DNA of 64,000 nt, taken from the NCBI RefSeq assembly GCF_003386535.1, contig NZ_QTTN01000013.1, positions 1 through 64,000 of the forward strand, read 5' to 3'. Position 1 is the stretch's first letter, and each line of letters starts with the position of its first letter. Made by a program: the position numbers and the translations under genes. The notes beneath the pieces are model-generated. The model had not been told where the DNA came from. It made no database searches and saw only the letters and a program-made list of their open reading frames with translations. The stretch comes from Paenibacillus taihuensis. Lineage in GTDB: Bacteria > Bacillota > Bacilli > Paenibacillales > Paenibacillaceae. This document shows positions 1 to 64,000 of the stretch, piece by piece.

Positions 1-1
1 C

Positions 2-142
2 TCAAGAGACGATGAACCCCCGTCTGATGTTGAAGCACTGATTCGAAGAAACGTTTTGCCGATTCGCCCGATTCGACCAGGGCAGCAGAATACGCGCAAA
101 ACACGCTATAAATCATCTGTAAGCTTCGTCTACAGAGTAGCA
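2..142 (+). CDS. possible C-terminal end of a gene cut by the window edge
   Basis: One plus-strand frame is open from the window edge to a TAA at 140-142, giving about 46 residues rich in Arg and Pro and ending in VYRVA. I do not recognise it. It could be the tail of a gene that begins outside the window or a chance open frame; codon use does not decide. An inverted repeat (AAGCGGA/TCCGCTT, about 169-189) follows, with a T-rich run from 202, and could end such a transcript. The stretch 143-218 holds nothing else I can support. Confidence 0.25.
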
Positions 143-218
143 TAAATCGGTTCGAATGAACATTTTTTAAGCGGATTGTCTATCCGCTTGTTTGCTGTAC
201 ACTTTTTTCAGACTGCAC

Positions 219-254
219 CAAAAAAACAAACGGCACAGGGGTTTCCCTCATGCC
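219..254 (-). terminator. Rho-independent terminator downstream of truncated cysK
   Basis: Read on the minus strand, a hairpin (GGCA/TGCC outer, AGGG/CCCT inner pairs, 232-254) is followed by a run of seven T then GTTT at 219-230. It lies where the minus-strand cysK transcript should stop, so the native 3' end of that transcript seems to be kept even though the gene is broken. Confidence 0.7.
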
Positions 255-275
255 ATTTTGGATTCCATTTCTATT

Positions 276-299
276 CTCGGTCAATGTCATTGAGTTAAC

Positions 300-317
<18 letters not shown>
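276..317. repeat. near-perfect 42-bp palindrome at the broken end of cysK
   Basis: Two 16-nt arms (276-291 and 302-317) are exact reverse complements. The centre AGTTAACT (293-300) is itself palindromic, so only the 292/301 pair fails to match. The cysK reading frame leaves family sequence at the right edge of the palindrome and stops inside it (TAA at 302-300). No U-tract follows directly, so a plain terminator is unlikely. An inverted duplication at a deletion junction, or an assembly artefact, are the main explanations. Confidence 0.85.
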
Positions 318-1106
<789 letters not shown>

Positions 1107-1127
1107 ACACAGCCCTTCCCTTCCCCA

Positions 1128-2459
1128 TCAGCCTCTCGAAGGAGAGGCACGTTCTTTATCAACTGGCGCTGCCCGAAGCAGCGGCCGCATAAGCAGCCAG
1201 CCTACAATCGGAAAGGCGCCGACAGCGAGCATCAGCGAAGGCACGACATACTTGGAGCTGTCGATGAAAGGCAAGACAGACAAATAAGCCGTAACGCCGA
1301 TGATCCGCCCAATCGTAAGACCCGCCTCGCGAAGAATGACGAATTCTTCCCGCTGCTTCGCGCTATCCTCGTCACTGCCGATGAGATCAAACACAGCCGA
1401 CGTCATCGGAATAACGTAGAGCGGCATGAATAATGCTGTTCCTAGCCCAAAGATGAGCAGTGTTCGGTAATTCAGCGTCATGAACAGCACCGCGACGATT
1501 GACGTAACCGCAATGGAGCCGATCATCATGGCCATGTTTCTTCTATGCGGCTTGAGGAAGCGCCCGATTAGCCAGAAGCTTACAAGCGCCATAAGCGAAG
1601 TAATTAAGGAGAAATTGCCGAGCTTCCCTTCATTCTTCGTCGCAATGAAGACAAGCAGGCCGACGAAGAACATGAAGACGCCTTCGCGCACCCCTTGCGC
1701 AATGATCGCCGGCACTGCAAACCGCCACCGATTTCCCCTTTCGCGCAGAATTCTGAAGCCGTGGAACCATTCATACGTCCCGCTCGACTCCCGCTTCTTC
1801 AGCCAGAAGCTCAGCACGACCGCTACCGCAAAGATGATCGCCGATACGGTAAAAATAATGCTATATCCCCGCTCGCCCTTATTCATCGTAATGAGCCAGC
1901 CCGAAACCCATGGCGCAATAATGCCAGCCGCTGAACCGAGCAGCCCCGCCCAGCCGTTAAATCGATCCCGGTTGCCTGGCTCGGTAATCTCGAAATAAAC
2001 AACGTTGAAGGCCAGCCAGAAGCAGCCGTTGCCAATCCCAATCAGCATGCCGAGCGGCACAATGTACGAGACCGACGTCTTTCCTAGAAGAAGCACGACA
2101 AAATAGAAAACTCCGGACAGCGCAACGCCGAGCCGGAGGCTGTTCATTTTGTTATGCTGCTTGACCCATTTGCCCGCCAGCCAGAAGGTTAATCCGCTTA
2201 CGATAAATTGGGTTAAGTTGAACCATCCGATAAGCGCGAACGAACCGCTTTCTTTGAACAGATAAATCGGAAGAAACGTGCCGGACAGCGCATTCGCTAT
2301 GCCGAGCAGCGCCTGCACCGCCAACAGTAGAATGGCTTGGCTATCCAGTGCACGGCTATCCGAATTTCGTTTGTTCCCCCCACTTTCGAAGGTGCGAACC
2401 TTCTCGTGCGATTTTCCCGCATACCACCGCGACTGAACGGAATGTTTGCCTTGTTCCAA
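1128..2459 (-). CDS. MFS-family membrane transporter
   Basis: The 443-residue product is mostly hydrophobic with about 12 predicted membrane segments beginning near residue 45 and ending in a short basic tail, as in the major facilitator superfamily. I cannot name a substrate. The open frame runs upstream to 2537, but I chose the TTG at 2459 because AGGAGGG sits 8 nt before it, whereas the upstream ATG has no ribosome-binding site. This leaves a hydrophilic N-terminal leader of about 45 residues, rather long for the family. It lies between the zinc-ribbon gene and truncated cysK on the same strand. Confidence 0.8.
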   Translation of the reverse strand: MEQGKHSVQSRWYAGKSHEKVRTFESGGNKRNSDSRALDSQAILLLAVQALLGIANALSGTFLPIYLFKESGSFALIGWFNLTQFIVSGLTFWLAGKWVKQHNKMNSLRLGVALSGVFYFVVLLLGKTSVSYIVPLGMLIGIGNGCFWLAFNVVYFEITEPGNRDRFNGWAGLLGSAAGIIAPWVSGWLITMNKGERGYSIIFTVSAIIFAVAVVLSFWLKKRESSGTYEWFHGFRILRERGNRWRFAVPAIIAQGVREGVFMFFVGLLVFIATKNEGKLGNFSLITSLMALVSFWLIGRFLKPHRRNMAMMIGSIAVTSIVAVLFMTLNYRTLLIFGLGTALFMPLYVIPMTSAVFDLIGSDEDSAKQREEFVILREAGLTIGRIIGVTAYLSVLPFIDSSKYVVPSLMLAVGAFPIVGWLLMRPLLRAAPVDKERASPSRG

Positions 2460-2593
2460 TCGTGAATCCCTCCTGCCCTGCTGCGAATAAGCTGCAACAA
2501 CTCTAGGCGTAAGGTACCCCCATATGGCATGCGGCATGCCGGAAAATACTCTTATTCAAAAACTTGCCAATCCGTGAAAACGTACTTTAAGAG

Positions 2594-3157
2594 CTAGTCC
2601 TCTAAATCCGAAGCTTTCGCAAGCAAACGAACTAAGCGCTCCTGATCCGGCACGGCCAGCCGATTCTGTGTGGCGAAGCAAGACGGGCATACATAGAGCA
2701 CGAGCTCGAACGGCGCCTCAAGTATAGGCTCACCGAGCATAGCGGATGTTCTGGCTTCAAACCGTTTCTCCTTAATCGTCTGTGTGCCAGCTTCCAGCAT
2801 ATACTCGCGGCAGGATGGGCATTCCGGCGCTTCCAGCTGCTCATCAAGAATGCGGTTCATTGTCTCTTCCAGCGCAAGCTGATCGCGGTTGTACGGTCTC
2901 AGTTCGGACAGGTCATGCGAATGGGAGTGGGAATCGTCTTCCTCTTCCTCGTCCCCCCATTCGACGTTGTTCTCTTGCTCATCCGCATCGTCCGCATCTT
3001 CTTCCTCATTCAGCTCCATGCCGAATTGAAGCGTACGGTAGCCGGACAGCTCATTCTCGCAATGCGGGCAATTGCGCTCTGGCCCAATCTCTTCATCCCA
3101 TACGATCTCGGTCTGACACCAAGGACAGATCGGATTCTCTTCATGTTTCTCGCTCAT
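2594..3157 (-). CDS. acidic zinc-ribbon protein of unknown function
   Basis: The 187-residue protein has four CxxC knuckles: CPWC and CPHC near residues 12-34, and CPSC twice in the C-terminal half. This suggests two zinc ribbons. Between them is a strongly acidic stretch rich in Glu and Asp followed by an alternating Ser-His run (SHSHSH). No signal peptide or membrane segment is visible, so it is probably cytoplasmic. I do not recognise a named family. A GGGAGAG site precedes the ATG. It is transcribed in the same direction as mutS2, yshE and the small peptide upstream. Confidence 0.75.
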   Translation of the reverse strand: MSEKHEENPICPWCQTEIVWDEEIGPERNCPHCENELSGYRTLQFGMELNEEEDADDADEQENNVEWGDEEEEDDSHSHSHDLSELRPYNRDQLALEETMNRILDEQLEAPECPSCREYMLEAGTQTIKEKRFEARTSAMLGEPILEAPFELVLYVCPSCFATQNRLAVPDQERLVRLLAKASDLED

Positions 3158-3183
3158 TGATCATTCTCTCCCTACTGCAAAAG

Positions 3184-3261
3184 TTATTGTAGCAAATATA
3201 CGACGCCGAATATGACGAAAAGTGCGGCAAGCGCGAACAAGGTTCCCCATAAGTATTTCAT
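3184..3261 (-). CDS. 25-residue single-span membrane peptide
   Basis: A short frame between yshE and the zinc-ribbon gene encodes MKYLWG followed by about 18 hydrophobic residues and a TAA. It reads as one transmembrane helix with a basic N-terminus. The ribosome-binding site is weak (AAAGG about 14 nt upstream), so translation is uncertain. Its position in the mutS2-yshE transcript and its composition are the only support; no function can be given. Confidence 0.45.
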   Translation of the reverse strand: MKYLWGTLFALAALFVIFGVVYLLQ

Positions 3262-3297
3262 TTTGGTAAGCAACTGCCTTTCAACATTGAATGAAAG

Positions 3298-3717
3298 CTA
3301 CGCGATCGTAGCGCCGATGACATAAGAAAGTGATATCGAGATAATCATCGCAATAAATCCGACCGCCTTGTTGTCCTTCTGAATCTCATCGTCAATCCGG
3401 AAGACAGGCGTTAGAAACTCGAATAAGAAATATGCGGCAATGAGCAGCGCGAATCCGAACGTCGCCCAGACGATGCTCTGGTAGACCGTTTCGTTCGCTT
3501 CTATAGAGAAGCGGAACAGATTGCATATGCCGAAGATTTTGCCTCCGGTCGCCATCGCAACAGCCATGTTTCCGCGCTTGATTTCCTGCCAGCACTTATA
3601 TTTGGTTACAAATTCAAAGAAAAACAGGAACAACAGCAAGGCAAGCACCGCTACCGATACATAGGCTAGCGATGCCGCAAACGTATTGCTGAGCAATTGA
3701 TCGATTTCTTGTTCCAT
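3298..3717 (-). CDS. yshE: DUF350 membrane protein (YshE-like)
   Basis: The 139-residue protein has four hydrophobic segments (about 15-37, 49-65, 80-102, 117-138) arranged as two similar halves, typical of DUF350/UPF0719. The family has no firmly established biochemical role. Identification as YshE rests on its place: it starts 25 nt after the mutS2 stop codon, matching the B. subtilis mutS2-yshE order. A GAGGG site precedes the ATG. Confidence 0.8.
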   Translation of the reverse strand: MEQEIDQLLSNTFAASLAYVSVAVLALLLFLFFFEFVTKYKCWQEIKRGNMAVAMATGGKIFGICNLFRFSIEANETVYQSIVWATFGFALLIAAYFLFEFLTPVFRIDDEIQKDNKAVGFIAMIISISLSYVIGATIA

Positions 3718-3742
3718 CGGTATGCCCTCGCCCCCGCTATGC

Positions 3743-6106
3743 TTACTTCAATTCTGCAACCGTAACCCCGGCGCCGCCCTCGCCATATCGTCCGAGGCGG
3801 TAGCTCTTCACATGCTTATGCCTGCGCAGGAAGTCGGTAATTCCCGTACGCAGCACGCCTGTGCCGATGCCGTGGATGATGTATACTTGCCCGAATCCAG
3901 CCAAGAACGACTCGTCGAGGAATCGGTCGACCTCGATCATCGCTTCCTCCAAGTTCGCCCCGCGCAGGTCCAGCTCGGTGCGAACGTTCTCATCGCGCGT
4001 ACGCTTCAGGCTTGCGGCAATCTTCGGCTGCTGCGTCTTCTTCGTCTCCGCACGCTTCACAAGCTCAAGATCGGTAAGCGCGACCTTCATCTTCATAATG
4101 CCGAGCTGCACTGTAGCATCATTGCCCGACAGATCAACCACATGGCCGCGCTGGTTCAAGCTGTAAACCATAACCTCGTCGCCCGCCTCAATACGCTGCG
4201 GCTTATCGGTTTTCTGCTTCGCTCCAGCCGCCCGCCGTTTCTCCGGCGTCGCTTCATCCAGCTTGCGGCGCGCTTCGGTCAGCTTGTGATCCTTCACCGC
4301 CGCGCCTTCTTCCTGCGCGAGCTTGCGCAGATCCGCGATAATCTCTTCCGCCTCGCGCCTCGCCTTCAGCATCACTTCGCGCGCCTCATCCTGAGCCTTC
4401 GCAAGCAGCTTCTCGCGCTGCTCCTCGAACTTCTGCAGCTCCGCTTCATGGCGCGCACGCTCCGACTCCAGCTGCTTACGCAGCGCCTCGGCCGTTTGCC
4501 GCTCCGCTTCCGCTCCGATCCGATTCTCCTCCAAGGAGGCGATCATCGACTCGACGCGGACATCCTCCTCGCTCACTTCGCCGCGCGCGTGATCGATGAT
4601 GCTGCGCTGCAAGCCAAGCCGCTCCGCAATGGCGAACGCGTTGCTTCGGCCAGGAACGCCGATGAGCAGACGATAAGTCGGGCTCAGCGTCGCAATATCG
4701 AATTCCATGCTCGCGTTAATAACGCCTTTGCGGTTGTAAGCATAAGCCTTCAATTCGCTATAATGCGTCGTCGCCACGATGCGGCAGTCAAGCTTATGAA
4801 TATGCTCAAGAATCGCTATCGCAAGCGCAGAGCCTTCCGCCGGGTCCGTTCCGGCACCAAGCTCATCGAGCAGAACGAGACTCTTCGGCGTCATATTGGT
4901 TAGAATACGGATAATATTGGTTAAATGACTGGAAAACGTACTTAGGCTCTGCTCAATGCTTTGCTCATCGCCAATATCGGCATAGATCGCATCGAATACG
5001 CACAGCTGGCTGCCGTCTTCGGCAGGCACGAACAAACCGGACATCGCCATCAGGCTGAGCAGGCCGATCGTCTTCAGGGAGACCGTTTTACCACCGGTAT
5101 TCGGACCTGTAACGATGATCGCTGTAAAGTCATTGCCAAGCTCGACATCGATCGGCACCACATGCTCGCGCGCAATAAGCGGATGACGTCCGCGGCGCAG
5201 CTTGAAGTAGCCCCTGTCATTCATACGCGGCAGCGTCGCTCCCATCGTATGCGCCAGACGCGCCTTCGCAAAGGCAAAATCAAGCTGTCCGAGCACATCC
5301 AAATCCAGCATCAAGTCATCGGCATATTCAGCCGTCTGCGCCGTAAGCTTTTGCAGGATTTTCTCAATCTCGCGTTCTTCGGCAAGACGCAGCTCACGCA
5401 GCTTGTTGTTCATGACGACAATCGCTTCCGGCTCGATAAACAGTGTAGCGCCCGAGCCCGATTGGTCGTGGATAATGCCGCCGAAATTCGAGCGGTACTC
5501 CTGCTTCACCGGAATAACGTATCTGTCGTTCCGAATTGTAATGATGGCATCCTGCAGCATCTTCTGCACCGATGTCGAGCGGATCATTCCCTCAAGCTTC
5601 TCGCGCACGCGCGATTCGCCGCTTCGCAGCTCTCTGCGGATATTCGCGAGCTCGGCGCTTGCGCTGTCCAGCACTTCCGCCTGATCGTCGATGCAGAAGA
5701 AGATCGCATCCTCAAGCACCTTGTGCTCCGTCAGCTGTTCCGCCATCCCGGCAAGCAATGGAATCGGATCGTCCTCGTGCAGCTGCTCGATGTGACGTTT
5801 GACCCGGCGCGAACCGCGGACTGTCTCGGCAATTGCCAGCAGCTCCGACGGGTTCAGCGTCCCGCCGATCTTCGAACGAAGCAGCTGCGGCTTAATATCG
5901 ACAACGCCGCCGAATGGCGCGCTGCCTTTCAGCCGGTCGGCCTTGTAAGATTCATCCGTAATGGCGAGCGAGTGCTTCACCATCTCCAAGTCGGAGTTTG
6001 GCTTAAGCGCCAGTGCAGCCGCTTTTCCAAGCGAAGTCGCCGCATGCTGCTCTAATTTATTTACAATTTTGGCATAATCGAGTGTGTGTAAAATTTTGTT
6101 GTCCAA
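3743..6106 (-). CDS. mutS2: endonuclease MutS2 (Smr-domain MutS paralogue)
   Basis: MutS2 is an ATPase linked to suppression of homologous recombination and, in B. subtilis, to rescue of collided ribosomes. The product has the MutS core, a Walker A GPNTGGKT at about residues 334-341, a downstream LLDELGAGTDP Walker B segment, a long charged coiled coil (about 520-640), and a C-terminal Smr domain with LDLRG and HGIGTGVLR. I chose the TTG at 6106 (reading DNKILHTLDY) because GAGAGGAG lies about 10 nt upstream; this gives 787 residues, close to the 785 of B. subtilis. The open frame extends to 6166 without a ribosome-binding site. A TATAAT (6132-6137) lies just upstream. It heads a minus-strand cluster with yshE. 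Confidence 0.93.
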   Translation of the reverse strand: MDNKILHTLDYAKIVNKLEQHAATSLGKAAALALKPNSDLEMVKHSLAITDESYKADRLKGSAPFGGVVDIKPQLLRSKIGGTLNPSELLAIAETVRGSRRVKRHIEQLHEDDPIPLLAGMAEQLTEHKVLEDAIFFCIDDQAEVLDSASAELANIRRELRSGESRVREKLEGMIRSTSVQKMLQDAIITIRNDRYVIPVKQEYRSNFGGIIHDQSGSGATLFIEPEAIVVMNNKLRELRLAEEREIEKILQKLTAQTAEYADDLMLDLDVLGQLDFAFAKARLAHTMGATLPRMNDRGYFKLRRGRHPLIAREHVVPIDVELGNDFTAIIVTGPNTGGKTVSLKTIGLLSLMAMSGLFVPAEDGSQLCVFDAIYADIGDEQSIEQSLSTFSSHLTNIIRILTNMTPKSLVLLDELGAGTDPAEGSALAIAILEHIHKLDCRIVATTHYSELKAYAYNRKGVINASMEFDIATLSPTYRLLIGVPGRSNAFAIAERLGLQRSIIDHARGEVSEEDVRVESMIASLEENRIGAEAERQTAEALRKQLESERARHEAELQKFEEQREKLLAKAQDEAREVMLKARREAEEIIADLRKLAQEEGAAVKDHKLTEARRKLDEATPEKRRAAGAKQKTDKPQRIEAGDEVMVYSLNQRGHVVDLSGNDATVQLGIMKMKVALTDLELVKRAETKKTQQPKIAASLKRTRDENVRTELDLRGANLEEAMIEVDRFLDESFLAGFGQVYIIHGIGTGVLRTGITDFLRRHKHVKSYRLGRYGEGGAGVTVAELK

Positions 6107-6279
6107 GCGGGCACAACTCCTCTCGTTACTTATTATAGCGCAGCAGCGCGGTGTATGCCATGACAAGCGGAACTCATGAATGACAGCCTGAAAAAAGGTA
6201 ACACTACATGTACACGAGGAGTCATACCAACTCCGTGTAAGGAAGCTCTTCCAAATAAAAGGCAGGAGGTATTTCCATT

Positions 6280-6630
6280 ATGCATTTTCTGGGTCATGTA
6301 GTCAGATTTATTGTATCAGCGATTGTGTTAATGATCGTAGGTTATATTGTTCCGCAGTTCAGTGTCGGCGGATTCTGGAGCGCCCTGTTCCTAGCGCTCG
6401 TCATCGCGGCGCTGGGCTGGATTATCGAAGGTATCTTCGGCAAAAGAGTTACGCCTTTCGGACGCGGTATCGTTGGCTTCCTATGCAGCGCGCTCGTCAT
6501 CTGGCTTGCTCAGTTCATCGTCGGCGGCGTACATGCAACTTGGCTCGGCGCGATCCTGGCTGCGCTAGTCATCGGGATCATCGACCTGTTCATCCCGGTC
6601 AGCACGCCTTACGAAGCTGGCCGCGAGTAA
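6280..6630 (+). CDS. YvlD-like four-span membrane protein (phage-holin superfamily fold)
   Basis: The 116-residue protein has four hydrophobic helices separated by short loops and matches the pattern of the PF04020 family (B. subtilis YvlD and relatives). Despite the family name it is a common chromosomal gene, tied to envelope stress in B. subtilis. AGGAGG lies 9 nt before the ATG. It is divergent from mutS2, and an inverted repeat (about 6211-6239) lies in its leader. No phage genes are nearby. Confidence 0.8.
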   Translation: MHFLGHVVRFIVSAIVLMIVGYIVPQFSVGGFWSALFLALVIAALGWIIEGIFGKRVTPFGRGIVGFLCSALVIWLAQFIVGGVHATWLGAILAALVIGIIDLFIPVSTPYEAGRE

Positions 6631-6725
6631 GCAATTCGCAGCATATTCAACAGATCGTCACAGTAATTTTACCCATGGCAAGGTATACTAGTTAAGTATA
6701 ATTCCAAGCTATGGAGGGTTATCTG

Positions 6726-7118
6726 GTGAAAAAATTACTGCTCATTGCGTTCACGATGGTTGCAGCGGTTCTCGTTCTGGCTGCTTGCGGGGCGAACAAA
6801 GCCGACAATTCGAATACAAGCGGAAGCACTGGCGTTGAAGAAACAGGCACAGCAGCTTCGGCGAAAATTACGATCAAAGCGAAGCGTTACGAGTTCGATC
6901 AGCCTGTCTATACGATTAAGAAAGGCGTGCCGACTGAAATTACGCTGAAATCGGAAGATGGCATGCACGGCGTCGAAGTATCCGATTTGAAATTGAAACT
7001 GGATTCTGATGAGCCGAAGGTCGTCACGATCAACGATGCGGGCGAATATGAATTCCACTGCGACATTATGTGCGGAAGCGGCCACTCCAAAATGGTTGCC
7101 AAGCTCGTTGTTGAATAA
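6726..7118 (+). CDS. cupredoxin lipoprotein with a CuA-type copper site
   Basis: A short signal sequence ends in the lipobox LAAC, so the protein should be lipid-anchored outside the membrane. After a Ser/Thr-rich linker comes one cupredoxin domain with a histidine in MHGVEV and then CDIMCGSGHSKM. The spacing C-x3-C-x3-H-x2-M plus the upstream His is the CuA ligand set of cytochrome c oxidase subunit II. Unlike subunit II there are no N-terminal membrane helices and no oxidase genes nearby. It may accept or deliver copper or electrons; that role is inferred. I chose the GTG at 6726 because TGGAGGG lies 7 nt upstream and the product then starts VKKLLLI. It is followed at once by a terminator. 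Confidence 0.85.
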   Translation: MKKLLLIAFTMVAAVLVLAACGANKADNSNTSGSTGVEETGTAASAKITIKAKRYEFDQPVYTIKKGVPTEITLKSEDGMHGVEVSDLKLKLDSDEPKVVTINDAGEYEFHCDIMCGSGHSKMVAKLVVE

Positions 7119-7142
7119 ACGTATCCGCTTATAAATGAATGG

Positions 7143-7169
7143 ACCGTCCCATCTTGGGGCGGTTTTTTT
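7143..7169 (+). terminator. Rho-independent terminator of the cupredoxin gene
   Basis: An 8-bp stem (ACCGTCCC with GGGGCGGT, one G-U pair) with a short loop is followed by seven T. It lies 25 nt after the stop codon. Confidence 0.9.
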
Positions 7170-7337
7170 ATTCCGATTATTAATGCTGTCCATCAATAAT
7201 GCTGATGAAATGCACATTTTGCCCGCTATATTGGTTTGACCAACAGCAACTTATAAGAAACCTTTATAGGCGCTCTATTCCAACGGCAGCCGGTTGCTGA
7301 TACGATGTGTTCAACAATCAGATAAAGGGTGGTCAAC

Positions 7338-8027
7338 ATGGGTAAACTAAATGGACAAGTAGCGGTCATAACAGGCGCGGGAACAGGGCTCGGCCGGGCA
7401 ACGGCGATTGATTTTGCTCGTGTTGGTGCGCATGTTGTACTGCTTGGAAGGCGGCTCGGGAAGCTTGAAGAAACGGCTGCGCTGATCGAAAGCGATGCTG
7501 CTGTTGCCGGCGAGAGCAAGGTGCTAATTGTGGCTTGCGACACTTCTAACGAAGAGGCAGCCCAAGCAGCTGTAGAGCGGATCATCGCCGAATTTGGCAA
7601 GATCGATATTCTCGTCAACAACGCTGCAGTATTGGAGCCGGGCAAGGTGATCGAACTGACTGCTGCAGAGTGGGCGCTTCAGCTTAGCGTTAACTTGACG
7701 GGACCCTTCTTGATGACACGGGCTGTACTGCCGATCATGCGTCAGTCTCGTTTTGGCCGGATCATCAATATCACTTCAGGTCTCGCCTCGAACGGTGCCG
7801 GCGGTTATGCTGCATACAGCGCATCCAAGGCGGGGCTCGAATCGCTGACGCGGACGACGGCGGATGAAGAGCATGACTACGGGATTCTGGTGAACGCGTT
7901 CAATCCGGGTACGATTCGCAGCGAAATGCATGCAACGGGCAAAGACCCGCATCAAGTGACGCGAGCGCTTGTTGACCTCGCATCGCTGCCGCAGAACGGC
8001 GTGACCGGTTCGATCGTGGTGTATTGA
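7338..8027 (+). CDS. short-chain dehydrogenase/reductase
   Basis: This is a classical SDR of 229 residues. It has the NAD(P)-binding TGAGTGLG, NNAA after the fourth strand, and a catalytic Ser-Tyr-Lys set in NITSG and YSASK. The arginine cluster LGRR after the second strand favours NADP(H), as in 3-oxoacyl-ACP reductase-like members. The substrate cannot be told. The C-terminus is a little short for the family (usual about 245). The ATG at 7338 has AAAGGG 8 nt upstream; an in-frame GTG at 7329 overlaps that site and is less likely. Confidence 0.85.
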   Translation: MGKLNGQVAVITGAGTGLGRATAIDFARVGAHVVLLGRRLGKLEETAALIESDAAVAGESKVLIVACDTSNEEAAQAAVERIIAEFGKIDILVNNAAVLEPGKVIELTAAEWALQLSVNLTGPFLMTRAVLPIMRQSRFGRIINITSGLASNGAGGYAAYSASKAGLESLTRTTADEEHDYGILVNAFNPGTIRSEMHATGKDPHQVTRALVDLASLPQNGVTGSIVVY

Positions 8028-8063
8028 TAAATCTATGGAAGCAAATCGAATTGGCATGAAAAT

Positions 8064-8122
8064 AAGGGCTATGTCCGTATGAGGTCGGTTCCAGCAGGAA
8101 CCGCCATACGAGCATAGCCCTT
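8064..8122. terminator. bidirectional terminator between the SDR gene and zapA
   Basis: Outer arms AAGGGCTATG (8064-8073) and CATAGCCCTT (8113-8122) are exact complements. Inside is a second stem (CGGTTCC with GGAACCG, plus a CGTATG/CATACG pair). T-rich sequence follows on both strands, though it is short. It sits between two converging genes. Confidence 0.75.
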
Positions 8123-8146
8123 TGTTCGTAGAGTTGGATTGAAAGC

Positions 8147-11100
8147 TTAGTTCTCCGAAATCAGCTCAATCCATTCATTATATTCCGTTTGCAGCTTGGA
8201 GTACTCAATCTGCAGCTTACTGTGGTCCGTTTGCAGCTTGGCGTGCGAGTCACGAAGCTGCTGCTCCGCTTGGCCGGCCTCCTGCAAAGCGGCTTCCAGC
8301 TCGGCGAGGCGTTCGCTAATTTGCTCCGCTTCCTGCTTCGCTTTGATTGCTTCCTCTTCGCTTAGCAGCAGCTGCTCCAGCAGCCCGGCTTCCGCCTCCG
8401 CATGCGCTGCAGCTTCCTGCTTCGCAAGCTGAATCTCCGAGTCAGCCATCTGCACCTGATCCTGCAGCTTCGCCGATGCTTCCTCCGCAACTCGCTCGGC
8501 TTCCGCCATGTGCTGGCGCGCTTCGCGCATCAGGTCGAATGCGCGATCTTCTGCCATTTGCAGCTTGGCGGTGAGCTCATCCTTCTGCTCCGCGATCTGC
8601 TTCAGCTCCTGCTGCAGCGCATCGCGTTGTTCTGCCAGCTGATGCTGCTGATACTTGCTGCCTTCAGCCGATTGCTGCGTTTCTTTCAGCTGCGCGCGCA
8701 GGTCAGCAAGCTGTTCCTCTAGCTCTTGCAGCGCTTCTTGGCGGCGCTGCTCGTTCTGCTGGATGGAAGCCATCGTCTGCTCCATCTGCGAAATCGCATG
8801 CTCGCGCTCGTGAAGCTGCTGCTCGAGACGGCTAACCGTCTTGCGAAGCAGCTCGTCCTGCTCGGCTGCTTCCAGAGCGAACAGCTCTGCTTCCTCTTCT
8901 GCCTCTCCCAGCTTCGCCTGCATAACGCTCAGCTCGCGTCCGCTCTCATCAAGCAGCGCGGAGAGCGATTCGCGCTCGCTCTGCCATGTCGCCTGAGCGC
9001 TTGCTGCCGCTTCTTCCAGCGCCATGTAACGTCGCTCCGACTCGGCGCGGAGCACTTCCAGCTCTTGCTTATATTTAGCGGCAACTGCCGCCGCTTCATG
9101 TTCGCCTTCTTGCAGCGCTTCTTCAAACAGCGCTTGCGCCGTGCTCCGTTCCTGCTCAAGCACGCGTGCTGCTTCCTCGCGCTCCTGCGCAAGCTCGGCT
9201 TGATGCTTCTCGCGCAATTGCGCTACCGCTGCCGCGGCTTCCTCACGGGCCACGGCAAGTGCTGCTGCCGCTTCCTCGCGCTCGATCTCAAGCGTGGTTT
9301 GCGACTCTAGGCGCAGCTGCGACAGCTGCTCCTCAGCCGCTGCGGCTGCTTGCGCCGCTTCGCTGCGAAGACGGTCGAACCGCTCGCGTGCCGCTTGGCG
9401 GATACGCTCGACTTCCGCTTCTGCATTCGCGCGTGCTTGCTCCGCTTGCTGCAGCAGATCTGCCCGCGTTTCCTCGAACATCTCAGCCGCTGCAGTAGCT
9501 GCAGCCTCATGCAGCATGCGTTCTCTGCTGAACTCTTCTTCGTGAGCCGCAATCGCATCCGCTAGCTGCATCTCTGCTGCTTTGCGTTCGCTAGCCAGCT
9601 GCGCTTCGAGCGCTTTGAATTCGCGCGCGTGCTGTTCGCTTGCCGTACGCAGTGCGATAGCTTGCTCTTCGAGCTCAAGCTCTTGCTCGAAGCGCTGCTC
9701 CGCCATCGCTGCTTCGAGCTGTTCACGCAGCTGCGCAAGCTCGGCTGCTGCCGCTTCGCGTGCTTCTGCCAGCAGCGCTGCCGCTGCTTCTTGCTCGCGA
9801 GCCAGCTCTGCACGGCTCGCTTCGCGCGTCTGCTCCAGCTGCCCTTGCAGCGCCGTTTGCTCGCGCTCGTGCTCTTCGCGTGCTCTGCGCAGCGCGATAG
9901 CGCCGGCTTCGAGCTCAAGCTCTTGCTCGAAGCGCTGCTCCGCCATCGCGTCTTCAAGCTGCTCGCGCAGCTGCGCAAGCTCGGCCGCTGCCGCTTCGCG
10001 CGCTTCTGCAAGCAGCGCTGCCGCTGCCTCTTGCTCGCGAGCCAACTCTGCGCGGCCTGCTTCGATTGCCTGCTCCAGCTGCGCTTGGAGCGCCGCCTGC
10101 TCGCGCGCATGATCTTCGCGCACAGTGCGCAGCGCGTTCGCCTGCTCTTCGAGCTCAAGCTCCTGCTCAAGTCGCAGCTCAGCCATCGCGTCTTCAAGCT
10201 GCTCGCGCAGCTGTGCAAGCTCCGCTGCTGCAAGCTCACGTTCGCCAGCCAGCTCTGCCGCTGCCGATTCCACCACATGCTCAAGGCGTCCTTGCAGTCC
10301 CGATCTGACTTGCTCCAGCTCCACACGAGCTGCTTCCTGATCATTCTCCCGCTCCGCTGTAAGCTCTATCCATACGCGTTCAAGCTCCGCCTTGGAAGCT
10401 GCCACGGCCTCGCGCTCAGTCGCGAGCAGTGCCTCCAGCTCGCCGCGCACTCGCGTCAGCTCCACTGCTGCCGCTTCACGCTCACTTGCAAGCTCCTCTG
10501 CCGCAAAATGAATCGCTTCGTCCATGCGTTCTTGCAAGCCGACGCTTGTCCGCTCCAGCTCTTCGCGCGCAGACTCGCGCTCGCTAGCCAGCTTCGCTTC
10601 CAGTTCGCCGCGCACGCGCTCAATCTCTTCTCGCGCTACTTCACGCTCGAACTCCAGCGTCTCCGCCGCGTTCTCGCGCTCGCCGGCGAGCAGTGCTTCA
10701 AGCTCGCCGCGCACTCGTGCGAGCTCCGCTGCTGCCGCTTCGCGTTCATTCGCTAGCTTCGCACCCGCTGTGCGCGCAGCTTCCTCCATGCGTCCTTGCA
10801 GGCCGGCGCTTGTCCGCTCCAGCTCTTCGCGCGCCATCTCGCGCTCATGCTCCAGCTGTGATTGCAGCTCACCATGCACGCGCTCTTGCTCCGCCTGCGC
10901 AGCAGCCGCTGTTTCACGCTCGTTCGCCAGCTGAGACTCGAGCTCACCGCGCACGCGTCCAAGCTCTTCGCGCGCCACTTCACGCTCGAACTCAAGCGTC
11001 TCTTCCGCGTTTGCACGCTCACTTACCAGCTTCGCTTCCAGCTCAGCACGCACGCGCTCCTGCTCCGCCGCTGCCGCCTCACGCTCACTCACCAGCTTCG

Positions 11101-12097
11101 ATTCCAGCTCAGCACGCACGCGCTCCTGCTCCGCCGCTGCCGCCTCAAGCTCACTTACCAGCTTCGCTTCCAGCTCAGCACGCACGCGCTCCTGCTCCGC
11201 CGCTGCCGCCTCAAGCTCACCACGCAATCGCTCCTGCTCGTCCCGCTCGCTCGCGAGCAGCTCTTCCAGCTCGCCGCGCACGATCGCCAGCTCCGCTGCA
11301 GCCTCTTCGCGCTCGCGCGCAAGCTCCGCTGCCGCTGCGCGGACCGCTTCCTCCATGCGCCCTTGCAGCATGGCGCTTGTCCGCTCCAGCTCTTCGAGCG
11401 CCGACTCTCGCTCGCTCTCCAGCTCCGCCTCGAACTCGTTAAGCACTCGCTCTTGCTCTGCTGCCGCAGCCGCACGTTCACTCGCTAGCTTCGCCTCAAG
11501 CTCACTGCGCACTTGCTCAAGCTCCGCCGCAGCTGCCCCTAGCTCGTTCGCCAGCTTCGCCTCCAGCTCGCCGCGCAGTCGCTCCAGTTCTTCTCGCGCA
11601 ACCTCGCGCTCGAATTCGAGCGTCTCCTCCGCAGCCGCACGCTCACTTGCAAGCTTCGCTTCAAATTCTCCGCGAATCCGCTTTTGCTCAGCTTCAAGCT
11701 CTCCGCGCACTCGCTCTCGCTCAGCCGCCGCGGATTCACGCTCGCTCGCAAGCTGAGCTTCCGCTCTCACGCGCTCCGCATCAATCTGCTGCTGCAGCTC
11801 ATCGAGCATCAGTTTTACTTGCTCAAGCTCCGCAACAGCAGCTCTGCGACGCTCCTCAATCTCGTGCATGCGCTCGTTCTCGCCGCGCAGACGGAAAACA
11901 TCTTCAGCCATATGTACTGCCGCAAGCATGGAAATTCTCGGCAAATCCAGCATCGGATATCCTTTTGCCAGCTTGTGCATATTCTCATCAACAAGCGCTG
12001 CGATGCGCTTGATGTAGTCGGGGTTCGTGTGTCCAGCCAATTTAAATTGGTTTCCGTATATATCAACCGTTACTCGTGTCCGATCGGCAGCGTTCAT
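8147..12097 (-). CDS. zapA: giant ZapA: FtsZ-ring protein domain fused to a very long coiled coil
   Basis: Residues 1-95 are a clear ZapA domain (TRVTVDIYGNQF, then the helical LVDENMHKLAK and MLAAVHMAED). In the family this domain binds FtsZ and bundles its filaments at the division site. ZapA is usually 85-150 residues; this product has 1316. From about residue 80 to the end it is almost pure Ala/Glu/Arg/Leu/Gln coiled coil with no visible cysteine, signal peptide or membrane span. The coil contains 22-residue repeats (about 11028-11230 in DNA), 80-residue repeats (about 9590-10240) and a recurring ELERTS-GLQGRMEEA segment. The last 35 residues are regular heptads (SKLQxEY) ending in NEWIELISEN. 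As a continuous helix the coil would be near 180 nm (about 1220 residues at 0.15 nm). It lies downstream of pheT as in B. subtilis, with GGAGG before the ATG. No frameshift is visible. Confidence 0.9.
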   Translation of the reverse strand: MNAADRTRVTVDIYGNQFKLAGHTNPDYIKRIAALVDENMHKLAKGYPMLDLPRISMLAAVHMAEDVFRLRGENERMHEIEERRRAAVAELEQVKLMLDELQQQIDAERVRAEAQLASERESAAAERERVRGELEAEQKRIRGEFEAKLASERAAAEETLEFEREVAREELERLRGELEAKLANELGAAAAELEQVRSELEAKLASERAAAAAEQERVLNEFEAELESERESALEELERTSAMLQGRMEEAVRAAAAELAREREEAAAELAIVRGELEELLASERDEQERLRGELEAAAAEQERVRAELEAKLVSELEAAAAEQERVRAELESKLVSEREAAAAEQERVRAELEAKLVSERANAEETLEFEREVAREELGRVRGELESQLANERETAAAAQAEQERVHGELQSQLEHEREMAREELERTSAGLQGRMEEAARTAGAKLANEREAAAAELARVRGELEALLAGERENAAETLEFEREVAREEIERVRGELEAKLASERESAREELERTSVGLQERMDEAIHFAAEELASEREAAAVELTRVRGELEALLATEREAVAASKAELERVWIELTAERENDQEAARVELEQVRSGLQGRLEHVVESAAAELAGERELAAAELAQLREQLEDAMAELRLEQELELEEQANALRTVREDHAREQAALQAQLEQAIEAGRAELAREQEAAAALLAEAREAAAAELAQLREQLEDAMAEQRFEQELELEAGAIALRRAREEHEREQTALQGQLEQTREASRAELAREQEAAAALLAEAREAAAAELAQLREQLEAAMAEQRFEQELELEEQAIALRTASEQHAREFKALEAQLASERKAAEMQLADAIAAHEEEFSRERMLHEAAATAAAEMFEETRADLLQQAEQARANAEAEVERIRQAARERFDRLRSEAAQAAAAAEEQLSQLRLESQTTLEIEREEAAAALAVAREEAAAAVAQLREKHQAELAQEREEAARVLEQERSTAQALFEEALQEGEHEAAAVAAKYKQELEVLRAESERRYMALEEAAASAQATWQSERESLSALLDESGRELSVMQAKLGEAEEEAELFALEAAEQDELLRKTVSRLEQQLHEREHAISQMEQTMASIQQNEQRRQEALQELEEQLADLRAQLKETQQSAEGSKYQQHQLAEQRDALQQELKQIAEQKDELTAKLQMAEDRAFDLMREARQHMAEAERVAEEASAKLQDQVQMADSEIQLAKQEAAAHAEAEAGLLEQLLLSEEEAIKAKQEAEQISERLAELEAALQEAGQAEQQLRDSHAKLQTDHSKLQIEYSKLQTEYNEWIELISEN
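9590..10240 (-). repeat. in-frame tandem repeat, 240-nt (80-residue) unit inside zapA
   Basis: The segment encoding ELAQLREQLE...QELELE...ELAREQEAAAALLAEAREA recurs at an exact 240-nt spacing, with the ELAQLREQLE codons near 9711, 9951 and 10191. There are two full copies and most of a third. Copies differ by scattered substitutions and keep the frame. Eighty residues is not a whole number of heptads. Confidence 0.88.
11028..11230 (-). repeat. in-frame tandem repeat, 66-nt (22-residue) unit inside zapA
   Basis: A block coding for AAAAEQERVRAELEAKLVSE recurs at 11041, 11107 and 11173, exactly 66 nt apart and nearly identical in DNA. Twenty-two residues equals two hendecads. More diverged copies continue on both sides, and a longer segment elsewhere repeats at 264 nt (4 x 66; 10551 and 10815). 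Confidence 0.88.
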
Positions 12098-12189
12098 AGG
12101 GGTGATCCTCCTATAATTTTCAAGATTCTATGCGACAATCGTTGCCATCTTCCACAATCATTCAAGATACAAGGTCTGACAAATAAGAT

Positions 12190-12290
12190 GAAGCCGCATC
12201 GATTTTTGTTCCTGTGCCGCACAAACATCCGCCTTTCGTGACATAGACCAGATATTTTTGCTTTGCAAAGAACTATTTCGATGCGGCTTC
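12190..12290. repeat. 13-bp inverted repeat between pheT and zapA
   Basis: Exact 13-nt arms, GAAGCCGCATCGA (12190-12202) and its complement (12278-12290), enclose about 75 nt. The repeat sits in the 206-nt gap between the pheT stop and the zapA start on the minus strand. No T-run follows on the minus side, so it is a weak terminator candidate; an mRNA stem-loop is possible. Confidence 0.7.
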
Positions 12291-12303
12291 CGGCATCTCC
12301 TGC

Positions 12304-14748
12304 CTATTTACGCAATTCTGCTGCAAAAGATTGTTCTAAATTTGCTACAACCTTGCCGTGCAGCTCCGTTACTTCTTCATCCGTCAATGTGCGCTCTGCG
12401 TGGCGGTAAACGAGCGACAATGCGACACTCTTCTTATCTGCTCCGAGCTTCTCGCCGGTATAGATGTCGAAGATGCGAACCGACTCCAGCAGCTCGCCTG
12501 CTGTCTCGCGAACAGCGCCTACGAGCTTGCCAGCTTGCACATCGCTGTTCAGCACAACTGCAATGTCGCGCTCCATCGCCGGGTAACGCGGCAGCGCTTT
12601 GTACACAATATCGAAGCTCGCTGCATCATACAGCGGCGCTAACTCTACTTCAAGCACATACGTATCGCCAAGATCGTGGTCGTTCTGCGTCGTAGGGTGC
12701 AATTGGCCCATGTAGCCGATCGTTACAGGACCGCGCTCGCCTGCGAACACAATAGCTGCCGTGCGGCCCGGGTGCATATGCTCCGGCTGAGCCGCTTCGT
12801 AGCTAATATCGCCGCTTACGCCGAGCAGATCAGTGATCGTCTCGATCATGCCTTTAATATCGTAGAAATCGTAAGCTTCCGCTTTGCGATTCCAAGCTGC
12901 GACATTTTTGTTGCCCGTCAGCAAGATCGCCAAACGATGCTTCTCATGCGGCAGACGAGACAGCTCCGCTTCTTCCGTGTGGAAGACGCTGCCGATTTCG
13001 AAGATGGCCACATCGTCGTTCTTCCGGTTGCGGTTGTAAGCCGCTGTTTCGAGCAGCTGCGGCAGCAGACTTGTGCGAAGCACGCTGCGGTCCTCGCTCA
13101 TAGGAAGCGCCAGACGAACAGGATACAGGTCTGCGCCAGTCAAAGCTGGGAACAGCTTCGTGCGATCCGGATGCGTGAACGAGTAGCTGATCACTTCATG
13201 AAGGCCTGCATCTGTCAGACGTTTGCGCAGCTCACGGCGGATCGCCTGCGGCTTCGTCAGTGCGCCTGGTGTTGCCGCGCCTTCAATTGCTGTCGTCGGA
13301 ATGTTGTCGTAGCCGTACAAACGGGCTACTTCTTCAATCAAGTCAACGTCGCGTGTAATGTCGCCGCGGCGCGAAGGTGTCTGAACGGTAAATACCCCAT
13401 CTGCGGAAAGTTCAAACGGGAACTGCAGCCGGCCGAAGATCGTCTCGATCTCAAGCTTCGACAGATCCGTACCGAGGTAGCGGTTGATTTTCTCGATGGA
13501 AACCTTAACAACCGTCTGCTGCGGCTGTTCAGCAAGCTCTTGAACGATGCCTTCCAGCACGAGACCGTCTGCATACTTCTCCATCAGAGCCGCTGCACGA
13601 TTAAGGGCAGGCACGACACGAGCCGGGTCTACGCCTTTCTCGAAACGAACGCTCGACTCGGAGCGAAGGCCGACTTGACGGGATGTTTTGCGGATTGTGC
13701 CGCCATCGAAGCGAGCCGATTCCAGCAGGATATTGACCGTACCGTCAGTGACTTCCGAAGTTGCACCGCCCATTACGCCTGCAAGCGCAATTGGCTCAAT
13801 GCCGTTCGTAATAACAAGCATGCTCGAATCCAGTTTGCGCTCTTGGCCATCAAGCGTCTCCATTACTTCGCCCTCATGCGCCATACGAACCACAATACGT
13901 CCGCCTTCTACTTTATCAGCATCAAAGGCGTGAAGCGGTTGGCCGTACTCCAGCATGACGAAGTTCGTAATGTCAACGACGTTGCTAATCGGGCGAATGC
14001 CTGCCGCCATTAGTCGGTTCTGCATCCATTGCGGCGAAGGACCAATCTTAACGCCTTTGATATAGCGTGCGGAGTAGTGCGAGCACTGCTCCTTCGCTTC
14101 AATACGAACGGACACATGCGCAGAAGCGTGATCTGCCGAATCGCTCACGCGGTTATCCGGCAGCTTAACGGGACGGCCTGTCAGTGCGCCTACTTCATAG
14201 GCAACGCCAAGCATGCTGAGGCAGTCCGAACGGTTCGGTGTGAGGTCAAGCTCAAGCACTTCGTCGTCGATAGCCAGCACATCAAGAATCGATGCGCCAA
14301 TCGGCGTGCCTTCAGGCAGGACAAGAATGCCTTCTTGCTGCTCTTTAGGAAGCAGCTTATCGTTCAGGCCAAGCTCCTTGGCCGAGCAGATCATACCCTG
14401 GGACTCTACGCCGCGTAGCTTCGCGCGCTTGATCGCGAAATCGCCTGGAAGCACTGCGCCGATTGTCGCAACGGGAACGAGCTGTCCTGCTGCAACGTTT
14501 TTCGCGCCGCAGACGATTTGAAGCACTTCAGGACCGCCAACATCAAGCGTACAAACGCTCAGTTTATCCGCATCCGGATGTTTCTCGCGAGTAAGCACGT
14601 GTCCTACAACGACACCTGTTACTCCTTTATTGCGGGATTCAACGACGTCGATCTCGATGCCGCCGCTTGTCATCAGTTCCGCCAGCTGTTCGCCGGTGTA
14701 ACCGTGCAAATCGATATATTCACTTAGCCATTTATATGAAACATTCAT
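12304..14748 (-). CDS. pheT: phenylalanine-tRNA ligase beta subunit
   Basis: This is the tRNA-binding and editing subunit of the alpha2-beta2 enzyme that charges tRNA-Phe in the cytoplasm. The 814 residues are near the usual 800-805 of Bacillota. Visible parts are the N-terminal tRNA-binding fold (about 40-155, VVGHVLTREKHPDADKL), the B3/B4 editing region, the B5 domain (about 405-480), the catalytic-like core, and the C-terminal ferredoxin-fold anticodon-binding domain (RYPAMERDIAVVL...). It starts 18 nt after the pheS stop and shares its T-box-controlled transcript. Confidence 0.97.
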   Translation of the reverse strand: MNVSYKWLSEYIDLHGYTGEQLAELMTSGGIEIDVVESRNKGVTGVVVGHVLTREKHPDADKLSVCTLDVGGPEVLQIVCGAKNVAAGQLVPVATIGAVLPGDFAIKRAKLRGVESQGMICSAKELGLNDKLLPKEQQEGILVLPEGTPIGASILDVLAIDDEVLELDLTPNRSDCLSMLGVAYEVGALTGRPVKLPDNRVSDSADHASAHVSVRIEAKEQCSHYSARYIKGVKIGPSPQWMQNRLMAAGIRPISNVVDITNFVMLEYGQPLHAFDADKVEGGRIVVRMAHEGEVMETLDGQERKLDSSMLVITNGIEPIALAGVMGGATSEVTDGTVNILLESARFDGGTIRKTSRQVGLRSESSVRFEKGVDPARVVPALNRAAALMEKYADGLVLEGIVQELAEQPQQTVVKVSIEKINRYLGTDLSKLEIETIFGRLQFPFELSADGVFTVQTPSRRGDITRDVDLIEEVARLYGYDNIPTTAIEGAATPGALTKPQAIRRELRKRLTDAGLHEVISYSFTHPDRTKLFPALTGADLYPVRLALPMSEDRSVLRTSLLPQLLETAAYNRNRKNDDVAIFEIGSVFHTEEAELSRLPHEKHRLAILLTGNKNVAAWNRKAEAYDFYDIKGMIETITDLLGVSGDISYEAAQPEHMHPGRTAAIVFAGERGPVTIGYMGQLHPTTQNDHDLGDTYVLEVELAPLYDAASFDIVYKALPRYPAMERDIAVVLNSDVQAGKLVGAVRETAGELLESVRIFDIYTGEKLGADKKSVALSLVYRHAERTLTDEEVTELHGKVVANLEQSFAAELRK

Positions 14749-14766
14749 CTTGAATTAGCCTCCTTC

Positions 14767-15798
14767 TCACATTCGGACAAACTGGCTCAGGAAGCGCAGA
14801 TCGTTCGTATAGAAATGACGAATATCGTCGATGCCGTACTTGAGGAGCGCGATACGCTCTACGCCCATACCGAATGCGAAGCCGCTGACTTCGTTCGGAT
14901 CGTAGCCGCCCATCTCGAGCACGCGAGGGTGAACCATGCCGCAGCCGAGAATTTCGAGCCAGCCTGTTTGCTTACACATCCGGCAGCCGTGACCGCCGCA
15001 CTGTACGCAAGTGACATCCACTTCTGCGCTCGGCTCCGTGAATGGGAAGAAGCTCGGACGCAGACGAATTTGCGCCTGCTTGCCGAACATTTGCTGCACG
15101 AACTGCAGCAATGTGCCTTTCAAGTCGCTCATGCGGATGTTCGGTCCGATTACGAGGCCTTCGATTTGGTTGAACTGGAACGAATGCGTCGCGTCGTCAT
15201 CGTCGCGGCGGTATACTTTGCCCGGGCAGATGACTTTAACCGGCTTGCCGTTCGTCGCTTTCATCGTGCGGACTTGAACCGGCGACGTGTGCGTACGCAT
15301 CAAGATATCTTCTGTTACATAGAAGGAATCCTGCATATCGCGTGCAGGGTGGTTCTTCGGCAGGTTCAGCGCTTCGAAGTTGTAGAAGTCGGATTCGACC
15401 TCAGGACCTTCCGCAATCGTATAGCCCATGCCGATAAAAGCATCCTCGATCTCCTGCGCCACTTTGTTCAGCGGGTGGATCGAGCCTGCGCCAAGCTTCT
15501 TGCCCGGCAGCGTGACGTCAATGGTCTCCTCGCGAAGGCGGTTCTCGGTCTCTGCTTGCTGGAATGCAGCTTGCTTCGCTTCAATAACCTCTTCAATCGC
15601 GGCACGTACTTCGTTACCGACTTGGCCGATAACTGGACGCTCTTCAGCGCTTAAGCTGCCCATGCCACGAAGAATTTCCGTGAGCGCGCCTTTCTTACCC
15701 AAATATTTGACCCGCAAATCATTCAACTGCTGCGGTCCGCCTACTTGCTGCAGCTCCTGCAGCGCCTCGACGCGCAATGCTTCCAAACGCTCTTTCAT
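14767..15798 (-). CDS. pheS: phenylalanine-tRNA ligase alpha subunit
   Basis: This is the catalytic subunit of PheRS. Class II motifs are visible: [11 protein letters not shown], the motif 2 region [18 protein letters not shown], and motif 3 [15 protein letters not shown]. There is a [12 protein letters not shown] segment, as in many bacterial PheS. I prefer the ATG at 15798 (343 residues, close to 344 in B. subtilis). The ATG at 15810 overlaps the AAGGG ribosome-binding site, which is better placed for the second ATG though still rather far. Expression is controlled by the T-box leader upstream. Confidence 0.95.
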
Positions 15799-15824
15799 CT
15801 TTTGACCCATTCCCTTCTCTCGGC

Positions 15825-16118
15825 AAATAAAAAACGGTCCCTTCTCCCCGTAAGGGACGAAAGAACCGTGTTACCACCCTAATTCAAACTTCCGCGCTTC
15901 AACATTCCCGCGAAAAAGTTTCTCATACTCCGGATATCGGCCGGATGACCGGTACTCTCTACCAAGCTTCAGCCTTCTAGAAGCTGATGCCCTTCAAAAG
16001 TCTGCTCGGAAGCGAACTTCGGCAGCCTGATTTCCTAAAGACGCTCTCAATCTGCGGCGTCTTCTCCCTGTTAAGAAAGCACTGCGTACTCTTCTTCCTC
16101 ATCGCATTGGCATATATA
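15825..16118 (-). ncRNA. T-box leader (tRNA-Phe sensing) of pheST
   Basis: On the minus strand the leader holds the conserved T-box AGGGTGGTAACACGG (15866-15880), followed by a terminator hairpin and then pheS. T-box leaders bind uncharged tRNA and let transcription continue when charging falls. A UUC triplet suited to tRNA-Phe lies in a stem-flanked segment (16016-16014) and is the likely specifier; an AGUA-type bulge lies upstream in GAAGAGUACGC. The placement of the specifier loop is inferred; the T-box sequence itself is clear. Confidence 0.92.
15826..15859 (-). terminator. T-box regulated terminator before pheS
   Basis: The hairpin CGTCCCTT-loop-AAGGGACCG (15834-15859) is followed by six T. 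It directly follows the T-box sequence, which would pair into the competing antiterminator. Confidence 0.88.
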
Positions 16119-16124
16119 GCTTTT

Positions 16125-16154
16125 ATTATACGTAATACTGGCGGTTCTTCGCAA
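16125..16154 (-). promoter_or_regulatory. sigma-A promoter of pheST
   Basis: A perfect -10 TATAAT (16130-16125) and a -35 TTGCGA (16154-16149) are separated by 18 nt. The start of the T-box leader would fall near 16118. The promoter lies in the 3' flank of the upstream hydrolase gene. Confidence 0.7.
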
Positions 16155-16206
16155 GTCTGCTCCGCGCAAAACCCGTGCATCGATTGCATTACAGAGCGGG
16201 TACGCC

Positions 16207-17040
16207 TTATTTTGCGCGTTGAAGGGTAGCGCGCAGCACCTCCGCCCATTCCCGAGGCATATCCAAATACGACAGATGATTCCCGGGAAAGCGCACCAAT
16301 TCGCAGCCGAGCTTCTCCGCAAGGATCTGCGCGGTACGACCGTAGTATAGCTTTTTGTCACGCGTCGTTTCTCCGACTGCCATGAAAATTTTCGCCTTAG
16401 TTGATTGCAATGCTGCGTAGTCAGGCGAATAATTCGTGAAGGCCAGCATCTCATGCTTAACGAAATATTCGTGGTTTAACCCAATTCTTTCCGACAGCTC
16501 TTTCGGAACCGCCTTATAGGTTTGCGAAGGGATTTTGGTCGAAAGCCCAAACTTCAGCATCGCCCATCTATGCCCGTATCGCCAGCCCACACGATATACC
16601 TCTGCAAAGAAACGTTGCCACTTGGCGCCGTCCGGCAGCACTTTCAGCACAGGCGGCTCATGTACGACGAAGGCATTAACTTCGCTGCGCTGCTCCTTCG
16701 CCATCTCCATGGCGATTATTGCGCCTCCGCTATTGCCGAAGACGAACGCAGGCTCTCCCGGACAAACCGCCTGCAGGATAGCAAATCCGTCACGCGCTTG
16801 CTGGTTAATCGTAAAGTTTATCGGTTCGTTCCTCGAACTGCGCGAATTCCCGCGCCTGTCGTAGGTAATAACCTTATATTCGTCCGAGAGGATTTCGGCC
16901 ACTCGCGTAAAGAAACCGGCATCTCCGCCTCCGCCGGAAATCATAAGCAGCGGTGGGTCTTGTCCTCGCGTCTCATAATATAAGATATCGCCTTCCGTTT
17001 GCACGGAGCCGACCTTCACTTCCGTATGCTGATTCGTCAT
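16207..17040 (-). CDS. alpha/beta-hydrolase fold protein
   Basis: The 277-residue protein has the alpha/beta hydrolase pattern: an oxyanion-type GGGG segment after strand 3 (MISGGGGDAG), YDRRGNSRS, the nucleophile elbow GNSGG with its serine near residue 104, and a C-terminal His in FPGNHLSYLD. No signal peptide is seen, so it should be cytoplasmic. It resembles small soluble esterases/lyases of this fold; the substrate is unknown. It ends about 50 nt before the pheST promoter and reads in the same direction. It seems to be a single-gene unit. Confidence 0.82.
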   Translation of the reverse strand: MTNQHTEVKVGSVQTEGDILYYETRGQDPPLLMISGGGGDAGFFTRVAEILSDEYKVITYDRRGNSRSSRNEPINFTINQQARDGFAILQAVCPGEPAFVFGNSGGAIIAMEMAKEQRSEVNAFVVHEPPVLKVLPDGAKWQRFFAEVYRVGWRYGHRWAMLKFGLSTKIPSQTYKAVPKELSERIGLNHEYFVKHEMLAFTNYSPDYAALQSTKAKIFMAVGETTRDKKLYYGRTAQILAEKLGCELVRFPGNHLSYLDMPREWAEVLRATLQRAK

Positions 17041-17150
17041 TTAAGATTCCATCCTCCGTGTGCCAGTCATTGTGGCTCTACAATAACAAGCATTTATGAA
17101 CGGAGGATGAATCAGCAGTTTCAGCTGCCGGTTTGGTTTCTTTACAATGC

Positions 17151-17173
17151 AAAAAGCCGCGGTGATCGCGGCT
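17151..17173 (-). terminator. terminator of the copper operon
   Basis: On the minus strand the hairpin AGCCGCG-ATCAC-CGCGGCT is followed by TTTTTG. It lies 31 nt after the ycnI stop codon. Confidence 0.88.
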
Positions 17174-17204
17174 TCCATACGAACTGTCTTTATAATATTT
17201 TGGG

Positions 17205-17954
17205 TTAACGCTTCTTGCGCGTTGCCGATACGACAAGCGATGCGCCTGCGAGCACAACGGCTGCAATCGCAAGGCCAAGCGTTACATTCGATTTCGTGCT
17301 ATCTTCGTCAGCGGTTGTCTGCTGAGCAGTCTCTTGTGCTGGTGCAGAAGTGTCGCTCGATACTATATTGCCGGCGTTAGCCGTTCCCGTCGAACCCTCC
17401 GACGAGGTTGCAGCATCCTTGCCGCCTGCTGGCTCAGACGCCGTACCGCCGCCATGACCGTTGTCGCCTGCTCCTGCAGCTGCTGCCGTAACTGTCGTTA
17501 CAGACGCAGGGTACTCAGCACCATCGCCGCCAACCCATTCCACAACCGACTTATCGCTGTATGTTTGGTATGCTTTCCAGACGAGCTGCTTCGCATCTTC
17601 CGCTACTTTGCCGGAAATACGAAAATCGGTAAATTCCGTTTGCGCCAAGCCTGCGCCTTCCGCAGTCCATGTAATCGCAGTGATCGCTTTCGTGCTTGCA
17701 TCGCGCTCAAGCTCATATTTCCAGCCGTCTTTCGGCTCAACGCGGCTTACTTTCACACCATCAGCCACTTTTACTTTAACAGTCGTTGTCGTTACATTCT
17801 CTTTCTCACTCGGCACGCGAACCGCGAATACCTGATAGCTGTTCTGTTCTACTGTCGGCGGCTGCACCGTTACGTGCGCGCTGGCGATGCCTGCGAACAG
17901 GAACAGCGAAAGTGCTGTCAGACCAAGCACGGACCATTTTTTCATTGTGTTCAT
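17205..17954 (-). CDS. ycnI: YcnI-family (DUF1775) copper-binding membrane-anchored protein
   Basis: The 249-residue product has a signal peptide ending ASA, so the mature protein starts HVTVQPP. In B. subtilis YcnI this N-terminal histidine forms a mono-histidine brace for Cu(II). A DUF1775 domain spans about 25-150, then comes a Ser/Thr/Gly-rich linker with a small GHGGG patch, and last a single membrane helix with a basic tail (ATRKKR). The ATG at 17954 has GAGGAGG 9 nt upstream. It is the last gene of a minus-strand group with a CopC-CopD fusion and a two-component pair, fitting a role in extracellular copper handling. Confidence 0.9.
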   Translation of the reverse strand: MNTMKKWSVLGLTALSLFLFAGIASAHVTVQPPTVEQNSYQVFAVRVPSEKENVTTTTVKVKVADGVKVSRVEPKDGWKYELERDASTKAITAITWTAEGAGLAQTEFTDFRISGKVAEDAKQLVWKAYQTYSDKSVVEWVGGDGAEYPASVTTVTAAAAGAGDNGHGGGTASEPAGGKDAATSSEGSTGTANAGNIVSSDTSAPAQETAQQTTADEDSTKSNVTLGLAIAAVVLAGASLVVSATRKKR

Positions 17955-18066
17955 ATTGGATATATCCTCCTCATTACTGCTTACTACGAGGAGTATAGCC
18001 CAGAACAATACCGAGGACATGACTCGATAGGGCTATATGATTGTTACAATATATTGTCGCTCGTGC

Positions 18067-18777
18067 TTACTTCTTCGGTATAAGTCCCTTCTCTAGCGCA
18101 TAGCGCGTAAGCTGAACCCGATTGTCCAAATGCAGCTTCTGCAAAATGTTCTTCAGATGGTTCTTCACCGTATGTTCGGAAATGCCGAAGCTCTCCGCGA
18201 TTTGCCGGTTGGAGCTGCCCGATGCGACACCTTCCAGCACTTCGCGCTCCCGCTGTGTTAGTGCCGTATGGTAGGTATCATCCTCCGAAGCTCCCGCAGC
18301 TGAACCTGCGGACGCTTGGTGCGGCGCCTGTGAAGCCCTGCTGCCGCCATTAAACTCTTGCAGCATCCGGAACGCCAGCTCTTTGGAGAGCGGCGCCTCA
18401 TCGACTGCTACGGCGCGCAAGTACTCCAGCCACGCCGATGGCGACAAGTTCTTAAGCAGGTACCCTTGCGCACCGCGCTTAATGGATTCGAACAAATCAG
18501 TGATATCATCGGATACGGTGACCATAATGATTTTGATCCGAGGATCGATCGATTTAATATGCTGCGTCGCTTCCATCCCGTTCATCACCGGCATGTTGAT
18601 GTCCATCAGCACGAGATCCGGGACGAGCTCCGCAGCCATTCGCACTGCCTGCTCGCCGTTCGCCGCTTCCCCTACGATGACAAAATCCGCATCGCCGCTG
18701 ACGATCTCCCGCATTCCTTCACGTCCGTGCGGATGATCATCCGCAAGCAGGACGGTGATCGGCTTTTGCTCACTCAT
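18067..18777 (-). CDS. NarL/LuxR-family response regulator of the copper operon
   Basis: A receiver domain (residues about 8-125) has the acidic pair DD at 13-14 and the phosphoacceptor D59 in LVLMDINMP. A Ser/Ala-rich linker follows, then a C-terminal LuxR-type helix-turn-helix (TQREREVLEGVASG...NRQIAESFGISEHTVKNHL). The start at 18777 overlaps the kinase stop codon (ATGA), so the two are translationally coupled. GGAGGCAGGG precedes it. It lies between copper genes; control of that operon is inferred from position. B. subtilis uses the unrelated YcnK repressor at the matching locus. Confidence 0.9.
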   Translation of the reverse strand: MSEQKPITVLLADDHPHGREGMREIVSGDADFVIVGEAANGEQAVRMAAELVPDLVLMDINMPVMNGMEATQHIKSIDPRIKIIMVTVSDDITDLFESIKRGAQGYLLKNLSPSAWLEYLRAVAVDEAPLSKELAFRMLQEFNGGSRASQAPHQASAGSAAGASEDDTYHTALTQREREVLEGVASGSSNRQIAESFGISEHTVKNHLKNILQKLHLDNRVQLTRYALEKGLIPKK

Positions 18778-19628
18778 CGTTGCCCTGCCTCCTTGATGAC
18801 TTCTACTATAGTGCCTTGCCCCAGTTCTTCCTGGCTCCGCACTTGGAATTGCCACCCCATCGCTTCTGCGCGATCTCGCATCATGCGAACACCGAAACGC
18901 CCTTTGGCGGTCAGCTGCTCCACCCGTGCGCCAACGCCGTCATCCGCGATTGTACAGTGGAAGCCAGTGCCTTCAGCAGCTTCATCAGGCACAGCCTGCA
19001 CGATCAGCTGAGCGGCATGCGCGTGCTTCTGCACATTCAGCATCGCCTCGCGGACGATAGCGAGCAGTTCCACCTTCTCCTTGCTGCTAAGCAAGCTGTC
19101 GCCGAGGCGCCAGTCCAGCTGCGCGTCCAGCCCGCCGCGGCGCAGCTCATCCGCCATCTCGCGGACGGCTTGCATCCACTGCACGTCCGTACGCGTTGGC
19201 TCGCTGCGCAAACTCGCGATCGACTGGCGCACATCGTCATACACGTGGCGCACGGTGCGTCGCAGCTGGTGCGCCGTCTCCATGACCTGCTCGTTATCCT
19301 TCGCATGCTCGAGCTTGTCGAGCTTCACCGACAAGAGGAAGAGCGACTGCGAGATGCCATCATGAAGCTCGCGCGCCAGCTGCTCGCGTTCCATGAACGC
19401 CGCTTTGGCGCTCTTGGCCTGCTGCAGCGAATCATTCGTTTCTTCCAGCATCTGAAACAGCTTGATGACGAGCGTGGCCGTTACCGTCATGACGATGACA
19501 GGCGTCAGCCAGTTGCCAAGCTCCATCGATACGTACGGAAGCAGTATCGTATGCCTGAGATACTCCCACAACGCAATCGTCAACGAAGGCGTCCACAAAA
19601 TAAACCATTTGATCCGCTTATATGACAT
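18774..19628 (-). CDS. membrane sensor histidine kinase (HisKA_3 type)
   Basis: Two membrane helices near the N-terminus (about 9-31 and 40-58) leave almost no extracytoplasmic domain. A short coiled coil leads to the HisKA_3 box with the phosphoacceptor H89 in LARELHDGISQS. The C-terminal HATPase domain has REAMLNVQKHAHA (N box), DDGVGAR and a GRFGVRMMRDRAE G-box. This is the NarX/DesK layout. The lack of a sensor domain suggests it reads the membrane or a partner protein. AAGGAGGAG lies upstream of the ATG. It is coupled to the regulator by a 4-nt overlap. Confidence 0.9.
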   Translation of the reverse strand: MSYKRIKWFILWTPSLTIALWEYLRHTILLPYVSMELGNWLTPVIVMTVTATLVIKLFQMLEETNDSLQQAKSAKAAFMEREQLARELHDGISQSLFLLSVKLDKLEHAKDNEQVMETAHQLRRTVRHVYDDVRQSIASLRSEPTRTDVQWMQAVREMADELRRGGLDAQLDWRLGDSLLSSKEKVELLAIVREAMLNVQKHAHAAQLIVQAVPDEAAEGTGFHCTIADDGVGARVEQLTAKGRFGVRMMRDRAEAMGWQFQVRSQEELGQGTIVEVIKEAGQR

Positions 19629-19670
19629 TCGCAGTCTCCTCCTTCCACTGATCAGTTGTGGTCAAGCTTT

Positions 19671-21317
19671 CTAATAGTTACGGAATTCGGTCTTCTCAAC
19701 CGTCTCATTATCGTCTTTATCCATGACCCGAATCTCCGCCTGCCAGCGACCTGCGAACGGCACGAACGGTCCTTCTGCCGTAAACGCCGCCTTCACGAAG
19801 CCGTCAAACGTCGTAATCTCCGGATCTTCAAATGATTTGATCGGCACATCGATCGGTCCTAGATCGGTTTTATCTAACGAGAACAGGCGCAGCTGCACCG
19901 ACTTCGGTGCGCCTACCGCATCCGGCAGCCACACTTTCACGATGAACGTGTTGTCACCCGGCTTATTAGGCGTCACTCGCAGCGATAGATGCATTTTGTC
20001 GCCCATCTTGTGGTACAGCACCGGCTCGTTCGCCGGCAAAGGACTTATATAGGTAAAGAGTGCTGCGCACACGATAATAAGTGCCATTAACGCAGCATCA
20101 ATACGGAGCAGCGTCGGTATCGGAAGTTCTCCCTTGCGCACTCGCAGGTGAAGCAGTCCCCCTACGACAAGCACGAGCACGACAAGACCTGTTTTCACCA
20201 GCAGAATCGTTCCCCATGCTGTATAGAACAGATAATGCAGGGATGGCAGGAAGAGAAGCGTTAAGCCGACGCCTGTCAGAACGAGCAATGTGATGGATAA
20301 CAAAGCTGCCCGTGAGAAAATAACGGCGAAACGTCCGGCTTCCTTACGATCCGCGGCCCAGAGTGCCAGCAGCAGCAGTAAGCCGCCGACCCATACCGAA
20401 GCAGCCGCAAGGTGAACAAAATCAAACAGCACCGACGATACTTTCGGCTTAAACGCGACGGCATGGCCGCTGAAGCTTTCCACGGCTAGAATGACCGCTG
20501 CCCACAATGCCTTCATTATTGGAGCGAATCGGACGATAATAAATCCGATGAGAGCAAGCCCAAGCAGTTCCATCCATTCATGACCGATTGTCGTACGCAG
20601 GAACAGCTTGCTGTACTCCGAGCTCGGGTAGCCTTTCAGGATCTCACGCGCGTGCACGAATATATAAAGAAGCGATGCAACGAGCAGCGTCTGAAGCGCG
20701 ATCAGCTCCCACTTCTTCTGAATCTGCCGCAGTTGTTCTCCGCGTCCCCTGGCAAGCAGCGGCCATATCATAAGTCCAGCCGCCAATAGCAGCGATGCGT
20801 AGTAGACAGCGCGTACAGCATAAATAATGAATTGATTAATGGTCAGCTGGGTGGATACACTATGTCCTTCGTGACCCAGCGCTTTGTGCGGATCGAAGGT
20901 TGCGGCATCAATTCCTTCGGTCACATTGCCGATAACAAATACGTATGACCCGCTGACCGGATGTCCGTCCTCGGAGATGACCGCATATGAAACGGTGTAT
21001 ACGCCTTCTGTTAGCTTAGGCAACGGCAGTGTAAGCGTCTGTCCGTCTTTGCTCTCAGCAGGCGCTTTGTCTGTTACAGGGCGAGATTTGGAGTCGAGCA
21101 CCTTTATGGCTCCGACCTCCGGTTCAATGGATTCATTAAAGGATAGTTCAATAGTCGCCGGGCTCTGCTGGTACTTCGCATTCGGCTCTGGCATCGTTCG
21201 TTCAAGCTCCGCATGTGCGGAAGCCCCTCCAGGCATGCCTAGGAGGATGAGACACATCCAGATGGAGAGGGCCGCTGCTTGTATAAGGGAGACTATTTGG
21301 TTTGATTTACGACTCAT
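19671..21317 (-). CDS. CopC-CopD fusion copper transport protein (YcnJ-like)
   Basis: A signal peptide ends at GGASA, so the mature chain begins HAELERTMP, the copper-binding N-terminus of CopC. The CopC domain (about 30-125) carries the second His of EDGHPVSGSY. Next comes the CopD region with eight or so membrane helices (about 160-420), then an extracytoplasmic C-terminal domain of about 130 residues. B. subtilis YcnJ has the same layout and imports copper. The start is not certain: ATG at 21317 or 21344, neither with a well-spaced ribosome-binding site. TTGACA at 21414-21409 may be its -35 element. It appears to be first in the operon with the two-component pair and ycnI. Confidence 0.88.
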   Translation of the reverse strand: MSRKSNQIVSLIQAAALSIWMCLILLGMPGGASAHAELERTMPEPNAKYQQSPATIELSFNESIEPEVGAIKVLDSKSRPVTDKAPAESKDGQTLTLPLPKLTEGVYTVSYAVISEDGHPVSGSYVFVIGNVTEGIDAATFDPHKALGHEGHSVSTQLTINQFIIYAVRAVYYASLLLAAGLMIWPLLARGRGEQLRQIQKKWELIALQTLLVASLLYIFVHAREILKGYPSSEYSKLFLRTTIGHEWMELLGLALIGFIIVRFAPIMKALWAAVILAVESFSGHAVAFKPKVSSVLFDFVHLAAASVWVGGLLLLLALWAADRKEAGRFAVIFSRAALLSITLLVLTGVGLTLLFLPSLHYLFYTAWGTILLVKTGLVVLVLVVGGLLHLRVRKGELPIPTLLRIDAALMALIIVCAALFTYISPLPANEPVLYHKMGDKMHLSLRVTPNKPGDNTFIVKVWLPDAVGAPKSVQLRLFSLDKTDLGPIDVPIKSFEDPEITTFDGFVKAAFTAEGPFVPFAGRWQAEIRVMDKDDNETVEKTEFRNY

Positions 21318-21414
21318 AGTGGGTGAAAAGTCACGTCCTTTCATTAACGATGGATGATCTCGAAAACAACTCAGCAATAGTGTACTAAAGGTAGGCGCCC
21401 AACACCAATGTCAA

Positions 21415-21667
21415 TTTAGAGGCGGAGCTTTTTTTATCCCTTGAAACGCGCAGGATGACTCCCTATTATTGTCACCACATGAACCAGGTGGTTAGTGCTA
21501 TAATAAGTTTTCGTCCGCTCGTGGGTAGCTAACTTTTTTATAGGGTCTCTGCCAAAGTCTAGTTGAGTTTTGTAAGGCTTCAAAAGGTGCGTCGTTATAC
21601 GTTTTCAGTGGCTTTTCAAAGGCAAAAAACAGCTGTAACAGACCCCCTGAATGTCGAATACTATAAC
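21415..21667. other. non-coding stretch upstream of the nrd promoter
   Basis: No coding frame is supported here. An extended -10 (TGCTATAAT, 21496-21504) is present on the plus strand. Downstream, AGGGTCT near 21542 can pair with AGACCCC near 21640 around internal G/C-poor stems. This could be a short RNA or long leader upstream of the NrdR-controlled promoter. I could not match it to a known riboswitch. Confidence 0.35.
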
Positions 21668-21722
21668 TTGACAGACACTATATATTGGTGTAATTTAGAA
21701 AAGCAGTAACAACATATTGTGT
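21668..21722 (+). promoter_or_regulatory. nrdAB promoter with two NrdR boxes
   Basis: TTGACA (21668-21673) and TAATTT (21691-21696) are 17 nt apart. Two sequences fit the NrdR box consensus acaCwAtATaTwGtgt. Box 1 (21675-21690) fills the spacer and matches about 13 of 16. Box 2 (21707-21722) lies just downstream and matches about 13 of 16. Their spacing is 32 nt, near three helical turns, as is usual for paired NrdR sites. Repression by NrdR with ATP/dATP is therefore expected; the nrdR gene is not in the window. Confidence 0.8.
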
Positions 21723-21769
21723 ATAAGAGGTTGTCGGAAGACAATCTTCGACAAGGAGATGCTCTGCTC

Positions 21770-23995
21770 GTGGATATAATTAAGAGGAACGGTCAGAAAG
21801 AAGAACTTATCTTTTCAAAGCTAAAAAAAGTCATCGATTTTTCGTGCGTGGGCTACAGCGATTGTGACCCATTGGAGCTTGAAACAGCTTTGCTTCCATA
21901 CTTCCGCAACAACATTACAACTAAGGAAATTCAACGCACACTGACTCAAGTTGCTGTGGAGAAAACTAGCATCGAACAGCCGAACTGGCAATACGTTGCA
22001 GCCAAGCTTCTTGTCTATGACCTTTATAAAGAATCTGCAATCAACCGCAAATACGGCTATTTTGGCTATGGCGATTTCTATTCTCTCATCACGTATCTGA
22101 CAGACAAAGGGCTCTATGGCAGCTACATACTAGAGCACTATACGCGCGATGAAATTCGCGAGCTCGGCAACTACATCGTTCCTGAGCGCGACTATCTGTT
22201 CAATTACATCGGCCTTAAGACCCTTGCTGACCGTTATTTGATCAAGAGCTTCAGCGGCGACGTGCTTGAGCTTCCGCAAGAGCTGTTCATGGGCGTGGCT
22301 ATGCACCTTGCAATGAAAGAGCAGGACAAGCTGGGCTGGGCTCGCAAGTTCTACGACGCGCTGAGCCGCCTGCAAATGACTGTGGCAACGCCTACGCTCG
22401 CTAACGCGCGCAAGCCGTTCCACCAGCTGTCCAGCTGCTTCATCGACACTGTGCCTGACAACCTGTGGGGCATCTACAATGTAGACTCCAGCTTCGCGCA
22501 AGTATCGAAATTCGGCGGCGGCATGGGTATCTACATCGGTAAAGTCCGCAGCCGCGGCTCCAACATCCGTGGATTCAAAGGTGTTGCCGGCGGTGTCATC
22601 CCTTGGATCAAGAACTACAACAACACGGCCGTTGCCGTTGACCAGCTCGGCGTTCGTTCCGGCGCGGTAGCCGTATACCTCGACGTATGGCATAAAGATA
22701 TTTTCGACTTCTTGAACCTCAAGACGAACAACGGTGACGACCGGATGAAGGCACACGACATCTTCCCTGGCGTTTGTATCCCGGACTACTTCATGCGCAA
22801 AGTACAAGAGCGCGAGTCCTGGTACCTGTTCGATCCGCATGAAGTTCGCAGCTACATGGGCTGGGCACTTGAAGATGCATTCGGCGAAGAGTGGGAACGC
22901 CGCTACGAGGAGTGCATCAACCACCCAGAGCTGTCCCGTGAAGAAGTGCCTGCACTTGAAATTATGAAACGTATCCTGGCGAGCTCCTTCGAGACAGGTA
23001 CGCCTTTCATCTTCTTCCGCGATACGGTTAACCGCGCGAACCCGAACAAGCACAAAGGTATCATCTACTGCTCGAACCTGTGCACAGAGATCTGCCAGAA
23101 CATGAGCCCGACTGAATACATCACGACAACTCATGAAGACGGTATTATCTCGACGCAAGTGAAGAGCGGCGACTATGTGGTATGTAACCTCTCCTCCCTC
23201 AACCTGGGCCGTACAAGAACGCTTGAGGAAATCGAAGAGGTTGTTACTTGCCAAATGCGCATGATGGATAATGTTATCGACCTGAACCATTACCCAATCC
23301 CGCAAGCGGAAATCACGAACCAGAAGTACCGCGCTGTCGGTCTTGGCACAAGCGGTTACCACCAATGGCTCGCGCTTAACGGCATTGCATGGGAGTCTGA
23401 GGATCACCTGGACCGTGCCGATGAGCTGTACGAATGGATCAACTACTATGCCGTTAAAGCTTCGATGGAAATCGCTAAGGAAAAAGGCGCTTACCGCGTA
23501 TTCGAAGGCAGCGAATGGCATACAGGAGAATATTTCGAGCGCCGCGGTTACGATGCGCCTCACTGGCAGAAACTGAAGAAGGATGTAGCGGAGAACGGCG
23601 TCCGTAACGCATGGATGTTCGCAATCGCGCCTACTGCATCCACTTCGCTTATCGCTGGTTCGACTGCAGGTATCGACCCGATCTTCAACAAGTTCTTCGT
23701 TGAAGAGAAGAAGAACGCAGTTATCCCGCAAACAGCGCCTAACCTGAACGAAGAAACGTTCTGGTACTATAAAGAAGCGCATCACATCGATCAGCACTGG
23801 AGCATCCGCGCAGCGGGCCGCCGTCAGCGCCATATCGACCAAGCGCAATCATTCAACCTGTATATCACGCCGAACTACACGGCGAAGGAATTTATGGATC
23901 TTTACATGGCAGCATGGGAGAACGGCCTCAAAACCGTTTACTACTGCCGCAATAAGAGCCTTGAAGTCGAAGATTGTGTAAGCTGCAGCGCTTAA
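21770..23995 (+). CDS. nrdA: ribonucleotide reductase class Ia, alpha (catalytic) subunit
   Basis: NrdA reduces ribonucleoside diphosphates to deoxy forms with the radical from NrdB. The 741-residue chain starts with an ATP-cone-like segment (IKRNGQKEELIFSKLKKVI). It then has the first active-site cysteine in QLSSCFID, the NLCTEI motif with the catalytic Asn-Cys-Glu, and the C-terminal redox pair in DCVSCSA. The ATP-cone favours NrdA over NrdE. The frame is open from 21719, but that start lies inside an NrdR box; I chose GTG at 21770 with AAGGAG 11 nt upstream. nrdB follows after 220 nt. Confidence 0.9.
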   Translation: MDIIKRNGQKEELIFSKLKKVIDFSCVGYSDCDPLELETALLPYFRNNITTKEIQRTLTQVAVEKTSIEQPNWQYVAAKLLVYDLYKESAINRKYGYFGYGDFYSLITYLTDKGLYGSYILEHYTRDEIRELGNYIVPERDYLFNYIGLKTLADRYLIKSFSGDVLELPQELFMGVAMHLAMKEQDKLGWARKFYDALSRLQMTVATPTLANARKPFHQLSSCFIDTVPDNLWGIYNVDSSFAQVSKFGGGMGIYIGKVRSRGSNIRGFKGVAGGVIPWIKNYNNTAVAVDQLGVRSGAVAVYLDVWHKDIFDFLNLKTNNGDDRMKAHDIFPGVCIPDYFMRKVQERESWYLFDPHEVRSYMGWALEDAFGEEWERRYEECINHPELSREEVPALEIMKRILASSFETGTPFIFFRDTVNRANPNKHKGIIYCSNLCTEICQNMSPTEYITTTHEDGIISTQVKSGDYVVCNLSSLNLGRTRTLEEIEEVVTCQMRMMDNVIDLNHYPIPQAEITNQKYRAVGLGTSGYHQWLALNGIAWESEDHLDRADELYEWINYYAVKASMEIAKEKGAYRVFEGSEWHTGEYFERRGYDAPHWQKLKKDVAENGVRNAWMFAIAPTASTSLIAGSTAGIDPIFNKFFVEEKKNAVIPQTAPNLNEETFWYYKEAHHIDQHWSIRAAGRRQRHIDQAQSFNLYITPNYTAKEFMDLYMAAWENGLKTVYYCRNKSLEVEDCVSCSA

Positions 23996-24046
23996 CGATT
24001 TGTTGAAATAGGTGCCCTGCAGGCAGTATGGGTCTCCAATCGCTGT

Positions 24047-24102
24047 TGTAGTTCGGATTATTTTAGATTATATAAGACATTTATTGTGATAATCCGACTA
24101 CA
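24047..24102 (+). repeat. large stem-loop between nrdA and nrdB
   Basis: Arms at 24047-24061 and 24089-24102 pair over TGTAGT plus CGGATTAT with one bulged T, around a 27-nt A/T-rich loop. There is no T-run after it, so it is not a plain terminator. A role in mRNA stability or in setting the NrdA:NrdB ratio is possible. A smaller hairpin (TGCCC/GGGCA) follows near 24136. Confidence 0.75.
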
Positions 24103-24215
24103 AAGGCGACCGCTACCGCTTTTCCGACTCCATGCTGCCCTCCGGGCATACATTTTCAACGAGATTGTTAAAACTATGCAGCTACAGTAGGAAAGCAGAG
24201 GAGGCAGCCCATTTT

Positions 24216-25253
24216 ATGGAACTGCAGAAGAAGAAACTTTTTAACGAAGAAGGCGACCGCGATTGGGGTAAACGCCGCATGATCGGCGGTAACACGACTA
24301 ACCTGATCGAACTTAACAACGTAAAATACGACTGGGCATCGAAGATGTACCGGACGATGATGAATAACTTCTGGATTCCGGAAGAAATTCCGCTTTCCCA
24401 AGATGCGAAAGACTATAAGAACTTGTCGCTCTCCGAGCGTAACAGTTACGATAAAATCATCAGCTTCCTGATTTTCCTGGATTCGCTTCAAACGGCGAAC
24501 CTGCCGAACATTAATGAATATATTACAGCGCCTGAGGTAAACCTGTGCTTGACGGTGCAGGCGTTCCAAGAAGCTGTTCACAGCCAATCCTACTCGTACA
24601 TCCTGGACAGCGTCGTTGCTCCTGAAGTACGTGACCAGATCTACAACATGTGGCGCGAAGATAAAAACTTGCTCAAACGGAACCGTTTCATCACGGATCT
24701 GTATGAGAACTTTATCGCGAACCCATCGTCGCAAAACCTGATTAAGACTATTATGGCGAACTACATTCTCGAAGGAGTTTACTTCTACAGCGGCTTTAGC
24801 TTCTTCTATGCGCTTGGCCGTCAAGGTAAAATGCTCGGGACTGTGTCCGAAATCAAATACATTCAGCGCGATGAGCTTACTCATCTTGCATTGTTCCAAG
24901 GTATCTTCCGCGAAATCCGCAAGGAGAATCCAGAGCTGTTCACGCCAGTATTGGTTGAAGAGCTTCGCCAAATGATGAAAACTGCGGTTGAGCACGAAGT
25001 CGAGTGGGGCAAATACATTACGAACAACCAAATCCCTGGCTTGACAGACGAGATCATCGAGGCTTACATCAAGTTCCTCTCCAATGAGCGTTTGCGCAAG
25101 CTGAACCTGGATATTCTATATCCGGAAATTGTGGAGCATCCAATGAAATGGGTTGAAAGCTTCAGCAACATGAACGGCATGAAGACCGACTTCTTCGAAC
25201 AAAAAGTAACGAACTACAGCAAATCGTCCAACTTGAACTGGGGCGACCTGTAA
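24216..25253 (+). CDS. nrdB: ribonucleotide reductase class Ia, beta (radical) subunit
   Basis: NrdB houses the dimetal-tyrosyl radical cofactor. The ligand set is visible in order: Asp in FLDSLQTAN, Glu-x-x-His in QEAVHSQSY, Glu in LEGVYFYSG, and Glu-x-x-His in RDELTHLAL. The tyrosine four residues after the first His (HSQSY) matches the radical Tyr122 of E. coli, so this is not a tyrosine-less type. The length of 345 residues is normal. I chose ATG 24216, with AGGAGG 11 nt upstream, over the more distal in-frame codon at 24132. A strong terminator follows. Confidence 0.93.
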   Translation: MELQKKKLFNEEGDRDWGKRRMIGGNTTNLIELNNVKYDWASKMYRTMMNNFWIPEEIPLSQDAKDYKNLSLSERNSYDKIISFLIFLDSLQTANLPNINEYITAPEVNLCLTVQAFQEAVHSQSYSYILDSVVAPEVRDQIYNMWREDKNLLKRNRFITDLYENFIANPSSQNLIKTIMANYILEGVYFYSGFSFFYALGRQGKMLGTVSEIKYIQRDELTHLALFQGIFREIRKENPELFTPVLVEELRQMMKTAVEHEVEWGKYITNNQIPGLTDEIIEAYIKFLSNERLRKLNLDILYPEIVEHPMKWVESFSNMNGMKTDFFEQKVTNYSKSSNLNWGDL

Positions 25254-25261
25254 GATATACG

Positions 25262-25292
25262 AAGACTGCCGATTTTATGCGGCAGTCTTTTT
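25262..25292 (+). terminator. Rho-independent terminator of nrdAB
   Basis: The stem AGACTGCCG with CGGCAGTCT and a 6-7 nt loop is followed by five T and further T-rich sequence, 9 nt after the nrdB stop. The following 230 nt, up to the next gene, hold no gene I can support. Confidence 0.92.
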
Positions 25293-25528
25293 GATTTTTA
25301 TGTGTACCGCATGCTTGATTCGGCTTCTTCGTGATACAATAAGAATAAGGACTTTTGGACGTGTCTTGTTTGTGTGCACCTCATTGAAAGCGTTACGAAA
25401 ACATTTACATCCTAATCACAACTGGACTTACGTCCAGCTTGGAAACTAGACCCCAGCCAATTCACGGTAATTGCCGCTTCCATGTACACTAAATAACGGA
25501 AGAACTCGTGAAGAAGGAGGAAATTATC

Positions 25529-26263
25529 ATGTCCGAGAACGTATATGTGACCAATGCTGTACTTGTTATTTTACTGTTACTGTTAGCGTTATTCGCCGGA
25601 CTTGCCTCTGGCAGTCTCGCTTTCCGCAAGACGATGGAAAGCTTGAAACGTACCGCCCTTGTTACGCTCGTCTTACTTGCAACGATGACCCTGCTTGCGA
25701 TCGGCAAAATGATACTTCTCATCGCGACATACTCATACCGGGAATGGTTCGTGCTTGATAATCTGTTGTTATTCGTCACACTGATTGCATTACCGTCTGC
25801 AGCCATCGCATTCTTCTCTGTACCTCGCCTGCTGGAGTTAACCCATCTGCAGCCGAAGCACCGTGAGGAGGCCGCAAACCGCACGAAACGCCGCGCTGCA
25901 TCGGAAGTTGCACTCGTGGTACCGATTCAGGCATTCGTCGTTGAGGCGCTAATCTACGCTTCGATAAACGTGTTCCCGATCGGCATGGAATACCGCCAGC
26001 TGACGCTGCTCGTCGGATTGCTCATCCTGGCTTCCCCGGCACTGCTCATTTGGCGCCAATCGATTCGCCGCAGAACGATCCACCGCGATGACGGAACAGC
26101 GATGATCCATAAAGTGAAGAAACTCGTTATCTATACGATGGCCTGCGTGGTGCTGGCTTTCGGAATCATCCATACGATGAACAACGTAAAAACGCTCAGC
26201 AGCGCTGCTGAGCGTAGTGCAACCATACGTATAACGATGACTTCGCCTTCCGGCAACGACTAA
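25529..26263 (+). CDS. multi-span membrane protein of unknown function
   Basis: The 244-residue product has about six hydrophobic segments, starting with VLVILLLLLALFAGLASG near the N-terminus, separated by short basic loops (RRRTIHRDD near 190). I do not recognise a family and see no catalytic motif. The ATG at 25529 has AGAAGGAGG 8 nt upstream; an in-frame GTG at 25508 is too close to that site. The last 25 codons run through a perfect palindrome that serves the converging gene as a terminator, so the C-terminal tail is partly shaped by that element. Confidence 0.75.
   Translation: MSENVYVTNAVLVILLLLLALFAGLASGSLAFRKTMESLKRTALVTLVLLATMTLLAIGKMILLIATYSYREWFVLDNLLLFVTLIALPSAAIAFFSVPRLLELTHLQPKHREEAANRTKRRAASEVALVVPIQAFVVEALIYASINVFPIGMEYRQLTLLVGLLILASPALLIWRQSIRRRTIHRDDGTAMIHKVKKLVIYTMACVVLAFGIIHTMNNVKTLSSAAERSATIRITMTSPSGND
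26188..26215 (-). terminator. terminator of the minus-strand GGCT gene, inside the converging coding region
   Basis: A perfect 24-bp palindrome (26192-26215, centre AGCGCT) is followed on the minus strand by TTTTT (26192-26188). It lies about 60 nt past the stop of the minus-strand gene and within the last codons of the plus-strand membrane protein. Confidence 0.82.
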
Positions 26264-26277
26264 GAACGAACGCCGCG

Positions 26278-26694
26278 TCAGATCTCCCTTGACTTCCGGG
26301 CTAAGAAGTCCGGCCAATACGGCTCCTCAATTGCAGGGCAGCCACGCGGCGAATCCCATACATACACCCAGCCGCTTGTCTCAGACGAATCCACATCCTG
26401 TACCCAGACCCGGTCGTAATCGTTCTCCTCTTCGATGCCGATAAACTGCTCCAGATCATCCATCCGTTTCAAGCCGAATTCATTCACTTCCACCCACAAC
26501 CCACGAACAACAAGATTGCGTTCACGCGTCTCTTCATCACGATGTAAAGCCGGATACGGCCCGTAGTCAACGAGCCGCCCCCGAATGACACCAGAACGCG
26601 TAGAGCGGATATAATCCGCCGCAACGTGATGATTGCTATGTCCAGGAAGTAAAGAGCCGTAAATAAAAACCGTCGTAAGCCGCTCCTGCATCAT
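26278..26694 (-). CDS. gamma-glutamylcyclotransferase-like (AIG2/GGCT fold) protein
   Basis: The 138-residue protein begins with the family signature VFIYGSLLPG, followed by GRLVDYGPYPAL and the segment with an acidic residue WVEVNEFGLKRMDDLE. The fold is that of gamma-glutamylcyclotransferases, which release 5-oxoproline from gamma-glutamyl amines or peptides. The 5-oxoprolinase genes pxpBCA lie upstream on the same strand, which fits a product-clearing link; that link is inference. AGGAG precedes the ATG. Confidence 0.82.
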   Translation of the reverse strand: MMQERLTTVFIYGSLLPGHSNHHVAADYIRSTRSGVIRGRLVDYGPYPALHRDEETRERNLVVRGLWVEVNEFGLKRMDDLEQFIGIEEENDYDRVWVQDVDSSETSGWVYVWDSPRGCPAIEEPYWPDFLARKSREI

Positions 26695-26715
26695 CCAAAG
26701 CTCCTAAACTTCAAG

Positions 26716-28842
26716 TTATGCGGACTGACTGCGGTGCCTGAACCAATTCTCAAACAAGTTCGCCGGAATCGGCTTCGTAAAGTAAAATCCTTGCGCTTCC
26801 TCGCAATTGCGGTCGCGCAGGAATTGAATTTGCTCGTCATTTTCGACGCCTTCAGCGGTAACCTTCAGCTTCAAGTTCTTCGCCATTGTCGTAATCGTCG
26901 ATACGATCGCAGCATCACTGCCGCCCTGCGACAGATCACCGACAAACGAGCGGTCAATCTTCAGCTTATCGATCGGGAACCGTTTCAAGGAGACAAGCGA
27001 GCTGTAGCCTGTACCGAAATCATCGATACTAATCTGAACGCCAAGCTCCTTCAAGCTCGTGAGCGTCTCAGCGGCAAACTCCACATCACTTGTCATGCTT
27101 TCCGTGATCTCCAGCTCAAGATACTGCGGCGGCATGCCGGTCTGCACCAATATATCTTTGATCCGCTCCGCGAGCTGATGCTGCCTGAACTGCCGCATCG
27201 ACAAGTTAACGGACATCATCATCGCAGGAAGCCCGGCCTCCTGCCAAGTAACGTTCTGCTTACATGCTGCCCGCAGCACCCACTCGCCGAGTTGAAGGAT
27301 GAGACCATTCTCCTCCGTAAGATGGATGAAATCGCCTGGCGGCAGCAGGCCGCGCTTTGGGTGATTCCAACGAACTAGCGCCTCGACACCTACCACTTTA
27401 CCTGTACTCAGATTAACGAGCGGCTGGTACGCCAACGTAAATTGCTCCTGTTCAATCGCTTTGCGCAGATCGCTCTCCAGACGCAGTCTGTCATGCGCCT
27501 TCTGGTTCATCTCAGGCACGTATGCCGAGAACTCATTACGATGCGCCTTAGCACTATACATCGCCGTATCCGCGTTCTTCAGCAGCACTTCGACACTGTC
27601 TCCATCCTTCGGGAAGAAGGAAATACCAAGGCTGATCGTAATATGATACTCGGCGTCGCCAAGCAAGAACGGTGCATCGAACAGCCCCATGATCGCCTTC
27701 GCCTGCTTCTCTACGCGTTCATCTCCCGTTTCCTTCACGTCCGGCATGAGCATCACAAATTCATCTCCGCCCATCCGGAACAGATGGTTCGTCTTCCCCA
27801 CTGCATAGCGCAATCGTTCGGATACCGCCTGAAGCATCTGATCCCCGAAGGAATGACCGAGCGCATCGTTGACGTTCTTAAAGCGGTCGATATCGAACAG
27901 GAAAACAGCCAGCTGGCTTTCGTTCATGCGCGCGAGCGCCAATTCTTCATCAAGCTTCTCCTTTAGCAAACGCCGATTGGATAAGCCAGTCAATTCATCG
28001 TGATAGGCCAAGTAATTAATGCGGGATTCCGTCCGCTTCTGCTGCTTGAAAGGCTCGTAGATCGTTACGTAATAGATCCCCTTCATTAGAGAGTAGTAGC
28101 CTGCAAGCTTATAAAGATGAGCGAGTACCAAATCACTATCATGAAAATCAGAGCCAAGCACGAATTGCAAGTTCGCAATCGTAAAGAACACGAGTGCCTG
28201 TATAATCGTTAGAAGTGCCTGCGGGCGCTCCGTCCGATGTAAATACAGCACCATCGTGATCGTGCTTATGTAGGAGAAAATAATGACGAAGTGAACAAGT
28301 ATGCGCAGCAAAGCTATCGAATTGCCAGTAAGCACTGGAACTGACGGCTGATCCGCAATCGTAAAATAGCAAACAGCCAGCGTCGCTGCGATCCCAAGCG
28401 CAATAATGAAGGCTGGGAGCCGTCTGGAAGCTGGAATTGACATGTCCGCTTTGCGGAAAATAACAAACAAACCGACCGCACCGAATAACCGACCCGTAAC
28501 GGCAAACAGCGACGAGAGAGTGGTCTCCCCTGCTGCCATGTAGAAAGGCATGCCTTTCGCGGTCAGCGCGTGCAGCAGATCGAATAATCCTATCGCACTA
28601 AACAATGCGGCTGTGTACAGCCGATGCTTCGATAAAGATTTGGCGAAAAATAACCAGCCGAGTACAAGCATCGTGAAGCTGACCGCAAAATCGATAAACT
28701 CGATGCCGGAATGGACGAATAAATAGGTCCGTTCTGGGATCATCAGATAGAGCTCACGATGAAAGCAACGCATAATAATAAAGCTGATGATGGCGACCAA
28801 TACGGTCCACATCGTTATTTTTTCCGCCCGTTTTATTGACAT
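26716..28842 (-). CDS. membrane c-di-GMP enzyme: MASE3-like sensor, GGDEF and EAL domains
   Basis: The 708-residue protein has an N-terminal membrane region of about eight helices (residues 10-260, MASE3-like). A GGDEF domain follows (about 275-440) with intact GGDEF at 358-362, then an EAL domain (about 460-700) with intact EAL at 487-489 and DDFGTGYSS. Both synthesis and breakdown of c-di-GMP are possible from the motifs; which dominates cannot be told. The ATG at 28842 has GAAGGAGG 5-6 nt upstream. It follows pxpA by 62 nt on the same strand. A c-di-GMP riboswitch lies at 41.7 kb in the same window. Confidence 0.92.
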   Translation of the reverse strand: MSIKRAEKITMWTVLVAIISFIIMRCFHRELYLMIPERTYLFVHSGIEFIDFAVSFTMLVLGWLFFAKSLSKHRLYTAALFSAIGLFDLLHALTAKGMPFYMAAGETTLSSLFAVTGRLFGAVGLFVIFRKADMSIPASRRLPAFIIALGIAATLAVCYFTIADQPSVPVLTGNSIALLRILVHFVIIFSYISTITMVLYLHRTERPQALLTIIQALVFFTIANLQFVLGSDFHDSDLVLAHLYKLAGYYSLMKGIYYVTIYEPFKQQKRTESRINYLAYHDELTGLSNRRLLKEKLDEELALARMNESQLAVFLFDIDRFKNVNDALGHSFGDQMLQAVSERLRYAVGKTNHLFRMGGDEFVMLMPDVKETGDERVEKQAKAIMGLFDAPFLLGDAEYHITISLGISFFPKDGDSVEVLLKNADTAMYSAKAHRNEFSAYVPEMNQKAHDRLRLESDLRKAIEQEQFTLAYQPLVNLSTGKVVGVEALVRWNHPKRGLLPPGDFIHLTEENGLILQLGEWVLRAACKQNVTWQEAGLPAMMMSVNLSMRQFRQHQLAERIKDILVQTGMPPQYLELEITESMTSDVEFAAETLTSLKELGVQISIDDFGTGYSSLVSLKRFPIDKLKIDRSFVGDLSQGGSDAAIVSTITTMAKNLKLKVTAEGVENDEQIQFLRDRNCEEAQGFYFTKPIPANLFENWFRHRSQSA

Positions 28843-28904
28843 GATGTCCTCCTTCAACAAAAAGCCACTGCTGTCTGCATGTCTAGCGCGAATGATAGAT
28901 GATC

Positions 28905-29702
28905 TTAATAGGCATGCGGCGGCCGAAGCTCAACACCAGCAGCCTCCAAGCCTTGACGCAGCATTGCGGCAAACTCCGCAGCATGCGGACCGTCACCGTG
29001 CAGGCAGACCGTGTCTCCCTGAACAGTCGTCTCTTGGCCTGATGTTGTAATAACCTTGCCTTGGGTAACGATGGCGAGCGTCTGCGCCAATGCAGCCTCC
29101 GGCGTCGTCAGCAACGCGCCTGGCTTGTCTCTTGGCGTCAACCGGCCATCCGGTTGATAGCTGCGGTCTGCAAAAACTTCTGATGCTCGAAGCATCCCCT
29201 GCTTGTCCGCCGCCGTCAGCAGCTCACTTCCCCATTGCCCGATTATCAGTAACGATGCATCGAATGACTTAACGGCGCGTACGAATGCCTCCGCAAGGGC
29301 AGGGTTGCGGCCGGCCATATGATATAACGCGCCATGCGGCTTCACGTGTCGCAGCGTGCTGCCGGCGATGCTCTGAACGAAAGCTTGCAGCGCCCCGATT
29401 TGGTAAAGGGTGAAATCGTAGACCTCCTGCGGGCTCACCGCCATCTCCCGGCGGCCGAAGCCGAGCCGGTCAGGCAATCCCGGATGCGCGCCGATGGCAA
29501 CGCCTGCAACAGCTGCAAGCTGCATCGCTTCGCGCATCGTATGGGGATCGCCGGCATGGAAGCCGCAGGCGATATTCACGGAGGTCACATGCTGCAAGAG
29601 CGCAGCATCCTGACCAAACGTATATGTGCCATAGCCTTCGCCAAAATCACAATTCAGATCAATGCTTCTCTTCGCTTGAAAAGGTCCTGTATTAATAGTC
29701 AT
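28905..29702 (-). CDS. pxpA: 5-oxoprolinase subunit PxpA (LamB/YcsF family)
   Basis: PxpA works with PxpBC to hydrolyse 5-oxoproline to glutamate with ATP. The 265 residues show the family signatures DLNCDFGEG at the N-terminus, VNIACGFHAGDP, GAHPGLPDR, HVKPHGALYH and VCLHGDGPHA. The length is typical (about 250). It is the last of the three pxp genes here (order B-C-A), 23 nt after pxpC. It is followed by the GGDEF-EAL gene. Confidence 0.95.
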   Translation of the reverse strand: MTINTGPFQAKRSIDLNCDFGEGYGTYTFGQDAALLQHVTSVNIACGFHAGDPHTMREAMQLAAVAGVAIGAHPGLPDRLGFGRREMAVSPQEVYDFTLYQIGALQAFVQSIAGSTLRHVKPHGALYHMAGRNPALAEAFVRAVKSFDASLLIIGQWGSELLTAADKQGMLRASEVFADRSYQPDGRLTPRDKPGALLTTPEAALAQTLAIVTQGKVITTSGQETTVQGDTVCLHGDGPHAAEFAAMLRQGLEAAGVELRPPHAY

Positions 29703-29725
29703 ATCGGCTTTCGGCGCTCCATTCT

Positions 29726-30751
29726 TTACCTCAAATTCATTGAAAACGGACTGCTCAGCCGAATAGCTGCGGCGAGCACCCGCATCTCGCGTTCTTGGTC
29801 CAGCAGAATTCGTTGCGCCTCACCTGATGTCACTTCTGTAAAGGTCAGCCAGTCGCCGGGACTGCACTGCGCAAGCACAGGCAAATCGGCGCTGATGACA
29901 TGTGCGATCTTCGGATAGCCGCCGGTCGTCTGGCAATCGGCGGCTAAGATGATCGGCGTCCCGCCGTGCGGCACCTGGATCGTACCGGCGATGACGCCAT
30001 GGGACAGCAGTTCCGCGCTGTCCGAGGTTTCAAGCGGGGGGCCGTCGAGGCGGACCCCCATCCGGTCTGAGGCGGGAGCCACGCGATAGCGCTCCCGCAT
30101 GAACGCCGTACGGGCCGCTTCGCGAAATTGCCCGTACTCGGCGCCAGGCACCACGCGAAGCACCGTGGTGCCAGCGGTGCTGCCGCTGCTGCTGCGCGAA
30201 GCCAGCAGCGTTCGCGGCGGAGCCGCGAACCAGGCCGGGGCCGCCCATTTCGGGCGGCTGCCCCAGGCCTTGGCGGCGCCTGCGCCACTGCCGCAGGGGA
30301 GCGCGTCGCCGCGGCGCAGCGGGCGGCCCGCGATGCCGCCGATTCCGGCGCGCGTGTCCGTGCTGCGGCTGCCGAGCGCCGGCGCCGCGTCAATGCCGCC
30401 GGCAACGGCGACGTAGGCGCGGCAGCCGCTGGCCGCTTGGCCGAACGCGAGAACCGCGCCTGCGGCTGCCCATATCGGCCGCCACTGCGGGATCGGCTCG
30501 TCGTCAAGCGTCGGCGCCATCTCCGCGCCGGTCACCGCGAGCAGCGTATCCTGCTCGAGCCGCAGCTGCGGGCCGGTTAGCGTCAGCTCAAGCGCCGCTG
30601 CGCCTTGAGCGTTGCGGGCGAGCAGGTTCGCGATTCGCAGCGCGATGCTGTCCATCGCTCCACCCTCTGGAATGCCTCCATGGCGCCAGCCGGGACGTCC
30701 TAAATCTTGAACGGTCGTATGAAAGCCAGGCTTTATGACGGTTAAACTCAT
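29726..30751 (-). CDS. pxpC: 5-oxoprolinase subunit PxpC
   Basis: This is a member of the biotin-dependent carboxyltransferase-like family (AHS2). Signatures are [30 protein letters not shown] and, near the end, [21 protein letters not shown]. The 341 residues match the family. The ATG at 30751 overlaps the pxpB stop codon (ATGA) and has GGGAG 8 nt upstream. The middle of the gene (about 30000-30600) is far richer in G and C than its flanks and codes for a stretch dominated by Ala, Gly and Arg. Confidence 0.93.
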
Positions 30752-31542
30752 TGCCATTCTCCCAGATTCGTTTCAGTTTCATTGATAGGGACGAATCGAA
30801 CATGATCCCCCGCTCGAAGCAAAATCGGCTCCGCACGTTTCGGATCAAACAAAGCGAGCGGCGTGCGGCCAATCAACTGCCAGCCTCCAGGTGTAGCCAG
30901 CGGGTATACGCCCGTCTGTCCGCCTGCGATGCCGACAGCCCCTGCCGGAACGATGCTTCGCGGCGAAGATCGGCGAGGCTGGCTAAGTTCAGGCGGCAAT
31001 CCCGTCAAATACGGGAAGCCCGGCATAAAGCCAATCATGGCCACGCGGTATTCCGCCTCGGCATGCCTCCTGATGAACGCTGCCTCGCTCATCCCAGCTC
31101 GCTCCGCGCATTGCGGCAGGTCTGGTCCATATGAACTGCCATAACAAACGGGAATCTCAATGACGCGAGGTTCTTGGTGAAGTACCCCCGCATACTTGGG
31201 CAGTTGTTCCTGCTGATTTATCTGATGCCGGTGCTGATGCTCATGCAGCTGCTGCAAAATCGCCCTCACCTCAGCGGCCGCCACTTCAAACAAAAGCACA
31301 CCAGCGGAAGCGGTTTGATAGAGCAGCAGCGGATCGTACACAACAGTGACCGTTGTATAGGCTGGGACAACATCAATGATCCAGCTTCGCTTTGCGGCTC
31401 GAAGCAGCTTCGCCAACTCTGCGCTGACCTGCCAAGCGGGCTGATTCTCACCCTGCGGCGGCAGCTGAACGACAAGCGCGCGATCGCCAAGCGGTGCAAT
31501 GCTGAATGCCCATCCATCCGCAGATTTCACAAAATTCACCAT
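30748..31542 (-). CDS. pxpB: 5-oxoprolinase subunit PxpB
   Basis: This is the AHS1/KipI-type subunit. Features are [13 protein letters not shown] near the N-terminus, IPVCYG, the segment [36 protein letters not shown] sequence and the ending DHVRFVPI. The 264 residues contain a His/Gln-rich insertion ([14 protein letters not shown]) near residue 110 not needed by the family. The start is uncertain (ATG 31542 or TTG 31551); neither has a strong ribosome-binding site. It overlaps pxpC by 4 nt and heads the pxpBCA operon. Confidence 0.92.
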
Positions 31543-31687
31543 TTTTCCCAAGAATTCTACATTGTATTTATAAACTGGAAGGTAATTCCGCCTATCTCAT
31601 TATCCTCTAGTTTGTACTATCCTAGCCCTTTTTGTCCAGCACCTTCTCATCTGTTTCCCAAAACATTTTCCGACAAAAGAAGACCTT

Positions 31688-33109
31688 CTACTGTGACGAA
31701 TATCGATTAATCACATCAACAAGCAAATCGTTCATCGCTTTCACTTCATATTCGCCGACTGCCGGCTTCAAATGCTCGTTCCCGATGCCGCTGTGATCCG
31801 TCAGGAATAAATAAGTTCCACCCGTTGCAGCCGCAATAAACCTCATCAGATACTCTGTGGCGGCATCTACGCCGCTTGAAGCGACCGGAATAATACGGAT
31901 GCCTTCTGCAGCAGCTGTCTCGATCAGCTCATGCATATGCTTCGTCACTTTGCGATCATGGTGCGGCGGAGCATCCATGACGAGGAACAACAGACGTGCT
32001 CTAGCATCGTCGCTCCACTTATGTTCATTAATGGCATTTTCCAGCGCTTGATCGACGGCTTCCGGAAAATCGCCGCCGCCAGCTGCCTTTTGCTGCCCAA
32101 GCTGCTTCACCACTTCATCGATATCCTTCGTGAATGGAAAATCCCGCACGACATACGAATCGTTCTTATCCCGATAAAAGTTCGCGCTGACCCGAATATC
32201 CAGCTTCTGACCGTTGTCTTTGCCGACTCGCTCGACGACGTCCTTCAACTCGGTTGTCAGATAATTCAGCTCATCCTGCATTGACCCTGTCGTATCGACG
32301 ACGAGCATTAGATCGAGCGCTGTCGGGATTTTCGCTGGCGTGTCGAGATCGATTTTCAAAGCTGAATCTCTTGGAATTGGCACATTCTCGTACCGCTTCT
32401 CGCTGTCGCCGTACTCCACCAAAACCTCATACGTTTCCGCTGTCCCCTGCTCATCGAACATCCCTGCCCAGGCATACGCCTCTCCGTCCATATTCGTGCG
32501 CGCTTCCCATACTGTATCGCCGCCTTCATCGAGGACGGTTACATACGCGTCAGGAACCGGCTTGCCGTCACCAGTTACGATCACTTCCAGCCGATTCTTC
32601 GGAAACATCGACCAGTACGTCTCGTTGTCCGCAACCTCATTGCCCTGGAGAAGTCGCTGCCACTTCTTCCATTCATTCAGGTCATCCCACTCCCCGGCAG
32701 TTAGCTGGCCTGGCTGCGAGCTGTCGTACTGCGAGTTACCATCCGCGTCATGCGAACCTGTGTCTGCACTTTCATCGCCGTCTGCTGCAGGTTTTTCGGG
32801 AGAGGCTGTGCTGTCTGATGTGCTGGTGCCGCTGTTCGAGGCACTGTCACTGCTGCTGTCGGCCGCGCTTTCTGAGCTGCCTTTGTCCCCAGGTGCGGAG
32901 CTGGCTGCATTGCCTGCTGAATCATCGGTGGCCGCTGAGTTCGATGTGTTAGATGAGGAGTTGTCGCCAGCTTGATTGGACTCGTTGTTTGAGGAGCATC
33001 CTGCCAAAATCGTCATGAGTGCGGCTGCCAGTAAAAGTCCTGCTTTGAGCTTGGCTGTGCGCTTCTGTTTTCTTTCTCTCTTGAGCTTGAATCGCTTCGC
33101 TTGTTGCAT
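31688..33109 (-). CDS. lipoprotein with von Willebrand factor A domain
   Basis: A long basic N-terminus leads into a signal sequence ending in the lipobox LAGC. About 110 residues of Ser/Asp/Ala-rich linker follow, then a small beta domain (LEVIVTGDGKPVPDAYVTV), then a vWA domain (about 265-465) with the MIDAS motif DTTGSMQDE and a later conserved Asp in VMDAPPHHD. It should be lipid-anchored outside the membrane and bind a metal and a protein ligand. The partner is unknown. The ATG at 33109 has AAGGGGG upstream. It is divergent from the small gene at 33270. Confidence 0.85.
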   Translation of the reverse strand: MQQAKRFKLKRERKQKRTAKLKAGLLLAAALMTILAGCSSNNESNQAGDNSSSNTSNSAATDDSAGNAASSAPGDKGSSESAADSSSDSASNSGTSTSDSTASPEKPAADGDESADTGSHDADGNSQYDSSQPGQLTAGEWDDLNEWKKWQRLLQGNEVADNETYWSMFPKNRLEVIVTGDGKPVPDAYVTVLDEGGDTVWEARTNMDGEAYAWAGMFDEQGTAETYEVLVEYGDSEKRYENVPIPRDSALKIDLDTPAKIPTALDLMLVVDTTGSMQDELNYLTTELKDVVERVGKDNGQKLDIRVSANFYRDKNDSYVVRDFPFTKDIDEVVKQLGQQKAAGGGDFPEAVDQALENAINEHKWSDDARARLLFLVMDAPPHHDRKVTKHMHELIETAAAEGIRIIPVASSGVDAATEYLMRFIAAATGGTYLFLTDHSGIGNEHLKPAVGEYEVKAMNDLLVDVINRYSSQ

Positions 33110-33269
33110 GCCAATTCCCCCTTGAGTGACAAGTTCAGTCGCCCAATATTTGTAAAAGGCGTCATACACTCTCGACGAGTAGGCACGAGCAATTGTTGCA
33201 ATATCAGAGGGAGGACATTACAATCGGGAGAAAGTTATTTTTTGCGAAAATGGGAGGGGGCTTGCTGCA

Positions 33270-33572
33270 TTGGAAACGTATCATTTGGCGGAGCTTAGTA
33301 TCACTTATAACGAGATCACCACGCGGCTTGCCTTCACCGCTGCCCAGCTTGTCGTCGTTACCGAGACGGGATTTAAGCTGTGGTATATCGAGATTGATGG
33401 AATGACGCAGACGTCGCTGCTTCATATGTTCAATGAGTCCGAGCACATCGGCGTTGAAATTGCGGGAATCACTGCCGGGGGCAAGCCGTTCAAGGCATAC
33501 GGCTACTTCCATCCCAACGTCCAGCACCACGCAGCAGCTATCCGGGGCGATGGGGAGTTGGCAGGATTTTAG
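33270..33572 (+). CDS. small protein of unknown function
   Basis: A TTG start with GGAGGGGG 9 nt upstream opens a 100-residue frame. The product is soluble, with beta-rich stretches (FTAAQLVVVTETGFKLWYIEI), no cysteine and no signal peptide. I do not recognise it. The strong ribosome-binding site is the main support. It is followed by the palindrome-rich non-coding region. Confidence 0.55.
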   Translation: METYHLAELSITYNEITTRLAFTAAQLVVVTETGFKLWYIEIDGMTQTSLLHMFNESEHIGVEIAGITAGGKPFKAYGYFHPNVQHHAAAIRGDGELAGF

Positions 33573-33603
33573 CGAGGGCGGGGCTCGCGGAGTTTGGGGA
33601 GTG

Positions 33604-33871
33604 CAAGAGGAGAAGTACGTAGTACCTCTCTCTTGCTGTCGAGAAACCCTGTATTTTTGTAATTGAGAAAAACCCACCTGATTCTTGCCAGAAAAAGTGG
33701 TTCTCAGATCGTTTTAAATCGATATTTCTTCTCGAAGATGAGAGTCTCCGCATAAAAATAAAAGTGCCGAAAAGTCCTCTGGACTTTCTCGACACTCTGA
33801 GAGAGGTACGTAGTACCTCTCTTTCGTTTTTTTGCTCGTTTTTCGCTTAGGAAGGGTACGTGGTACCCTTC
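33604..33871. repeat. three related extragenic palindromes with GTAC-GTA/GTG-GTAC cores
   Basis: Palindromes lie at 33604-33635, 33800-33822 and 33851-33871. Each is built as arm-GTAC, a 3-nt loop (GTA or GTG), GTAC-arm. The outer arms differ between copies (AGAGG, GAAGG) but stay self-complementary, so pairing rather than sequence is kept. The second and third centres are 50 nt apart. T-rich sequence after the second copy could make it a plus-strand terminator. Confidence 0.8.
33754..33796 (-). terminator. terminator-like hairpin on the minus strand
   Basis: A 15-bp imperfect stem (33763-33796, loop AGA on the minus strand) is followed by TTTATTTTT on the minus strand. No minus-strand gene ends directly before it; it may act as a second stop for tetR read-through, or belong to the palindrome family around it. 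Confidence 0.55.
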
Positions 33872-33880
33872 ATGAATTTC

Positions 33881-34230
33881 AATGTAGTCCACCAAACCAG
33901 CTACTTCCCCCTCATCAGACCGGATTTCCACCAATGTAGTCCACTAGACCAGCTTCTTTCCTCAGATCGCCGGATTTCCACCGATGTGTATCCCTCAGGG
34001 ACACATTTTCACCCTAGACACCGATTTTCCACCGATGTGTATCCTTCAGGGATACTCTTTCATCCAATTTTGCCGGATACCCACCATACTAGATACCTGG
34101 AGGACTCTCTTTGGCCCATTCCGTCGGATTTCCGCCAATGTAGATAACTAGAGGACTCACTTGCCTTCATTCCGTCGATTTTCCGCCAAAGAAGATACCT
34201 GGAGTGCTCTCTTTTGCTATTGCTATTTAA
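33881..34230. repeat. diverged 51-nt tandem repeat array, about seven units
   Basis: Units of 50-52 nt (most exactly 51) each end in a variant of GGATTTCCaCCaATG and carry a short variable segment that is often palindromic, such as TCCCTCAGGGA near 33996 and TATCC/GGATA near 34047. The last units (ACCTGGAGnaCTCTCTT ... TTCCGCCAATGTAG) match the array at 55490-56024, so both belong to one family. The array lies between two converging genes. No coding frame is supported. Confidence 0.8.
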
Positions 34231-34296
34231 CAGTTAGGCTCTTAGGCTCTTGGACTCTTTGTTCTTTAGCTCATAAGACTTCCCTCCCCCGCGCCC

Positions 34297-34340
34297 AAAA
34301 CAAAAACACCGCCCCCATCCCCACAGGGATGAAGACGGCG
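34297..34340 (-). terminator. terminator of the tetR-type gene
   Basis: On the minus strand a hairpin (CGCCGTC ... CATCCC-TGTG-GGGATG ... GGCGGTG, 34307-34340) is followed by TTTTTGTTTTG. It lies 25 nt after the stop codon. Confidence 0.8.
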
Positions 34341-34364
34341 CCTTCCAACACATCACCACCGCTG

Positions 34365-34943
34365 CTAAGCGATGATGCCTTTGAAAAACAATTCGAACGT
34401 GATCGCCATCCGGTTATCGAGCGGCTCGTCGTTCTCCTCCATCGACCAGATGATGAGCGTGCCGAAGTAGGATTGGAACGCCTGCTGCGCGATCATCTCA
34501 GCGGGCATGTCGCGGCGGAGCTCGCCGTTGTCCTGACCTTGGCGGATGAGCGGAAGCAGCACGTCCTTGAGCGAGTCTAGCAAGCGGTTGTGCGATTCCA
34601 GCTGACGCTGGCTGCCGAACATCGCTTGGAAGAGCGCCCGCGTGAGCGTCTTGCTAAGCTCGAACTCCCGAACAAGCTGGAAGATCAGCAGCTGAAACCG
34701 CGGGACGAGCGGCCCCGGCTGGTCCTGTAGCTTCGCTACCTCATTAATGGCGAATACCGCCTGCAAATCACATATAAGCTCATCCTTCGATGAGAAATAG
34801 TTGAAGAACGTTCCTTTTGCCACGCCGGCCTGCTTCGCAATCTCCTCGACCGTCGTCGCTTCATAGCCGTTATCTGCGATCAAACCGAGCGCCGCTTCTT
34901 TAATGCGCTGACGCGTCTGTTCCTTCTTGAGCTCGCGCTTCAT
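34365..34943 (-). CDS. TetR-family repressor
   Basis: The 192-residue protein has a TetR helix-turn-helix at residues about 8-55 (ALGLIADNGYEATTVEEIAKQAGVAKGTFFNYF) and a helical ligand domain after it. ACGGAGG precedes the ATG. It is divergent from an MMPL-family exporter, the usual layout of a repressor controlling an efflux gene and itself. The ligand is unknown. Confidence 0.92.
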   Translation of the reverse strand: MKRELKKEQTRQRIKEAALGLIADNGYEATTVEEIAKQAGVAKGTFFNYFSSKDELICDLQAVFAINEVAKLQDQPGPLVPRFQLLIFQLVREFELSKTLTRALFQAMFGSQRQLESHNRLLDSLKDVLLPLIRQGQDNGELRRDMPAEMIAQQAFQSYFGTLIIWSMEENDEPLDNRMAITFELFFKGIIA

Positions 34944-34982
34944 CGTTCGTTCCTCCGTCTTATCTGCGTTCTACTCTAATTA

Positions 34983-35168
34983 ATTGTAGCATAGCCCCTA
35001 TCTACCGTAAACATTACATGACCACAAGTACAAGTTTTACGTATCAACTATGCACTACTATTCAACAACAGTCCGAAATACGCCTTAATGAACTTCGAAA
35101 TCACTTTATGAAATAATTATGACCAACAGTACAAAATATTGACTTTGGAATTCCGGTTGCGCTATAAC
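34983..35168. promoter_or_regulatory. divergent promoters with candidate TetR operators
   Basis: Minus strand: -10 TACAAT (34988-34983) and -35 TTTACG (35011-35006), 17 nt apart, for the repressor. Plus strand: -35 TTGACT (35139-35144) and -10 TATAAC (35163-35168), 18 nt apart, for the exporter. Two near-identical 16-mers of the form TGACCAnnAGTACAAn lie at 35019-35034 and 35120-35135, each a few bases from a -35 element. They are candidate operators; they are direct repeats, not palindromes, so this is tentative. Confidence 0.55.
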
Positions 35169-35207
35169 TAAACATAGAGAGTACGAAGCTTGAGGAGGAA
35201 TTATGAA

Positions 35208-38135
35208 ATGACAGAACGATTAATCCGCGGACTGGCCAAAGCGAAGTGGGCGATTATTATCGGCTGGCTCGTCATTACGGTCGCTTCCGTGCTGACACTG
35301 CCGAACTTGCAGGACATCGTCCGCCAAACGGAGCAGAAGTTCATTCCGGCCGATTCTGAATCCGTCGTTGCGAAGCAGCTGCTGGAGCGGATCAATCCGG
35401 AGACTACGGTAAAATCAAGCGCCATTATCGTCTTTTCACGGAAAAATGGTTTGACGGAGCAGGACCGCGCCTGGCTGAAGTCCAAGGTCGATGAACTCTC
35501 CAAGCTGAAGGCGGACCAAGGCTTCAAATCCGTACAGTCCGCATATGAAACGCCGGAGCTTGCCTCCAAATTCCGCAGCAAGGACGGCACCACGGAGCTC
35601 GTCATCGTCGGCTTCACCCGCGCGGACAATGACACGCTCACGCAAGACGCCGTCGATATTGTAGCCTCGAGGCTCGATGGCGCTCCAAGCGGAACCAAGA
35701 TTGAGCTGACGGGCAGCGCGCCGATCGGGAAAGATTTTCAGAGCAGCTCGGAGGAAGGGCTCAAGAAGACGGAGCTGCTTACCGTCGTTCTCGTCCTTGT
35801 TATACTGCTCATTGTGTTCCGCTCGCCGGTTGCACCGTTCATTCCGCTGATCACGATCGGCCTGTCGCTCGTCATTACGACTGGGCTTGTAGCGGCGGCG
35901 ACGCATCTCGGCATGCCGGTTTCCTCCTTCACCCAATCGTTCCTGATTGCGGTCATGTTCGGAGCCGGTACCGACTACTGCATCCTGCTTATTCAGCGGT
36001 TCCGCGAGGAGCTGGGCCATGATGGCGATAAGGTCGAAGCGCTCGTCAGAACGATGCGGACGGTCGGCAAAACGGTCGCTTATTCGGCAAGCACCGTGTT
36101 CGTCGCGTTCTTCTTGATCGGCTTCGCCCAGTTCGGACTTTACCAATCGGCAGTAGGTGTCGCGATTGGCGTAGCCGTTACGCTTCTTGCAGGATTAACA
36201 CTGACGCCTGCGTTACTGATGGTTTTCGGAAAAGCGACCTTCTGGCCGTCCAAAAACGTCGGTCATGGACATGGCGAATCGAAGCTTTGGAAAGGGATGG
36301 CAGCACTCGCTGCGCGCAGACCTGTTGCCATTCTGCTTGTAACCGTCCTGCTCTTGACTCCGCTGACCTTGCTCTACCATAACAAGCGCTCCTTCGACGA
36401 CCTCGCCGAAATCGATCCGAAGCTCGGCTCGGTTCAAGGCTTCCGCCAAGTCGAGCATTCCTTCGGCTCCGGCGAAGTGTTCCCGCTGTCGGTCGCGCTG
36501 ACTTCGTCCGAATCCATGCGCACGCCCGCTGCGCTGGCTGCGCTCGAAACGGCGAGCGCAAGCGTCGCGAAGCTGAACGGCGTCAAGGAAGTGCGCAGCG
36601 CGGTTCGCCCGCTCGGCGAGCAACTGAAGGATCTGACTGTCTCCGATCAGCTGACCAAGACGACTGACGCGCTCAAGCAGATGAAAGACGGCGTCGACAA
36701 AGTAGCCGGCGGCCTGCAATCTGCGAGCGGTTCGCTCGACAGCGGCCAAGACGATGTTCAGAAGCTGACGGACGGCCTTCGCACGATGGCGTCCAAAACA
36801 ACCGAGGCACAGAAAGGGCTGCAGCAAATTTACGGCGGCTTGGAGCAAGCGTCCCAAGGCGCAAGCGGCATGGAGAGCGGACTGAAGCAAAGCACGAACG
36901 TCTCGGATTCGATGAGCGGCAACCTTCAGGCACTGCTGAAGAAATATCCCGACCTGGCCAAAGAACCGGAGATGCAGCAGCTAATCGGCAAGCAAAAAGG
37001 GCTTTCAGGCGGCTTGCATCAGCTGCAGAGCGGCGCAAGCCAGCTTGCGGCGAGCTTCACGCAGCTGAATCCCGGCGTGCAATCCGTCACGAGCGGCCTC
37101 GGCCAGCTCGCGGCCGGCCAGAACGATGCTGCCGACGGAACAGCGAAGCTCGGCAGCGGTCTTAAAGAGCTGACGAGCGGTCTCAAGGACGGCGCCAATG
37201 GCCTTGCTGATATTTCCAATGGTCTCACAACCGTTAGTGACGCGCAGAAATCTATCGGCGACAGCCAAATCCCTGGCTGGAACTTGCCGCAAGCGGCGCT
37301 CGAGACGCCGGAGATGCAGCAAGCGCTCGATTATTATATTTCCAAAGACGGCAAAACAGCGAAGCTTGATATCGTGCTTGCCGTTAACCCTTATTCGCAG
37401 GAAGCATTAACGACGGTGGAACAGATTCGTGATGCACTGCACGGCAGCCTTGGCGGAAGCTCCATTGCCAAAGCGCAAATCTATATCTCCGGCACTTCGG
37501 CTCAAATCAATGAGTTGAAGGATATTTCGAAGAAAGACTTTACGAGAACGGGCACATTCGTGCTGATCGGAATCTTCATCGTGCTCATGATTCTGCTCCG
37601 TTCCATTATCGCGCCGCTCTATGTGCTATTGTCGCTCGGCTTCAACTTCCTTGTGACGATGGGCATCGTCGAATGGATCTTCGTCGATCTGCTCGGCAAG
37701 GAAGGGCTGTCGTGGAGCGCATCGTTCTTCGTCTTCCTGATCATCGTAGCGCTCGGCGTTGACTACAGCATCTTCCTGATGGCGCGCTTCAAGGAAGAGT
37801 ATCGTCCGCGCGGCATTACGTATGCAATGACGAAGGCCATGTCGACGACAGGCGGCGTTATTATCTCCGCAGCCGTGATTATGGGCGGCACGTTCGCGGC
37901 ACTGATGCTCTCGGGCGTCAACACGCTGCTGCAGATCGGCGCAGGCATCGTCATCGGACTTATTTTGTACGCGACGGTGTTCATGGGTCTTGTCATTCCG
38001 GCGCTGGCGAACCTGTTCGGCGAAGCGAACTGGTGGCCGTTCCGCAAGCTGGCTCCGCAAGCTCAATCCCAAGCTGAAGCAGATACAGCGGCAGAAGCAA
38101 AACCGAAGTCCAAGCAAACACCGGAATTAACCTAA
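35208..38135 (+). CDS. MMPL-family (RND superfamily) membrane exporter
   Basis: The 975-residue protein has the MMPL layout: one N-terminal helix, a large extracytoplasmic domain, five helices (about 195-345), a second large extracytoplasmic domain, then five more helices near the C-terminus with GVDYSIFLMARFKEE, the counterpart of GTDYCILLIQRFREE in the first half. The second loop (about 485-690) contains a repeated heptad-like series with recurring GLxxLxSGxxxL units, as in YdgH/YhgE-type proteins. It probably exports a lipid or amphipathic drug by proton motive force. The ATG at 35208 has GAGGAGG 9 nt upstream. It is divergent from the TetR repressor. Confidence 0.92.
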   Translation: MTERLIRGLAKAKWAIIIGWLVITVASVLTLPNLQDIVRQTEQKFIPADSESVVAKQLLERINPETTVKSSAIIVFSRKNGLTEQDRAWLKSKVDELSKLKADQGFKSVQSAYETPELASKFRSKDGTTELVIVGFTRADNDTLTQDAVDIVASRLDGAPSGTKIELTGSAPIGKDFQSSSEEGLKKTELLTVVLVLVILLIVFRSPVAPFIPLITIGLSLVITTGLVAAATHLGMPVSSFTQSFLIAVMFGAGTDYCILLIQRFREELGHDGDKVEALVRTMRTVGKTVAYSASTVFVAFFLIGFAQFGLYQSAVGVAIGVAVTLLAGLTLTPALLMVFGKATFWPSKNVGHGHGESKLWKGMAALAARRPVAILLVTVLLLTPLTLLYHNKRSFDDLAEIDPKLGSVQGFRQVEHSFGSGEVFPLSVALTSSESMRTPAALAALETASASVAKLNGVKEVRSAVRPLGEQLKDLTVSDQLTKTTDALKQMKDGVDKVAGGLQSASGSLDSGQDDVQKLTDGLRTMASKTTEAQKGLQQIYGGLEQASQGASGMESGLKQSTNVSDSMSGNLQALLKKYPDLAKEPEMQQLIGKQKGLSGGLHQLQSGASQLAASFTQLNPGVQSVTSGLGQLAAGQNDAADGTAKLGSGLKELTSGLKDGANGLADISNGLTTVSDAQKSIGDSQIPGWNLPQAALETPEMQQALDYYISKDGKTAKLDIVLAVNPYSQEALTTVEQIRDALHGSLGGSSIAKAQIYISGTSAQINELKDISKKDFTRTGTFVLIGIFIVLMILLRSIIAPLYVLLSLGFNFLVTMGIVEWIFVDLLGKEGLSWSASFFVFLIIVALGVDYSIFLMARFKEEYRPRGITYAMTKAMSTTGGVIISAAVIMGGTFAALMLSGVNTLLQIGAGIVIGLILYATVFMGLVIPALANLFGEANWWPFRKLAPQAQSQAEADTAAEAKPKSKQTPELT

Positions 38136-38153
38136 CCCGATTCATAAATGCAA

Positions 38154-38196
38154 AAGGAGCTCTAGTGCACGCTTATCGCGCAGCCTAGAGCTCCTT
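38154..38196. terminator. bidirectional terminator after the MMPL gene
   Basis: Arms AAGGAGCTCTAG and CTAGAGCTCCTT are perfect complements over 12 nt around a 19-nt loop, with A-rich sequence before and T-rich sequence after. It serves two converging genes. Confidence 0.88.
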
Positions 38197-38229
38197 CTTG
38201 TTGTTTATGCCTGCAGCACATTCCGGCAA

Positions 38230-38844
38230 TCAAGCATTCAATACTTGCTGAGCCGCTTCGTAGGTATAGTTGAAGAGCTCTTGCAGCTCCAAATGCTGCA
38301 CATATTCGATCGCGCTTCTCGTCTCCTCCGAGATCGCCCCGCTCTCCTGCAGCGCCACCATGCTTGTGAACGCATTCGGATTCCAGCGCACCTGCTGCTT
38401 CATCAGAAGCAATGCATCGCGTACACGTCCGTCCGGCAGATCGCCGAGCACGACGCTATGCTGAATCCAATCCGCCACTCGCGCCTGCAGCTTCTCCATC
38501 GCCGGGTGAGCGCCTGCTTGGCTGAACCAGTAGTTTGCGTTCGAATAATCCTGCTCCATCCGGTGCATGATGCCGTGCCAGTACGCGCCAGTCGCATCAT
38601 CTTCAATCTCCTGGGATTGCGAGTGAGACGCATCCAAGCTGTCATTGAGCAGATGCAGCCCCGACCGAAGGGCAATAAGAGCTGCCTCGGCAGCTCTCAA
38701 CGTCAACGTTGTTTCCAGCGGCAAGTCCGCAATTTCTTGGTCAAGCGCTTGGTCCCACGCCTGTTTCGGCGTCAATGCCGTCAATGTTTGGCGAGCTTCC
38801 AAACGCTCCTTGATTAGCGCAAGTGCATTCTCCATTTCTGCCAC
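38230..38844 (-). CDS. conserved helical protein of unknown function
   Basis: The 204-residue protein is predicted mainly helical and soluble. It has a notable central segment AYWHGIMHRMEQDYSNANYWF followed by a GAHP-like turn; the cluster of Trp, His, Tyr and Arg looks like a functional site, and I recall similar segments in uncharacterised proteins, but I cannot name a family. No signal peptide. The ATG is weakly supported. A 9-bp inverted repeat lies 45 nt upstream (38889-38920). Confidence 0.65.
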   Translation of the reverse strand: MAEMENALALIKERLEARQTLTALTPKQAWDQALDQEIADLPLETTLTLRAAEAALIALRSGLHLLNDSLDASHSQSQEIEDDATGAYWHGIMHRMEQDYSNANYWFSQAGAHPAMEKLQARVADWIQHSVVLGDLPDGRVRDALLLMKQQVRWNPNAFTSMVALQESGAISEETRSAIEYVQHLELQELFNYTYEAAQQVLNA

Positions 38845-38888
38845 TCCCTCTCAAGTTCGAAAACGCCAATCGCGGTATAGAATGGACT

Positions 38889-38920
38889 TATTGTAATGGA
38901 AGCCCTACCAAATTACAATA
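38889..38920. promoter_or_regulatory. 9-bp inverted repeat upstream of the unknown 204-residue gene
   Basis: TATTGTAAT (38889-38897) and ATTACAATA (38912-38920) are exact complements separated by 14 nt. The place and A/T-rich arms fit an operator. No regulator can be named. Confidence 0.55.
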
Positions 38921-38941
38921 CGCCTGCCAGCATATGACAAA

Positions 38942-38975
38942 GAGACGGCAGAAGGTTTGCGCCTCCTGCCGTCTC
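38942..38975 (-). terminator. terminator of the aldolase gene
   Basis: GAGACGGCAG and CTGCCGTCTC pair exactly over 10 bp around a 14-nt loop. On the minus strand TTTG follows. It lies 18 nt after the stop codon at 38993. Confidence 0.8.
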
Positions 38976-38992
38976 CATTCATTGTCATTCGA

Positions 38993-39955
38993 TTATTTGT
39001 GCAGCACTTCCGGCGTCGTCAGTTTGTCGTAGAACTCGACTCCCTTATCCTTATCCGCCGAGTTGCGAAGCGCCATCGCCGAGCGAGGGTGCTCGTCCAG
39101 CATGCCTGTAATCATGTAAGGGATAATATAGCCCCACTCTTCTTTCTCACGAAGCGGGATCATATATTTCTCGATCATGTCCAGCACCGGGCGCACGTTG
39201 TACTTCGTATTCTTCAAATGTGCCACGAGCAGCTCAGTCGGGCAGTTTCCCGCTGCACGGCCCATGCCGTATACGGAAGCGTCGAGGAACTCCACGCCTT
39301 TCTCAACGGAGATGAGCGTATTCGCGAATGCCAGCTGCATGTTGTTGTGCGTGTGCACACCAAGACGCTTGCTTGGCAGGTACTTCTGGAATTTGCTAAC
39401 CAGGTAGTTGAAGTCATTCGGGTCCAAGCTGCCGTACGAGTCTACAACGTAAACAACGTCAACGACGCTAGCTTCGATCAGTTCGAACGCTTCAAGCAGC
39501 TGGTTCTCCATGACGTTGGAGAGCGCCATAATGTTCAATGTCGTCTCGTAACCGCGCTCGTGGAAAATGTTCACAAGCTCAAGCGCCTTCGGCACGTCTT
39601 GAATGTAGCAAGCTACACGAATCAGATCAAGCATGCTCTCTTCGCGAGGCAGGATATCGTTCTCATCCACACGGCCGATATCGACAAGTGCCGACAGCTT
39701 CGTGTCCAGCTTCTGCGGAATGACTTTACGCAGGAAGTCGTCGTCCAGGAAACGCCAAGGACCGGCATCTTCAGCACCTTTGAGCAGCTTCGGCGAGTTC
39801 TTGTAGCCGATTTCCATGTACTCGACACCGGCTTCATTCAACGAGTTATATAAGTGCTGAACGAATTCTACGCTGAAATCCCAGTTATTAACGAGTCCGC
39901 CATCGCGGATCGTACAGTCGACGATTTTGCAGTTACTTTTTTTCGAAGCATTCAT
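38993..39955 (-). CDS. DRE-TIM metallolyase family (HMG-CoA lyase-like) aldolase
   Basis: The 320-residue protein carries the metal-binding IVDCTIRDGG at its N-terminus (the DRE-type motif here reading TIRDGG), VYVVDSYGSLDP and the metal-ligand HTHNN. These define the HMGL-like TIM-barrel family with isopropylmalate synthase and 4-hydroxy-2-oxovalerate aldolase. It lacks the long regulatory tail of isopropylmalate synthase. Substrate unknown. AAAGGAGAC precedes the ATG. It stands as a single-gene unit with its own terminator. Confidence 0.82.
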   Translation of the reverse strand: MNASKKSNCKIVDCTIRDGGLVNNWDFSVEFVQHLYNSLNEAGVEYMEIGYKNSPKLLKGAEDAGPWRFLDDDFLRKVIPQKLDTKLSALVDIGRVDENDILPREESMLDLIRVACYIQDVPKALELVNIFHERGYETTLNIMALSNVMENQLLEAFELIEASVVDVVYVVDSYGSLDPNDFNYLVSKFQKYLPSKRLGVHTHNNMQLAFANTLISVEKGVEFLDASVYGMGRAAGNCPTELLVAHLKNTKYNVRPVLDMIEKYMIPLREKEEWGYIIPYMITGMLDEHPRSAMALRNSADKDKGVEFYDKLTTPEVLHK

Positions 39956-40061
39956 AGCACGATAGTCTCCTTTGCAGCCAGAACATGTCTTTTTTAATCA
40001 TAATACTTGATATTAGCTATGAACGCAAAGTCAATTTTGTCAGATTTGCCCGAATATTCGA

Positions 40062-41600
40062 TTACCCGATTTGAAAATTTTGCTTCGTGCTGACGATAAT
40101 CTGATCCAGCTTGTCGCTCAGCTTCTCCAGCATGCATGCGAGCTCCGACGATCTGGAGATGAGCTCATTCTGCTCGCTCGAGCTGCCCGTTACCGCTTTC
40201 ACGCTGCTCGATAATTCGGTGGACAGACGCGAAATATCGTCCATGGATACGCTGAACTGCTGCGTACTCGCCGACATTTGCTGCGATGCGCCGGATATAT
40301 GATGGATCTGGTCAGCGACAATCCGCACGGACTGAAGGATACGCTCGAACGCCGTGCCTGCATCCGCAACCGCTTGATTGCCGAAATGAGCCTCTGCAAT
40401 AACTTGGTCCATCGCCTCGATGGAAATGCGGTTGTTCTCTTGAATATCTTGAACGAGGTCGGCGATTCGCTGCGCAGATTCGCTCGTCTGCTCGGACAGC
40501 TTGCGTACTTCATTCGATACGACGGTGAACCCCCTTCCGTGTTCTCCGGCACGCGCTGCTTCAATCGCCGCATTCAGTGCCAGCAAATTTGTTTGCGATG
40601 CAATATCGGTAATCAGTCGCGTAATGTCGTCGATCTCTTGGGAGCGCTCGCCAAGGAGCCTTACTTTGGCCGACGAATTCTCGACTGCAGCATTCATTGC
40701 TCTCATCTGCATAACGGCTTTCTGAATCGCTTCGTTTCCGTTATCCGCTTCTTTGGCAACTGCAGTCGAGAAGTCGGACACCGTCGCGGACGTTTCCGCG
40801 ATCGTGCAGATATCACGCAGCATCTCTTCAATCACTTTGCGGCTGGTGAACGCACCGTGCTCTTGCATATATGCCGTTTGATCGACCTGCTGCATCGTTT
40901 GCATGACGCCTTCAGCCAACTGATTGAGCGTCGTCGCATTGCCGCTCAGCTCGCGCGAATTGCGCAGTACCTTGTCCGACGTCTCGGTGATACTGTCGAC
41001 GATCTGCGTGACCGTTTCTTTGAGACGTTCGGATTGCTTCTCCTCTATCCCGCGAATCAGTGCTCTGCGAGCAACGATTTGATAAGTCGCGGCACTGATG
41101 AACAGCAAGACGAAGATGATATGAATCAGCACCATCGAGAAAGCGTAATCATTTGTACCGTAGACAAGCACCGGGAAGAAAAGGAAGCCGAGCACATGCT
41201 GGAGTGCGAACAAAACCGTGCTAATGAGAAGAAGCGAGATCATTTCATAATATAGAATAATGGCAAGCACCATGAAGATGGAAAAATGGTACTCCACCAT
41301 GCCTTGGCCGCCGGCAATAATCGACATACTGCTGAAGGTAAGCGAAAGTGTGAGGAAATGCGGAATGGAGGCTGATTCGCGGTTTAGCCCCATCGAGGCG
41401 ATAGCAGCAAGCAGACAAACAATTGGAAGCACGAGAATAACAGTGTTCAGCGCTTTAAGCCCGCTTGATAGGCTCATCATATGTTCATGATGAGCTTGCG
41501 CCATGGTCAATCCAAATGATTGCAGCACATGTGCTAGCAGCGATAGCAGTAGAATGCCGGCTGCAATGAACAACATAACTCGATTCTTTTCCTTGAGCAT
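40062..41600 (-). CDS. methyl-accepting chemotaxis protein with multi-span membrane sensor
   Basis: The 512-residue protein has about six membrane helices in residues 8-190 and no large extracytoplasmic domain. A cytoplasmic signalling coil follows with the conserved hairpin tip [16 protein letters not shown]. It signals to CheA/CheW. The stimulus is unknown; a sensor embedded in the membrane suggests energy or lipid-soluble cues. TAGGAGG precedes the ATG. Upstream on the same strand lie a c-di-GMP-I riboswitch and a terminator, so transcription of this receptor should depend on c-di-GMP. Confidence 0.92.
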
Positions 41601-41680
41601 AATGAAGCTACCTCCTAATAATGTCGAGCAATCGAATAAAGTTCTACTGCCAAGCAGTGAAAACTTTATTGCGAGATAAT

Positions 41681-41715
41681 AAAAAAGAGCTCATCCTCGA
41701 ATAAGGATAAGCTCC
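41681..41715 (-). terminator. riboswitch-controlled terminator before the chemotaxis receptor
   Basis: On the minus strand GAGCTTATCCT pairs with AGGATGAGCTC around a 6-nt loop and is followed by six T. It directly follows the c-di-GMP aptamer and precedes the receptor gene by about 80 nt. Confidence 0.88.
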
Positions 41716-41806
41716 TCAGACCAGGCAACCTGTCCACCATGGCATCAGGAACTGATGCTTTAGGCCTCGGCTTTGCGTCCCAGCATTTCTGCTGGTTTGC
41801 CTTTTT
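41716..41806 (-). promoter_or_regulatory. c-di-GMP-I (GEMM) riboswitch
   Basis: The aptamer is complete on the minus strand. The closing helix GGCAAACC/GGTTGCC, a P2 hairpin with a GAAA tetraloop (GCAGAAATGC), the conserved GGGACGCAAAGCC, then GGCCTAAAG with the tetraloop receptor, and a P3 hairpin GCATCAG-CTGATGC are all visible. The closing GGTTGCCTGG runs straight into the terminator. It is a transcriptional switch; on or off on binding cannot be settled by eye, since the possible antiterminator pairing was not computed. Confidence 0.95.
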
Positions 41807-41857
41807 CAAATGGTGTAAGCGTGCCTGATTTGTGTGCCATGTTAGTTAACATCGCTA

Positions 41858-41886
41858 ATTATATGGGACCTATTTCTGGATGTACA
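41858..41886 (-). promoter_or_regulatory. sigma-A promoter of the riboswitch-receptor unit
   Basis: A perfect -10 TATAAT (41863-41858) and a -35-like TGTACA (41886-41881) are 17 nt apart. The RNA would start about 45 nt before the aptamer. Confidence 0.6.
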
Positions 41887-41937
41887 TAGCGTATTTTGTA
41901 ATAATTTGTCGGATATGCAAGTTTTTAGACTCGCAAT

Positions 41938-43353
41938 TTAAACCATATCCTCCGCTCGAACTACTTCGTCGAATTTCTCTGCCGTAATGAGCCCGCTGCG
42001 AATCGCCGCTTCCCGTAGTGTCAGCCCTTCCTTATGCGCCGCTTTCGCAATGGAAGCCGCATTCTCGTAGCCGATATGCGGATTGAGTGCCGTGACAAGC
42101 ATGAGCGACTCGTTCAGAAGGCGGGCAATCACTTCACGGTTCGGCTCGATGCCGCGCGCACAATGCTCTTCGAAGGAACGCATCGCGTCGCCGAGGAGCC
42201 GCGCCGACTGCAGGAAGTTGTGGATGATGACCGGCTTGAACACGTTCAGCTCGAAATTGCCTTGACTTGCGGCAAAACCAATCGTCGCGTCGTTGCCCAT
42301 CACTTGGCAGACGACCATCGTGAGCGCTTCGCACTGCGTCGGATTGACTTTGCCCGGCATTATCGAGCTGCCTGGCTCGTTCTCCGGTATCCGGATCTCG
42401 CCGATACCGCAGCGCGGGCCGCTCGACAGCCAGCGAACGTCGTTCGCGATCTTCATCAAATCCGCCGCCAGCGCTTTGAATGCGCCATGCACGTAGACGA
42501 TCTCGTCATGGCTCGTCAGCGCTTGGAACTTGTTCGGCGCGCTCGTGAATGGCTTGCCTGTGAGCTCGCTGATCTTGGCAGCGACCTTCTCGCTAAAGCC
42601 CGGCGGTGCGTTGAGCCCCGTGCCGACAGCCGTGCCGCCAATCGCAAGCTCGCGCAGCTCCTCGAGGCTGTGCTTCACATTGCGCTCGCCTTTCTCTAGC
42701 ATGCGCACCCAGCCGCTGATCTCTTGCCCCAGCGTGAGCGGGGTCGCGTCCTGCAGATGCGTGCGGCCGATCTTGATAATATCGGCGAACGCTTTGCTCT
42801 TCTCTGCCAGCGTTCCTCGCAGCTGCGCGATAGCCGGCAGAACGGTGTCCTCGACCGCGATCAGCGCGGCGATATGCATCGCCGTCGGGAACGTGTCGTT
42901 CGAGCTCTGGGAACGGTTCACGTCGTCGTTCGGATGCACGTTCGAGTGCCCGTTCTCTTGCGCCGCCGAAACCGAGTTGTCCGCCTCTTGCCCCCGCTCC
43001 TGGAGCAGCTGCGCTGCGCGGCGGGCTATGACCTCGTTCGCATTCATATTCGACTGCGTGCCGCTGCCTGTCTGCCATACGGAGAGCGGGAACTCCTCCT
43101 GCCACTTCCCGGCGATCACTTCATCCGCCGCTGCCGCAATCGCTTCGGCTTTCTTGGCATCCAGCTTGCCAAGTCCGCCATTGACGAGTGCTGCCGCTTT
43201 CTTCAAATAAGCGAATGCGGTGATAAGCTCGCGCGGCATCTTCTCCGTGCCAATCTTGAAATGGTGCAGGCTGCGCTCCGTCTGCGCGCCCCACATCCTT
43301 CTTGCATCTACGGCAATTTCGCCCATGGAGTCTCGCTCCATCCGAACATCCAT
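41938..43353 (-). CDS. fumC: fumarate hydratase, class II
   Basis: FumC interconverts fumarate and L-malate in the citric acid cycle and needs no iron-sulfur cluster. The 471-residue product has the signature [11 protein letters not shown], the active-site region [11 protein letters not shown], the [16 protein letters not shown] segment and the N-terminal DSMGEIAVD. The ATG at 43353 has GAAGGAGG 9 nt upstream; the frame is open 10 codons further but without a site. It appears monocistronic, between the receptor promoter and the broken sugar-binding genes. Confidence 0.96.
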
Positions 43354-43400
43354 CGTTTGTTTCCTCCTTCGAATCCGCTCCATCTCTATAACCTATGAAA

Positions 43401-43426
43401 GGGGCGATGCCGCTAAGCATCGCCCC
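43401..43426 (-). terminator. terminator hairpin after the broken sugar-binding gene
   Basis: GGGGCGATGC and GCATCGCCCC pair exactly over 10 bp around a 6-nt loop; TTT follows on the minus strand. It lies about 50 nt past the stop at 43480, between that gene and fumC. Confidence 0.7.
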
Positions 43427-43479
43427 TTCCATGATTGCCTAATTCCGATTGTCCAATACTGCCGATTCCCTGCAGCTGT

Positions 43480-43980
43480 TTAGCGCTTCTGATCCAAGAA
43501 CGGGAACAGAAGCTTCTGATTCTCTTTGCCGTACATCGTCTTCTTCCAGATCACCTGCGAGCTCGTATCGATAAGCGGGTTAGCCTTCTTGCCTTGATGA
43601 AGCTGCACGGCAGTCTTGACGGCGAGGTACCCCATGTTGAATGGTTTCTGCACGATGATGGCCTGGATAATGCTGTCTTCCAGCATGCTGATTTCATTCA
43701 TCGAGCTGTCGAAACCGATCAGCTTCACCTGCTGATGTTTCGCGGCGCTACGAACCGCCTCGGCCGCGCCTAGCGTTGTCGGCTCGTTCAAGCATACGAT
43801 GCCCTGCAGGTCCGGGTATTGCCGCAAGAGAGATTTTGTAATCGTATAGGCCTTGGCGGACAACCCTTCGCTATAGTACGTGCCGACAATCTGAAAGCCC
43901 TCCACTTTATTCAGGCTGTCGCGCACGCCATTCTCGCGATCAATGGAAGTGGACGTCCCTTGAATGTAATTGAGAATCGC
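43480..43980 (-). pseudogene. sugar ABC transporter substrate-binding protein, 5'-truncated
   Basis: From about NYIQGTSTSIDRENGV to the end (QKLLFPFLDQ) the frame matches the C-terminal half of periplasmic sugar-binding proteins of the RbsB/LacI-like fold (DLQGIVCLNEPTTLGAAEAV, then VKLIGFDSS). The signal peptide, lipobox and first lobe are missing. Upstream in-frame codons to 44166 run across a terminator and the end of the neighbouring gene and look like chance sequence. No ribosome-binding site serves the matched part. It is most likely a decaying gene. Confidence 0.75.
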
Positions 43981-44057
43981 TGTTGTTTCGGATGAACACG
44001 CTTCCATATGGTATGAGATTTTCGAAAAGACCCGACCGGAATCCTCCAAACAGCAAA

Positions 44058-44083
44058 GAGGCTGTTCGGATCCGAACAACCTC
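44058..44083 (-). terminator. terminator of the fused remnant gene
   Basis: A 13-bp palindrome centred on GGATCC (one G-U pair) is followed on the minus strand by TTTGCTGTTT. It lies 10 nt after the stop codon at 44093. Confidence 0.82.
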
Positions 44084-44092
44084 AGCGTGCGA

Positions 44093-44629
44093 TTATTGAT
44101 AGAGAAGGGCTTGAATATCCGCCGTATCGACGTTTGTCTTGTCATAATACTTGAAGCCAGTGTCAATCGACTTGTCTACTGTCTTACCCGCGTCAACCGC
44201 TGCTTTGACGGCTAAGTAGCCGATGCTGATCGGATCTTGCGTGATGGCTCCCGCTTCCACGCCGCTATTGATGTCGTCGATCTGCTGCTTGCCGGAGTCA
44301 TAGCCGATGATCACGATTTTGCCCTGCATGTTCAGCTCGGTCACGGCGTTGACGACGCCGATCGCGGAGCCTTCGTTGGAACCGAAAATACCTTTGATGT
44401 CCGGATGCGCCTGGATAATCGCTTTCGTCAAGTCGGTCGATTTCAACTGGTCGCCGCCGCCGTATTGGATCTCGACGATTTTCACGTTCGGATCCTTCGC
44501 TTTCATCTCGTTGACGAATCCATCGTGGCGGTCGATGCCCGTACGCCCTTCCGAAAGCGCTTGCACGCCGGGGAATTGCTTCTTGATCCCCTCCATTCGA
44601 ACGAGTGGATGCGTCTTCGTTATCGTCAT
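44093..44629 (-). pseudogene. in-frame fusion of an ABC ATPase start to the C-terminal part of a ribose-type binding protein
   Basis: Residues 1-27 (HPLVRMEGIKKQFPGVQALS) are the start of an RbsA/MglA-type sugar ABC ATPase, just before where Walker A should come. From GRTGIDRHDGF on, the sequence is the C-terminal part of a RbsB-like binding protein (IIQAHPDIKGIFGSNEGSAIG, KIVIIGYDSG, DPISIGYLAVKAA). The junction is near 44548. A single deletion that removed most of the ATPase, the permease and the front of the binding protein would give this. TGAGGTGAAG precedes the ATG, so the fusion may be translated, but it has neither export signal nor ATPase site. Confidence 0.85.
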
Positions 44630-44756
44630 CGTGCTTCACCTCATATCCGAAATCTGATCTCATTGTAAGAAGAATGCGCGGCTTTGAGACTTTGAGAGTG
44701 GAGTTTTTTATTGGAAAAGTTGAAAAATTTACGATTCGCTGGATGAGATCAGACAT

Positions 44757-44804
44757 AAAAAAGACACCTTTGAACATTTCTCTGAGAGAAAGTTCAACAG
44801 TGCC
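44757..44804 (-). terminator. terminator of the thioesterase gene
   Basis: On the minus strand a long stem (GGCAC ... TTGAAC-TTTCTCT with AGAGAAA-GTTCAA ... GTGTC) is followed by six T. It lies 7 nt past the stop codon. Confidence 0.9.
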
Positions 44805-44811
44805 TTAAGAT

Positions 44812-45216
44812 CTAGCTCTGTTCCAGCTCAAAAAGCTTCCGCAGCCGCTCCGGTACCTCGCGGCTCTTGCGCGTATCCACATCCATCGCGACGCTCGTCA
44901 CCAGCGCATCCGCGCACAGCTCGCCGCGGTCATTCACGATCTGCTGCTTCAGCACATAGCTGCTCCGCCCCACTCGATCCGTCGCTGTCGATATGGTCAA
45001 CCTGTCGCCTTGCTTGCACTCTTTGCGGTAATTGATGTTAATGTTCACCGTCACCGTCTGAATGCCCATCCCAAGAAACACGTCGTAATGCAGCCCCGCC
45101 TGCTCATACCACTCTTCTCTTCCCCACTCCAAGTATTCGAGGTACTTGGCGTTATTCACGTGACCGTTCACATCGATTTCGGTGGAACGGACGATGATTT
45201 CAAGCCTAGCTTCCAT
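44812..45216 (-). CDS. hotdog-fold acyl-CoA thioesterase (YbgC/4HBT type)
   Basis: The 134-residue protein has the hotdog signature STEIDVNGHVNNAKYLEYLEWGREEW, with the catalytic Asp and the following His-Val-Asn-Asn, then VNININYRKECKQGD. It should cleave acyl-CoA thioesters in the cytoplasm; chain length is unknown. AAGGAG precedes the ATG. It is monocistronic with its own terminator. Confidence 0.9.
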   Translation of the reverse strand: MEARLEIIVRSTEIDVNGHVNNAKYLEYLEWGREEWYEQAGLHYDVFLGMGIQTVTVNININYRKECKQGDRLTISTATDRVGRSSYVLKQQIVNDRGELCADALVTSVAMDVDTRKSREVPERLRKLFELEQS

Positions 45217-45340
45217 AGTCCGAGTGCTCCTTTGCCCGCCACGTTGTTGGGCCTTGTGCCCGGCAGCGGCGCTTCGTTGCCTTCATGTTAGCGAGTTATG
45301 GGGATGTTGTCAAAACGAGGCTCCCCCACCAATTCTCACT

Positions 45341-45530
45341 CTATAATGGATAAATCCAACATATAAGGCCTATTTGAGACGTTTCCGCGACCTATAGTGG
45401 AAAAATTCACTCATTTCTGTTCAAAACCGCCGAATATTGCCCATTTGCCGAAAATGAGTGGATAAATCCAATATAGCTCGGCAAATCGGCCGATTTCGGC
45501 GAAAATGAGTGGATAAATCCAACATAGGCA
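45341..45530. repeat. array of four palindromes (TGGATAAATCCA type) at 51/61/51-nt spacing
   Basis: TGGATAAATCCA or a near variant starts at 45347, 45398, 45459 and 45510. The gaps are 51, 61 and 51 nt. Flanks are partly conserved (CTATAnTGG, AAAATGAGTGGATAAATCCAAYATA). No coding frame is supported. Confidence 0.85.
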
Positions 45531-45567
45531 GATAGGCTTCGGGCCGGTGGGGGAGGCGCGGGCTCGT

Positions 45568-45750
45568 GAGAGATCACATACGGTCTCTCAGCTCAAGAAC
45601 TTCACCTTTTTAGCGTTGAGAGATCAGATACGCTCTCACACGTTTCGATTTTGGCATAATAGCTATAATTTCCAGACCGAGAGATCACATATGATCTCTC
45701 AGTCGCTATCCGGCGCCTTTTTCATGCTGAGAGATCATATACGGTCTCTC
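45568..45750. repeat. array of four 22-nt palindromes (GAGAGATCA...TCTCTC) at 50/61/50-nt spacing
   Basis: Palindromes of the form GAGAGATCAnATAnGgTCTCTC start at 45568, 45618, 45679 and 45729. The gaps are 50, 61 and 50 nt, almost the same pattern as the neighbouring array although the palindrome is different. Substitutions in one arm are often matched in the other (GGTCTCTC, GCTCTCA, GATCTCTC). Sequence between the palindromes is not conserved. Confidence 0.85.
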
Positions 45751-45781
45751 ACCAACTGGGATTAAGCGTCAGCCTAAGCCC

Positions 45782-45822
45782 CACGTCAAAAAAGCCGCAC
45801 CCTCTCCCAAGAGAAGGTGCAG
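45782..45822 (-). terminator. terminator of the galactonate operon
   Basis: On the minus strand GCACCTTCTC pairs with GAGAGGGTGC and the outer GGCTGCACC/GGGTGCGGC pairs extend it. TTTTTTG follows. It lies about 42 nt past the dgoD stop codon. Confidence 0.88.
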
Positions 45823-45863
45823 CCCCAAGTCCCAAACTCCAAGTTCCACTTCGACCAAACCCA

Positions 45864-46997
45864 TTACCACTCCGCGAACGAGCCGTCGTCGTACGCCAGG
45901 CGTGGCGTGTCCCAATCGCCGCCGAAGCTGCGTTCGATGAGCGCTTCTTCGTTGATTTCGATGCCGAGTCCCGGTCCTTGCGGGATCGCGACATGGCCGT
46001 CGATGACCTCGAACGGCTTCTTCAGGTACCCTTCGCCAAGGTCCCACTTCTCCATCATCGACGGATGCTCCTGGATGAGGAAGTTCGGCGTGCACGCATC
46101 CAGCTGCAAGCACGATGCGAGCGAGATCGGGCCGAGCGGATTGTGCGGCGCGATCGACGCGTAGTACGTCTCCGCCATGGCCGCGATTTTGCGGCCTTCG
46201 AAGATGCCGCCCGCATGGCACAGGTCCGGCTGCACGATCGCGACCGCGCCTTTCTCCAGCGCTTCGCGGAAGCCCCAGCGCGTGAACAAGCGCTCGCCCG
46301 TCGCGATCGGGATGCTCGTCGACTGCGCGACGCGCAGCAATTGGTCGACGTTCTCCGGCAGGCACGGCTCTTCGATGAACATCGGATAGTACGGCTCGAG
46401 CGCAGCCGCCAATCGGATCGCCATCGCCGGGCTTACCCGCCCGTGGAAGTCGATTGCGATATCGACGCCGCTGCCGACCGCTTCGCGCGCTGCCGCGAAT
46501 TTGTTCACTTGGCTCTCTACGAAGGCGAGCGAGTCGACATTGCGCACAGGCGCGTCGACGCCGGTCTTGATCGCGTCAAAGCCCGCCGCCACCCGCTTCT
46601 TCGCATTCTCCGCGAACTGCTCCGGCGTCTCGCCGCCGCAGTGGCAGTACATGCGGATCTTATCGCGCACGCGGCCGCCGAGCATCTCATACACAGGCAA
46701 GTTGTAGAACTTGCCCTTAATATCCCACAGCGCCTGCTCGATCCCGCTGATCGCGCTGACCAGAACAGGGCCGCCGCGGTAGAACGTCCCGCGGTACATG
46801 ATTTGCCAGTGGTGCTCGATGCGAAGCGGATCTTCACCGATAAGGTACCGCTTCAGCTCTTCGATTGCCGTCGCAACCGTCAACGCGCGGCCCTCTACGA
46901 TCGGCTCGCCCCAGCCGACGATCCCCTCGTCGGTCTCAATCTTCAGAAACAGCCAGCGTGGCTTCACATGGTAAAGCTTCATATCTGTTATTTTCAC
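45864..46997 (-). CDS. dgoD: D-galactonate dehydratase (enolase superfamily)
   Basis: DgoD dehydrates D-galactonate to 2-dehydro-3-deoxygalactonate. The 377 residues align along nearly the whole length with what I recall of E. coli DgoD: PRWLFLKIETDEGIVGWGEP at the start, YRGGPVLVSAISGIEQALWDIKGK, metal ligands in AIDFHGR, FIEEP and ATGERL, a catalytic His in APHNPLGPI, and the ending DDGSFAEW. The GTG start has AAAGGAGA 8 nt upstream. It is the last gene of the binding protein-permease-permease-SDR-dgoD operon, so galactonate or a compound giving it is the probable substrate. Confidence 0.9.
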   Translation of the reverse strand: MKITDMKLYHVKPRWLFLKIETDEGIVGWGEPIVEGRALTVATAIEELKRYLIGEDPLRIEHHWQIMYRGTFYRGGPVLVSAISGIEQALWDIKGKFYNLPVYEMLGGRVRDKIRMYCHCGGETPEQFAENAKKRVAAGFDAIKTGVDAPVRNVDSLAFVESQVNKFAAAREAVGSGVDIAIDFHGRVSPAMAIRLAAALEPYYPMFIEEPCLPENVDQLLRVAQSTSIPIATGERLFTRWGFREALEKGAVAIVQPDLCHAGGIFEGRKIAAMAETYYASIAPHNPLGPISLASCLQLDACTPNFLIQEHPSMMEKWDLGEGYLKKPFEVIDGHVAIPQGPGLGIEINEEALIERSFGGDWDTPRLAYDDGSFAEW

Positions 46998-47051
46998 GAC
47001 TTGAGTCTCCTTTGCTCTTTGTCTCTTTTTTGCCCGCTCGCCTTCCGCCGT

Positions 47052-47828
47052 TTATCCCTTAGCTCCCGTCTCCGCCCACACCGGCAGCAGAGCGCCGCCA
47101 TCCATATAGATCGTCGTTCCCGTCATATAGCCCGCATTGTCCGAAGCCAGGAATACCGCAGCATCGCCAACTTCTCCCGGCGTACAGAAGCGCCCCATCG
47201 GAATACGGGAAGATATATTCTCGATCATCTTCTGTGCCCGTTCATTGCCTTCCGACCAGCTGTTCTTCGTATAGCCAGGAGCGATGCCGACGACCCGGAT
47301 GCCATGAGGGGCAAGGTCCAGCGCCATATTCTTCGCCAGCTTGTTCACCGCGGCCTTCGACGCCGCGTATACCGTCGAGTTCGCCCAGTTGCCCTCTGCA
47401 TGGTTCGAGCTAATATGGATGATGACGCCTCGCGTGCCCTGCTTCACCATAAGACGCGCCGCATGCTGCGAGCAAAAATACAGACCGCGAAAATCGGTAT
47501 GAACGACCTCGTCGAACAGCTCCGGCGTCGTCTCCAGAAACGGCATCATCCGCGTAATGCCCGAGTTGTTCACGAGCACATCGAGCCGGCCGAATCGGCT
47601 CTCCACTTGTTCAATGAGCGAAGCGACCTGAGCCAGATCCGATATATTCGCTTGCACCGCTTCCGCCCGCACGCCAATCTCGCGCAGCTGCTGAACGACT
47701 TCCTCCGCCTGATCGGCGCTCTTGTTATAGTTGACGCACACATCATAGCCCGCCTTGGCAAAAGAATTCGCAATCCCTCTGCCAATCCCGCGCCCTGCAC
47801 CCGTTACTAAAGCCACTTTACGCTCCAA
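47052..47828 (-). CDS. short-chain dehydrogenase/reductase in the galactonate operon
   Basis: This is a classical SDR of 258 residues: cofactor motif TGAGRGIGRG, NNSG, catalytic Ser in HISSN and Tyr-Lys in YAASKAA, and a C-terminal GTTIYMDGG. It probably oxidises a sugar or sugar lactone precursor feeding DgoD; that step is inferred from position. TTG start with GGAGA 5 nt upstream, 9 nt after the permease stop, so likely coupled. Confidence 0.87.
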   Translation of the reverse strand: MERKVALVTGAGRGIGRGIANSFAKAGYDVCVNYNKSADQAEEVVQQLREIGVRAEAVQANISDLAQVASLIEQVESRFGRLDVLVNNSGITRMMPFLETTPELFDEVVHTDFRGLYFCSQHAARLMVKQGTRGVIIHISSNHAEGNWANSTVYAASKAAVNKLAKNMALDLAPHGIRVVGIAPGYTKNSWSEGNERAQKMIENISSRIPMGRFCTPGEVGDAAVFLASDNAGYMTGTTIYMDGGALLPVWAETGAKG

Positions 47829-47837
47829 TGCAATCTC

Positions 47838-49166
47838 CTACCCTTTGAGTCCTGTGAAAGAAACGCCTTTCTCAATCAGCTTCTGACAGGACGTAATGAT
47901 AATCATAAGCGGAATTGTAGCGATGACGAGACTCGACATAATGACGTTGGCTCCAAGACTTGCCCGCTGCTGGAAGTCGTTCAGCGCAACGGTGAAAGTC
48001 CACACATCCTGCGTCCGTGCAACGACGAGCGGCCACAGAAACTCGTTCCATACCGCGATGAACGTCATAACGGCAACGACGGTGAAGATCGGCGCCGACA
48101 TGGGAACCACGATGCGATAGAAGATCCGCAGCTCATTCGCGCCGTCTATTCGGCCTGCCTGCAGCAGTTCGCCGGGCAGCTGCTCGAAGAACCCTTTGAA
48201 CAGGAAGATGACGATCCCCCAAGCGGTATGCGGCAAAATAATGCCCCACAGCGAATTGACCAAATGCAGCTTATCCATCGTCAGATAGAGCGGAACGAGA
48301 ATCGCAATCTCCGGGATCATAATCGTCGCGACGAAGAAGAGCGTGAGCCAGCCGCTGATCTTGCTTTTCACGAGATGCGCTAACGCATAACCTGCCGTGC
48401 CGCCAATGATCAGCTGAAGAATAATGGTGACTCCTGTGACGATAACGCTGTTTATCAAGAAGTGCGGGAAGCCGTACGTCGTCGAACCTGTCTTGCTCTC
48501 CGAGCCGCCGGTCATTTCCCACAGCACGATGTAGTTGTCGAACAGCCGCTTCCAGTCCTTCACTTCGCCGATCGTCAGCACCTTGCCCTTGACCACTTTA
48601 GACTCCGACAGCCATTTGAGCGCATTGGTCGCCTGCTCAGGCAGCGCTTCAGGAATTGTCGTATCGCCGCTGTACTCGCCGCCGTCACCTTTGTAGTCAA
48701 ACGTCGTCAGCTTGCGGTCACGAATCTTTTGCAGCTTGTTCTTCATCGTTGCATGGGTTGCGATCATCGTTGGGACAATCTCGGATCGTCCTACCGTAAA
48801 CTTATATGCAGGCATGGATGCTTTATAGACGACGACGCCATCTTTGACGCCTGTAATTTTCATCGCACCGACAGCTTCGTTCTGCATTCGTTTCCAGGTG
48901 AACCAGATTGCTTCCATCGCATCCAGCTCGTAATCTTCCTTCTTCAGATCCGTGCCGTCATAATTCAGCGTCACGCTAACGGACTTTGGCACTTCTGGAA
49001 CCCATGTCGGAGGGAACTTGTAGATGGAGATGTTGTCCTTCATCGACGAGCTGATCATCCAGAGCAGAGGCACGATCGATGTCAGGATAAAAAATATGGC
49101 AACCGAGTAGGAGACGATTTTGACGGAAAGCCCGCCTTTCTCCTTAATACGTCCGCGTCCAGCCAT
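47838..49166 (-). CDS. sugar ABC permease (MalG type) with a large extracytoplasmic insertion
   Basis: The first helix (about 18-38) and the SSSMKD segment are typical of MalG-like permeases. After residue 60 an inserted hydrophilic region of about 130 residues (to about 195) precedes the usual second helix and the other four. The EAA-type loop ELLQAGRIDGANELRIFYRIVVP is normal. MalG-type permeases are about 275-280 residues; this one has 442. By topology the insertion lies outside the membrane, near the binding protein. The ATG at 49166 has GGAAGGAG upstream. It is the second permease of the operon. Confidence 0.88.
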   Translation of the reverse strand: MAGRGRIKEKGGLSVKIVSYSVAIFFILTSIVPLLWMISSSMKDNISIYKFPPTWVPEVPKSVSVTLNYDGTDLKKEDYELDAMEAIWFTWKRMQNEAVGAMKITGVKDGVVVYKASMPAYKFTVGRSEIVPTMIATHATMKNKLQKIRDRKLTTFDYKGDGGEYSGDTTIPEALPEQATNALKWLSESKVVKGKVLTIGEVKDWKRLFDNYIVLWEMTGGSESKTGSTTYGFPHFLINSVIVTGVTIILQLIIGGTAGYALAHLVKSKISGWLTLFFVATIMIPEIAILVPLYLTMDKLHLVNSLWGIILPHTAWGIVIFLFKGFFEQLPGELLQAGRIDGANELRIFYRIVVPMSAPIFTVVAVMTFIAVWNEFLWPLVVARTQDVWTFTVALNDFQQRASLGANVIMSSLVIATIPLMIIITSCQKLIEKGVSFTGLKG

Positions 49167-49208
49167 GAAATGCTCCTTCCTGCTTCGCAAATATCGCAAA
49201 CCTCGCAA

Positions 49209-50126
49209 TTAATCCCTGTTCGATACTTTGATCTGCACATACGTAATGATTGCAATGATGATGAACATGACGAATGAAATCGAGCCTGCCACCCCGAAGC
49301 GGAACTCTTTGAAGGAGCTGTTGAAGACGAGCATCGAAAGCGTCCGCGTGCTGTTCGCCGGACCGCCGCCTGTCATGATATACATCGGGTCGAAAGTAAG
49401 GAAGACGCCGCAAATAAACGAAATGAACTGAATACCGATAATGAACTTCAGGCTTGGGAATACGATGGAGCGCATTCTGCGCCACGGCCCGGCACCGTCA
49501 ATCTTCGCCGCTTCGATATTTTCGCTTGGGATGCCTTGCAGCGCGGAGTAGTAGATGAGCATCCCCATACCTGTCGCGAACACGCCTGGCAGCACGATCG
49601 ACCACTTCGCCGTAGCAGGATCATTCAGCCAGCCGTACGGACCAAGACCGATGAAGTGAAGCAGGTAGTTCAGTAAGCCGTAATCCGGATTGTATAACCA
49701 CTTCCACAGCAGATAACCGGCAACCGCAGGAACCGCCGTCGGCAATAAGTAGAGCGAGCGAAGCGTCTTGCTTGCGAACTTGATCTCGTTCAGCAGCACC
49801 GCCTGTACAATCGGAACCCAGAACGTCAGGACGAAGTAAATAAAGAAGAAGGCGAATGTGTTCTTGAATGCATTCCAGAATTCGGTCGAATGGTACAAGT
49901 ACTTATAATTATCCAGCCAGACGAACTTGCCCGGCGGGTTGATGACCTTGTAATCGAAAAAGCTCATATACACAGCTTGAATAAGCGGGTAATACTTGAA
50001 CAACAAGAAACAGACAACTGCAGGAGTCAGGAACGCTATCCCCGTCCAGTTGATTTTCAATCGGAAGCCGTTTTGGGCCCGCACTTTCACCCGAGGCTGC
50101 TGCTGGGCATCTATAGCTGTTTTCAA
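49209..50126 (-). CDS. sugar ABC permease (MalF/UgpA type)
   Basis: The 305-residue protein has six membrane helices starting with GIAFLTPAVVCFLLFKYYPL and the EAA loop ENIEAAKIDGAGPWRRMRSIVFPSL. With the following permease it forms the channel. The ATPase is not encoded here and is probably the shared MsmX-type protein, as is common in this group. The TTG start has GGAGGCG 9 nt upstream. A stem-loop separates it from the binding-protein gene. Confidence 0.9.
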   Translation of the reverse strand: MKTAIDAQQQPRVKVRAQNGFRLKINWTGIAFLTPAVVCFLLFKYYPLIQAVYMSFFDYKVINPPGKFVWLDNYKYLYHSTEFWNAFKNTFAFFFIYFVLTFWVPIVQAVLLNEIKFASKTLRSLYLLPTAVPAVAGYLLWKWLYNPDYGLLNYLLHFIGLGPYGWLNDPATAKWSIVLPGVFATGMGMLIYYSALQGIPSENIEAAKIDGAGPWRRMRSIVFPSLKFIIGIQFISFICGVFLTFDPMYIMTGGGPANSTRTLSMLVFNSSFKEFRFGVAGSISFVMFIIIAIITYVQIKVSNRD

Positions 50127-50152
50127 CGTTACTTACGCCTCCTTTCGAAATC

Positions 50153-50206
50153 GGAGGCGGAGCATCAGACTAGCATCTTCATGCTAGGCGATCGACTCCG
50201 CCTTCC
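50153..50206 (-). repeat. intercistronic stem-loop between binding protein and permease genes
   Basis: Outer arms GAGGCGGAG and CTCCGCCTT (50154-50162, 50196-50204) enclose an inner hairpin CTAGCAT-CTTC-ATGCTAG. It lacks a good T-run. Such elements often stabilise the upstream binding-protein mRNA. Confidence 0.75.
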
Positions 50207-50218
50207 TCTTAGGTCACG

Positions 50219-51709
50219 TTATTTCTTTACAGATGCGTTGTACGCATCGACGACTTCTTTTTGCGCTGCATCCTGTGCTTCCTGGAGCAATTGCTTCGGA
50301 TCGGACTTCTCGTCTGTCAGCGCTTTTTGAACCGCTTTAACGACGTAAGGAGTCAGACGCTCTTTCAAGAAGTACTCGAGGTGCGTGTCGGAAGCAGCTT
50401 TGTTCACTGCCGCTACGAGCTCAGGCGAGATGTCTTTCGCGAATTGCGATGGATCGACGTCGCTGCGAACGGACAGCAGGTTCGGGAAGATACCGTTGTC
50501 TTGCTGCCATGTCAGATATTTCTCAGCTACTTCTTTGGAGTTCATGTACGTGATATATTTCCAAGCTGCATCTTGCTTTTCTTTGGAAGTCTTCGGATTG
50601 ATGATCCAGTAAGCACCGCCGATTTGACCTGGGCCTTTGCCGCCGGGACCTACCGGGTATGGTGCAAAGCCTACATCGTTCAAGTCCATACCTTGTGCCA
50701 CGTAGTCGCCGAAACCGCCGGAGGCTGCGTTCGACATGGCCGCTCGACCTTGGAAAATATCGTTCATATTATCTTGGTAGCTTTGGAGCACATTGTTTTG
50801 TACGATTTTGTATTTCCACTTGAGATCTTTATAGAATTGCAGCGCTTTAATGGAAGGGTCTTCCGTAAACGCCAGTTGTACAGTTCCATCGTCATTGACA
50901 TGCGTCAAGTCGCCGCCTGCCTGCCATACGTAGTACTCGAACCACCAGTCCGCCCACTCCATGCCGAGCAGCGTGATACCGTATTGCTTCTTGGATGTAT
51001 TCGTCAGCTTCTGGCCGAACTCAACCAGCTGATCCCAGTTCGCCGGAGGCGTATCGCGGTCAAGTCCTGCCGCTTCGAACATCTTCTTGTTCCAGAACAA
51101 GCCTGTTACATACATATCGTGCGGAATGCCGTATACTTTGCCGTCGATTGTACCTGCTTGCATCGAAGAAGCGATGAATTTATCTTTGTCCTCGTAGCTG
51201 TCCCAATATGGCGTCAGGTCAAGCGCAAGACCTTGGCCTACCCAGTCCGCGATGATCGGGAAGTGAGCCGCGTGATAAGCATCCGGGCCGTTGCCGCCTG
51301 CCATCGCCGTTACGAATACTTCGCGGTCATTCGTGCCTTGCGGCATCAATTCATGCTTAACCTTAATGCCAGGGTTCGCCGTTTCGAAATCGGCATACAC
51401 TTCTTCTTTAATCGATTTCATCGTATCGTCCGGATTCGGCTGGTCCCAAACCGTAATTTCGACCGTACCGCCGCTTGCAGCCGCGTTATCTGTCGTCGCT
51501 GCATTATCTGTCGTATCATTCGTTGTCGCATTCGCGTTCGAAGTGTCGTTCGTCGCTGCAGTATTGTCTGTGGTGCTGCTGTTGTTTGTTGTATTTGAGC
51601 CAGTATTGTTGCTGCCGTTATTACCGCCCCCGCAAGCCGAAACAATAAGCATTAAGACGAGAACAATTGCCAAGCTTGACCATGTTCTTAACTTCTGCTT
51701 GTTCTTCAA
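50219..51709 (-). CDS. sugar ABC transporter substrate-binding lipoprotein
   Basis: A signal sequence ends in the lipobox IVSACG, followed by about 55 residues of Asn/Thr/Ser-rich linker. Then comes the family 1 solute-binding fold (VEITVWDQPNPDD, DAYHAAHFPIIADWVGQG, GKVYGIPHDMYVTGLFWNKK). The length of 496 is normal. TTG start with GGAGG 7 nt upstream. It is first in the operon with two permeases, an SDR and DgoD, and is divergent from a sensor kinase-regulator pair. A cre-like site lies 56 nt upstream. Confidence 0.92.
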   Translation of the reverse strand: MKNKQKLRTWSSLAIVLVLMLIVSACGGGNNGSNNTGSNTTNNSSTTDNTAATNDTSNANATTNDTTDNAATTDNAAASGGTVEITVWDQPNPDDTMKSIKEEVYADFETANPGIKVKHELMPQGTNDREVFVTAMAGGNGPDAYHAAHFPIIADWVGQGLALDLTPYWDSYEDKDKFIASSMQAGTIDGKVYGIPHDMYVTGLFWNKKMFEAAGLDRDTPPANWDQLVEFGQKLTNTSKKQYGITLLGMEWADWWFEYYVWQAGGDLTHVNDDGTVQLAFTEDPSIKALQFYKDLKWKYKIVQNNVLQSYQDNMNDIFQGRAAMSNAASGGFGDYVAQGMDLNDVGFAPYPVGPGGKGPGQIGGAYWIINPKTSKEKQDAAWKYITYMNSKEVAEKYLTWQQDNGIFPNLLSVRSDVDPSQFAKDISPELVAAVNKAASDTHLEYFLKERLTPYVVKAVQKALTDEKSDPKQLLQEAQDAAQKEVVDAYNASVKK

Positions 51710-51764
51710 TTGACTGCCTCCCTCGAATGGATATCTGATTTACAACTCAAGTATAGGCCCTTGT

Positions 51765-51780
51765 TGGCAGCGCTTTCTAT
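51765..51780. promoter_or_regulatory. cre-like (CcpA) site upstream of the galactonate operon
   Basis: TTGGCAGCGCTTTCTA matches WTGNNARCGNWWWCAW at 15 of 16 positions. It lies between the binding-protein gene and the divergent kinase gene, near where the operon promoter should be. Glucose repression through CcpA is the expected role. Confidence 0.6.
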
Positions 51781-51919
51781 GGAATATCTTAACATCCTGT
51801 TAGCAATATTTTAAGCAACTTCGGGATTAAGAGCTTCCTAAAAAAAGGAAACCGGCCGAATTTGTCGAATACAATCGCAACGGTAAAGCGGTTACAGCTG
51901 CTAGGGGGTCTGCTAACGA

Positions 51920-53758
51920 ATGTGCTCTCGATTCTCCAACCTGAACATGCAGTTTCGCAGCAAAATGATTCTCTCCTTCTTCATCGTCATCAGCCTCACA
52001 GCCATTATCATGGGCTACTCCTACTACCGCATCATGAGCCGCGAGCTTGAAGACTCCACCCTGCAAGGCCTTGAGAAAATGACCGAGCAAACGGTCGAGA
52101 CGCTGAATTTGCATTTCAAAACGATTGCGAATACGGGCTACAGCTATTTCAGCGATCCTTCGCTGCAGAAATTTCTCGATGGTCCCCCGAACTTCGACAA
52201 TGAGCAATATTACCGCAACAAGCTGGCTTCCCAGAAGGTGCAGAATCCGCTCATCTCCTTCATCGCGATCACCCGCTTGGACGGGACGCAATTCTCCAGC
52301 TATTACTATTACAATTCGACGGTTAAAGCTCTGCTGGATCGGGAGCTGGAGAAGCTGAACGCTAAAGCGCTCCTGATGGATGGCTTTCCGTTCTGGACGG
52401 TCTCCCACACCACCATCAGCACGACGGTAACTCCCGTCAAATCCATCAGCTATATTCAGCTGCTGAAACGCATTACGATGAATGCGCAGCGCCCGATCGG
52501 CTACATCAAGATCGATATGGACCCCGGCGTGCTGGAGAATATACTACTCGGCCTGCAAAATGACCACGGCAGCAAGTATTACATCGCAGACCGAACAGGA
52601 CGCATTATTTTTACGCAGAACAAAGGGGACATTGGCCGGTCCATCGCCGGAAGCCCGCTGTTCGCCGCCTACAAGCAGGCAGCGAGGTCTAACGACTACG
52701 TGAACTTCCGCTATATGAACAAGAACAAGACGTATATCGGCTACTATGAACGGCTGGAGGCCGGCGACTGGATTGTCCTCGGCAGCGTGCCGCTCGATCA
52801 AGTGCTGCAGAAGGTGAACACGTTCCGCAATATCCTGCTCATCGTCGCGATCATCAGCTTCCTCATTGCGATGCTGCTCGCTTCGCTCATTGCCGCAGGC
52901 GTTACCCGTCCGCTCAAGGAGCTGAATAAGAAGATGAAGCAGGTGGAGATGGGTGATTTCGGCGCAACGATTGAGGTTAAAGGTAATGACGAGCTGTCAA
53001 CCATTCAGCATAGCTTTAACAAAATGACCTCCGAGATCAGCACCCTCATCTCCAAAGTCTACGAGACGGAGCTGCTTAAGAAAGAAGCCGAGATTAAGGC
53101 GCTGCAAACGCAGATTAATCCGCATTTTCTATACAACACGTTAAGCACGATCGACAGCATCTCCTCCATCGACGGCGATGAGCGGGTTTCTTATATCTGT
53201 ATCGCGCTTGGGAGCATGCTCCGCTACAACTTGAACGGCGGCAGTCTTGCCACGGTGCAGGAAGAAATCACGCATCTGAACCAGTACCTCTCCATCTATC
53301 AGATCCGATTTGCCAAGCTGTTTGCTTACGAGATTGATGTGGAGCCCGGCATTGAAGATTTGATCCTGCCGAAGTTTCTCATCCAGCCGCTTGTGGAGAA
53401 TGCGATTATTCATGGTCTGGAGCAGAAGGTCGGCTTCAAGTCCGTGCATGTCACGATAGGCAGTCTCAATGAATCGTCTCTGAAAATAATCGTGGAAGAC
53501 AACGGCGTCGGCATGGACCCTGCCATGATCGAGCTCTTCCACCGCAAGCTGAGCAATCCAAGCGATATCGTGTCCAGACAGTCCTCCTCCCGCACCATGA
53601 TCGGACTCGCGAATGTGTTCAGGCGCATTCAAATGTACTATGACAGCGACCCGCAGGTTGAGATTGACAGTAAACCAGGCGTCGGCACCCGGATTTATTT
53701 TGTACTGCCGAAGCAGACTGCAGGAGGAGATGAAACGGATGAAGGTGCTCATCGTTGA
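51920..53758 (+). CDS. sensor histidine kinase, YesM/LytS type
   Basis: The 612-residue protein has membrane helix 1 (about 15-33), an extracytoplasmic Cache-like sensor (about 35-300), membrane helix 2 (about 304-327), a HAMP domain, then the His_kinase box with the phosphoacceptor H402 in QINPHFLYNTL, and an HATPase domain (LVENAIIHGLEQK, EDNGVGMD). YesM-type kinases respond to sugars or their binding proteins. The ATG at 51920 has AGGGGG 11 nt upstream. It overlaps the response regulator gene by 20 nt and is divergent from the galactonate operon. Confidence 0.92.
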   Translation: MCSRFSNLNMQFRSKMILSFFIVISLTAIIMGYSYYRIMSRELEDSTLQGLEKMTEQTVETLNLHFKTIANTGYSYFSDPSLQKFLDGPPNFDNEQYYRNKLASQKVQNPLISFIAITRLDGTQFSSYYYYNSTVKALLDRELEKLNAKALLMDGFPFWTVSHTTISTTVTPVKSISYIQLLKRITMNAQRPIGYIKIDMDPGVLENILLGLQNDHGSKYYIADRTGRIIFTQNKGDIGRSIAGSPLFAAYKQAARSNDYVNFRYMNKNKTYIGYYERLEAGDWIVLGSVPLDQVLQKVNTFRNILLIVAIISFLIAMLLASLIAAGVTRPLKELNKKMKQVEMGDFGATIEVKGNDELSTIQHSFNKMTSEISTLISKVYETELLKKEAEIKALQTQINPHFLYNTLSTIDSISSIDGDERVSYICIALGSMLRYNLNGGSLATVQEEITHLNQYLSIYQIRFAKLFAYEIDVEPGIEDLILPKFLIQPLVENAIIHGLEQKVGFKSVHVTIGSLNESSLKIIVEDNGVGMDPAMIELFHRKLSNPSDIVSRQSSSRTMIGLANVFRRIQMYYDSDPQVEIDSKPGVGTRIYFVLPKQTAGGDETDEGAHR

Positions 53759-55415
53759 AGATGAACCGCTGCTGCGGGAAGGTCTTATACGCAAAATCGA
53801 TTGGAAGACGCTGGGACTTGAGTTGGCAGGTGAAGCCGGAGACGGGTTCGAAGCGATGTTCCAGCTTGTCAAATGTCAGCCGGATATCGTCCTCACCGAC
53901 GTGAGAATGCCCGGCATGGATGGTCTTCAATTCATTAATCAAGCGCGAGTGGGCTTCCCGAACGTGAAGTTCGTCATCATTAGCGGGTTCAACGAGTTCG
54001 AATATGTGCGCGAGGCGCTGCTCTATAATGTGAAGGATTATTTGCTCAAGCCGATCGACAAGGAAAAGCTGCATGTGCTGCTCGCGGGGCTAGTCGAGGA
54101 GCTGCGAGCGGAGCGGCAGCAGGAGGCGGACCGTTCCAAGCTCAATGAGCTGAACGAGATGATTCGCCAGAGCAACCTGCAGCCGCTGGACTTCCAGCTG
54201 ACGCATCTCATCTCGGAGCAGGACGCCCGCTGGGATGGGCTTCCGGCCCCGCTCGTGCGCAGCAGCTCGTTCGCAGGCGCATCGGTGCGCATCGTGTACC
54301 GCAACGAGAACTCGCGGTTCGGCGATAATGATGAGCCGCTTGCTAGGTTCGCCGTACAGAACAGCATCGAGAATGCGCTCGGTGCGCTTCCGATTGAAAT
54401 CATCGCGTTCAAGCATGCCTATCACTCGGAAGAGATTGTCGTCTTCCTCGGCTCTATGGGAGACGCACTTGACCTTAGGCGCGTTGTGGAGACGTTGACG
54501 GAAACGGTAGGCTGGATTCGTCAGCATCTCGGCCTTATTGTTTCCGTTGGTGTTGGCGGCGTGAAAGCAGAATTGACGCAGCTGCGGCTTTCCTGCCTGG
54601 AAGCGCGCAAGGCGCTGCAGAACCGGCTGCTGTTCGGCAACGGCAATGTGTATACGGATGCGGCGGGCGGTGGTGCTGGGGCTGGGTCGGTTACTGGAGC
54701 TGGTGGTGCGAGCGCTGGGGTTGGCGGGTCTGGTGGGATAGGTGCGGGAGTTGGAGCTGGAGCGGCGGCGTATCCGCAGCTGTTGAACCAGGCGGAGCGC
54801 GGGTTGACCGCGATGCTGGAGGAAGGGCGGCATCGCGAGTTCTCGGACTACGCCGCGCAGCTGTTCCACTCTCTGGCGGAATCGCCGGATGCACGGTATG
54901 AACAGGTGGAGTACCTGTATACCGAGATCATTCACATGCTTCGCAAGCATGCCGCGAAGACGGCGATCGATCTGCCGAACTGGAGTCTCGGCACGCCGAT
55001 TGCGAGCCTCGAGAATTTGTCGGACTGGCGCGACATTATTGCGATTATCGAGCAGCAGCTCGGAAGGCTGAATAGCGTACTCGACCGCGGCGTCGAGCGC
55101 TCCTGTGACGAGATTATCGAGAGCGTGCAGCATTATGTGCAGCAGCATTATGCGGAGGACTTGTCCTTGCAATGGGTGAGCGACAACTACTACATTCACC
55201 CGAACTATTTCTCGAAGCGCTTCAAGAGCGTCGCCGGCGTCAGCTTCAGCGACTATGTAACGCGCGTGCGCATCGATCGGTCGAAGGAGCTGCTCCGCAC
55301 GACGACGCTGAAGATCGCGCGCATCTCGCAGCTGGTCGGGTACGAGGACCAGAATTACTTTTGCAATGTGTTCAAGAAGGTGACGGGCGTCAGTCCGTCG
55401 GCTTATCGGGTATAG
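53739..55415 (+). CDS. AraC-type response regulator (YesN-like) with an unusual Gly/Ala/Val linker
   Basis: The 558-residue protein has a receiver domain (1-120, phosphoacceptor D54 in VLTDVRMPG), a middle domain, and a C-terminal AraC helix-turn-helix pair (about 455-558, LSLQWVSDNYYIHPNYFSKRFK and YEDQNYFCNVFKKVTGVSPSAYR). Residues 308-344 are an almost pure Gly/Ala/Val/Ser stretch, absent from ordinary family members. I chose ATG 53739 because GGAGGAG is 9 nt upstream; the ATG at 53730 touches that site. It overlaps the kinase gene and probably activates the divergent galactonate operon. Confidence 0.92.
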   Translation: MKVLIVEDEPLLREGLIRKIDWKTLGLELAGEAGDGFEAMFQLVKCQPDIVLTDVRMPGMDGLQFINQARVGFPNVKFVIISGFNEFEYVREALLYNVKDYLLKPIDKEKLHVLLAGLVEELRAERQQEADRSKLNELNEMIRQSNLQPLDFQLTHLISEQDARWDGLPAPLVRSSSFAGASVRIVYRNENSRFGDNDEPLARFAVQNSIENALGALPIEIIAFKHAYHSEEIVVFLGSMGDALDLRRVVETLTETVGWIRQHLGLIVSVGVGGVKAELTQLRLSCLEARKALQNRLLFGNGNVYTDAAGGGAGAGSVTGAGGASAGVGGSGGIGAGVGAGAAAYPQLLNQAERGLTAMLEEGRHREFSDYAAQLFHSLAESPDARYEQVEYLYTEIIHMLRKHAAKTAIDLPNWSLGTPIASLENLSDWRDIIAIIEQQLGRLNSVLDRGVERSCDEIIESVQHYVQQHYAEDLSLQWVSDNYYIHPNYFSKRFKSVAGVSFSDYVTRVRIDRSKELLRTTTLKIARISQLVGYEDQNYFCNVFKKVTGVSPSAYRV

Positions 55416-55427
55416 ATGGATGATAAA

Positions 55428-55462
55428 AAGCCTCGCCTTTTCTTGATGAAAGGGCGAGGCTT
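55428..55462. terminator. terminator after the response regulator gene
   Basis: AAGCCTCGCC and GGCGAGGCTT pair over 10 bp around a loop of about 14 nt. A-rich sequence before and T-containing sequence after suggest use from both sides. Confidence 0.82.
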
Positions 55463-55489
55463 GTTAAATTGCTTCTTTCCACCAAAGTA

Positions 55490-56024
55490 GCTGCCTGGAG
55501 TACTCTCTTGTGCTAACTTCGACGGGTTCCCGCCAATGTAGATACCTGGAGTACTCTCTTTTGCTAACTTCGACGGTTCCCCGCCAATGAAGCTACCTGG
55601 AGTACTCTCTTGTGCTAACTTCGACGGTTTCCCGCCAATGAAGCTACCTGGAGTACTCTCTTGTGCTAACTTCGACGGTTTCCCGCCAATGAAGCTACCT
55701 GGAGTACACTCTTGTGCTAACTTCGACGGTTTCCTGCCAATCTAGCTACCTGGAGTACTCTCTTGTGCTAACTTCGACGGTTTTGCGTCAATGTAGCTAC
55801 CTGGAGTACTCTCTTGTGCTAACTTCGACGGGTTCCTGCCAATGTAGCTACCTGGAGTACTCTCTTGAGCTAACTTAGACGGGTTCCCGCCAATGTAGCT
55901 ACCTGGAGTACTCTCTTGTGCTAACTTCGACGGTTTCCTGCCAATGTAGCTACCTGGAGTACTCTCTTGAGCTAACTTCGACGGTTCCCCGCCAATGAAG
56001 CTACCTGGAGTACACTCTTGTGCT
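55490..56024. repeat. array of ten 51-nt tandem repeats
   Basis: Ten consecutive units of exactly 51 nt (55490-55999) and a partial eleventh (56000-56024) follow each other without spacers. Each holds GCTACCTGGAGTACTCTCTT, with the perfect palindrome GAGTACTC, then GTGCTAACTTCGACGG and a C-rich CCGCCAATG end. Units differ at a few positions. The array fills the gap between two converging genes. It is related in sequence to 34080-34230. No ribosome-binding site or long frame supports coding. Confidence 0.95.
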
Positions 56025-56073
56025 GAACGGCTGTGCCATCAGCAATGTGTGGTACTCAGTTCCGCTCTTCCAA

Positions 56074-56814
56074 TTAGTCCCGGCTGCGGAACTTCGCGAG
56101 AAGACGAAGAATTTCAATATACAGCCAGACGAGCGTCACCATGAGGCCGAACGCTCCGTACCATTCCATGTACTTCGGCGCGCCTTGCGCTGCGCCTTGC
56201 TCGATGAAATCGAAATCCAGCACGAGGTTCAGTGCTGCGATTACCACAATGACGAGCGAGATGCCGATGCCAAGCGGCGTGCTGTCATGCAAGTACGGCA
56301 CGGTTACGCCGAACATCCCAAGAACCATGCTAACGAGGTAGACAAGCGCGATACCGCCGGTAGCTGCGAATATGCCGAGCTTGAAGTTCTCCGTGGCGCG
56401 AATGAGCCTCGTCTTGTACGCGACCAGAAGTGCGAAGAACACGCACATCGTGATGAGCGCGGCTTGCAGCGTAATGCCGTGGTACTTCGCCTCATAGCCT
56501 GCGGATAAAGCACCAAGGAAGCCGCCTTCGAGCGCCGCATAGATTGGCACTAGAAACGGCGCCGTTGTCGGCTTGAAGCTGATCACAAGCGCGAGGATAA
56601 ACCCGCCGAGCGCTCCTGCCACCACTAGCGGAAGCACGTTCTGGCCTTTGAAATACATTGACCACGTAGCGAAGGCCCCGCCTAGGAGGATCGCCAGCGT
56701 AATGAACGACTTGTTGACCGTCCCGTCGATCGTCATCCGGTTCGCACTGGAATAATTACTTGTTTTCTCAAAAGTTTTGTCATTCAATGTGGGATTCCCA
56801 CTGCGGCCTATCAT
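56074..56814 (-). CDS. Bax inhibitor-1/YccA-family membrane protein
   Basis: The 246-residue protein has a polar N-terminus (about 30 residues), seven membrane helices, and a C-terminal segment typical of the YccA/BI-1 (TMBIM) family, including the acidic pair region NLVLDFDFIEQGA used for the calcium or proton path. It is placed in the cell membrane. GAGGTGATGG precedes the ATG. Its 3' end adjoins the 51-nt array. Confidence 0.88.
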   Translation of the reverse strand: MIGRSGNPTLNDKTFEKTSNYSSANRMTIDGTVNKSFITLAILLGGAFATWSMYFKGQNVLPLVVAGALGGFILALVISFKPTTAPFLVPIYAALEGGFLGALSAGYEAKYHGITLQAALITMCVFFALLVAYKTRLIRATENFKLGIFAATGGIALVYLVSMVLGMFGVTVPYLHDSTPLGIGISLVIVVIAALNLVLDFDFIEQGAAQGAPKYMEWYGAFGLMVTLVWLYIEILRLLAKFRSRD

Positions 56815-56888
56815 GGTTCCATCACCTCATAGGTATAGTTGGTAGCTTGTCATCATTATAGCATTGATTTGTCTATTTCATGCCATAT

Positions 56889-56941
56889 AAACAAAACAAG
56901 CCCCTTTCAAGAGACATTCGCATGCCTGACTTGAAAGGAGC
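56889..56941 (-). terminator. terminator of the SLH remnant / epimerase transcript
   Basis: On the minus strand GCTCCTTTCAAG and CTTGAAAGGGGC pair over 12 nt around an 18-nt loop; TTGTTTTGTTT follows. It lies 28 nt past the SLH remnant. Confidence 0.88.
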
Positions 56942-56968
56942 TCGTCCTATACGAATTTAGTCGTCCAA

Positions 56969-57780
56969 TTAAATTAATCCTGATTTGTGCAGCAGTCGCT
57001 CCATAATGGCAGCCGCTTCTGCTCTTGTAATGAACTGATCAAGGGCAAGTAGTTGTCCAGGCTTGCCGGTTACAACACTCGCTTGCACGCATGCAGCCAC
57101 GCTGCTAGCCGACCAATCCGAAACGGCTTCGACATCCTTATAGCCATGAAGCGTATCGACAATATTTTGATCTGCAAGCTGATCCGTTAGTCCGGTAATT
57201 TTCATCGCTCTGGCGATCATCGTCATGGCTTGCTCACGCGTGATTGTGCCATTCGGTCTAAACATGCCGTCTTCGAAGCCTTGTACCAGCTGGCAGGCAG
57301 CTGCGGTCTTGACCGCATCGTTATACCAATCCGATTCCTTCACATCGACAAATCCCGAAGCGCCGTTCTCCAACCTCAATCCCAATCCTCGAACAAGGAT
57401 TGCCGCAAATTCCGCGCGCGAAATATTGTCGTTCGGACTGAACTGATCCTCGCCCGTTCCATTGATGACCATTCTCGAACCCATATCGTTGACAGCCTGC
57501 TTCGCCCAATGGTTCGATACATCGCTGAACGTCAGAGGATGCCATACAACGGAATAAGTACTGTTGGTCAAGCTGTTAATAATCGCATAATACTTGCCAT
57601 CCCGCTGCTCCACCCTAGTAGGCACATGTCGCACAATTCCATCCGGCTCTACAACGACACCAGTCGTAATTTTGCTCGGATCCACGCCTTCCGGCAATGC
57701 AATCGTTCGTTCCACATAGATGTTGAATTTAGAAACTTCAACACTTTTGTCACCCCGCCCGCTCCGTCATCCGGAGCAGG
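56969..57780 (-). pseudogene. S-layer-homology (SLH) domain protein, 5'-truncated remnant
   Basis: The readable part (GTG 57715 to 56969, 248 residues) has a short beta segment (RTIALPEGVDPSKI) and three SLH domains (FSDVSNHWAKQAVND, FVDVKESDWYNDAVK, and a third near the C-terminus) for binding to cell-wall polymer. No signal peptide is present. Family sequence continues upstream in two frames: VEVSKFNIY in the frame of the ORF, and GAGGVTK just before it in another. Removing two bases (GT) near 57738 would join them. So the gene has lost most of its 5' part and has a frameshift. The leftover starts at the end of the epimerase gene. Confidence 0.8.
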
Positions 57781-57804
57781 CGAGGCACCTCAAAACATGC
57801 AAAT

Positions 57805-58650
57805 CTATTCTTCCACATTCTCCCACGAACGCGTCGGGCTCCAATTCAGCAAGCGCTGGGCGAGCGCGTTGCTGACGATCGCTTCGCGCCCCTCGAAGCG
57901 CTTCCGGCGGTCGCGCACATCGGGGTAGAATGCTTCGAGCAGTCGCTCCGTCTCCCAGTCGCTCAGCGTATCGCTGCTCGTAATGCCGAGCGACACGGCG
58001 CCGAGGCCATCGGCGACCAGTGCCGCCACCGTTGCGGAGACGGCATCATCGACATGGATGTAGCTCCACAAGGTTCTCTTGAAACGCTCAGGCTCGGCGA
58101 AGCTTTGGCGTATGGACTTCAGCTCATCCGATGTGAGGATCGTCGAGTACCGCATCGAAGAGACTTGCATCCCATTGCGACGATTGAATGTCTCCGCCGT
58201 CTGCTCGTTCACAACCTTCGACAGCCCATAGCACTCCTGCGGGATCTGCGGATGCGCTTCATCGACCGGCAGGTAATGCGGGTCGAACGCGGTCGGCGCC
58301 CAGCAGAAGCCATACGACGACTCGCTTGAACCGATGACCGCCTTCTTGATGCCTAGGATCGAAGCCGCCTCGAGCACGTTGTACGTCGAGTTCACGTTGT
58401 TTGCGAAAATATGCTCATACGCAAAGCCAGTAGGCGATGGGATCGCCGCCAAGTGTATAATCCCTTCTGCACCGTTCACCCCGCTGATTACTTGGCCGAG
58501 CTGCGATAGATCCACCGTGATCTGCTTGCAGCGCAGCTTGTCACTCCGGCGGTTATCCAGTGCAACGACCTGATAGCCTTGCCGCTGCAGCTCCTCGACG
58601 ACGCGCGAACCAAGCTTGCCGCTTGCGCCTGTTACTGCGATCGTTTTCAT
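57805..58650 (-). CDS. NAD-dependent epimerase/dehydratase
   Basis: This is an extended SDR of 281 residues: cofactor motif TGASGKLGSRV, ALDNRRS, IIHLAAIPSP, the Ser in IGSSESSYG and Tyr-Lys in CYGLSKVVNE. It resembles sugar epimerases and uronate dehydrogenases of this fold. The ATG at 58650 has GGGGGCG 6 nt upstream. It is 26 nt after the RspA/ManD-like gene and belongs to that transcript. Confidence 0.87.
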   Translation of the reverse strand: MKTIAVTGASGKLGSRVVEELQRQGYQVVALDNRRSDKLRCKQITVDLSQLGQVISGVNGAEGIIHLAAIPSPTGFAYEHIFANNVNSTYNVLEAASILGIKKAVIGSSESSYGFCWAPTAFDPHYLPVDEAHPQIPQECYGLSKVVNEQTAETFNRRNGMQVSSMRYSTILTSDELKSIRQSFAEPERFKRTLWSYIHVDDAVSATVAALVADGLGAVSLGITSSDTLSDWETERLLEAFYPDVRDRRKRFEGREAIVSNALAQRLLNWSPTRSWENVEE

Positions 58651-58676
58651 CGTATTCGCCCCCATTCCTTCATTCC

Positions 58677-59900
58677 TTACGGACGCACCAGCGTCCCGTC
58701 CGCTTTACGGTCTGTCGGATACGGATAGTGATACGACGCCCGATTCCACTTCTCATCGACAAGCAGCGCCGCTTTCTCTTCATCGATATCGACGCCAAGC
58801 CCCGGCTTCTCTGACAAGTACAGGTACCCACCCTTGCGCGCAACATGCCCAGGGAAAGCCTCGCATTCCGCATCCTTGAAGTGATTAATCTCTTGAATGC
58901 CGAAGTTCCACACCGCACGGTCCAGATGCACCGCTGCCGCCTGGTTCACCGGGTCGTTCTCGCCGCCCTCCTGCCATGCGGTGCGGACGCCGAAGTTCTC
59001 GCCGAGCGCAGCAATCTTGCGGCAAGCGCTAATGCCGCCTGCCTTGGAGACGCGCACGCGGATGAAATCGATCAGCCGCTCGACGATGAGATCCGTCCAT
59101 TCATGCGGATTGGCGAACAGCTCGCCGACCGCTTGCGGCGTCGTCGTCTGCTGGCGCAAATGACGGTACCAGCCGATTTGCTCCGGCGGCAGCACATCCT
59201 CCAAGAAGAACAGGCTGTACGGCTCCAGCCGCTTCGCCAGCTGTACCGCGCCAATTGGCGTCAAATGCTCATGAACATCATGCGTGAACTGAATATCGCC
59301 CCCGAACTTCACCCGCAGCTTCTCGAACATCTCCGGTATCGCATTCAAGTACGTCGGCTCACTGAATGTCGCGCCAGTCGACCAGTGCGATTCTGGCAAA
59401 TTAGCCACATTATCCTTCAAGAAGCCGCCCCCGCCATATGAACCGAGCTGACAGCGGATAACAGTGTAACCTTCCTCCTTATACCGGTGCACCGCTTCCT
59501 CCAGCTCCGATTGATCTCTGCCGTCCGCATGACCATAGCACGGCACAGCCGCTCGGCATGCGCCGCCAAGCAATTGATAAACCGGCAAGCCCGCTTCCTT
59601 GCCTTTAATATCCCACAGCGCCATATCGATGCCGCCGATAGCGGTCTGCGTAATGGAGCCATGCCGCCAATAGCCGCTCTGATGCAGCGTCTGCCAAATA
59701 TCCTCGATCCGGCTCGGGTCTCTCCCGATCAGAAGCGGTGCGAACAGCTGCTCCACCACCTGAACGACCGCCTCCGGATTGAAGATATCCGTCGCCGAGC
59801 CAATGCCATATAAACCGTCCTGATCCGTCGTCACCTTCACAATCGTCCAGCTGCCATCATGCCGTGTGCGAATACACTTCACGCCTGTAATTTTGGCCAC
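58677..59900 (-). CDS. enolase-superfamily sugar-acid dehydratase, RspA/ManD-like
   Basis: The 407-residue protein has the ManD-type sequence: WTIVKVTTDQDGLYGIGSAT, GGIDMALWDIKGK, YGHADG, metal-ligand THDVHEHLTP, LEDVLPPEQ, GELFANPHEW and a Trp-rich end. ManD enzymes dehydrate D-mannonate or D-gluconate; some RspA-like members have low activity, so the substrate is uncertain. The GTG start has GGAGGT 7 nt upstream. It lies with an epimerase and an LplABC-like transporter, and is separate from the DgoD locus. Confidence 0.85.
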   Translation of the reverse strand: MAKITGVKCIRTRHDGSWTIVKVTTDQDGLYGIGSATDIFNPEAVVQVVEQLFAPLLIGRDPSRIEDIWQTLHQSGYWRHGSITQTAIGGIDMALWDIKGKEAGLPVYQLLGGACRAAVPCYGHADGRDQSELEEAVHRYKEEGYTVIRCQLGSYGGGGFLKDNVANLPESHWSTGATFSEPTYLNAIPEMFEKLRVKFGGDIQFTHDVHEHLTPIGAVQLAKRLEPYSLFFLEDVLPPEQIGWYRHLRQQTTTPQAVGELFANPHEWTDLIVERLIDFIRVRVSKAGGISACRKIAALGENFGVRTAWQEGGENDPVNQAAAVHLDRAVWNFGIQEINHFKDAECEAFPGHVARKGGYLYLSEKPGLGVDIDEEKAALLVDEKWNRASYHYPYPTDRKADGTLVRP

Positions 59901-59956
59901 CTTCGATACCTCCGAATCTCCTCATGATTCGTGACTGATCCATCTGTTGTCTCTAT

Positions 59957-59970
59957 TGTATTCGTTTCCA
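59957..59970. promoter_or_regulatory. possible cre (CcpA) site upstream of the RspA-like gene
   Basis: TGTATTCGTTTCCA matches TGWAANCGNTNWCA at 12 of 14 positions. It lies 57 nt upstream of the RspA-like start and downstream of the binding-protein terminator, so a separate, glucose-repressed promoter is possible. Confidence 0.4.
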
Positions 59971-60000
59971 AAAAACGGTTAAAGGGGTTTTGCATATAAA

Positions 60001-60031
60001 ATCCGCGCCCCCTAAACCAGAAGGCGCGGAC
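60001..60031 (-). terminator. terminator after the binding-protein gene
   Basis: TCCGCGCC and GGCGCGGA pair around a loop of about 14 nt; TTTAT follows on the minus strand. It lies about 10 nt past the stop at 60041. Confidence 0.8.
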
Positions 60032-60040
60032 ATTTAACCG

Positions 60041-61669
60041 TTATTTTTTCGATGCCAAGTAAGCGTCGATTTGCTTCTGCGCTTCCGACATGATTTTATC
60101 CAGACCGTTGTTCTTCTGCTTCTCGATGTAGTCGTTAACGGCTTTCTCGACATCCTTCACGTTACCGAATTCGATCGGCTTGTTGAACTCCTCGACCGCT
60201 TGGTCACGCTTCGCCACTTCGTTCTTGATGTTGTCTTCGGAGATGAACAGGCCGTCAACCGGCGAGTTCACGTTAACAGGCAGTGCTGCGAACTCCGCCT
60301 CGTGAACCCAGAAGTCTTTGCCGTAAGCTGGGTTTGGACGCATGAACTGCGGCTTCCACAACGCCCATTGGCCGCCCCACTCCATGTAGTTGCTCGTCGT
60401 TGTCTGCATGCCGTCCGGATAATTAGCCGCGCCGTCTTTCAGCACGTAGGTCTTGCCTTCGATACCGTATTGAACCATGTCATACAGCTGCTGGTCGGTT
60501 TCGAGCATATCCAGGAATTGCAGGACACGGTCCGCATGCTCGGAGTTGCGGTTGATCGCAACCACGTTCGCAAGCGCAGTACGGTTCACATACTTCTTGT
60601 CAGGGTAGAGCAGGGAGCTGCCCAGCTTGTAGGACGGATCTGCGAAGCCCGGATCTGCGTTGACCCATTCATGGTCGGAGTCGGTGTAGAACATTTTGCC
60701 GTTTCTCCACTGCGCTGCGCCGTCTTCCTTATCGATCATTGCGTCGCGGTTCAGGATGCCGTCGTCGTACCACTTCTTCGACATGAGTGCTGCTTCTTTG
60801 TAGAACGGCTGTTGTTCAACCGGTTGGATCTTCACAGCCGGATCGTTCAGGTAGAAGCCCATGCCATGGAAACCAAGGTCAACCCACTCATCGCGCTGCA
60901 TGTAGATGCCGAGCGGCGTGGAACGGGACAGCTTATCCTTCGGATACGCTTCCTTCAGCTTGTGGAGGAACACATCCAGGTCTTCGATGGTCTTAATGGA
61001 ATCCGGTGCTGGCGTTATGCCTGCTTTGTCGGTCAAATCTTGGCGCCACGCCGCATACTTCCGTTGGTTCATGCTCATTGTCCAAGGGAGGCCGACAATC
61101 TTGCCGTCTACCGTTGCAGCCGCAAGCGTGCCTTGATCCTCGTACTTCTTATACAGCGTCGGTGCGTACTTCGGCAGCAGGTCGTTCAGCGCCATGTAGG
61201 AGCCTTTTGCCGCCATTTGCTTATACGACAGCCAGTCGCCGTCGAAGTTCATATCCCATTTGTCGCCGGAAGCCGCCATAACGAGCATCTTATCCTTGAA
61301 ATCGCCGAACGGAATGAAGTTGATATCGAACTTCACGTTGAGGCCCTTCGTCTTCAAATAGTCGCTGATCGCGGACCATACTTCATCCGTTGCAGCTTTC
61401 TTATCGCCGCCAAAATAAAACTTAAGCGTCACTTCCTCTTGCGCCTTGCTCGAGTTATCGGCAGCAGCATTGCTAGAGTTCGTAGTATCGGTTGTCGTCG
61501 CATTCGTGCTGTCATTCGTCGCAGTAGAGGAATTATCTGTCGTGCCGCTATTGCCTCCCGCATTATTGCTCGCGTTGTTGCCGGAATTCCCGCCGCATGC
61601 CGCCAGCAGCAGCGTGAGCGTCAATATAACCGTAAGCAGCAATGGAAGTCTGGTACGCGTCTTCTTCAT
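60041..61669 (-). CDS. LplA-like substrate-binding lipoprotein
   Basis: The signal sequence ends in the lipobox LLAACG. An Asn/Ser/Thr-rich linker of about 50 residues precedes a solute-binding domain of the large (500+ residue) LplA type, with KFYFGGDKKAATDEVW, GKIVGLPWTMSMNQ and FLDMLETDQQLYDMVQYG. Such proteins feed oligo- or polysaccharide fragments to two LplB/LplC permeases; the ligand is unknown. ATG with GAGAGG upstream. It is third after lplB- and lplC-like genes. Confidence 0.9.
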   Translation of the reverse strand: MKKTRTRLPLLLTVILTLTLLLAACGGNSGNNASNNAGGNSGTTDNSSTATNDSTNATTTDTTNSSNAAADNSSKAQEEVTLKFYFGGDKKAATDEVWSAISDYLKTKGLNVKFDINFIPFGDFKDKMLVMAASGDKWDMNFDGDWLSYKQMAAKGSYMALNDLLPKYAPTLYKKYEDQGTLAAATVDGKIVGLPWTMSMNQRKYAAWRQDLTDKAGITPAPDSIKTIEDLDVFLHKLKEAYPKDKLSRSTPLGIYMQRDEWVDLGFHGMGFYLNDPAVKIQPVEQQPFYKEAALMSKKWYDDGILNRDAMIDKEDGAAQWRNGKMFYTDSDHEWVNADPGFADPSYKLGSSLLYPDKKYVNRTALANVVAINRNSEHADRVLQFLDMLETDQQLYDMVQYGIEGKTYVLKDGAANYPDGMQTTTSNYMEWGGQWALWKPQFMRPNPAYGKDFWVHEAEFAALPVNVNSPVDGLFISEDNIKNEVAKRDQAVEEFNKPIEFGNVKDVEKAVNDYIEKQKNNGLDKIMSEAQKQIDAYLASKK

Positions 61670-61752
61670 CTTCTACCTCTCCCCTTGAGTCGTTGATTTA
61701 TACTATCCAGCCTGAAGGGGTGATCAGTCCCTGCTAAGCCGCTATAGTCCGC

Positions 61753-62637
61753 TTAACCTTTCACTGCGCCAATCATGAGTCCTTGGACAAAATACCGCTG
61801 CAGGAACGGGTACAGGAATACGATAGGTCCAATGGTGACAACGGTGAGCGCCATCTTAATGGACTCCGAGGGCAATTGGGCAGCAACGCGCTGCATATCG
61901 ATGGCATTGCTGGAGCTTCGCAGAAACTCGACGTTCGAGACGAGCGTCCGCAGCAGCAGCTGAAGCGGCTGATACTCCTGCTTATCGACGAACATCAGGC
62001 CGAGGAACCAGTCGTTCCAGTACCCGAGGGCGACGAACAGGCCGACCGTTGCGAGCACCGGCTTCGACAGCGGCAATATCAGCTGGTAGTAGATGCGGTA
62101 TTCGCTGGCACCGTCCATTTTGGCAGATTCGTAGATATCCTCCGGGATGGACAGCAGGAAGTTGCGGATCAGAAACATATTGAACGCGCCTGCGAGCGGC
62201 GGAAGAATCATCGCGAGAATCGTGTCCTTCAGATGCAGATAGTTGACGCAGACGATGTACCATGGCACAAGTCCGCCGCTGAACAGCATCGTGATGATCA
62301 CGTAGACGGATAGGATGTTCCGGTACTTAAAAGATCGTCTCGCCATCACATAGCCGCCGAGACTATTAACCAGCACAGAGAGCAGCGTCCCTACTACGGT
62401 GACGAGCAAGCTGATGCCGTATGCATCGATGATTCGGTTAGAGCCGAGCAGCAGGATTTTATAGGAAACGAGTGTGATATGCCGCGGGAACAGCGAGTAA
62501 CCGTTATTAATAATATCGTTCTCCGTTGCGAGCGAGCCTGTAATAACCATAAGGAACGGCAGCAGGCAGGCGACGCTGAAGAGTGTAATGATGAGGATGA
62601 TGACCGTTTGCGAGATTGAGAATCGTTTGACTGGCAT
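61753..62637 (-). CDS. LplC-like carbohydrate ABC permease
   Basis: The 294-residue protein has six membrane helices, FSVACLLPFLMVITGSLATE near the start, and the EAA loop EDIYESAKMDGASEYRIYYQLILPLSKP. It ends QGLMIGAVKG, typical of LplC. The ATG at 62637 has AGGAGG 7 nt upstream; the frame is open further but lacks a site. It is the second permease of the operon, 16 nt after the first. Confidence 0.9.
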   Translation of the reverse strand: MPVKRFSISQTVIILIITLFSVACLLPFLMVITGSLATENDIINNGYSLFPRHITLVSYKILLLGSNRIIDAYGISLLVTVVGTLLSVLVNSLGGYVMARRSFKYRNILSVYVIITMLFSGGLVPWYIVCVNYLHLKDTILAMILPPLAGAFNMFLIRNFLLSIPEDIYESAKMDGASEYRIYYQLILPLSKPVLATVGLFVALGYWNDWFLGLMFVDKQEYQPLQLLLRTLVSNVEFLRSSSNAIDMQRVAAQLPSESIKMALTVVTIGPIVFLYPFLQRYFVQGLMIGAVKG

Positions 62638-62653
62638 TGTGCCGCCTCCTTGT

Positions 62654-63646
62654 TTAGAAGATCGCCGAATCTTTGTCGATTCTGCGTGCCGCCCAGTTGC
62701 TGCCCAGTACGAGGACGAAGGCGACGGTCGATTGGATGAAGCCGGCTGCGGAAGCCATGCCGATATCGCCTGATTTGCGGAGCGAGCGGTAAACGAGCGT
62801 ATCGATAACGTCTGTCGTTGGATAGAGCAGCGAAGCATCGCCGACCATCGCGTAAAACATTCCGAAGTCCGCGTTCATGATCCGGCCGACCGCAAGCAGC
62901 GTCAAGATAATAATCGTCGGTCTCAGCATCGGGATGCTGATGTAGCGGATCTGCTGCCAGCGCGACGCGCCGTCGATGGAAGCGGCTTCATAATACGAGT
63001 TGTCAATGCCCGCGAGCGCCGCCAAATAAATAATGGTGCCGTACCCGGTTACTTTCCAGCGGATCGCGATCGTTAGAATAAGCGGCCATAGCCCCGGCTG
63101 GCTGTAGAAGTCAATCGGATGGAAGCCGAAGTACTCGACAATGCGGTTGATCGCGCCGTTCTCGTAGTTGAGCAGGTTGTACGTGAACACGCCGACGACG
63201 ATCCAAGAGATGAAGAAGGGCAAGAACGTGATGGACTGCGTGACCCGCTTGAACACCTTATTGCGCAATTCATTGATCATCAGCGCCAGTCCGACCTCGA
63301 ACACCAGACCTACTGCGATGAAGAGCGCATTCAGCAGGATCGTGTTGCGGACCGCGCGGTAAGCGGCATCCGAAGAGATCAGGTAGTCGAAGTTGTTCAG
63401 GATCGGCTTCGCCCAGGCGCTGCCGAAGATGCCTCCGTCGAAGTCATAGTTTTTGAAAGCGATGATGAGTCCGGCGAGCGGCAGGTAGTTGAAGACGAGC
63501 AGCAGCAAGCCGACGGGGAGGAACATGATATACAACGAGTGATTCCGCATGAGATCCTTGATGAATCCATTCCTTGTGCGGAAAGCAGGGGCAGCGGCAA
63601 CCGGCTTCGGGACGTTCGCGTTTGCGGTTTCGCTTATCGATTTCAT
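62654..63646 (-). CDS. LplB-like carbohydrate ABC permease
   Basis: The 330-residue protein has six helices, the first in LYIMFLPVGLLLLVFNYLPLAGLI, and the EAA loop NSYYEAASIDGASRWQQIRYISIPMLRP. The pattern ITFLPFFISWIVVG is typical of LplB. The ATG at 63646 has AAAGGGA 7 nt upstream. It is the first gene of the operon; no ATPase is encoded here. Confidence 0.9.
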   Translation of the reverse strand: MKSISETANANVPKPVAAAPAFRTRNGFIKDLMRNHSLYIMFLPVGLLLLVFNYLPLAGLIIAFKNYDFDGGIFGSAWAKPILNNFDYLISSDAAYRAVRNTILLNALFIAVGLVFEVGLALMINELRNKVFKRVTQSITFLPFFISWIVVGVFTYNLLNYENGAINRIVEYFGFHPIDFYSQPGLWPLILTIAIRWKVTGYGTIIYLAALAGIDNSYYEAASIDGASRWQQIRYISIPMLRPTIIILTLLAVGRIMNADFGMFYAMVGDASLLYPTTDVIDTLVYRSLRKSGDIGMASAAGFIQSTVAFVLVLGSNWAARRIDKDSAIF

Positions 63647-63784
63647 AGGCAGTTCCCTTTCTTGTTCGTTGTTCAATGTAATTCAAGCATAAGGGATGAA
63701 GCATTCGTAAACTATGAGCCAAACTTAAACTTTGTAGTATAAGATTAGCCTCTGCGAAAATACGAATACGAATACGAACCTTAC

Positions 63785-63979
63785 CTCTCAGCCGCTCTCA
63801 GCCGCTCTCAACCTCTTTCAGCCTCATTCAGCCGCTCTTCGACTTCTAACGGTTGTAACAGCGCCTAATTGGCTCCAAAAGCTCTATTACATTTGCTAAC
63901 GGTTATCAGCTCGCCTATTGGGTGATGTTCCACCGAGAATTGGCCATTGGGCTTCAAATAGCCGCTGTCACAACCGTTA
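63785..63979. repeat. short tandem and 50-nt direct repeats at the right window edge
   Basis: An 11-nt motif (CTCTCAGCCGC) repeats from 63785 to about 63838 with decay. CTAACGGTT...CGCCTA starts at 63846 and again at 63896, 50 nt apart. Its reverse complement (GCCGCTGTCACAACCGTTA) lies at 63961-63979. No gene is supported between 63647 and 64000. No clear promoter for the LplB operon was found. Confidence 0.6.
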
Positions 63980-64000
63980 AAATTTCAAAAGCCGCACTTT

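Follow-up and report, generated by a model that had tools for sequence, protein, structure and literature searches.

The zapA locus

The window, comprising the first 64,000 nucleotides of contig NZ_QTTN01000013.1 of Paenibacillus taihuensis, carries on its reverse strand the genes pheS (14767..15810) and pheT (12304..14748), both assigned via Pfam, followed by a giant zapA gene (8147..12097), recognised from its ORF and profile matches. This gene forms one frame of 1316 amino acids that starts with ATG, is devoid of internal stops and is preceded by a Shine-Dalgarno-like AGGAGG (12107..12112, same strand), the last base of which lies nine bases before the start codon. ZapA is a small crosslinker of FtsZ, which ties the filaments of the division ring together. 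A pheT gene is located upstream of zapA on the same strand in all 102 Paenibacillales loci, at a spacing of 18-1016 bases, and zapA also follows pheT in 26 of 30 loci from other Bacilli, so that the giant gene occupies the orthologous position. Moreover, a genome-wide profile search yielded it as the single PF05164 match of the genome (54.9 bits).

An assembly or repeat artefact is ruled out by open frames of 805-1528 residues in 22 of 22 genomes of the genus, seven of which consist of single contigs. The same seven genomes, one with a broken zapA frame (G021, locus L027), make it unlikely that long reads would collapse the gene to normal length, the outcome that the first-pass annotation had named as speaking against a giant. 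The frame is broken in four of the 102 Paenibacillales loci (L027, L034 with an N gap, L113 and L118), in each of which the end motif described below is found further down on the same strand in another frame; these breaks may be either real or sequencing errors.

The ZapA head

Residues 1-72 (11882..12097, reverse strand) constitute the ZapA head, as delimited by PF05164, an AlphaFold2 (AF2) model with alignment and PDB fold matches. The segment 1-100 belongs to PF05164 with 54.7 bits (E 1.3e-14, cut-off 23.8). The NCBIfam ZapA equivalog NF010724 covers residues 3-79 (E 9e-17) but, at 60.7 bits, stays below its cut-off of 80; the giant protein is therefore not filed under this narrow model. 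The AF2 model with alignment places a beta hairpin at residues 7-13/16-22, a helix at 26-46 and a long helix from 52 onwards, which is the fold of ZapA, whereas the head was poorly modelled by AF2 from the single sequence of residues 1-200. The best PDB fold matches of the head are ZapA structures. Among them, 2MMV of Geobacillus stearothermophilus represents the ordinary ZapA of Bacilli, with a profile match of E 2.1e-21. The ZapA tetramers of E. coli and Klebsiella (4P1M, 9ISJ, 9ISK; PMC12216130) share the fold class of the head but feature a short coil, with solved chains of 88-107 residues and a structural-alignment identity to the giant of 10-16%. Hence, the giant protein is a true ZapA orthologue, and the first-pass assignment of a real ZapA after pheT stands on the PF05164 score, the upstream pheT/pheS pair and the unbroken frame.

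The same genome encodes an FtsZ with Phe4 and the tail DIPAFLRNR. PMC12216130 describes the fourth residue of Gram-positive FtsZ as a conserved Phe and, by implication, assigns it a comparable part in ZapA capture. The giant ZapA is predicted to bind FtsZ.

A Pfam scan with the full-length protein of 1316 residues returned no row, ZapA included, probably because of the composition filters of HMMER. Likewise, neither the head region nor the full-length protein retrieved a relative from protein databases, although close orthologues exist. Composition-filtered searches can thus miss proteins of this kind.

The elongated coiled coil

Between the head and the C-terminal part, a rod of Ala/Glu/Arg-rich, hendecad-like coil with tandem repeats is inserted (residues 73-1035, 8993..11881, reverse strand; the boundary, set by local period, is approximate). 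Over the coil, the power of hydrophobic periodicity reaches 32.9 at 3.64 residues, which is above chance, and the local period amounts to 3.61-3.67 in 150-residue windows spanning residues 75-1065. The rod autocorrelation peaks at 11, 22, 33, 44, 80 and 88 residues. At the DNA level, two tandem repeats lie within the rod on the reverse strand, one with a period of 240 nt (80 amino acids) in 2.5 copies (9621..10231) and one with a period of 66 nt (22 amino acids, two hendecads) in 3.1 copies with 96% matches (11014..11220). The period of about 3.64 renders the rod nearly straight and hendecad-like, which rules out a plain heptad coil for most of its length. Heptad-built rods occur in other lineages. 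The remainder, residues 1036-1316 (8150..8992, reverse strand), is a heptad tail with a local period of 3.52-3.53, and the last ~300 residues of 60 giants show mean periods of 3.50-3.53. Heptads therefore make up about the last 280 residues of the coil, but not most of it.

The coil (residues 76-1316) is composed of 23% Glu, 22% Ala, 12% Leu and 10% Arg, and none of its 1241 residues is proline. Since an alpha-helix rises by ~0.149 nm per residue, an unbroken helix of ~1245 residues would extend over ~185 nm, close to the ~180 nm first estimated. Matches to SMC models (TIGR02168, 22.3 bits against a cut-off of 567.35, residues 1048-1315 only; TIGR02169, 17.5 against 729.4) were rejected as coiled-coil likeness.

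A parallel case, which does not imply kinship, is offered by FilP/Scy of Actinobacteria, in which a division or polarity head likewise runs into an Ala-rich hendecad coil, of highly variable length from under 200 to over 1000 residues (PMC9858780). Their head is DivIVA-like, in contrast to the ZapA head of the giant. Residues 1-100 of the latter gave ZapA only, while the full-length Pfam scan, which also missed ZapA, was empty for a DivIVA-like motif.

The retained C-terminal end

The far tip of the giant carries a motif (residues 1295-1313, 8159..8215, reverse strand) with the core EYNEWIELI, which motif search and end profile identify as the C-terminal segment of ordinary ZapA. Ends of ordinary Bacilli ZapA resemble YFRLKQEYDELLKLIEEE, and the corresponding segment in giants is KLQTEYNEWIELIE. 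The motif is present in 93 of 102 Paenibacillales proteins, in a single copy at the C-end, over lengths from 138 to 1740 residues. Conversely, in 27 of 30 ordinary ZapAs a match to the profile of giant ends lies close to the C-terminus, and 26 of the 30 reach p<0.05 when compared with 200 shuffles. The part next to the head, taken from 78 Paenibacillales ZapAs of at least 400 residues, scores a median of -24.1. Computed periodicity and end profile thus show that the C-terminal part is a coiled coil terminating in the customary segment. As the giants have this segment only at their far tip, in one copy, the rod must interrupt the terminal helix, separating the FtsZ-binding head from the ordinary helix end. 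The giant accordingly differs from ordinary Bacilli ZapA, with which it shares the head, a similar C-terminal segment and the place after pheT, by the ~960-residue rod and a longer heptad tail ahead of the end segment. Motif and end-profile match bear out the initial proposal that the coil expanded internally and retained its ordinary end.

Of the 93 rows that bear the motif, all have L-14 and L-7, 90 have Y-10 and 86 have K-8; the tip Trp and its close neighbours were fixed by the search pattern. In E. coli, ZapA, ZapB and MatP link the ring to another structure via separate proteins. A one-ended tether, with the head dimer on FtsZ and the tip on nucleoid, membrane, pole or a divisome protein at most ~185 nm away, would accord with the near-invariance of L-14, L-7, Y-10 and K-8 beyond what a plain coil demands, and with a straight rod exceeding the Z-ring width of 80-100 nm given in PMC12754632. 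Such a tether is nevertheless rather unlikely, as ordinary short ZapAs end in a similar segment without need for a separate partner.

Length variation and selection on the rod

The comparison of zapA length across relatives revealed that giant size is normal for the genus, rather than a single odd gene of exceptional size as first supposed: besides the 22 genomes mentioned, giants are widespread in the order, the longest case read comprising 1740 residues. In the order sample, open frames range from 524 to 1426 residues in the own family (62 genomes) and from 139 to 1746 in the sister family (61 genomes, at least 500 in 52); for all 40 order loci read, own ORFs deviate by at most 55 residues from these listed open-frame lengths. 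Beyond the order, open frames of the class sample span 74-258, and ordinary ZapA in the 30 class loci read comprises 82-107 residues. For the phylum outside the order, at least nine rows with frames of 248-687 were among the matches listed, four of which were read. Those listed at 666 and 687 are not giants; ordinary ZapA is followed by a stop and, in the same frame, by the next gene, which we take to be PolX-like by eye, and owing to this stop the listed open-frame length is not protein length there. Those of 354 and 267 bear a Gly/Pro-rich tail. Among the matches listed from open-licence PMC, none of the papers deals with a long ZapA, an absence that carries little weight.

Unbroken orthologues within the genus cover 767-1495 residues. 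This two-fold range makes a precise ruler unlikely, and the earlier suggestion that the rod sets a distance fits poorly. By contrast, the rod is under purifying selection, with dN/dS of 0.13-0.21 in five close pairs. Gaps in the rod keep helical phase (mean cosine 0.60 for 108 gaps from ten overlapping pairs), as opposed to random-length deletions that were simulated and aligned alike (0.01 for 150 gaps), and indels measure 4, 7, 11, 18, 22 and 33 residues. Coil and both ends are under selection, whereas exact length is not.

Near-neutral drift in length, by which a repetitive coil expands and shrinks through slippage with helicity alone selected, would leave the giant working as a normal ZapA whose spacer is tolerated. 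The genus-wide range, indel sizes expected from slippage on a periodic coil, different repeat types in related species (L221 and L222 of one supported clade) and members of 267-363 residues with intact ends (L139, L106, L138) would all suit this explanation. On the other hand, a short ZapA occurs in none of the 22 genus genomes, the 62 ZapA-encoding genomes of the family in the order sample contain no open frame below 524 residues, the rods seem to have been built anew from other repeats while remaining long, and the low dN/dS extends over the rod; drift of this kind is deemed unlikely.

Relation to EzrA

EzrA (PF06160) is, like the giant ZapA, a long helical FtsZ-associated protein of Bacilli, where it acts as a membrane-anchored FtsZ regulator. 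A takeover of its work by the giant ZapA would be consistent with the missing EzrA match in the own genome (eight of 27 first-look candidates scored), and with 17 of 149 order genomes exceeding the EzrA cut-off at best with 71.9 bits, compared to 346-664 bits in many other Bacilli. Of the ~800-residue weak EzrA matches of the order, nine were fetched and seven scanned, all seven consisting of a TPM domain and an EzrA-like stretch, which surpassed the Pfam cut-off in four. When the 22 genus genomes were searched with a TPM-EzrA-like profile, one gave a long match and two gave weak, partial ones; the own genome gave none. Replacement is nonetheless highly improbable: other genomes of the order (e.g. 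G380, G235) encode both a giant ZapA and TPM-EzrA-like proteins, short ZapA occurs in some Bacilli without an EzrA match (e.g. G484, G495, G496), and reading the sequence of the giant by eye revealed no membrane segment. The giant itself gave no PF06160 row at E <= 0.01 in the full-length scan that missed ZapA too, where the composition filter may hide weak EzrA rows.

A proposed long-range crosslinker of variable length

With moderate confidence, the giant ZapA is predicted to function as a long FtsZ crosslinker of variable length, built from head, rod and retained end. The division site would accordingly be spanned by a far longer link than known bacteria possess. Two chains would pair via heads and rod, and the retained far ends may join two such dimers in antiparallel orientation, giving a dumbbell-shaped tetramer by analogy with ordinary ZapA. 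Head pairs would then lie ~185 nm apart at full overlap, or roughly 330 nm if the heptad tails alone overlap, where ordinary ZapA has a short span. Tandem duplications that kept the helical register presumably lengthened the rod, probably on several occasions and from differing repeats, either heptad or hendecad-like. The dumbbell logic is that of E. coli and Klebsiella ZapA, and far-end pairing is carried over from these Gram-negative tetramers. Computation supports orthology and head fold, the insertion site between conserved ends, the periodicity and the purifying selection, whereas oligomeric state, far-end pairing, crosslinking and distances are inferred. E. coli ZapA needs tetramerisation for function (PMC12754632), and the tetramer is bundled by C-terminal helices (PMC12216130).

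Several points weigh against a crosslinker. Given the two-fold variation in close species, length itself could be tolerated only. A different mode of pairing or a folded-back rod is conceivable, and register-keeping indels would equally result from slippage on periodic DNA. Not all family members are giant, L139 with 267 residues having an intact frame. The shortfall on NF010724 may be added here.

Implications for cell division in Paenibacillales

An order of culturable bacteria hence includes many members that have enlarged ZapA by as much as ~15-20-fold (1740 versus 82-107 residues). With both ends kept and length freely varied, these proteins provide a natural length series to relate spacing to Z-ring architecture. 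Repeated regrowth of the architecture with different coil repeats would indicate that reach itself, rather than exact length, is selected. It is tentatively conceivable, though doubtful, that Paenibacillales possess a long-range Z-ring in which giants pair tip to tip with heads 185-330 nm apart; if so, the spacing of head pairs would exceed the full width of the model Z-ring.

Gene and genomic context

The zapA gene (8147-12097, minus strand) starts with an ATG just downstream of AGGAGG and encodes a product of 1316 residues, comprising a head (residues 1-72), a rod (about 73-1035) and a heptad tail (about 1036-1316). This giant is the sole ZapA copy found in a search of the whole genome. Upstream of zapA, pheT and pheS lie on the same strand; on the downstream side, a short-chain dehydrogenase gene (7329-8027) is oriented convergently to zapA, and the gene of a cupredoxin-like protein (6711-7118) is next beyond it, while a MutS2-like gene occupies 3743-6166 on the minus strand. 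Dehydrogenase-like neighbours, as judged by eye, are also found downstream of zapA in many loci of the genus. Elsewhere in the window, a cluster at 17205-21377 encodes a CopC-CopD-like protein, a histidine kinase, a LuxR-type response regulator and a DUF1775 protein, and is perhaps copper-related.

Residues 1-100 match the Pfam ZapA family with 54.7 bits (cut-off 23.8). A Pfam scan of the full-length protein returned no match at all; hence, whole-protein scans can miss such a protein. Two protein database searches, one with the head region and one with the whole protein, likewise missed its ZapA relatives, and further proteins with coil extensions may escape searches that correct for composition. 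The ZapA family is known; among top-ranked matches in the open-licence PMC literature, no report of a ZapA beyond ordinary size was found, nor any description of the giant, end-conserving and length-variable architecture.

Occurrence and length of ZapA among relatives

In the genus, all 22 sampled genomes (seven of them single-contig) carry one ZapA each, with open frames of 805-1528 aa; the frames re-derived for 21 relatives span 767-1495 aa, including the broken-frame loci L027 and L034. Named members include Paenibacillus sp. OV219 and P. lycopersici, the latter with a complete chromosome. In the family, ZapA was detected in 391 of 394 genomes, with frames of 275-1616 among the best matches by E-value listed. 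The order Paenibacillales features ZapA in 145 of 149 genomes, all of which were tabulated: frames span 524-1426 (median 913) in 62 genomes of the own family, 139-1746 (median 814; at least 500 in 52) in 61 genomes of the sister family f6, and 129-839 (median 230) in 22 genomes of the nine remaining families. Of 151 Bacilli genomes, 146 possess ZapA, including 134 outside the order, where frames measure 74-258 aa save for one weak, sub-cut-off second match in genome G480.

In the phylum sample, ZapA occurs in 225 of 249 genomes, and at least nine entries outside the order exhibit frames of 248-687 among the matches listed. Four of these long entries were inspected. Two (L254, L255) represent a ZapA of ordinary type whose neighbouring gene continues in frame; the other two (L256, L257), from another family of the phylum, carry a Gly/Pro/Ala-rich C-terminal extension that is probably disordered. 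Moderately enlarged coils with an end that appears similar by eye were also noticed in two Bacilli outside the order (L258, 258-aa frame; L259, 219-aa frame, with RERDELR-type heptads), probably constituting independent smaller expansions.

Site of the expansion

Ordinary ZapAs of Bacilli (30 class loci, 82-107 aa) often end in ...ADEYFRLKQEYDELLKLIEEE, and Paenibacillales proteins terminate in a closely similar segment with the core EYNEWIELIE. The end pattern was matched in 93 of 102 Paenibacillales proteins and occurs in two copies in none. Of the nine misses, three extend past the end of a contig or stretch (L127, L229, L232) and four have a broken frame (L027, L034, L113, L118); in L210, Asp replaces the first Glu, and L202 is a 123-aa protein devoid of Trp. 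In the four broken loci (4/102; L034 with an N gap), the end motif is encoded farther down the same strand in a different frame, the breaks being either real or sequencing errors within repeats.

A profile built from the 93 ends, with significance assessed against 200 shuffles, finds a site near the C-terminus of 27 of the 30 ordinary ZapAs (p<0.05 in 26/30; median 6.8 bits), whereas in 78 Paenibacillales ZapAs that are 400 aa or longer, its median score on the head-near stretch is -24.1 and its maximum 0.0. Since the profile fits the ordinary C-termini and not the head-near stretch of the giants, the added sequence lies between the head and the old end, in agreement with the first-pass annotation, according to which the expansion seemed to lie inside the coil. 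Short members of the order feature stacked heptads ahead of the end, with two successive EEYAKLQ units in L203, a sequence pattern suggesting that ZapA growth started with heptad duplication.

Architecture and evolution of the rod

Measured in windows of 150 residues, the hydrophobic period across residues 75-1030 or so ranges from 3.61 to 3.67; its overall peak is at 3.64, and self-similarity peaks at lags of 11, 22, 33, 44, 80 and 88, among others. The last approximately 280 residues follow a heptad period (3.52-3.53), and so do the last approximately 300 when 60 complete ZapAs measuring 600 aa or more are averaged. According to PMC9858780, an undistorted helix has 3.63 residues per turn, and hendecad dimers exhibit Ala-rich cores; thus, judged from its period, the rod should be nearly straight.

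Rod peaks of 3.61-3.66 are found in genera g1, g2, g10, g11, g13, g14, g15 and g16 of family f1, and peaks near 3.50 in genera g5, g9 and g17, in families f2 and f8, and on average in f6. In a quick PheT tree that leaves 37 of its 122 inner branches open, one supported f6 clade holds unlike neighbours, L221 being hendecad-like versus heptad in L222 by an arbitrary 1.5-fold rule. Because the repeat type differs between lineages and between clade neighbours, rods were probably rebuilt more than once.

In five close, non-independent pairs, dN/dS by the simple Nei-Gojobori method amounts to 0.13-0.21 for the rod, 0.01-0.08 for the head and 0.08-0.17 for the tail. Ten overlapping pairs yielded 108 rod gaps, whose sizes concentrate at 4, 7, 11, 18, 22 and 33 residues; their mean phase cosine is 0.60, versus 0.01 for 150 gaps obtained with the same alignment method after simulating deletions of random length. 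Hence, rod indels keep the helical register; slippage on periodic DNA would favour the same sizes too.

Relation to EzrA

Among the 8 of 27 candidates scored, no EzrA match was obtained in the genome of P. taihuensis. Throughout the order, EzrA matches are weak only: 50 of 149 genomes have one at E <= 0.001, 17 exceed the cut-off and the maximum is 71.9 bits, whereas many other Bacilli score in the hundreds of bits. All seven weak Paenibacillales matches scanned (L242-L246, L248, L249; about 800 aa) carry an EzrA-like stretch behind a TPM domain and possibly represent an unusual EzrA relative. A profile from these seven proteins and one relative outside the order yielded a long match in one and weak partial matches in two of the 22 genus genomes, and no match in the genome of P. 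taihuensis. A general replacement of EzrA by giant ZapA is not supported as a rule, because giants occur both with and without TPM-EzrA-like proteins.

Putative interplay with FtsZ

The FtsZ of this genome is of ordinary size (377 aa), starting with MLEFDFE and ending in DIPAFLRNRRNDR. As described in PMC12216130, the ZapA head dimer grips the N-terminal tail of FtsZ, the FtsZ of Gram-positive bacteria has a conserved Phe as its fourth residue, and the ZapA tetramer is bundled by four C-terminal helices. By analogy, the head pair of the giant should bind FtsZ and the retained ends may pair antiparallel. Given a helix rise of 0.149 nm per residue, the head-to-head distance would lie between about 185 nm and, if only about 280 residues overlap, about 330 nm. 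Since the Z-ring width is quoted as 80-100 nm in PMC12754632, a straight rod would be too long to lie axially across the ring; it would run along the ring, project into the cytoplasm or link filaments that lie far from each other. The first-pass annotation had also considered that the rod sets a distance; a role as an exact ruler is disfavoured by how widely the length varies among close species.
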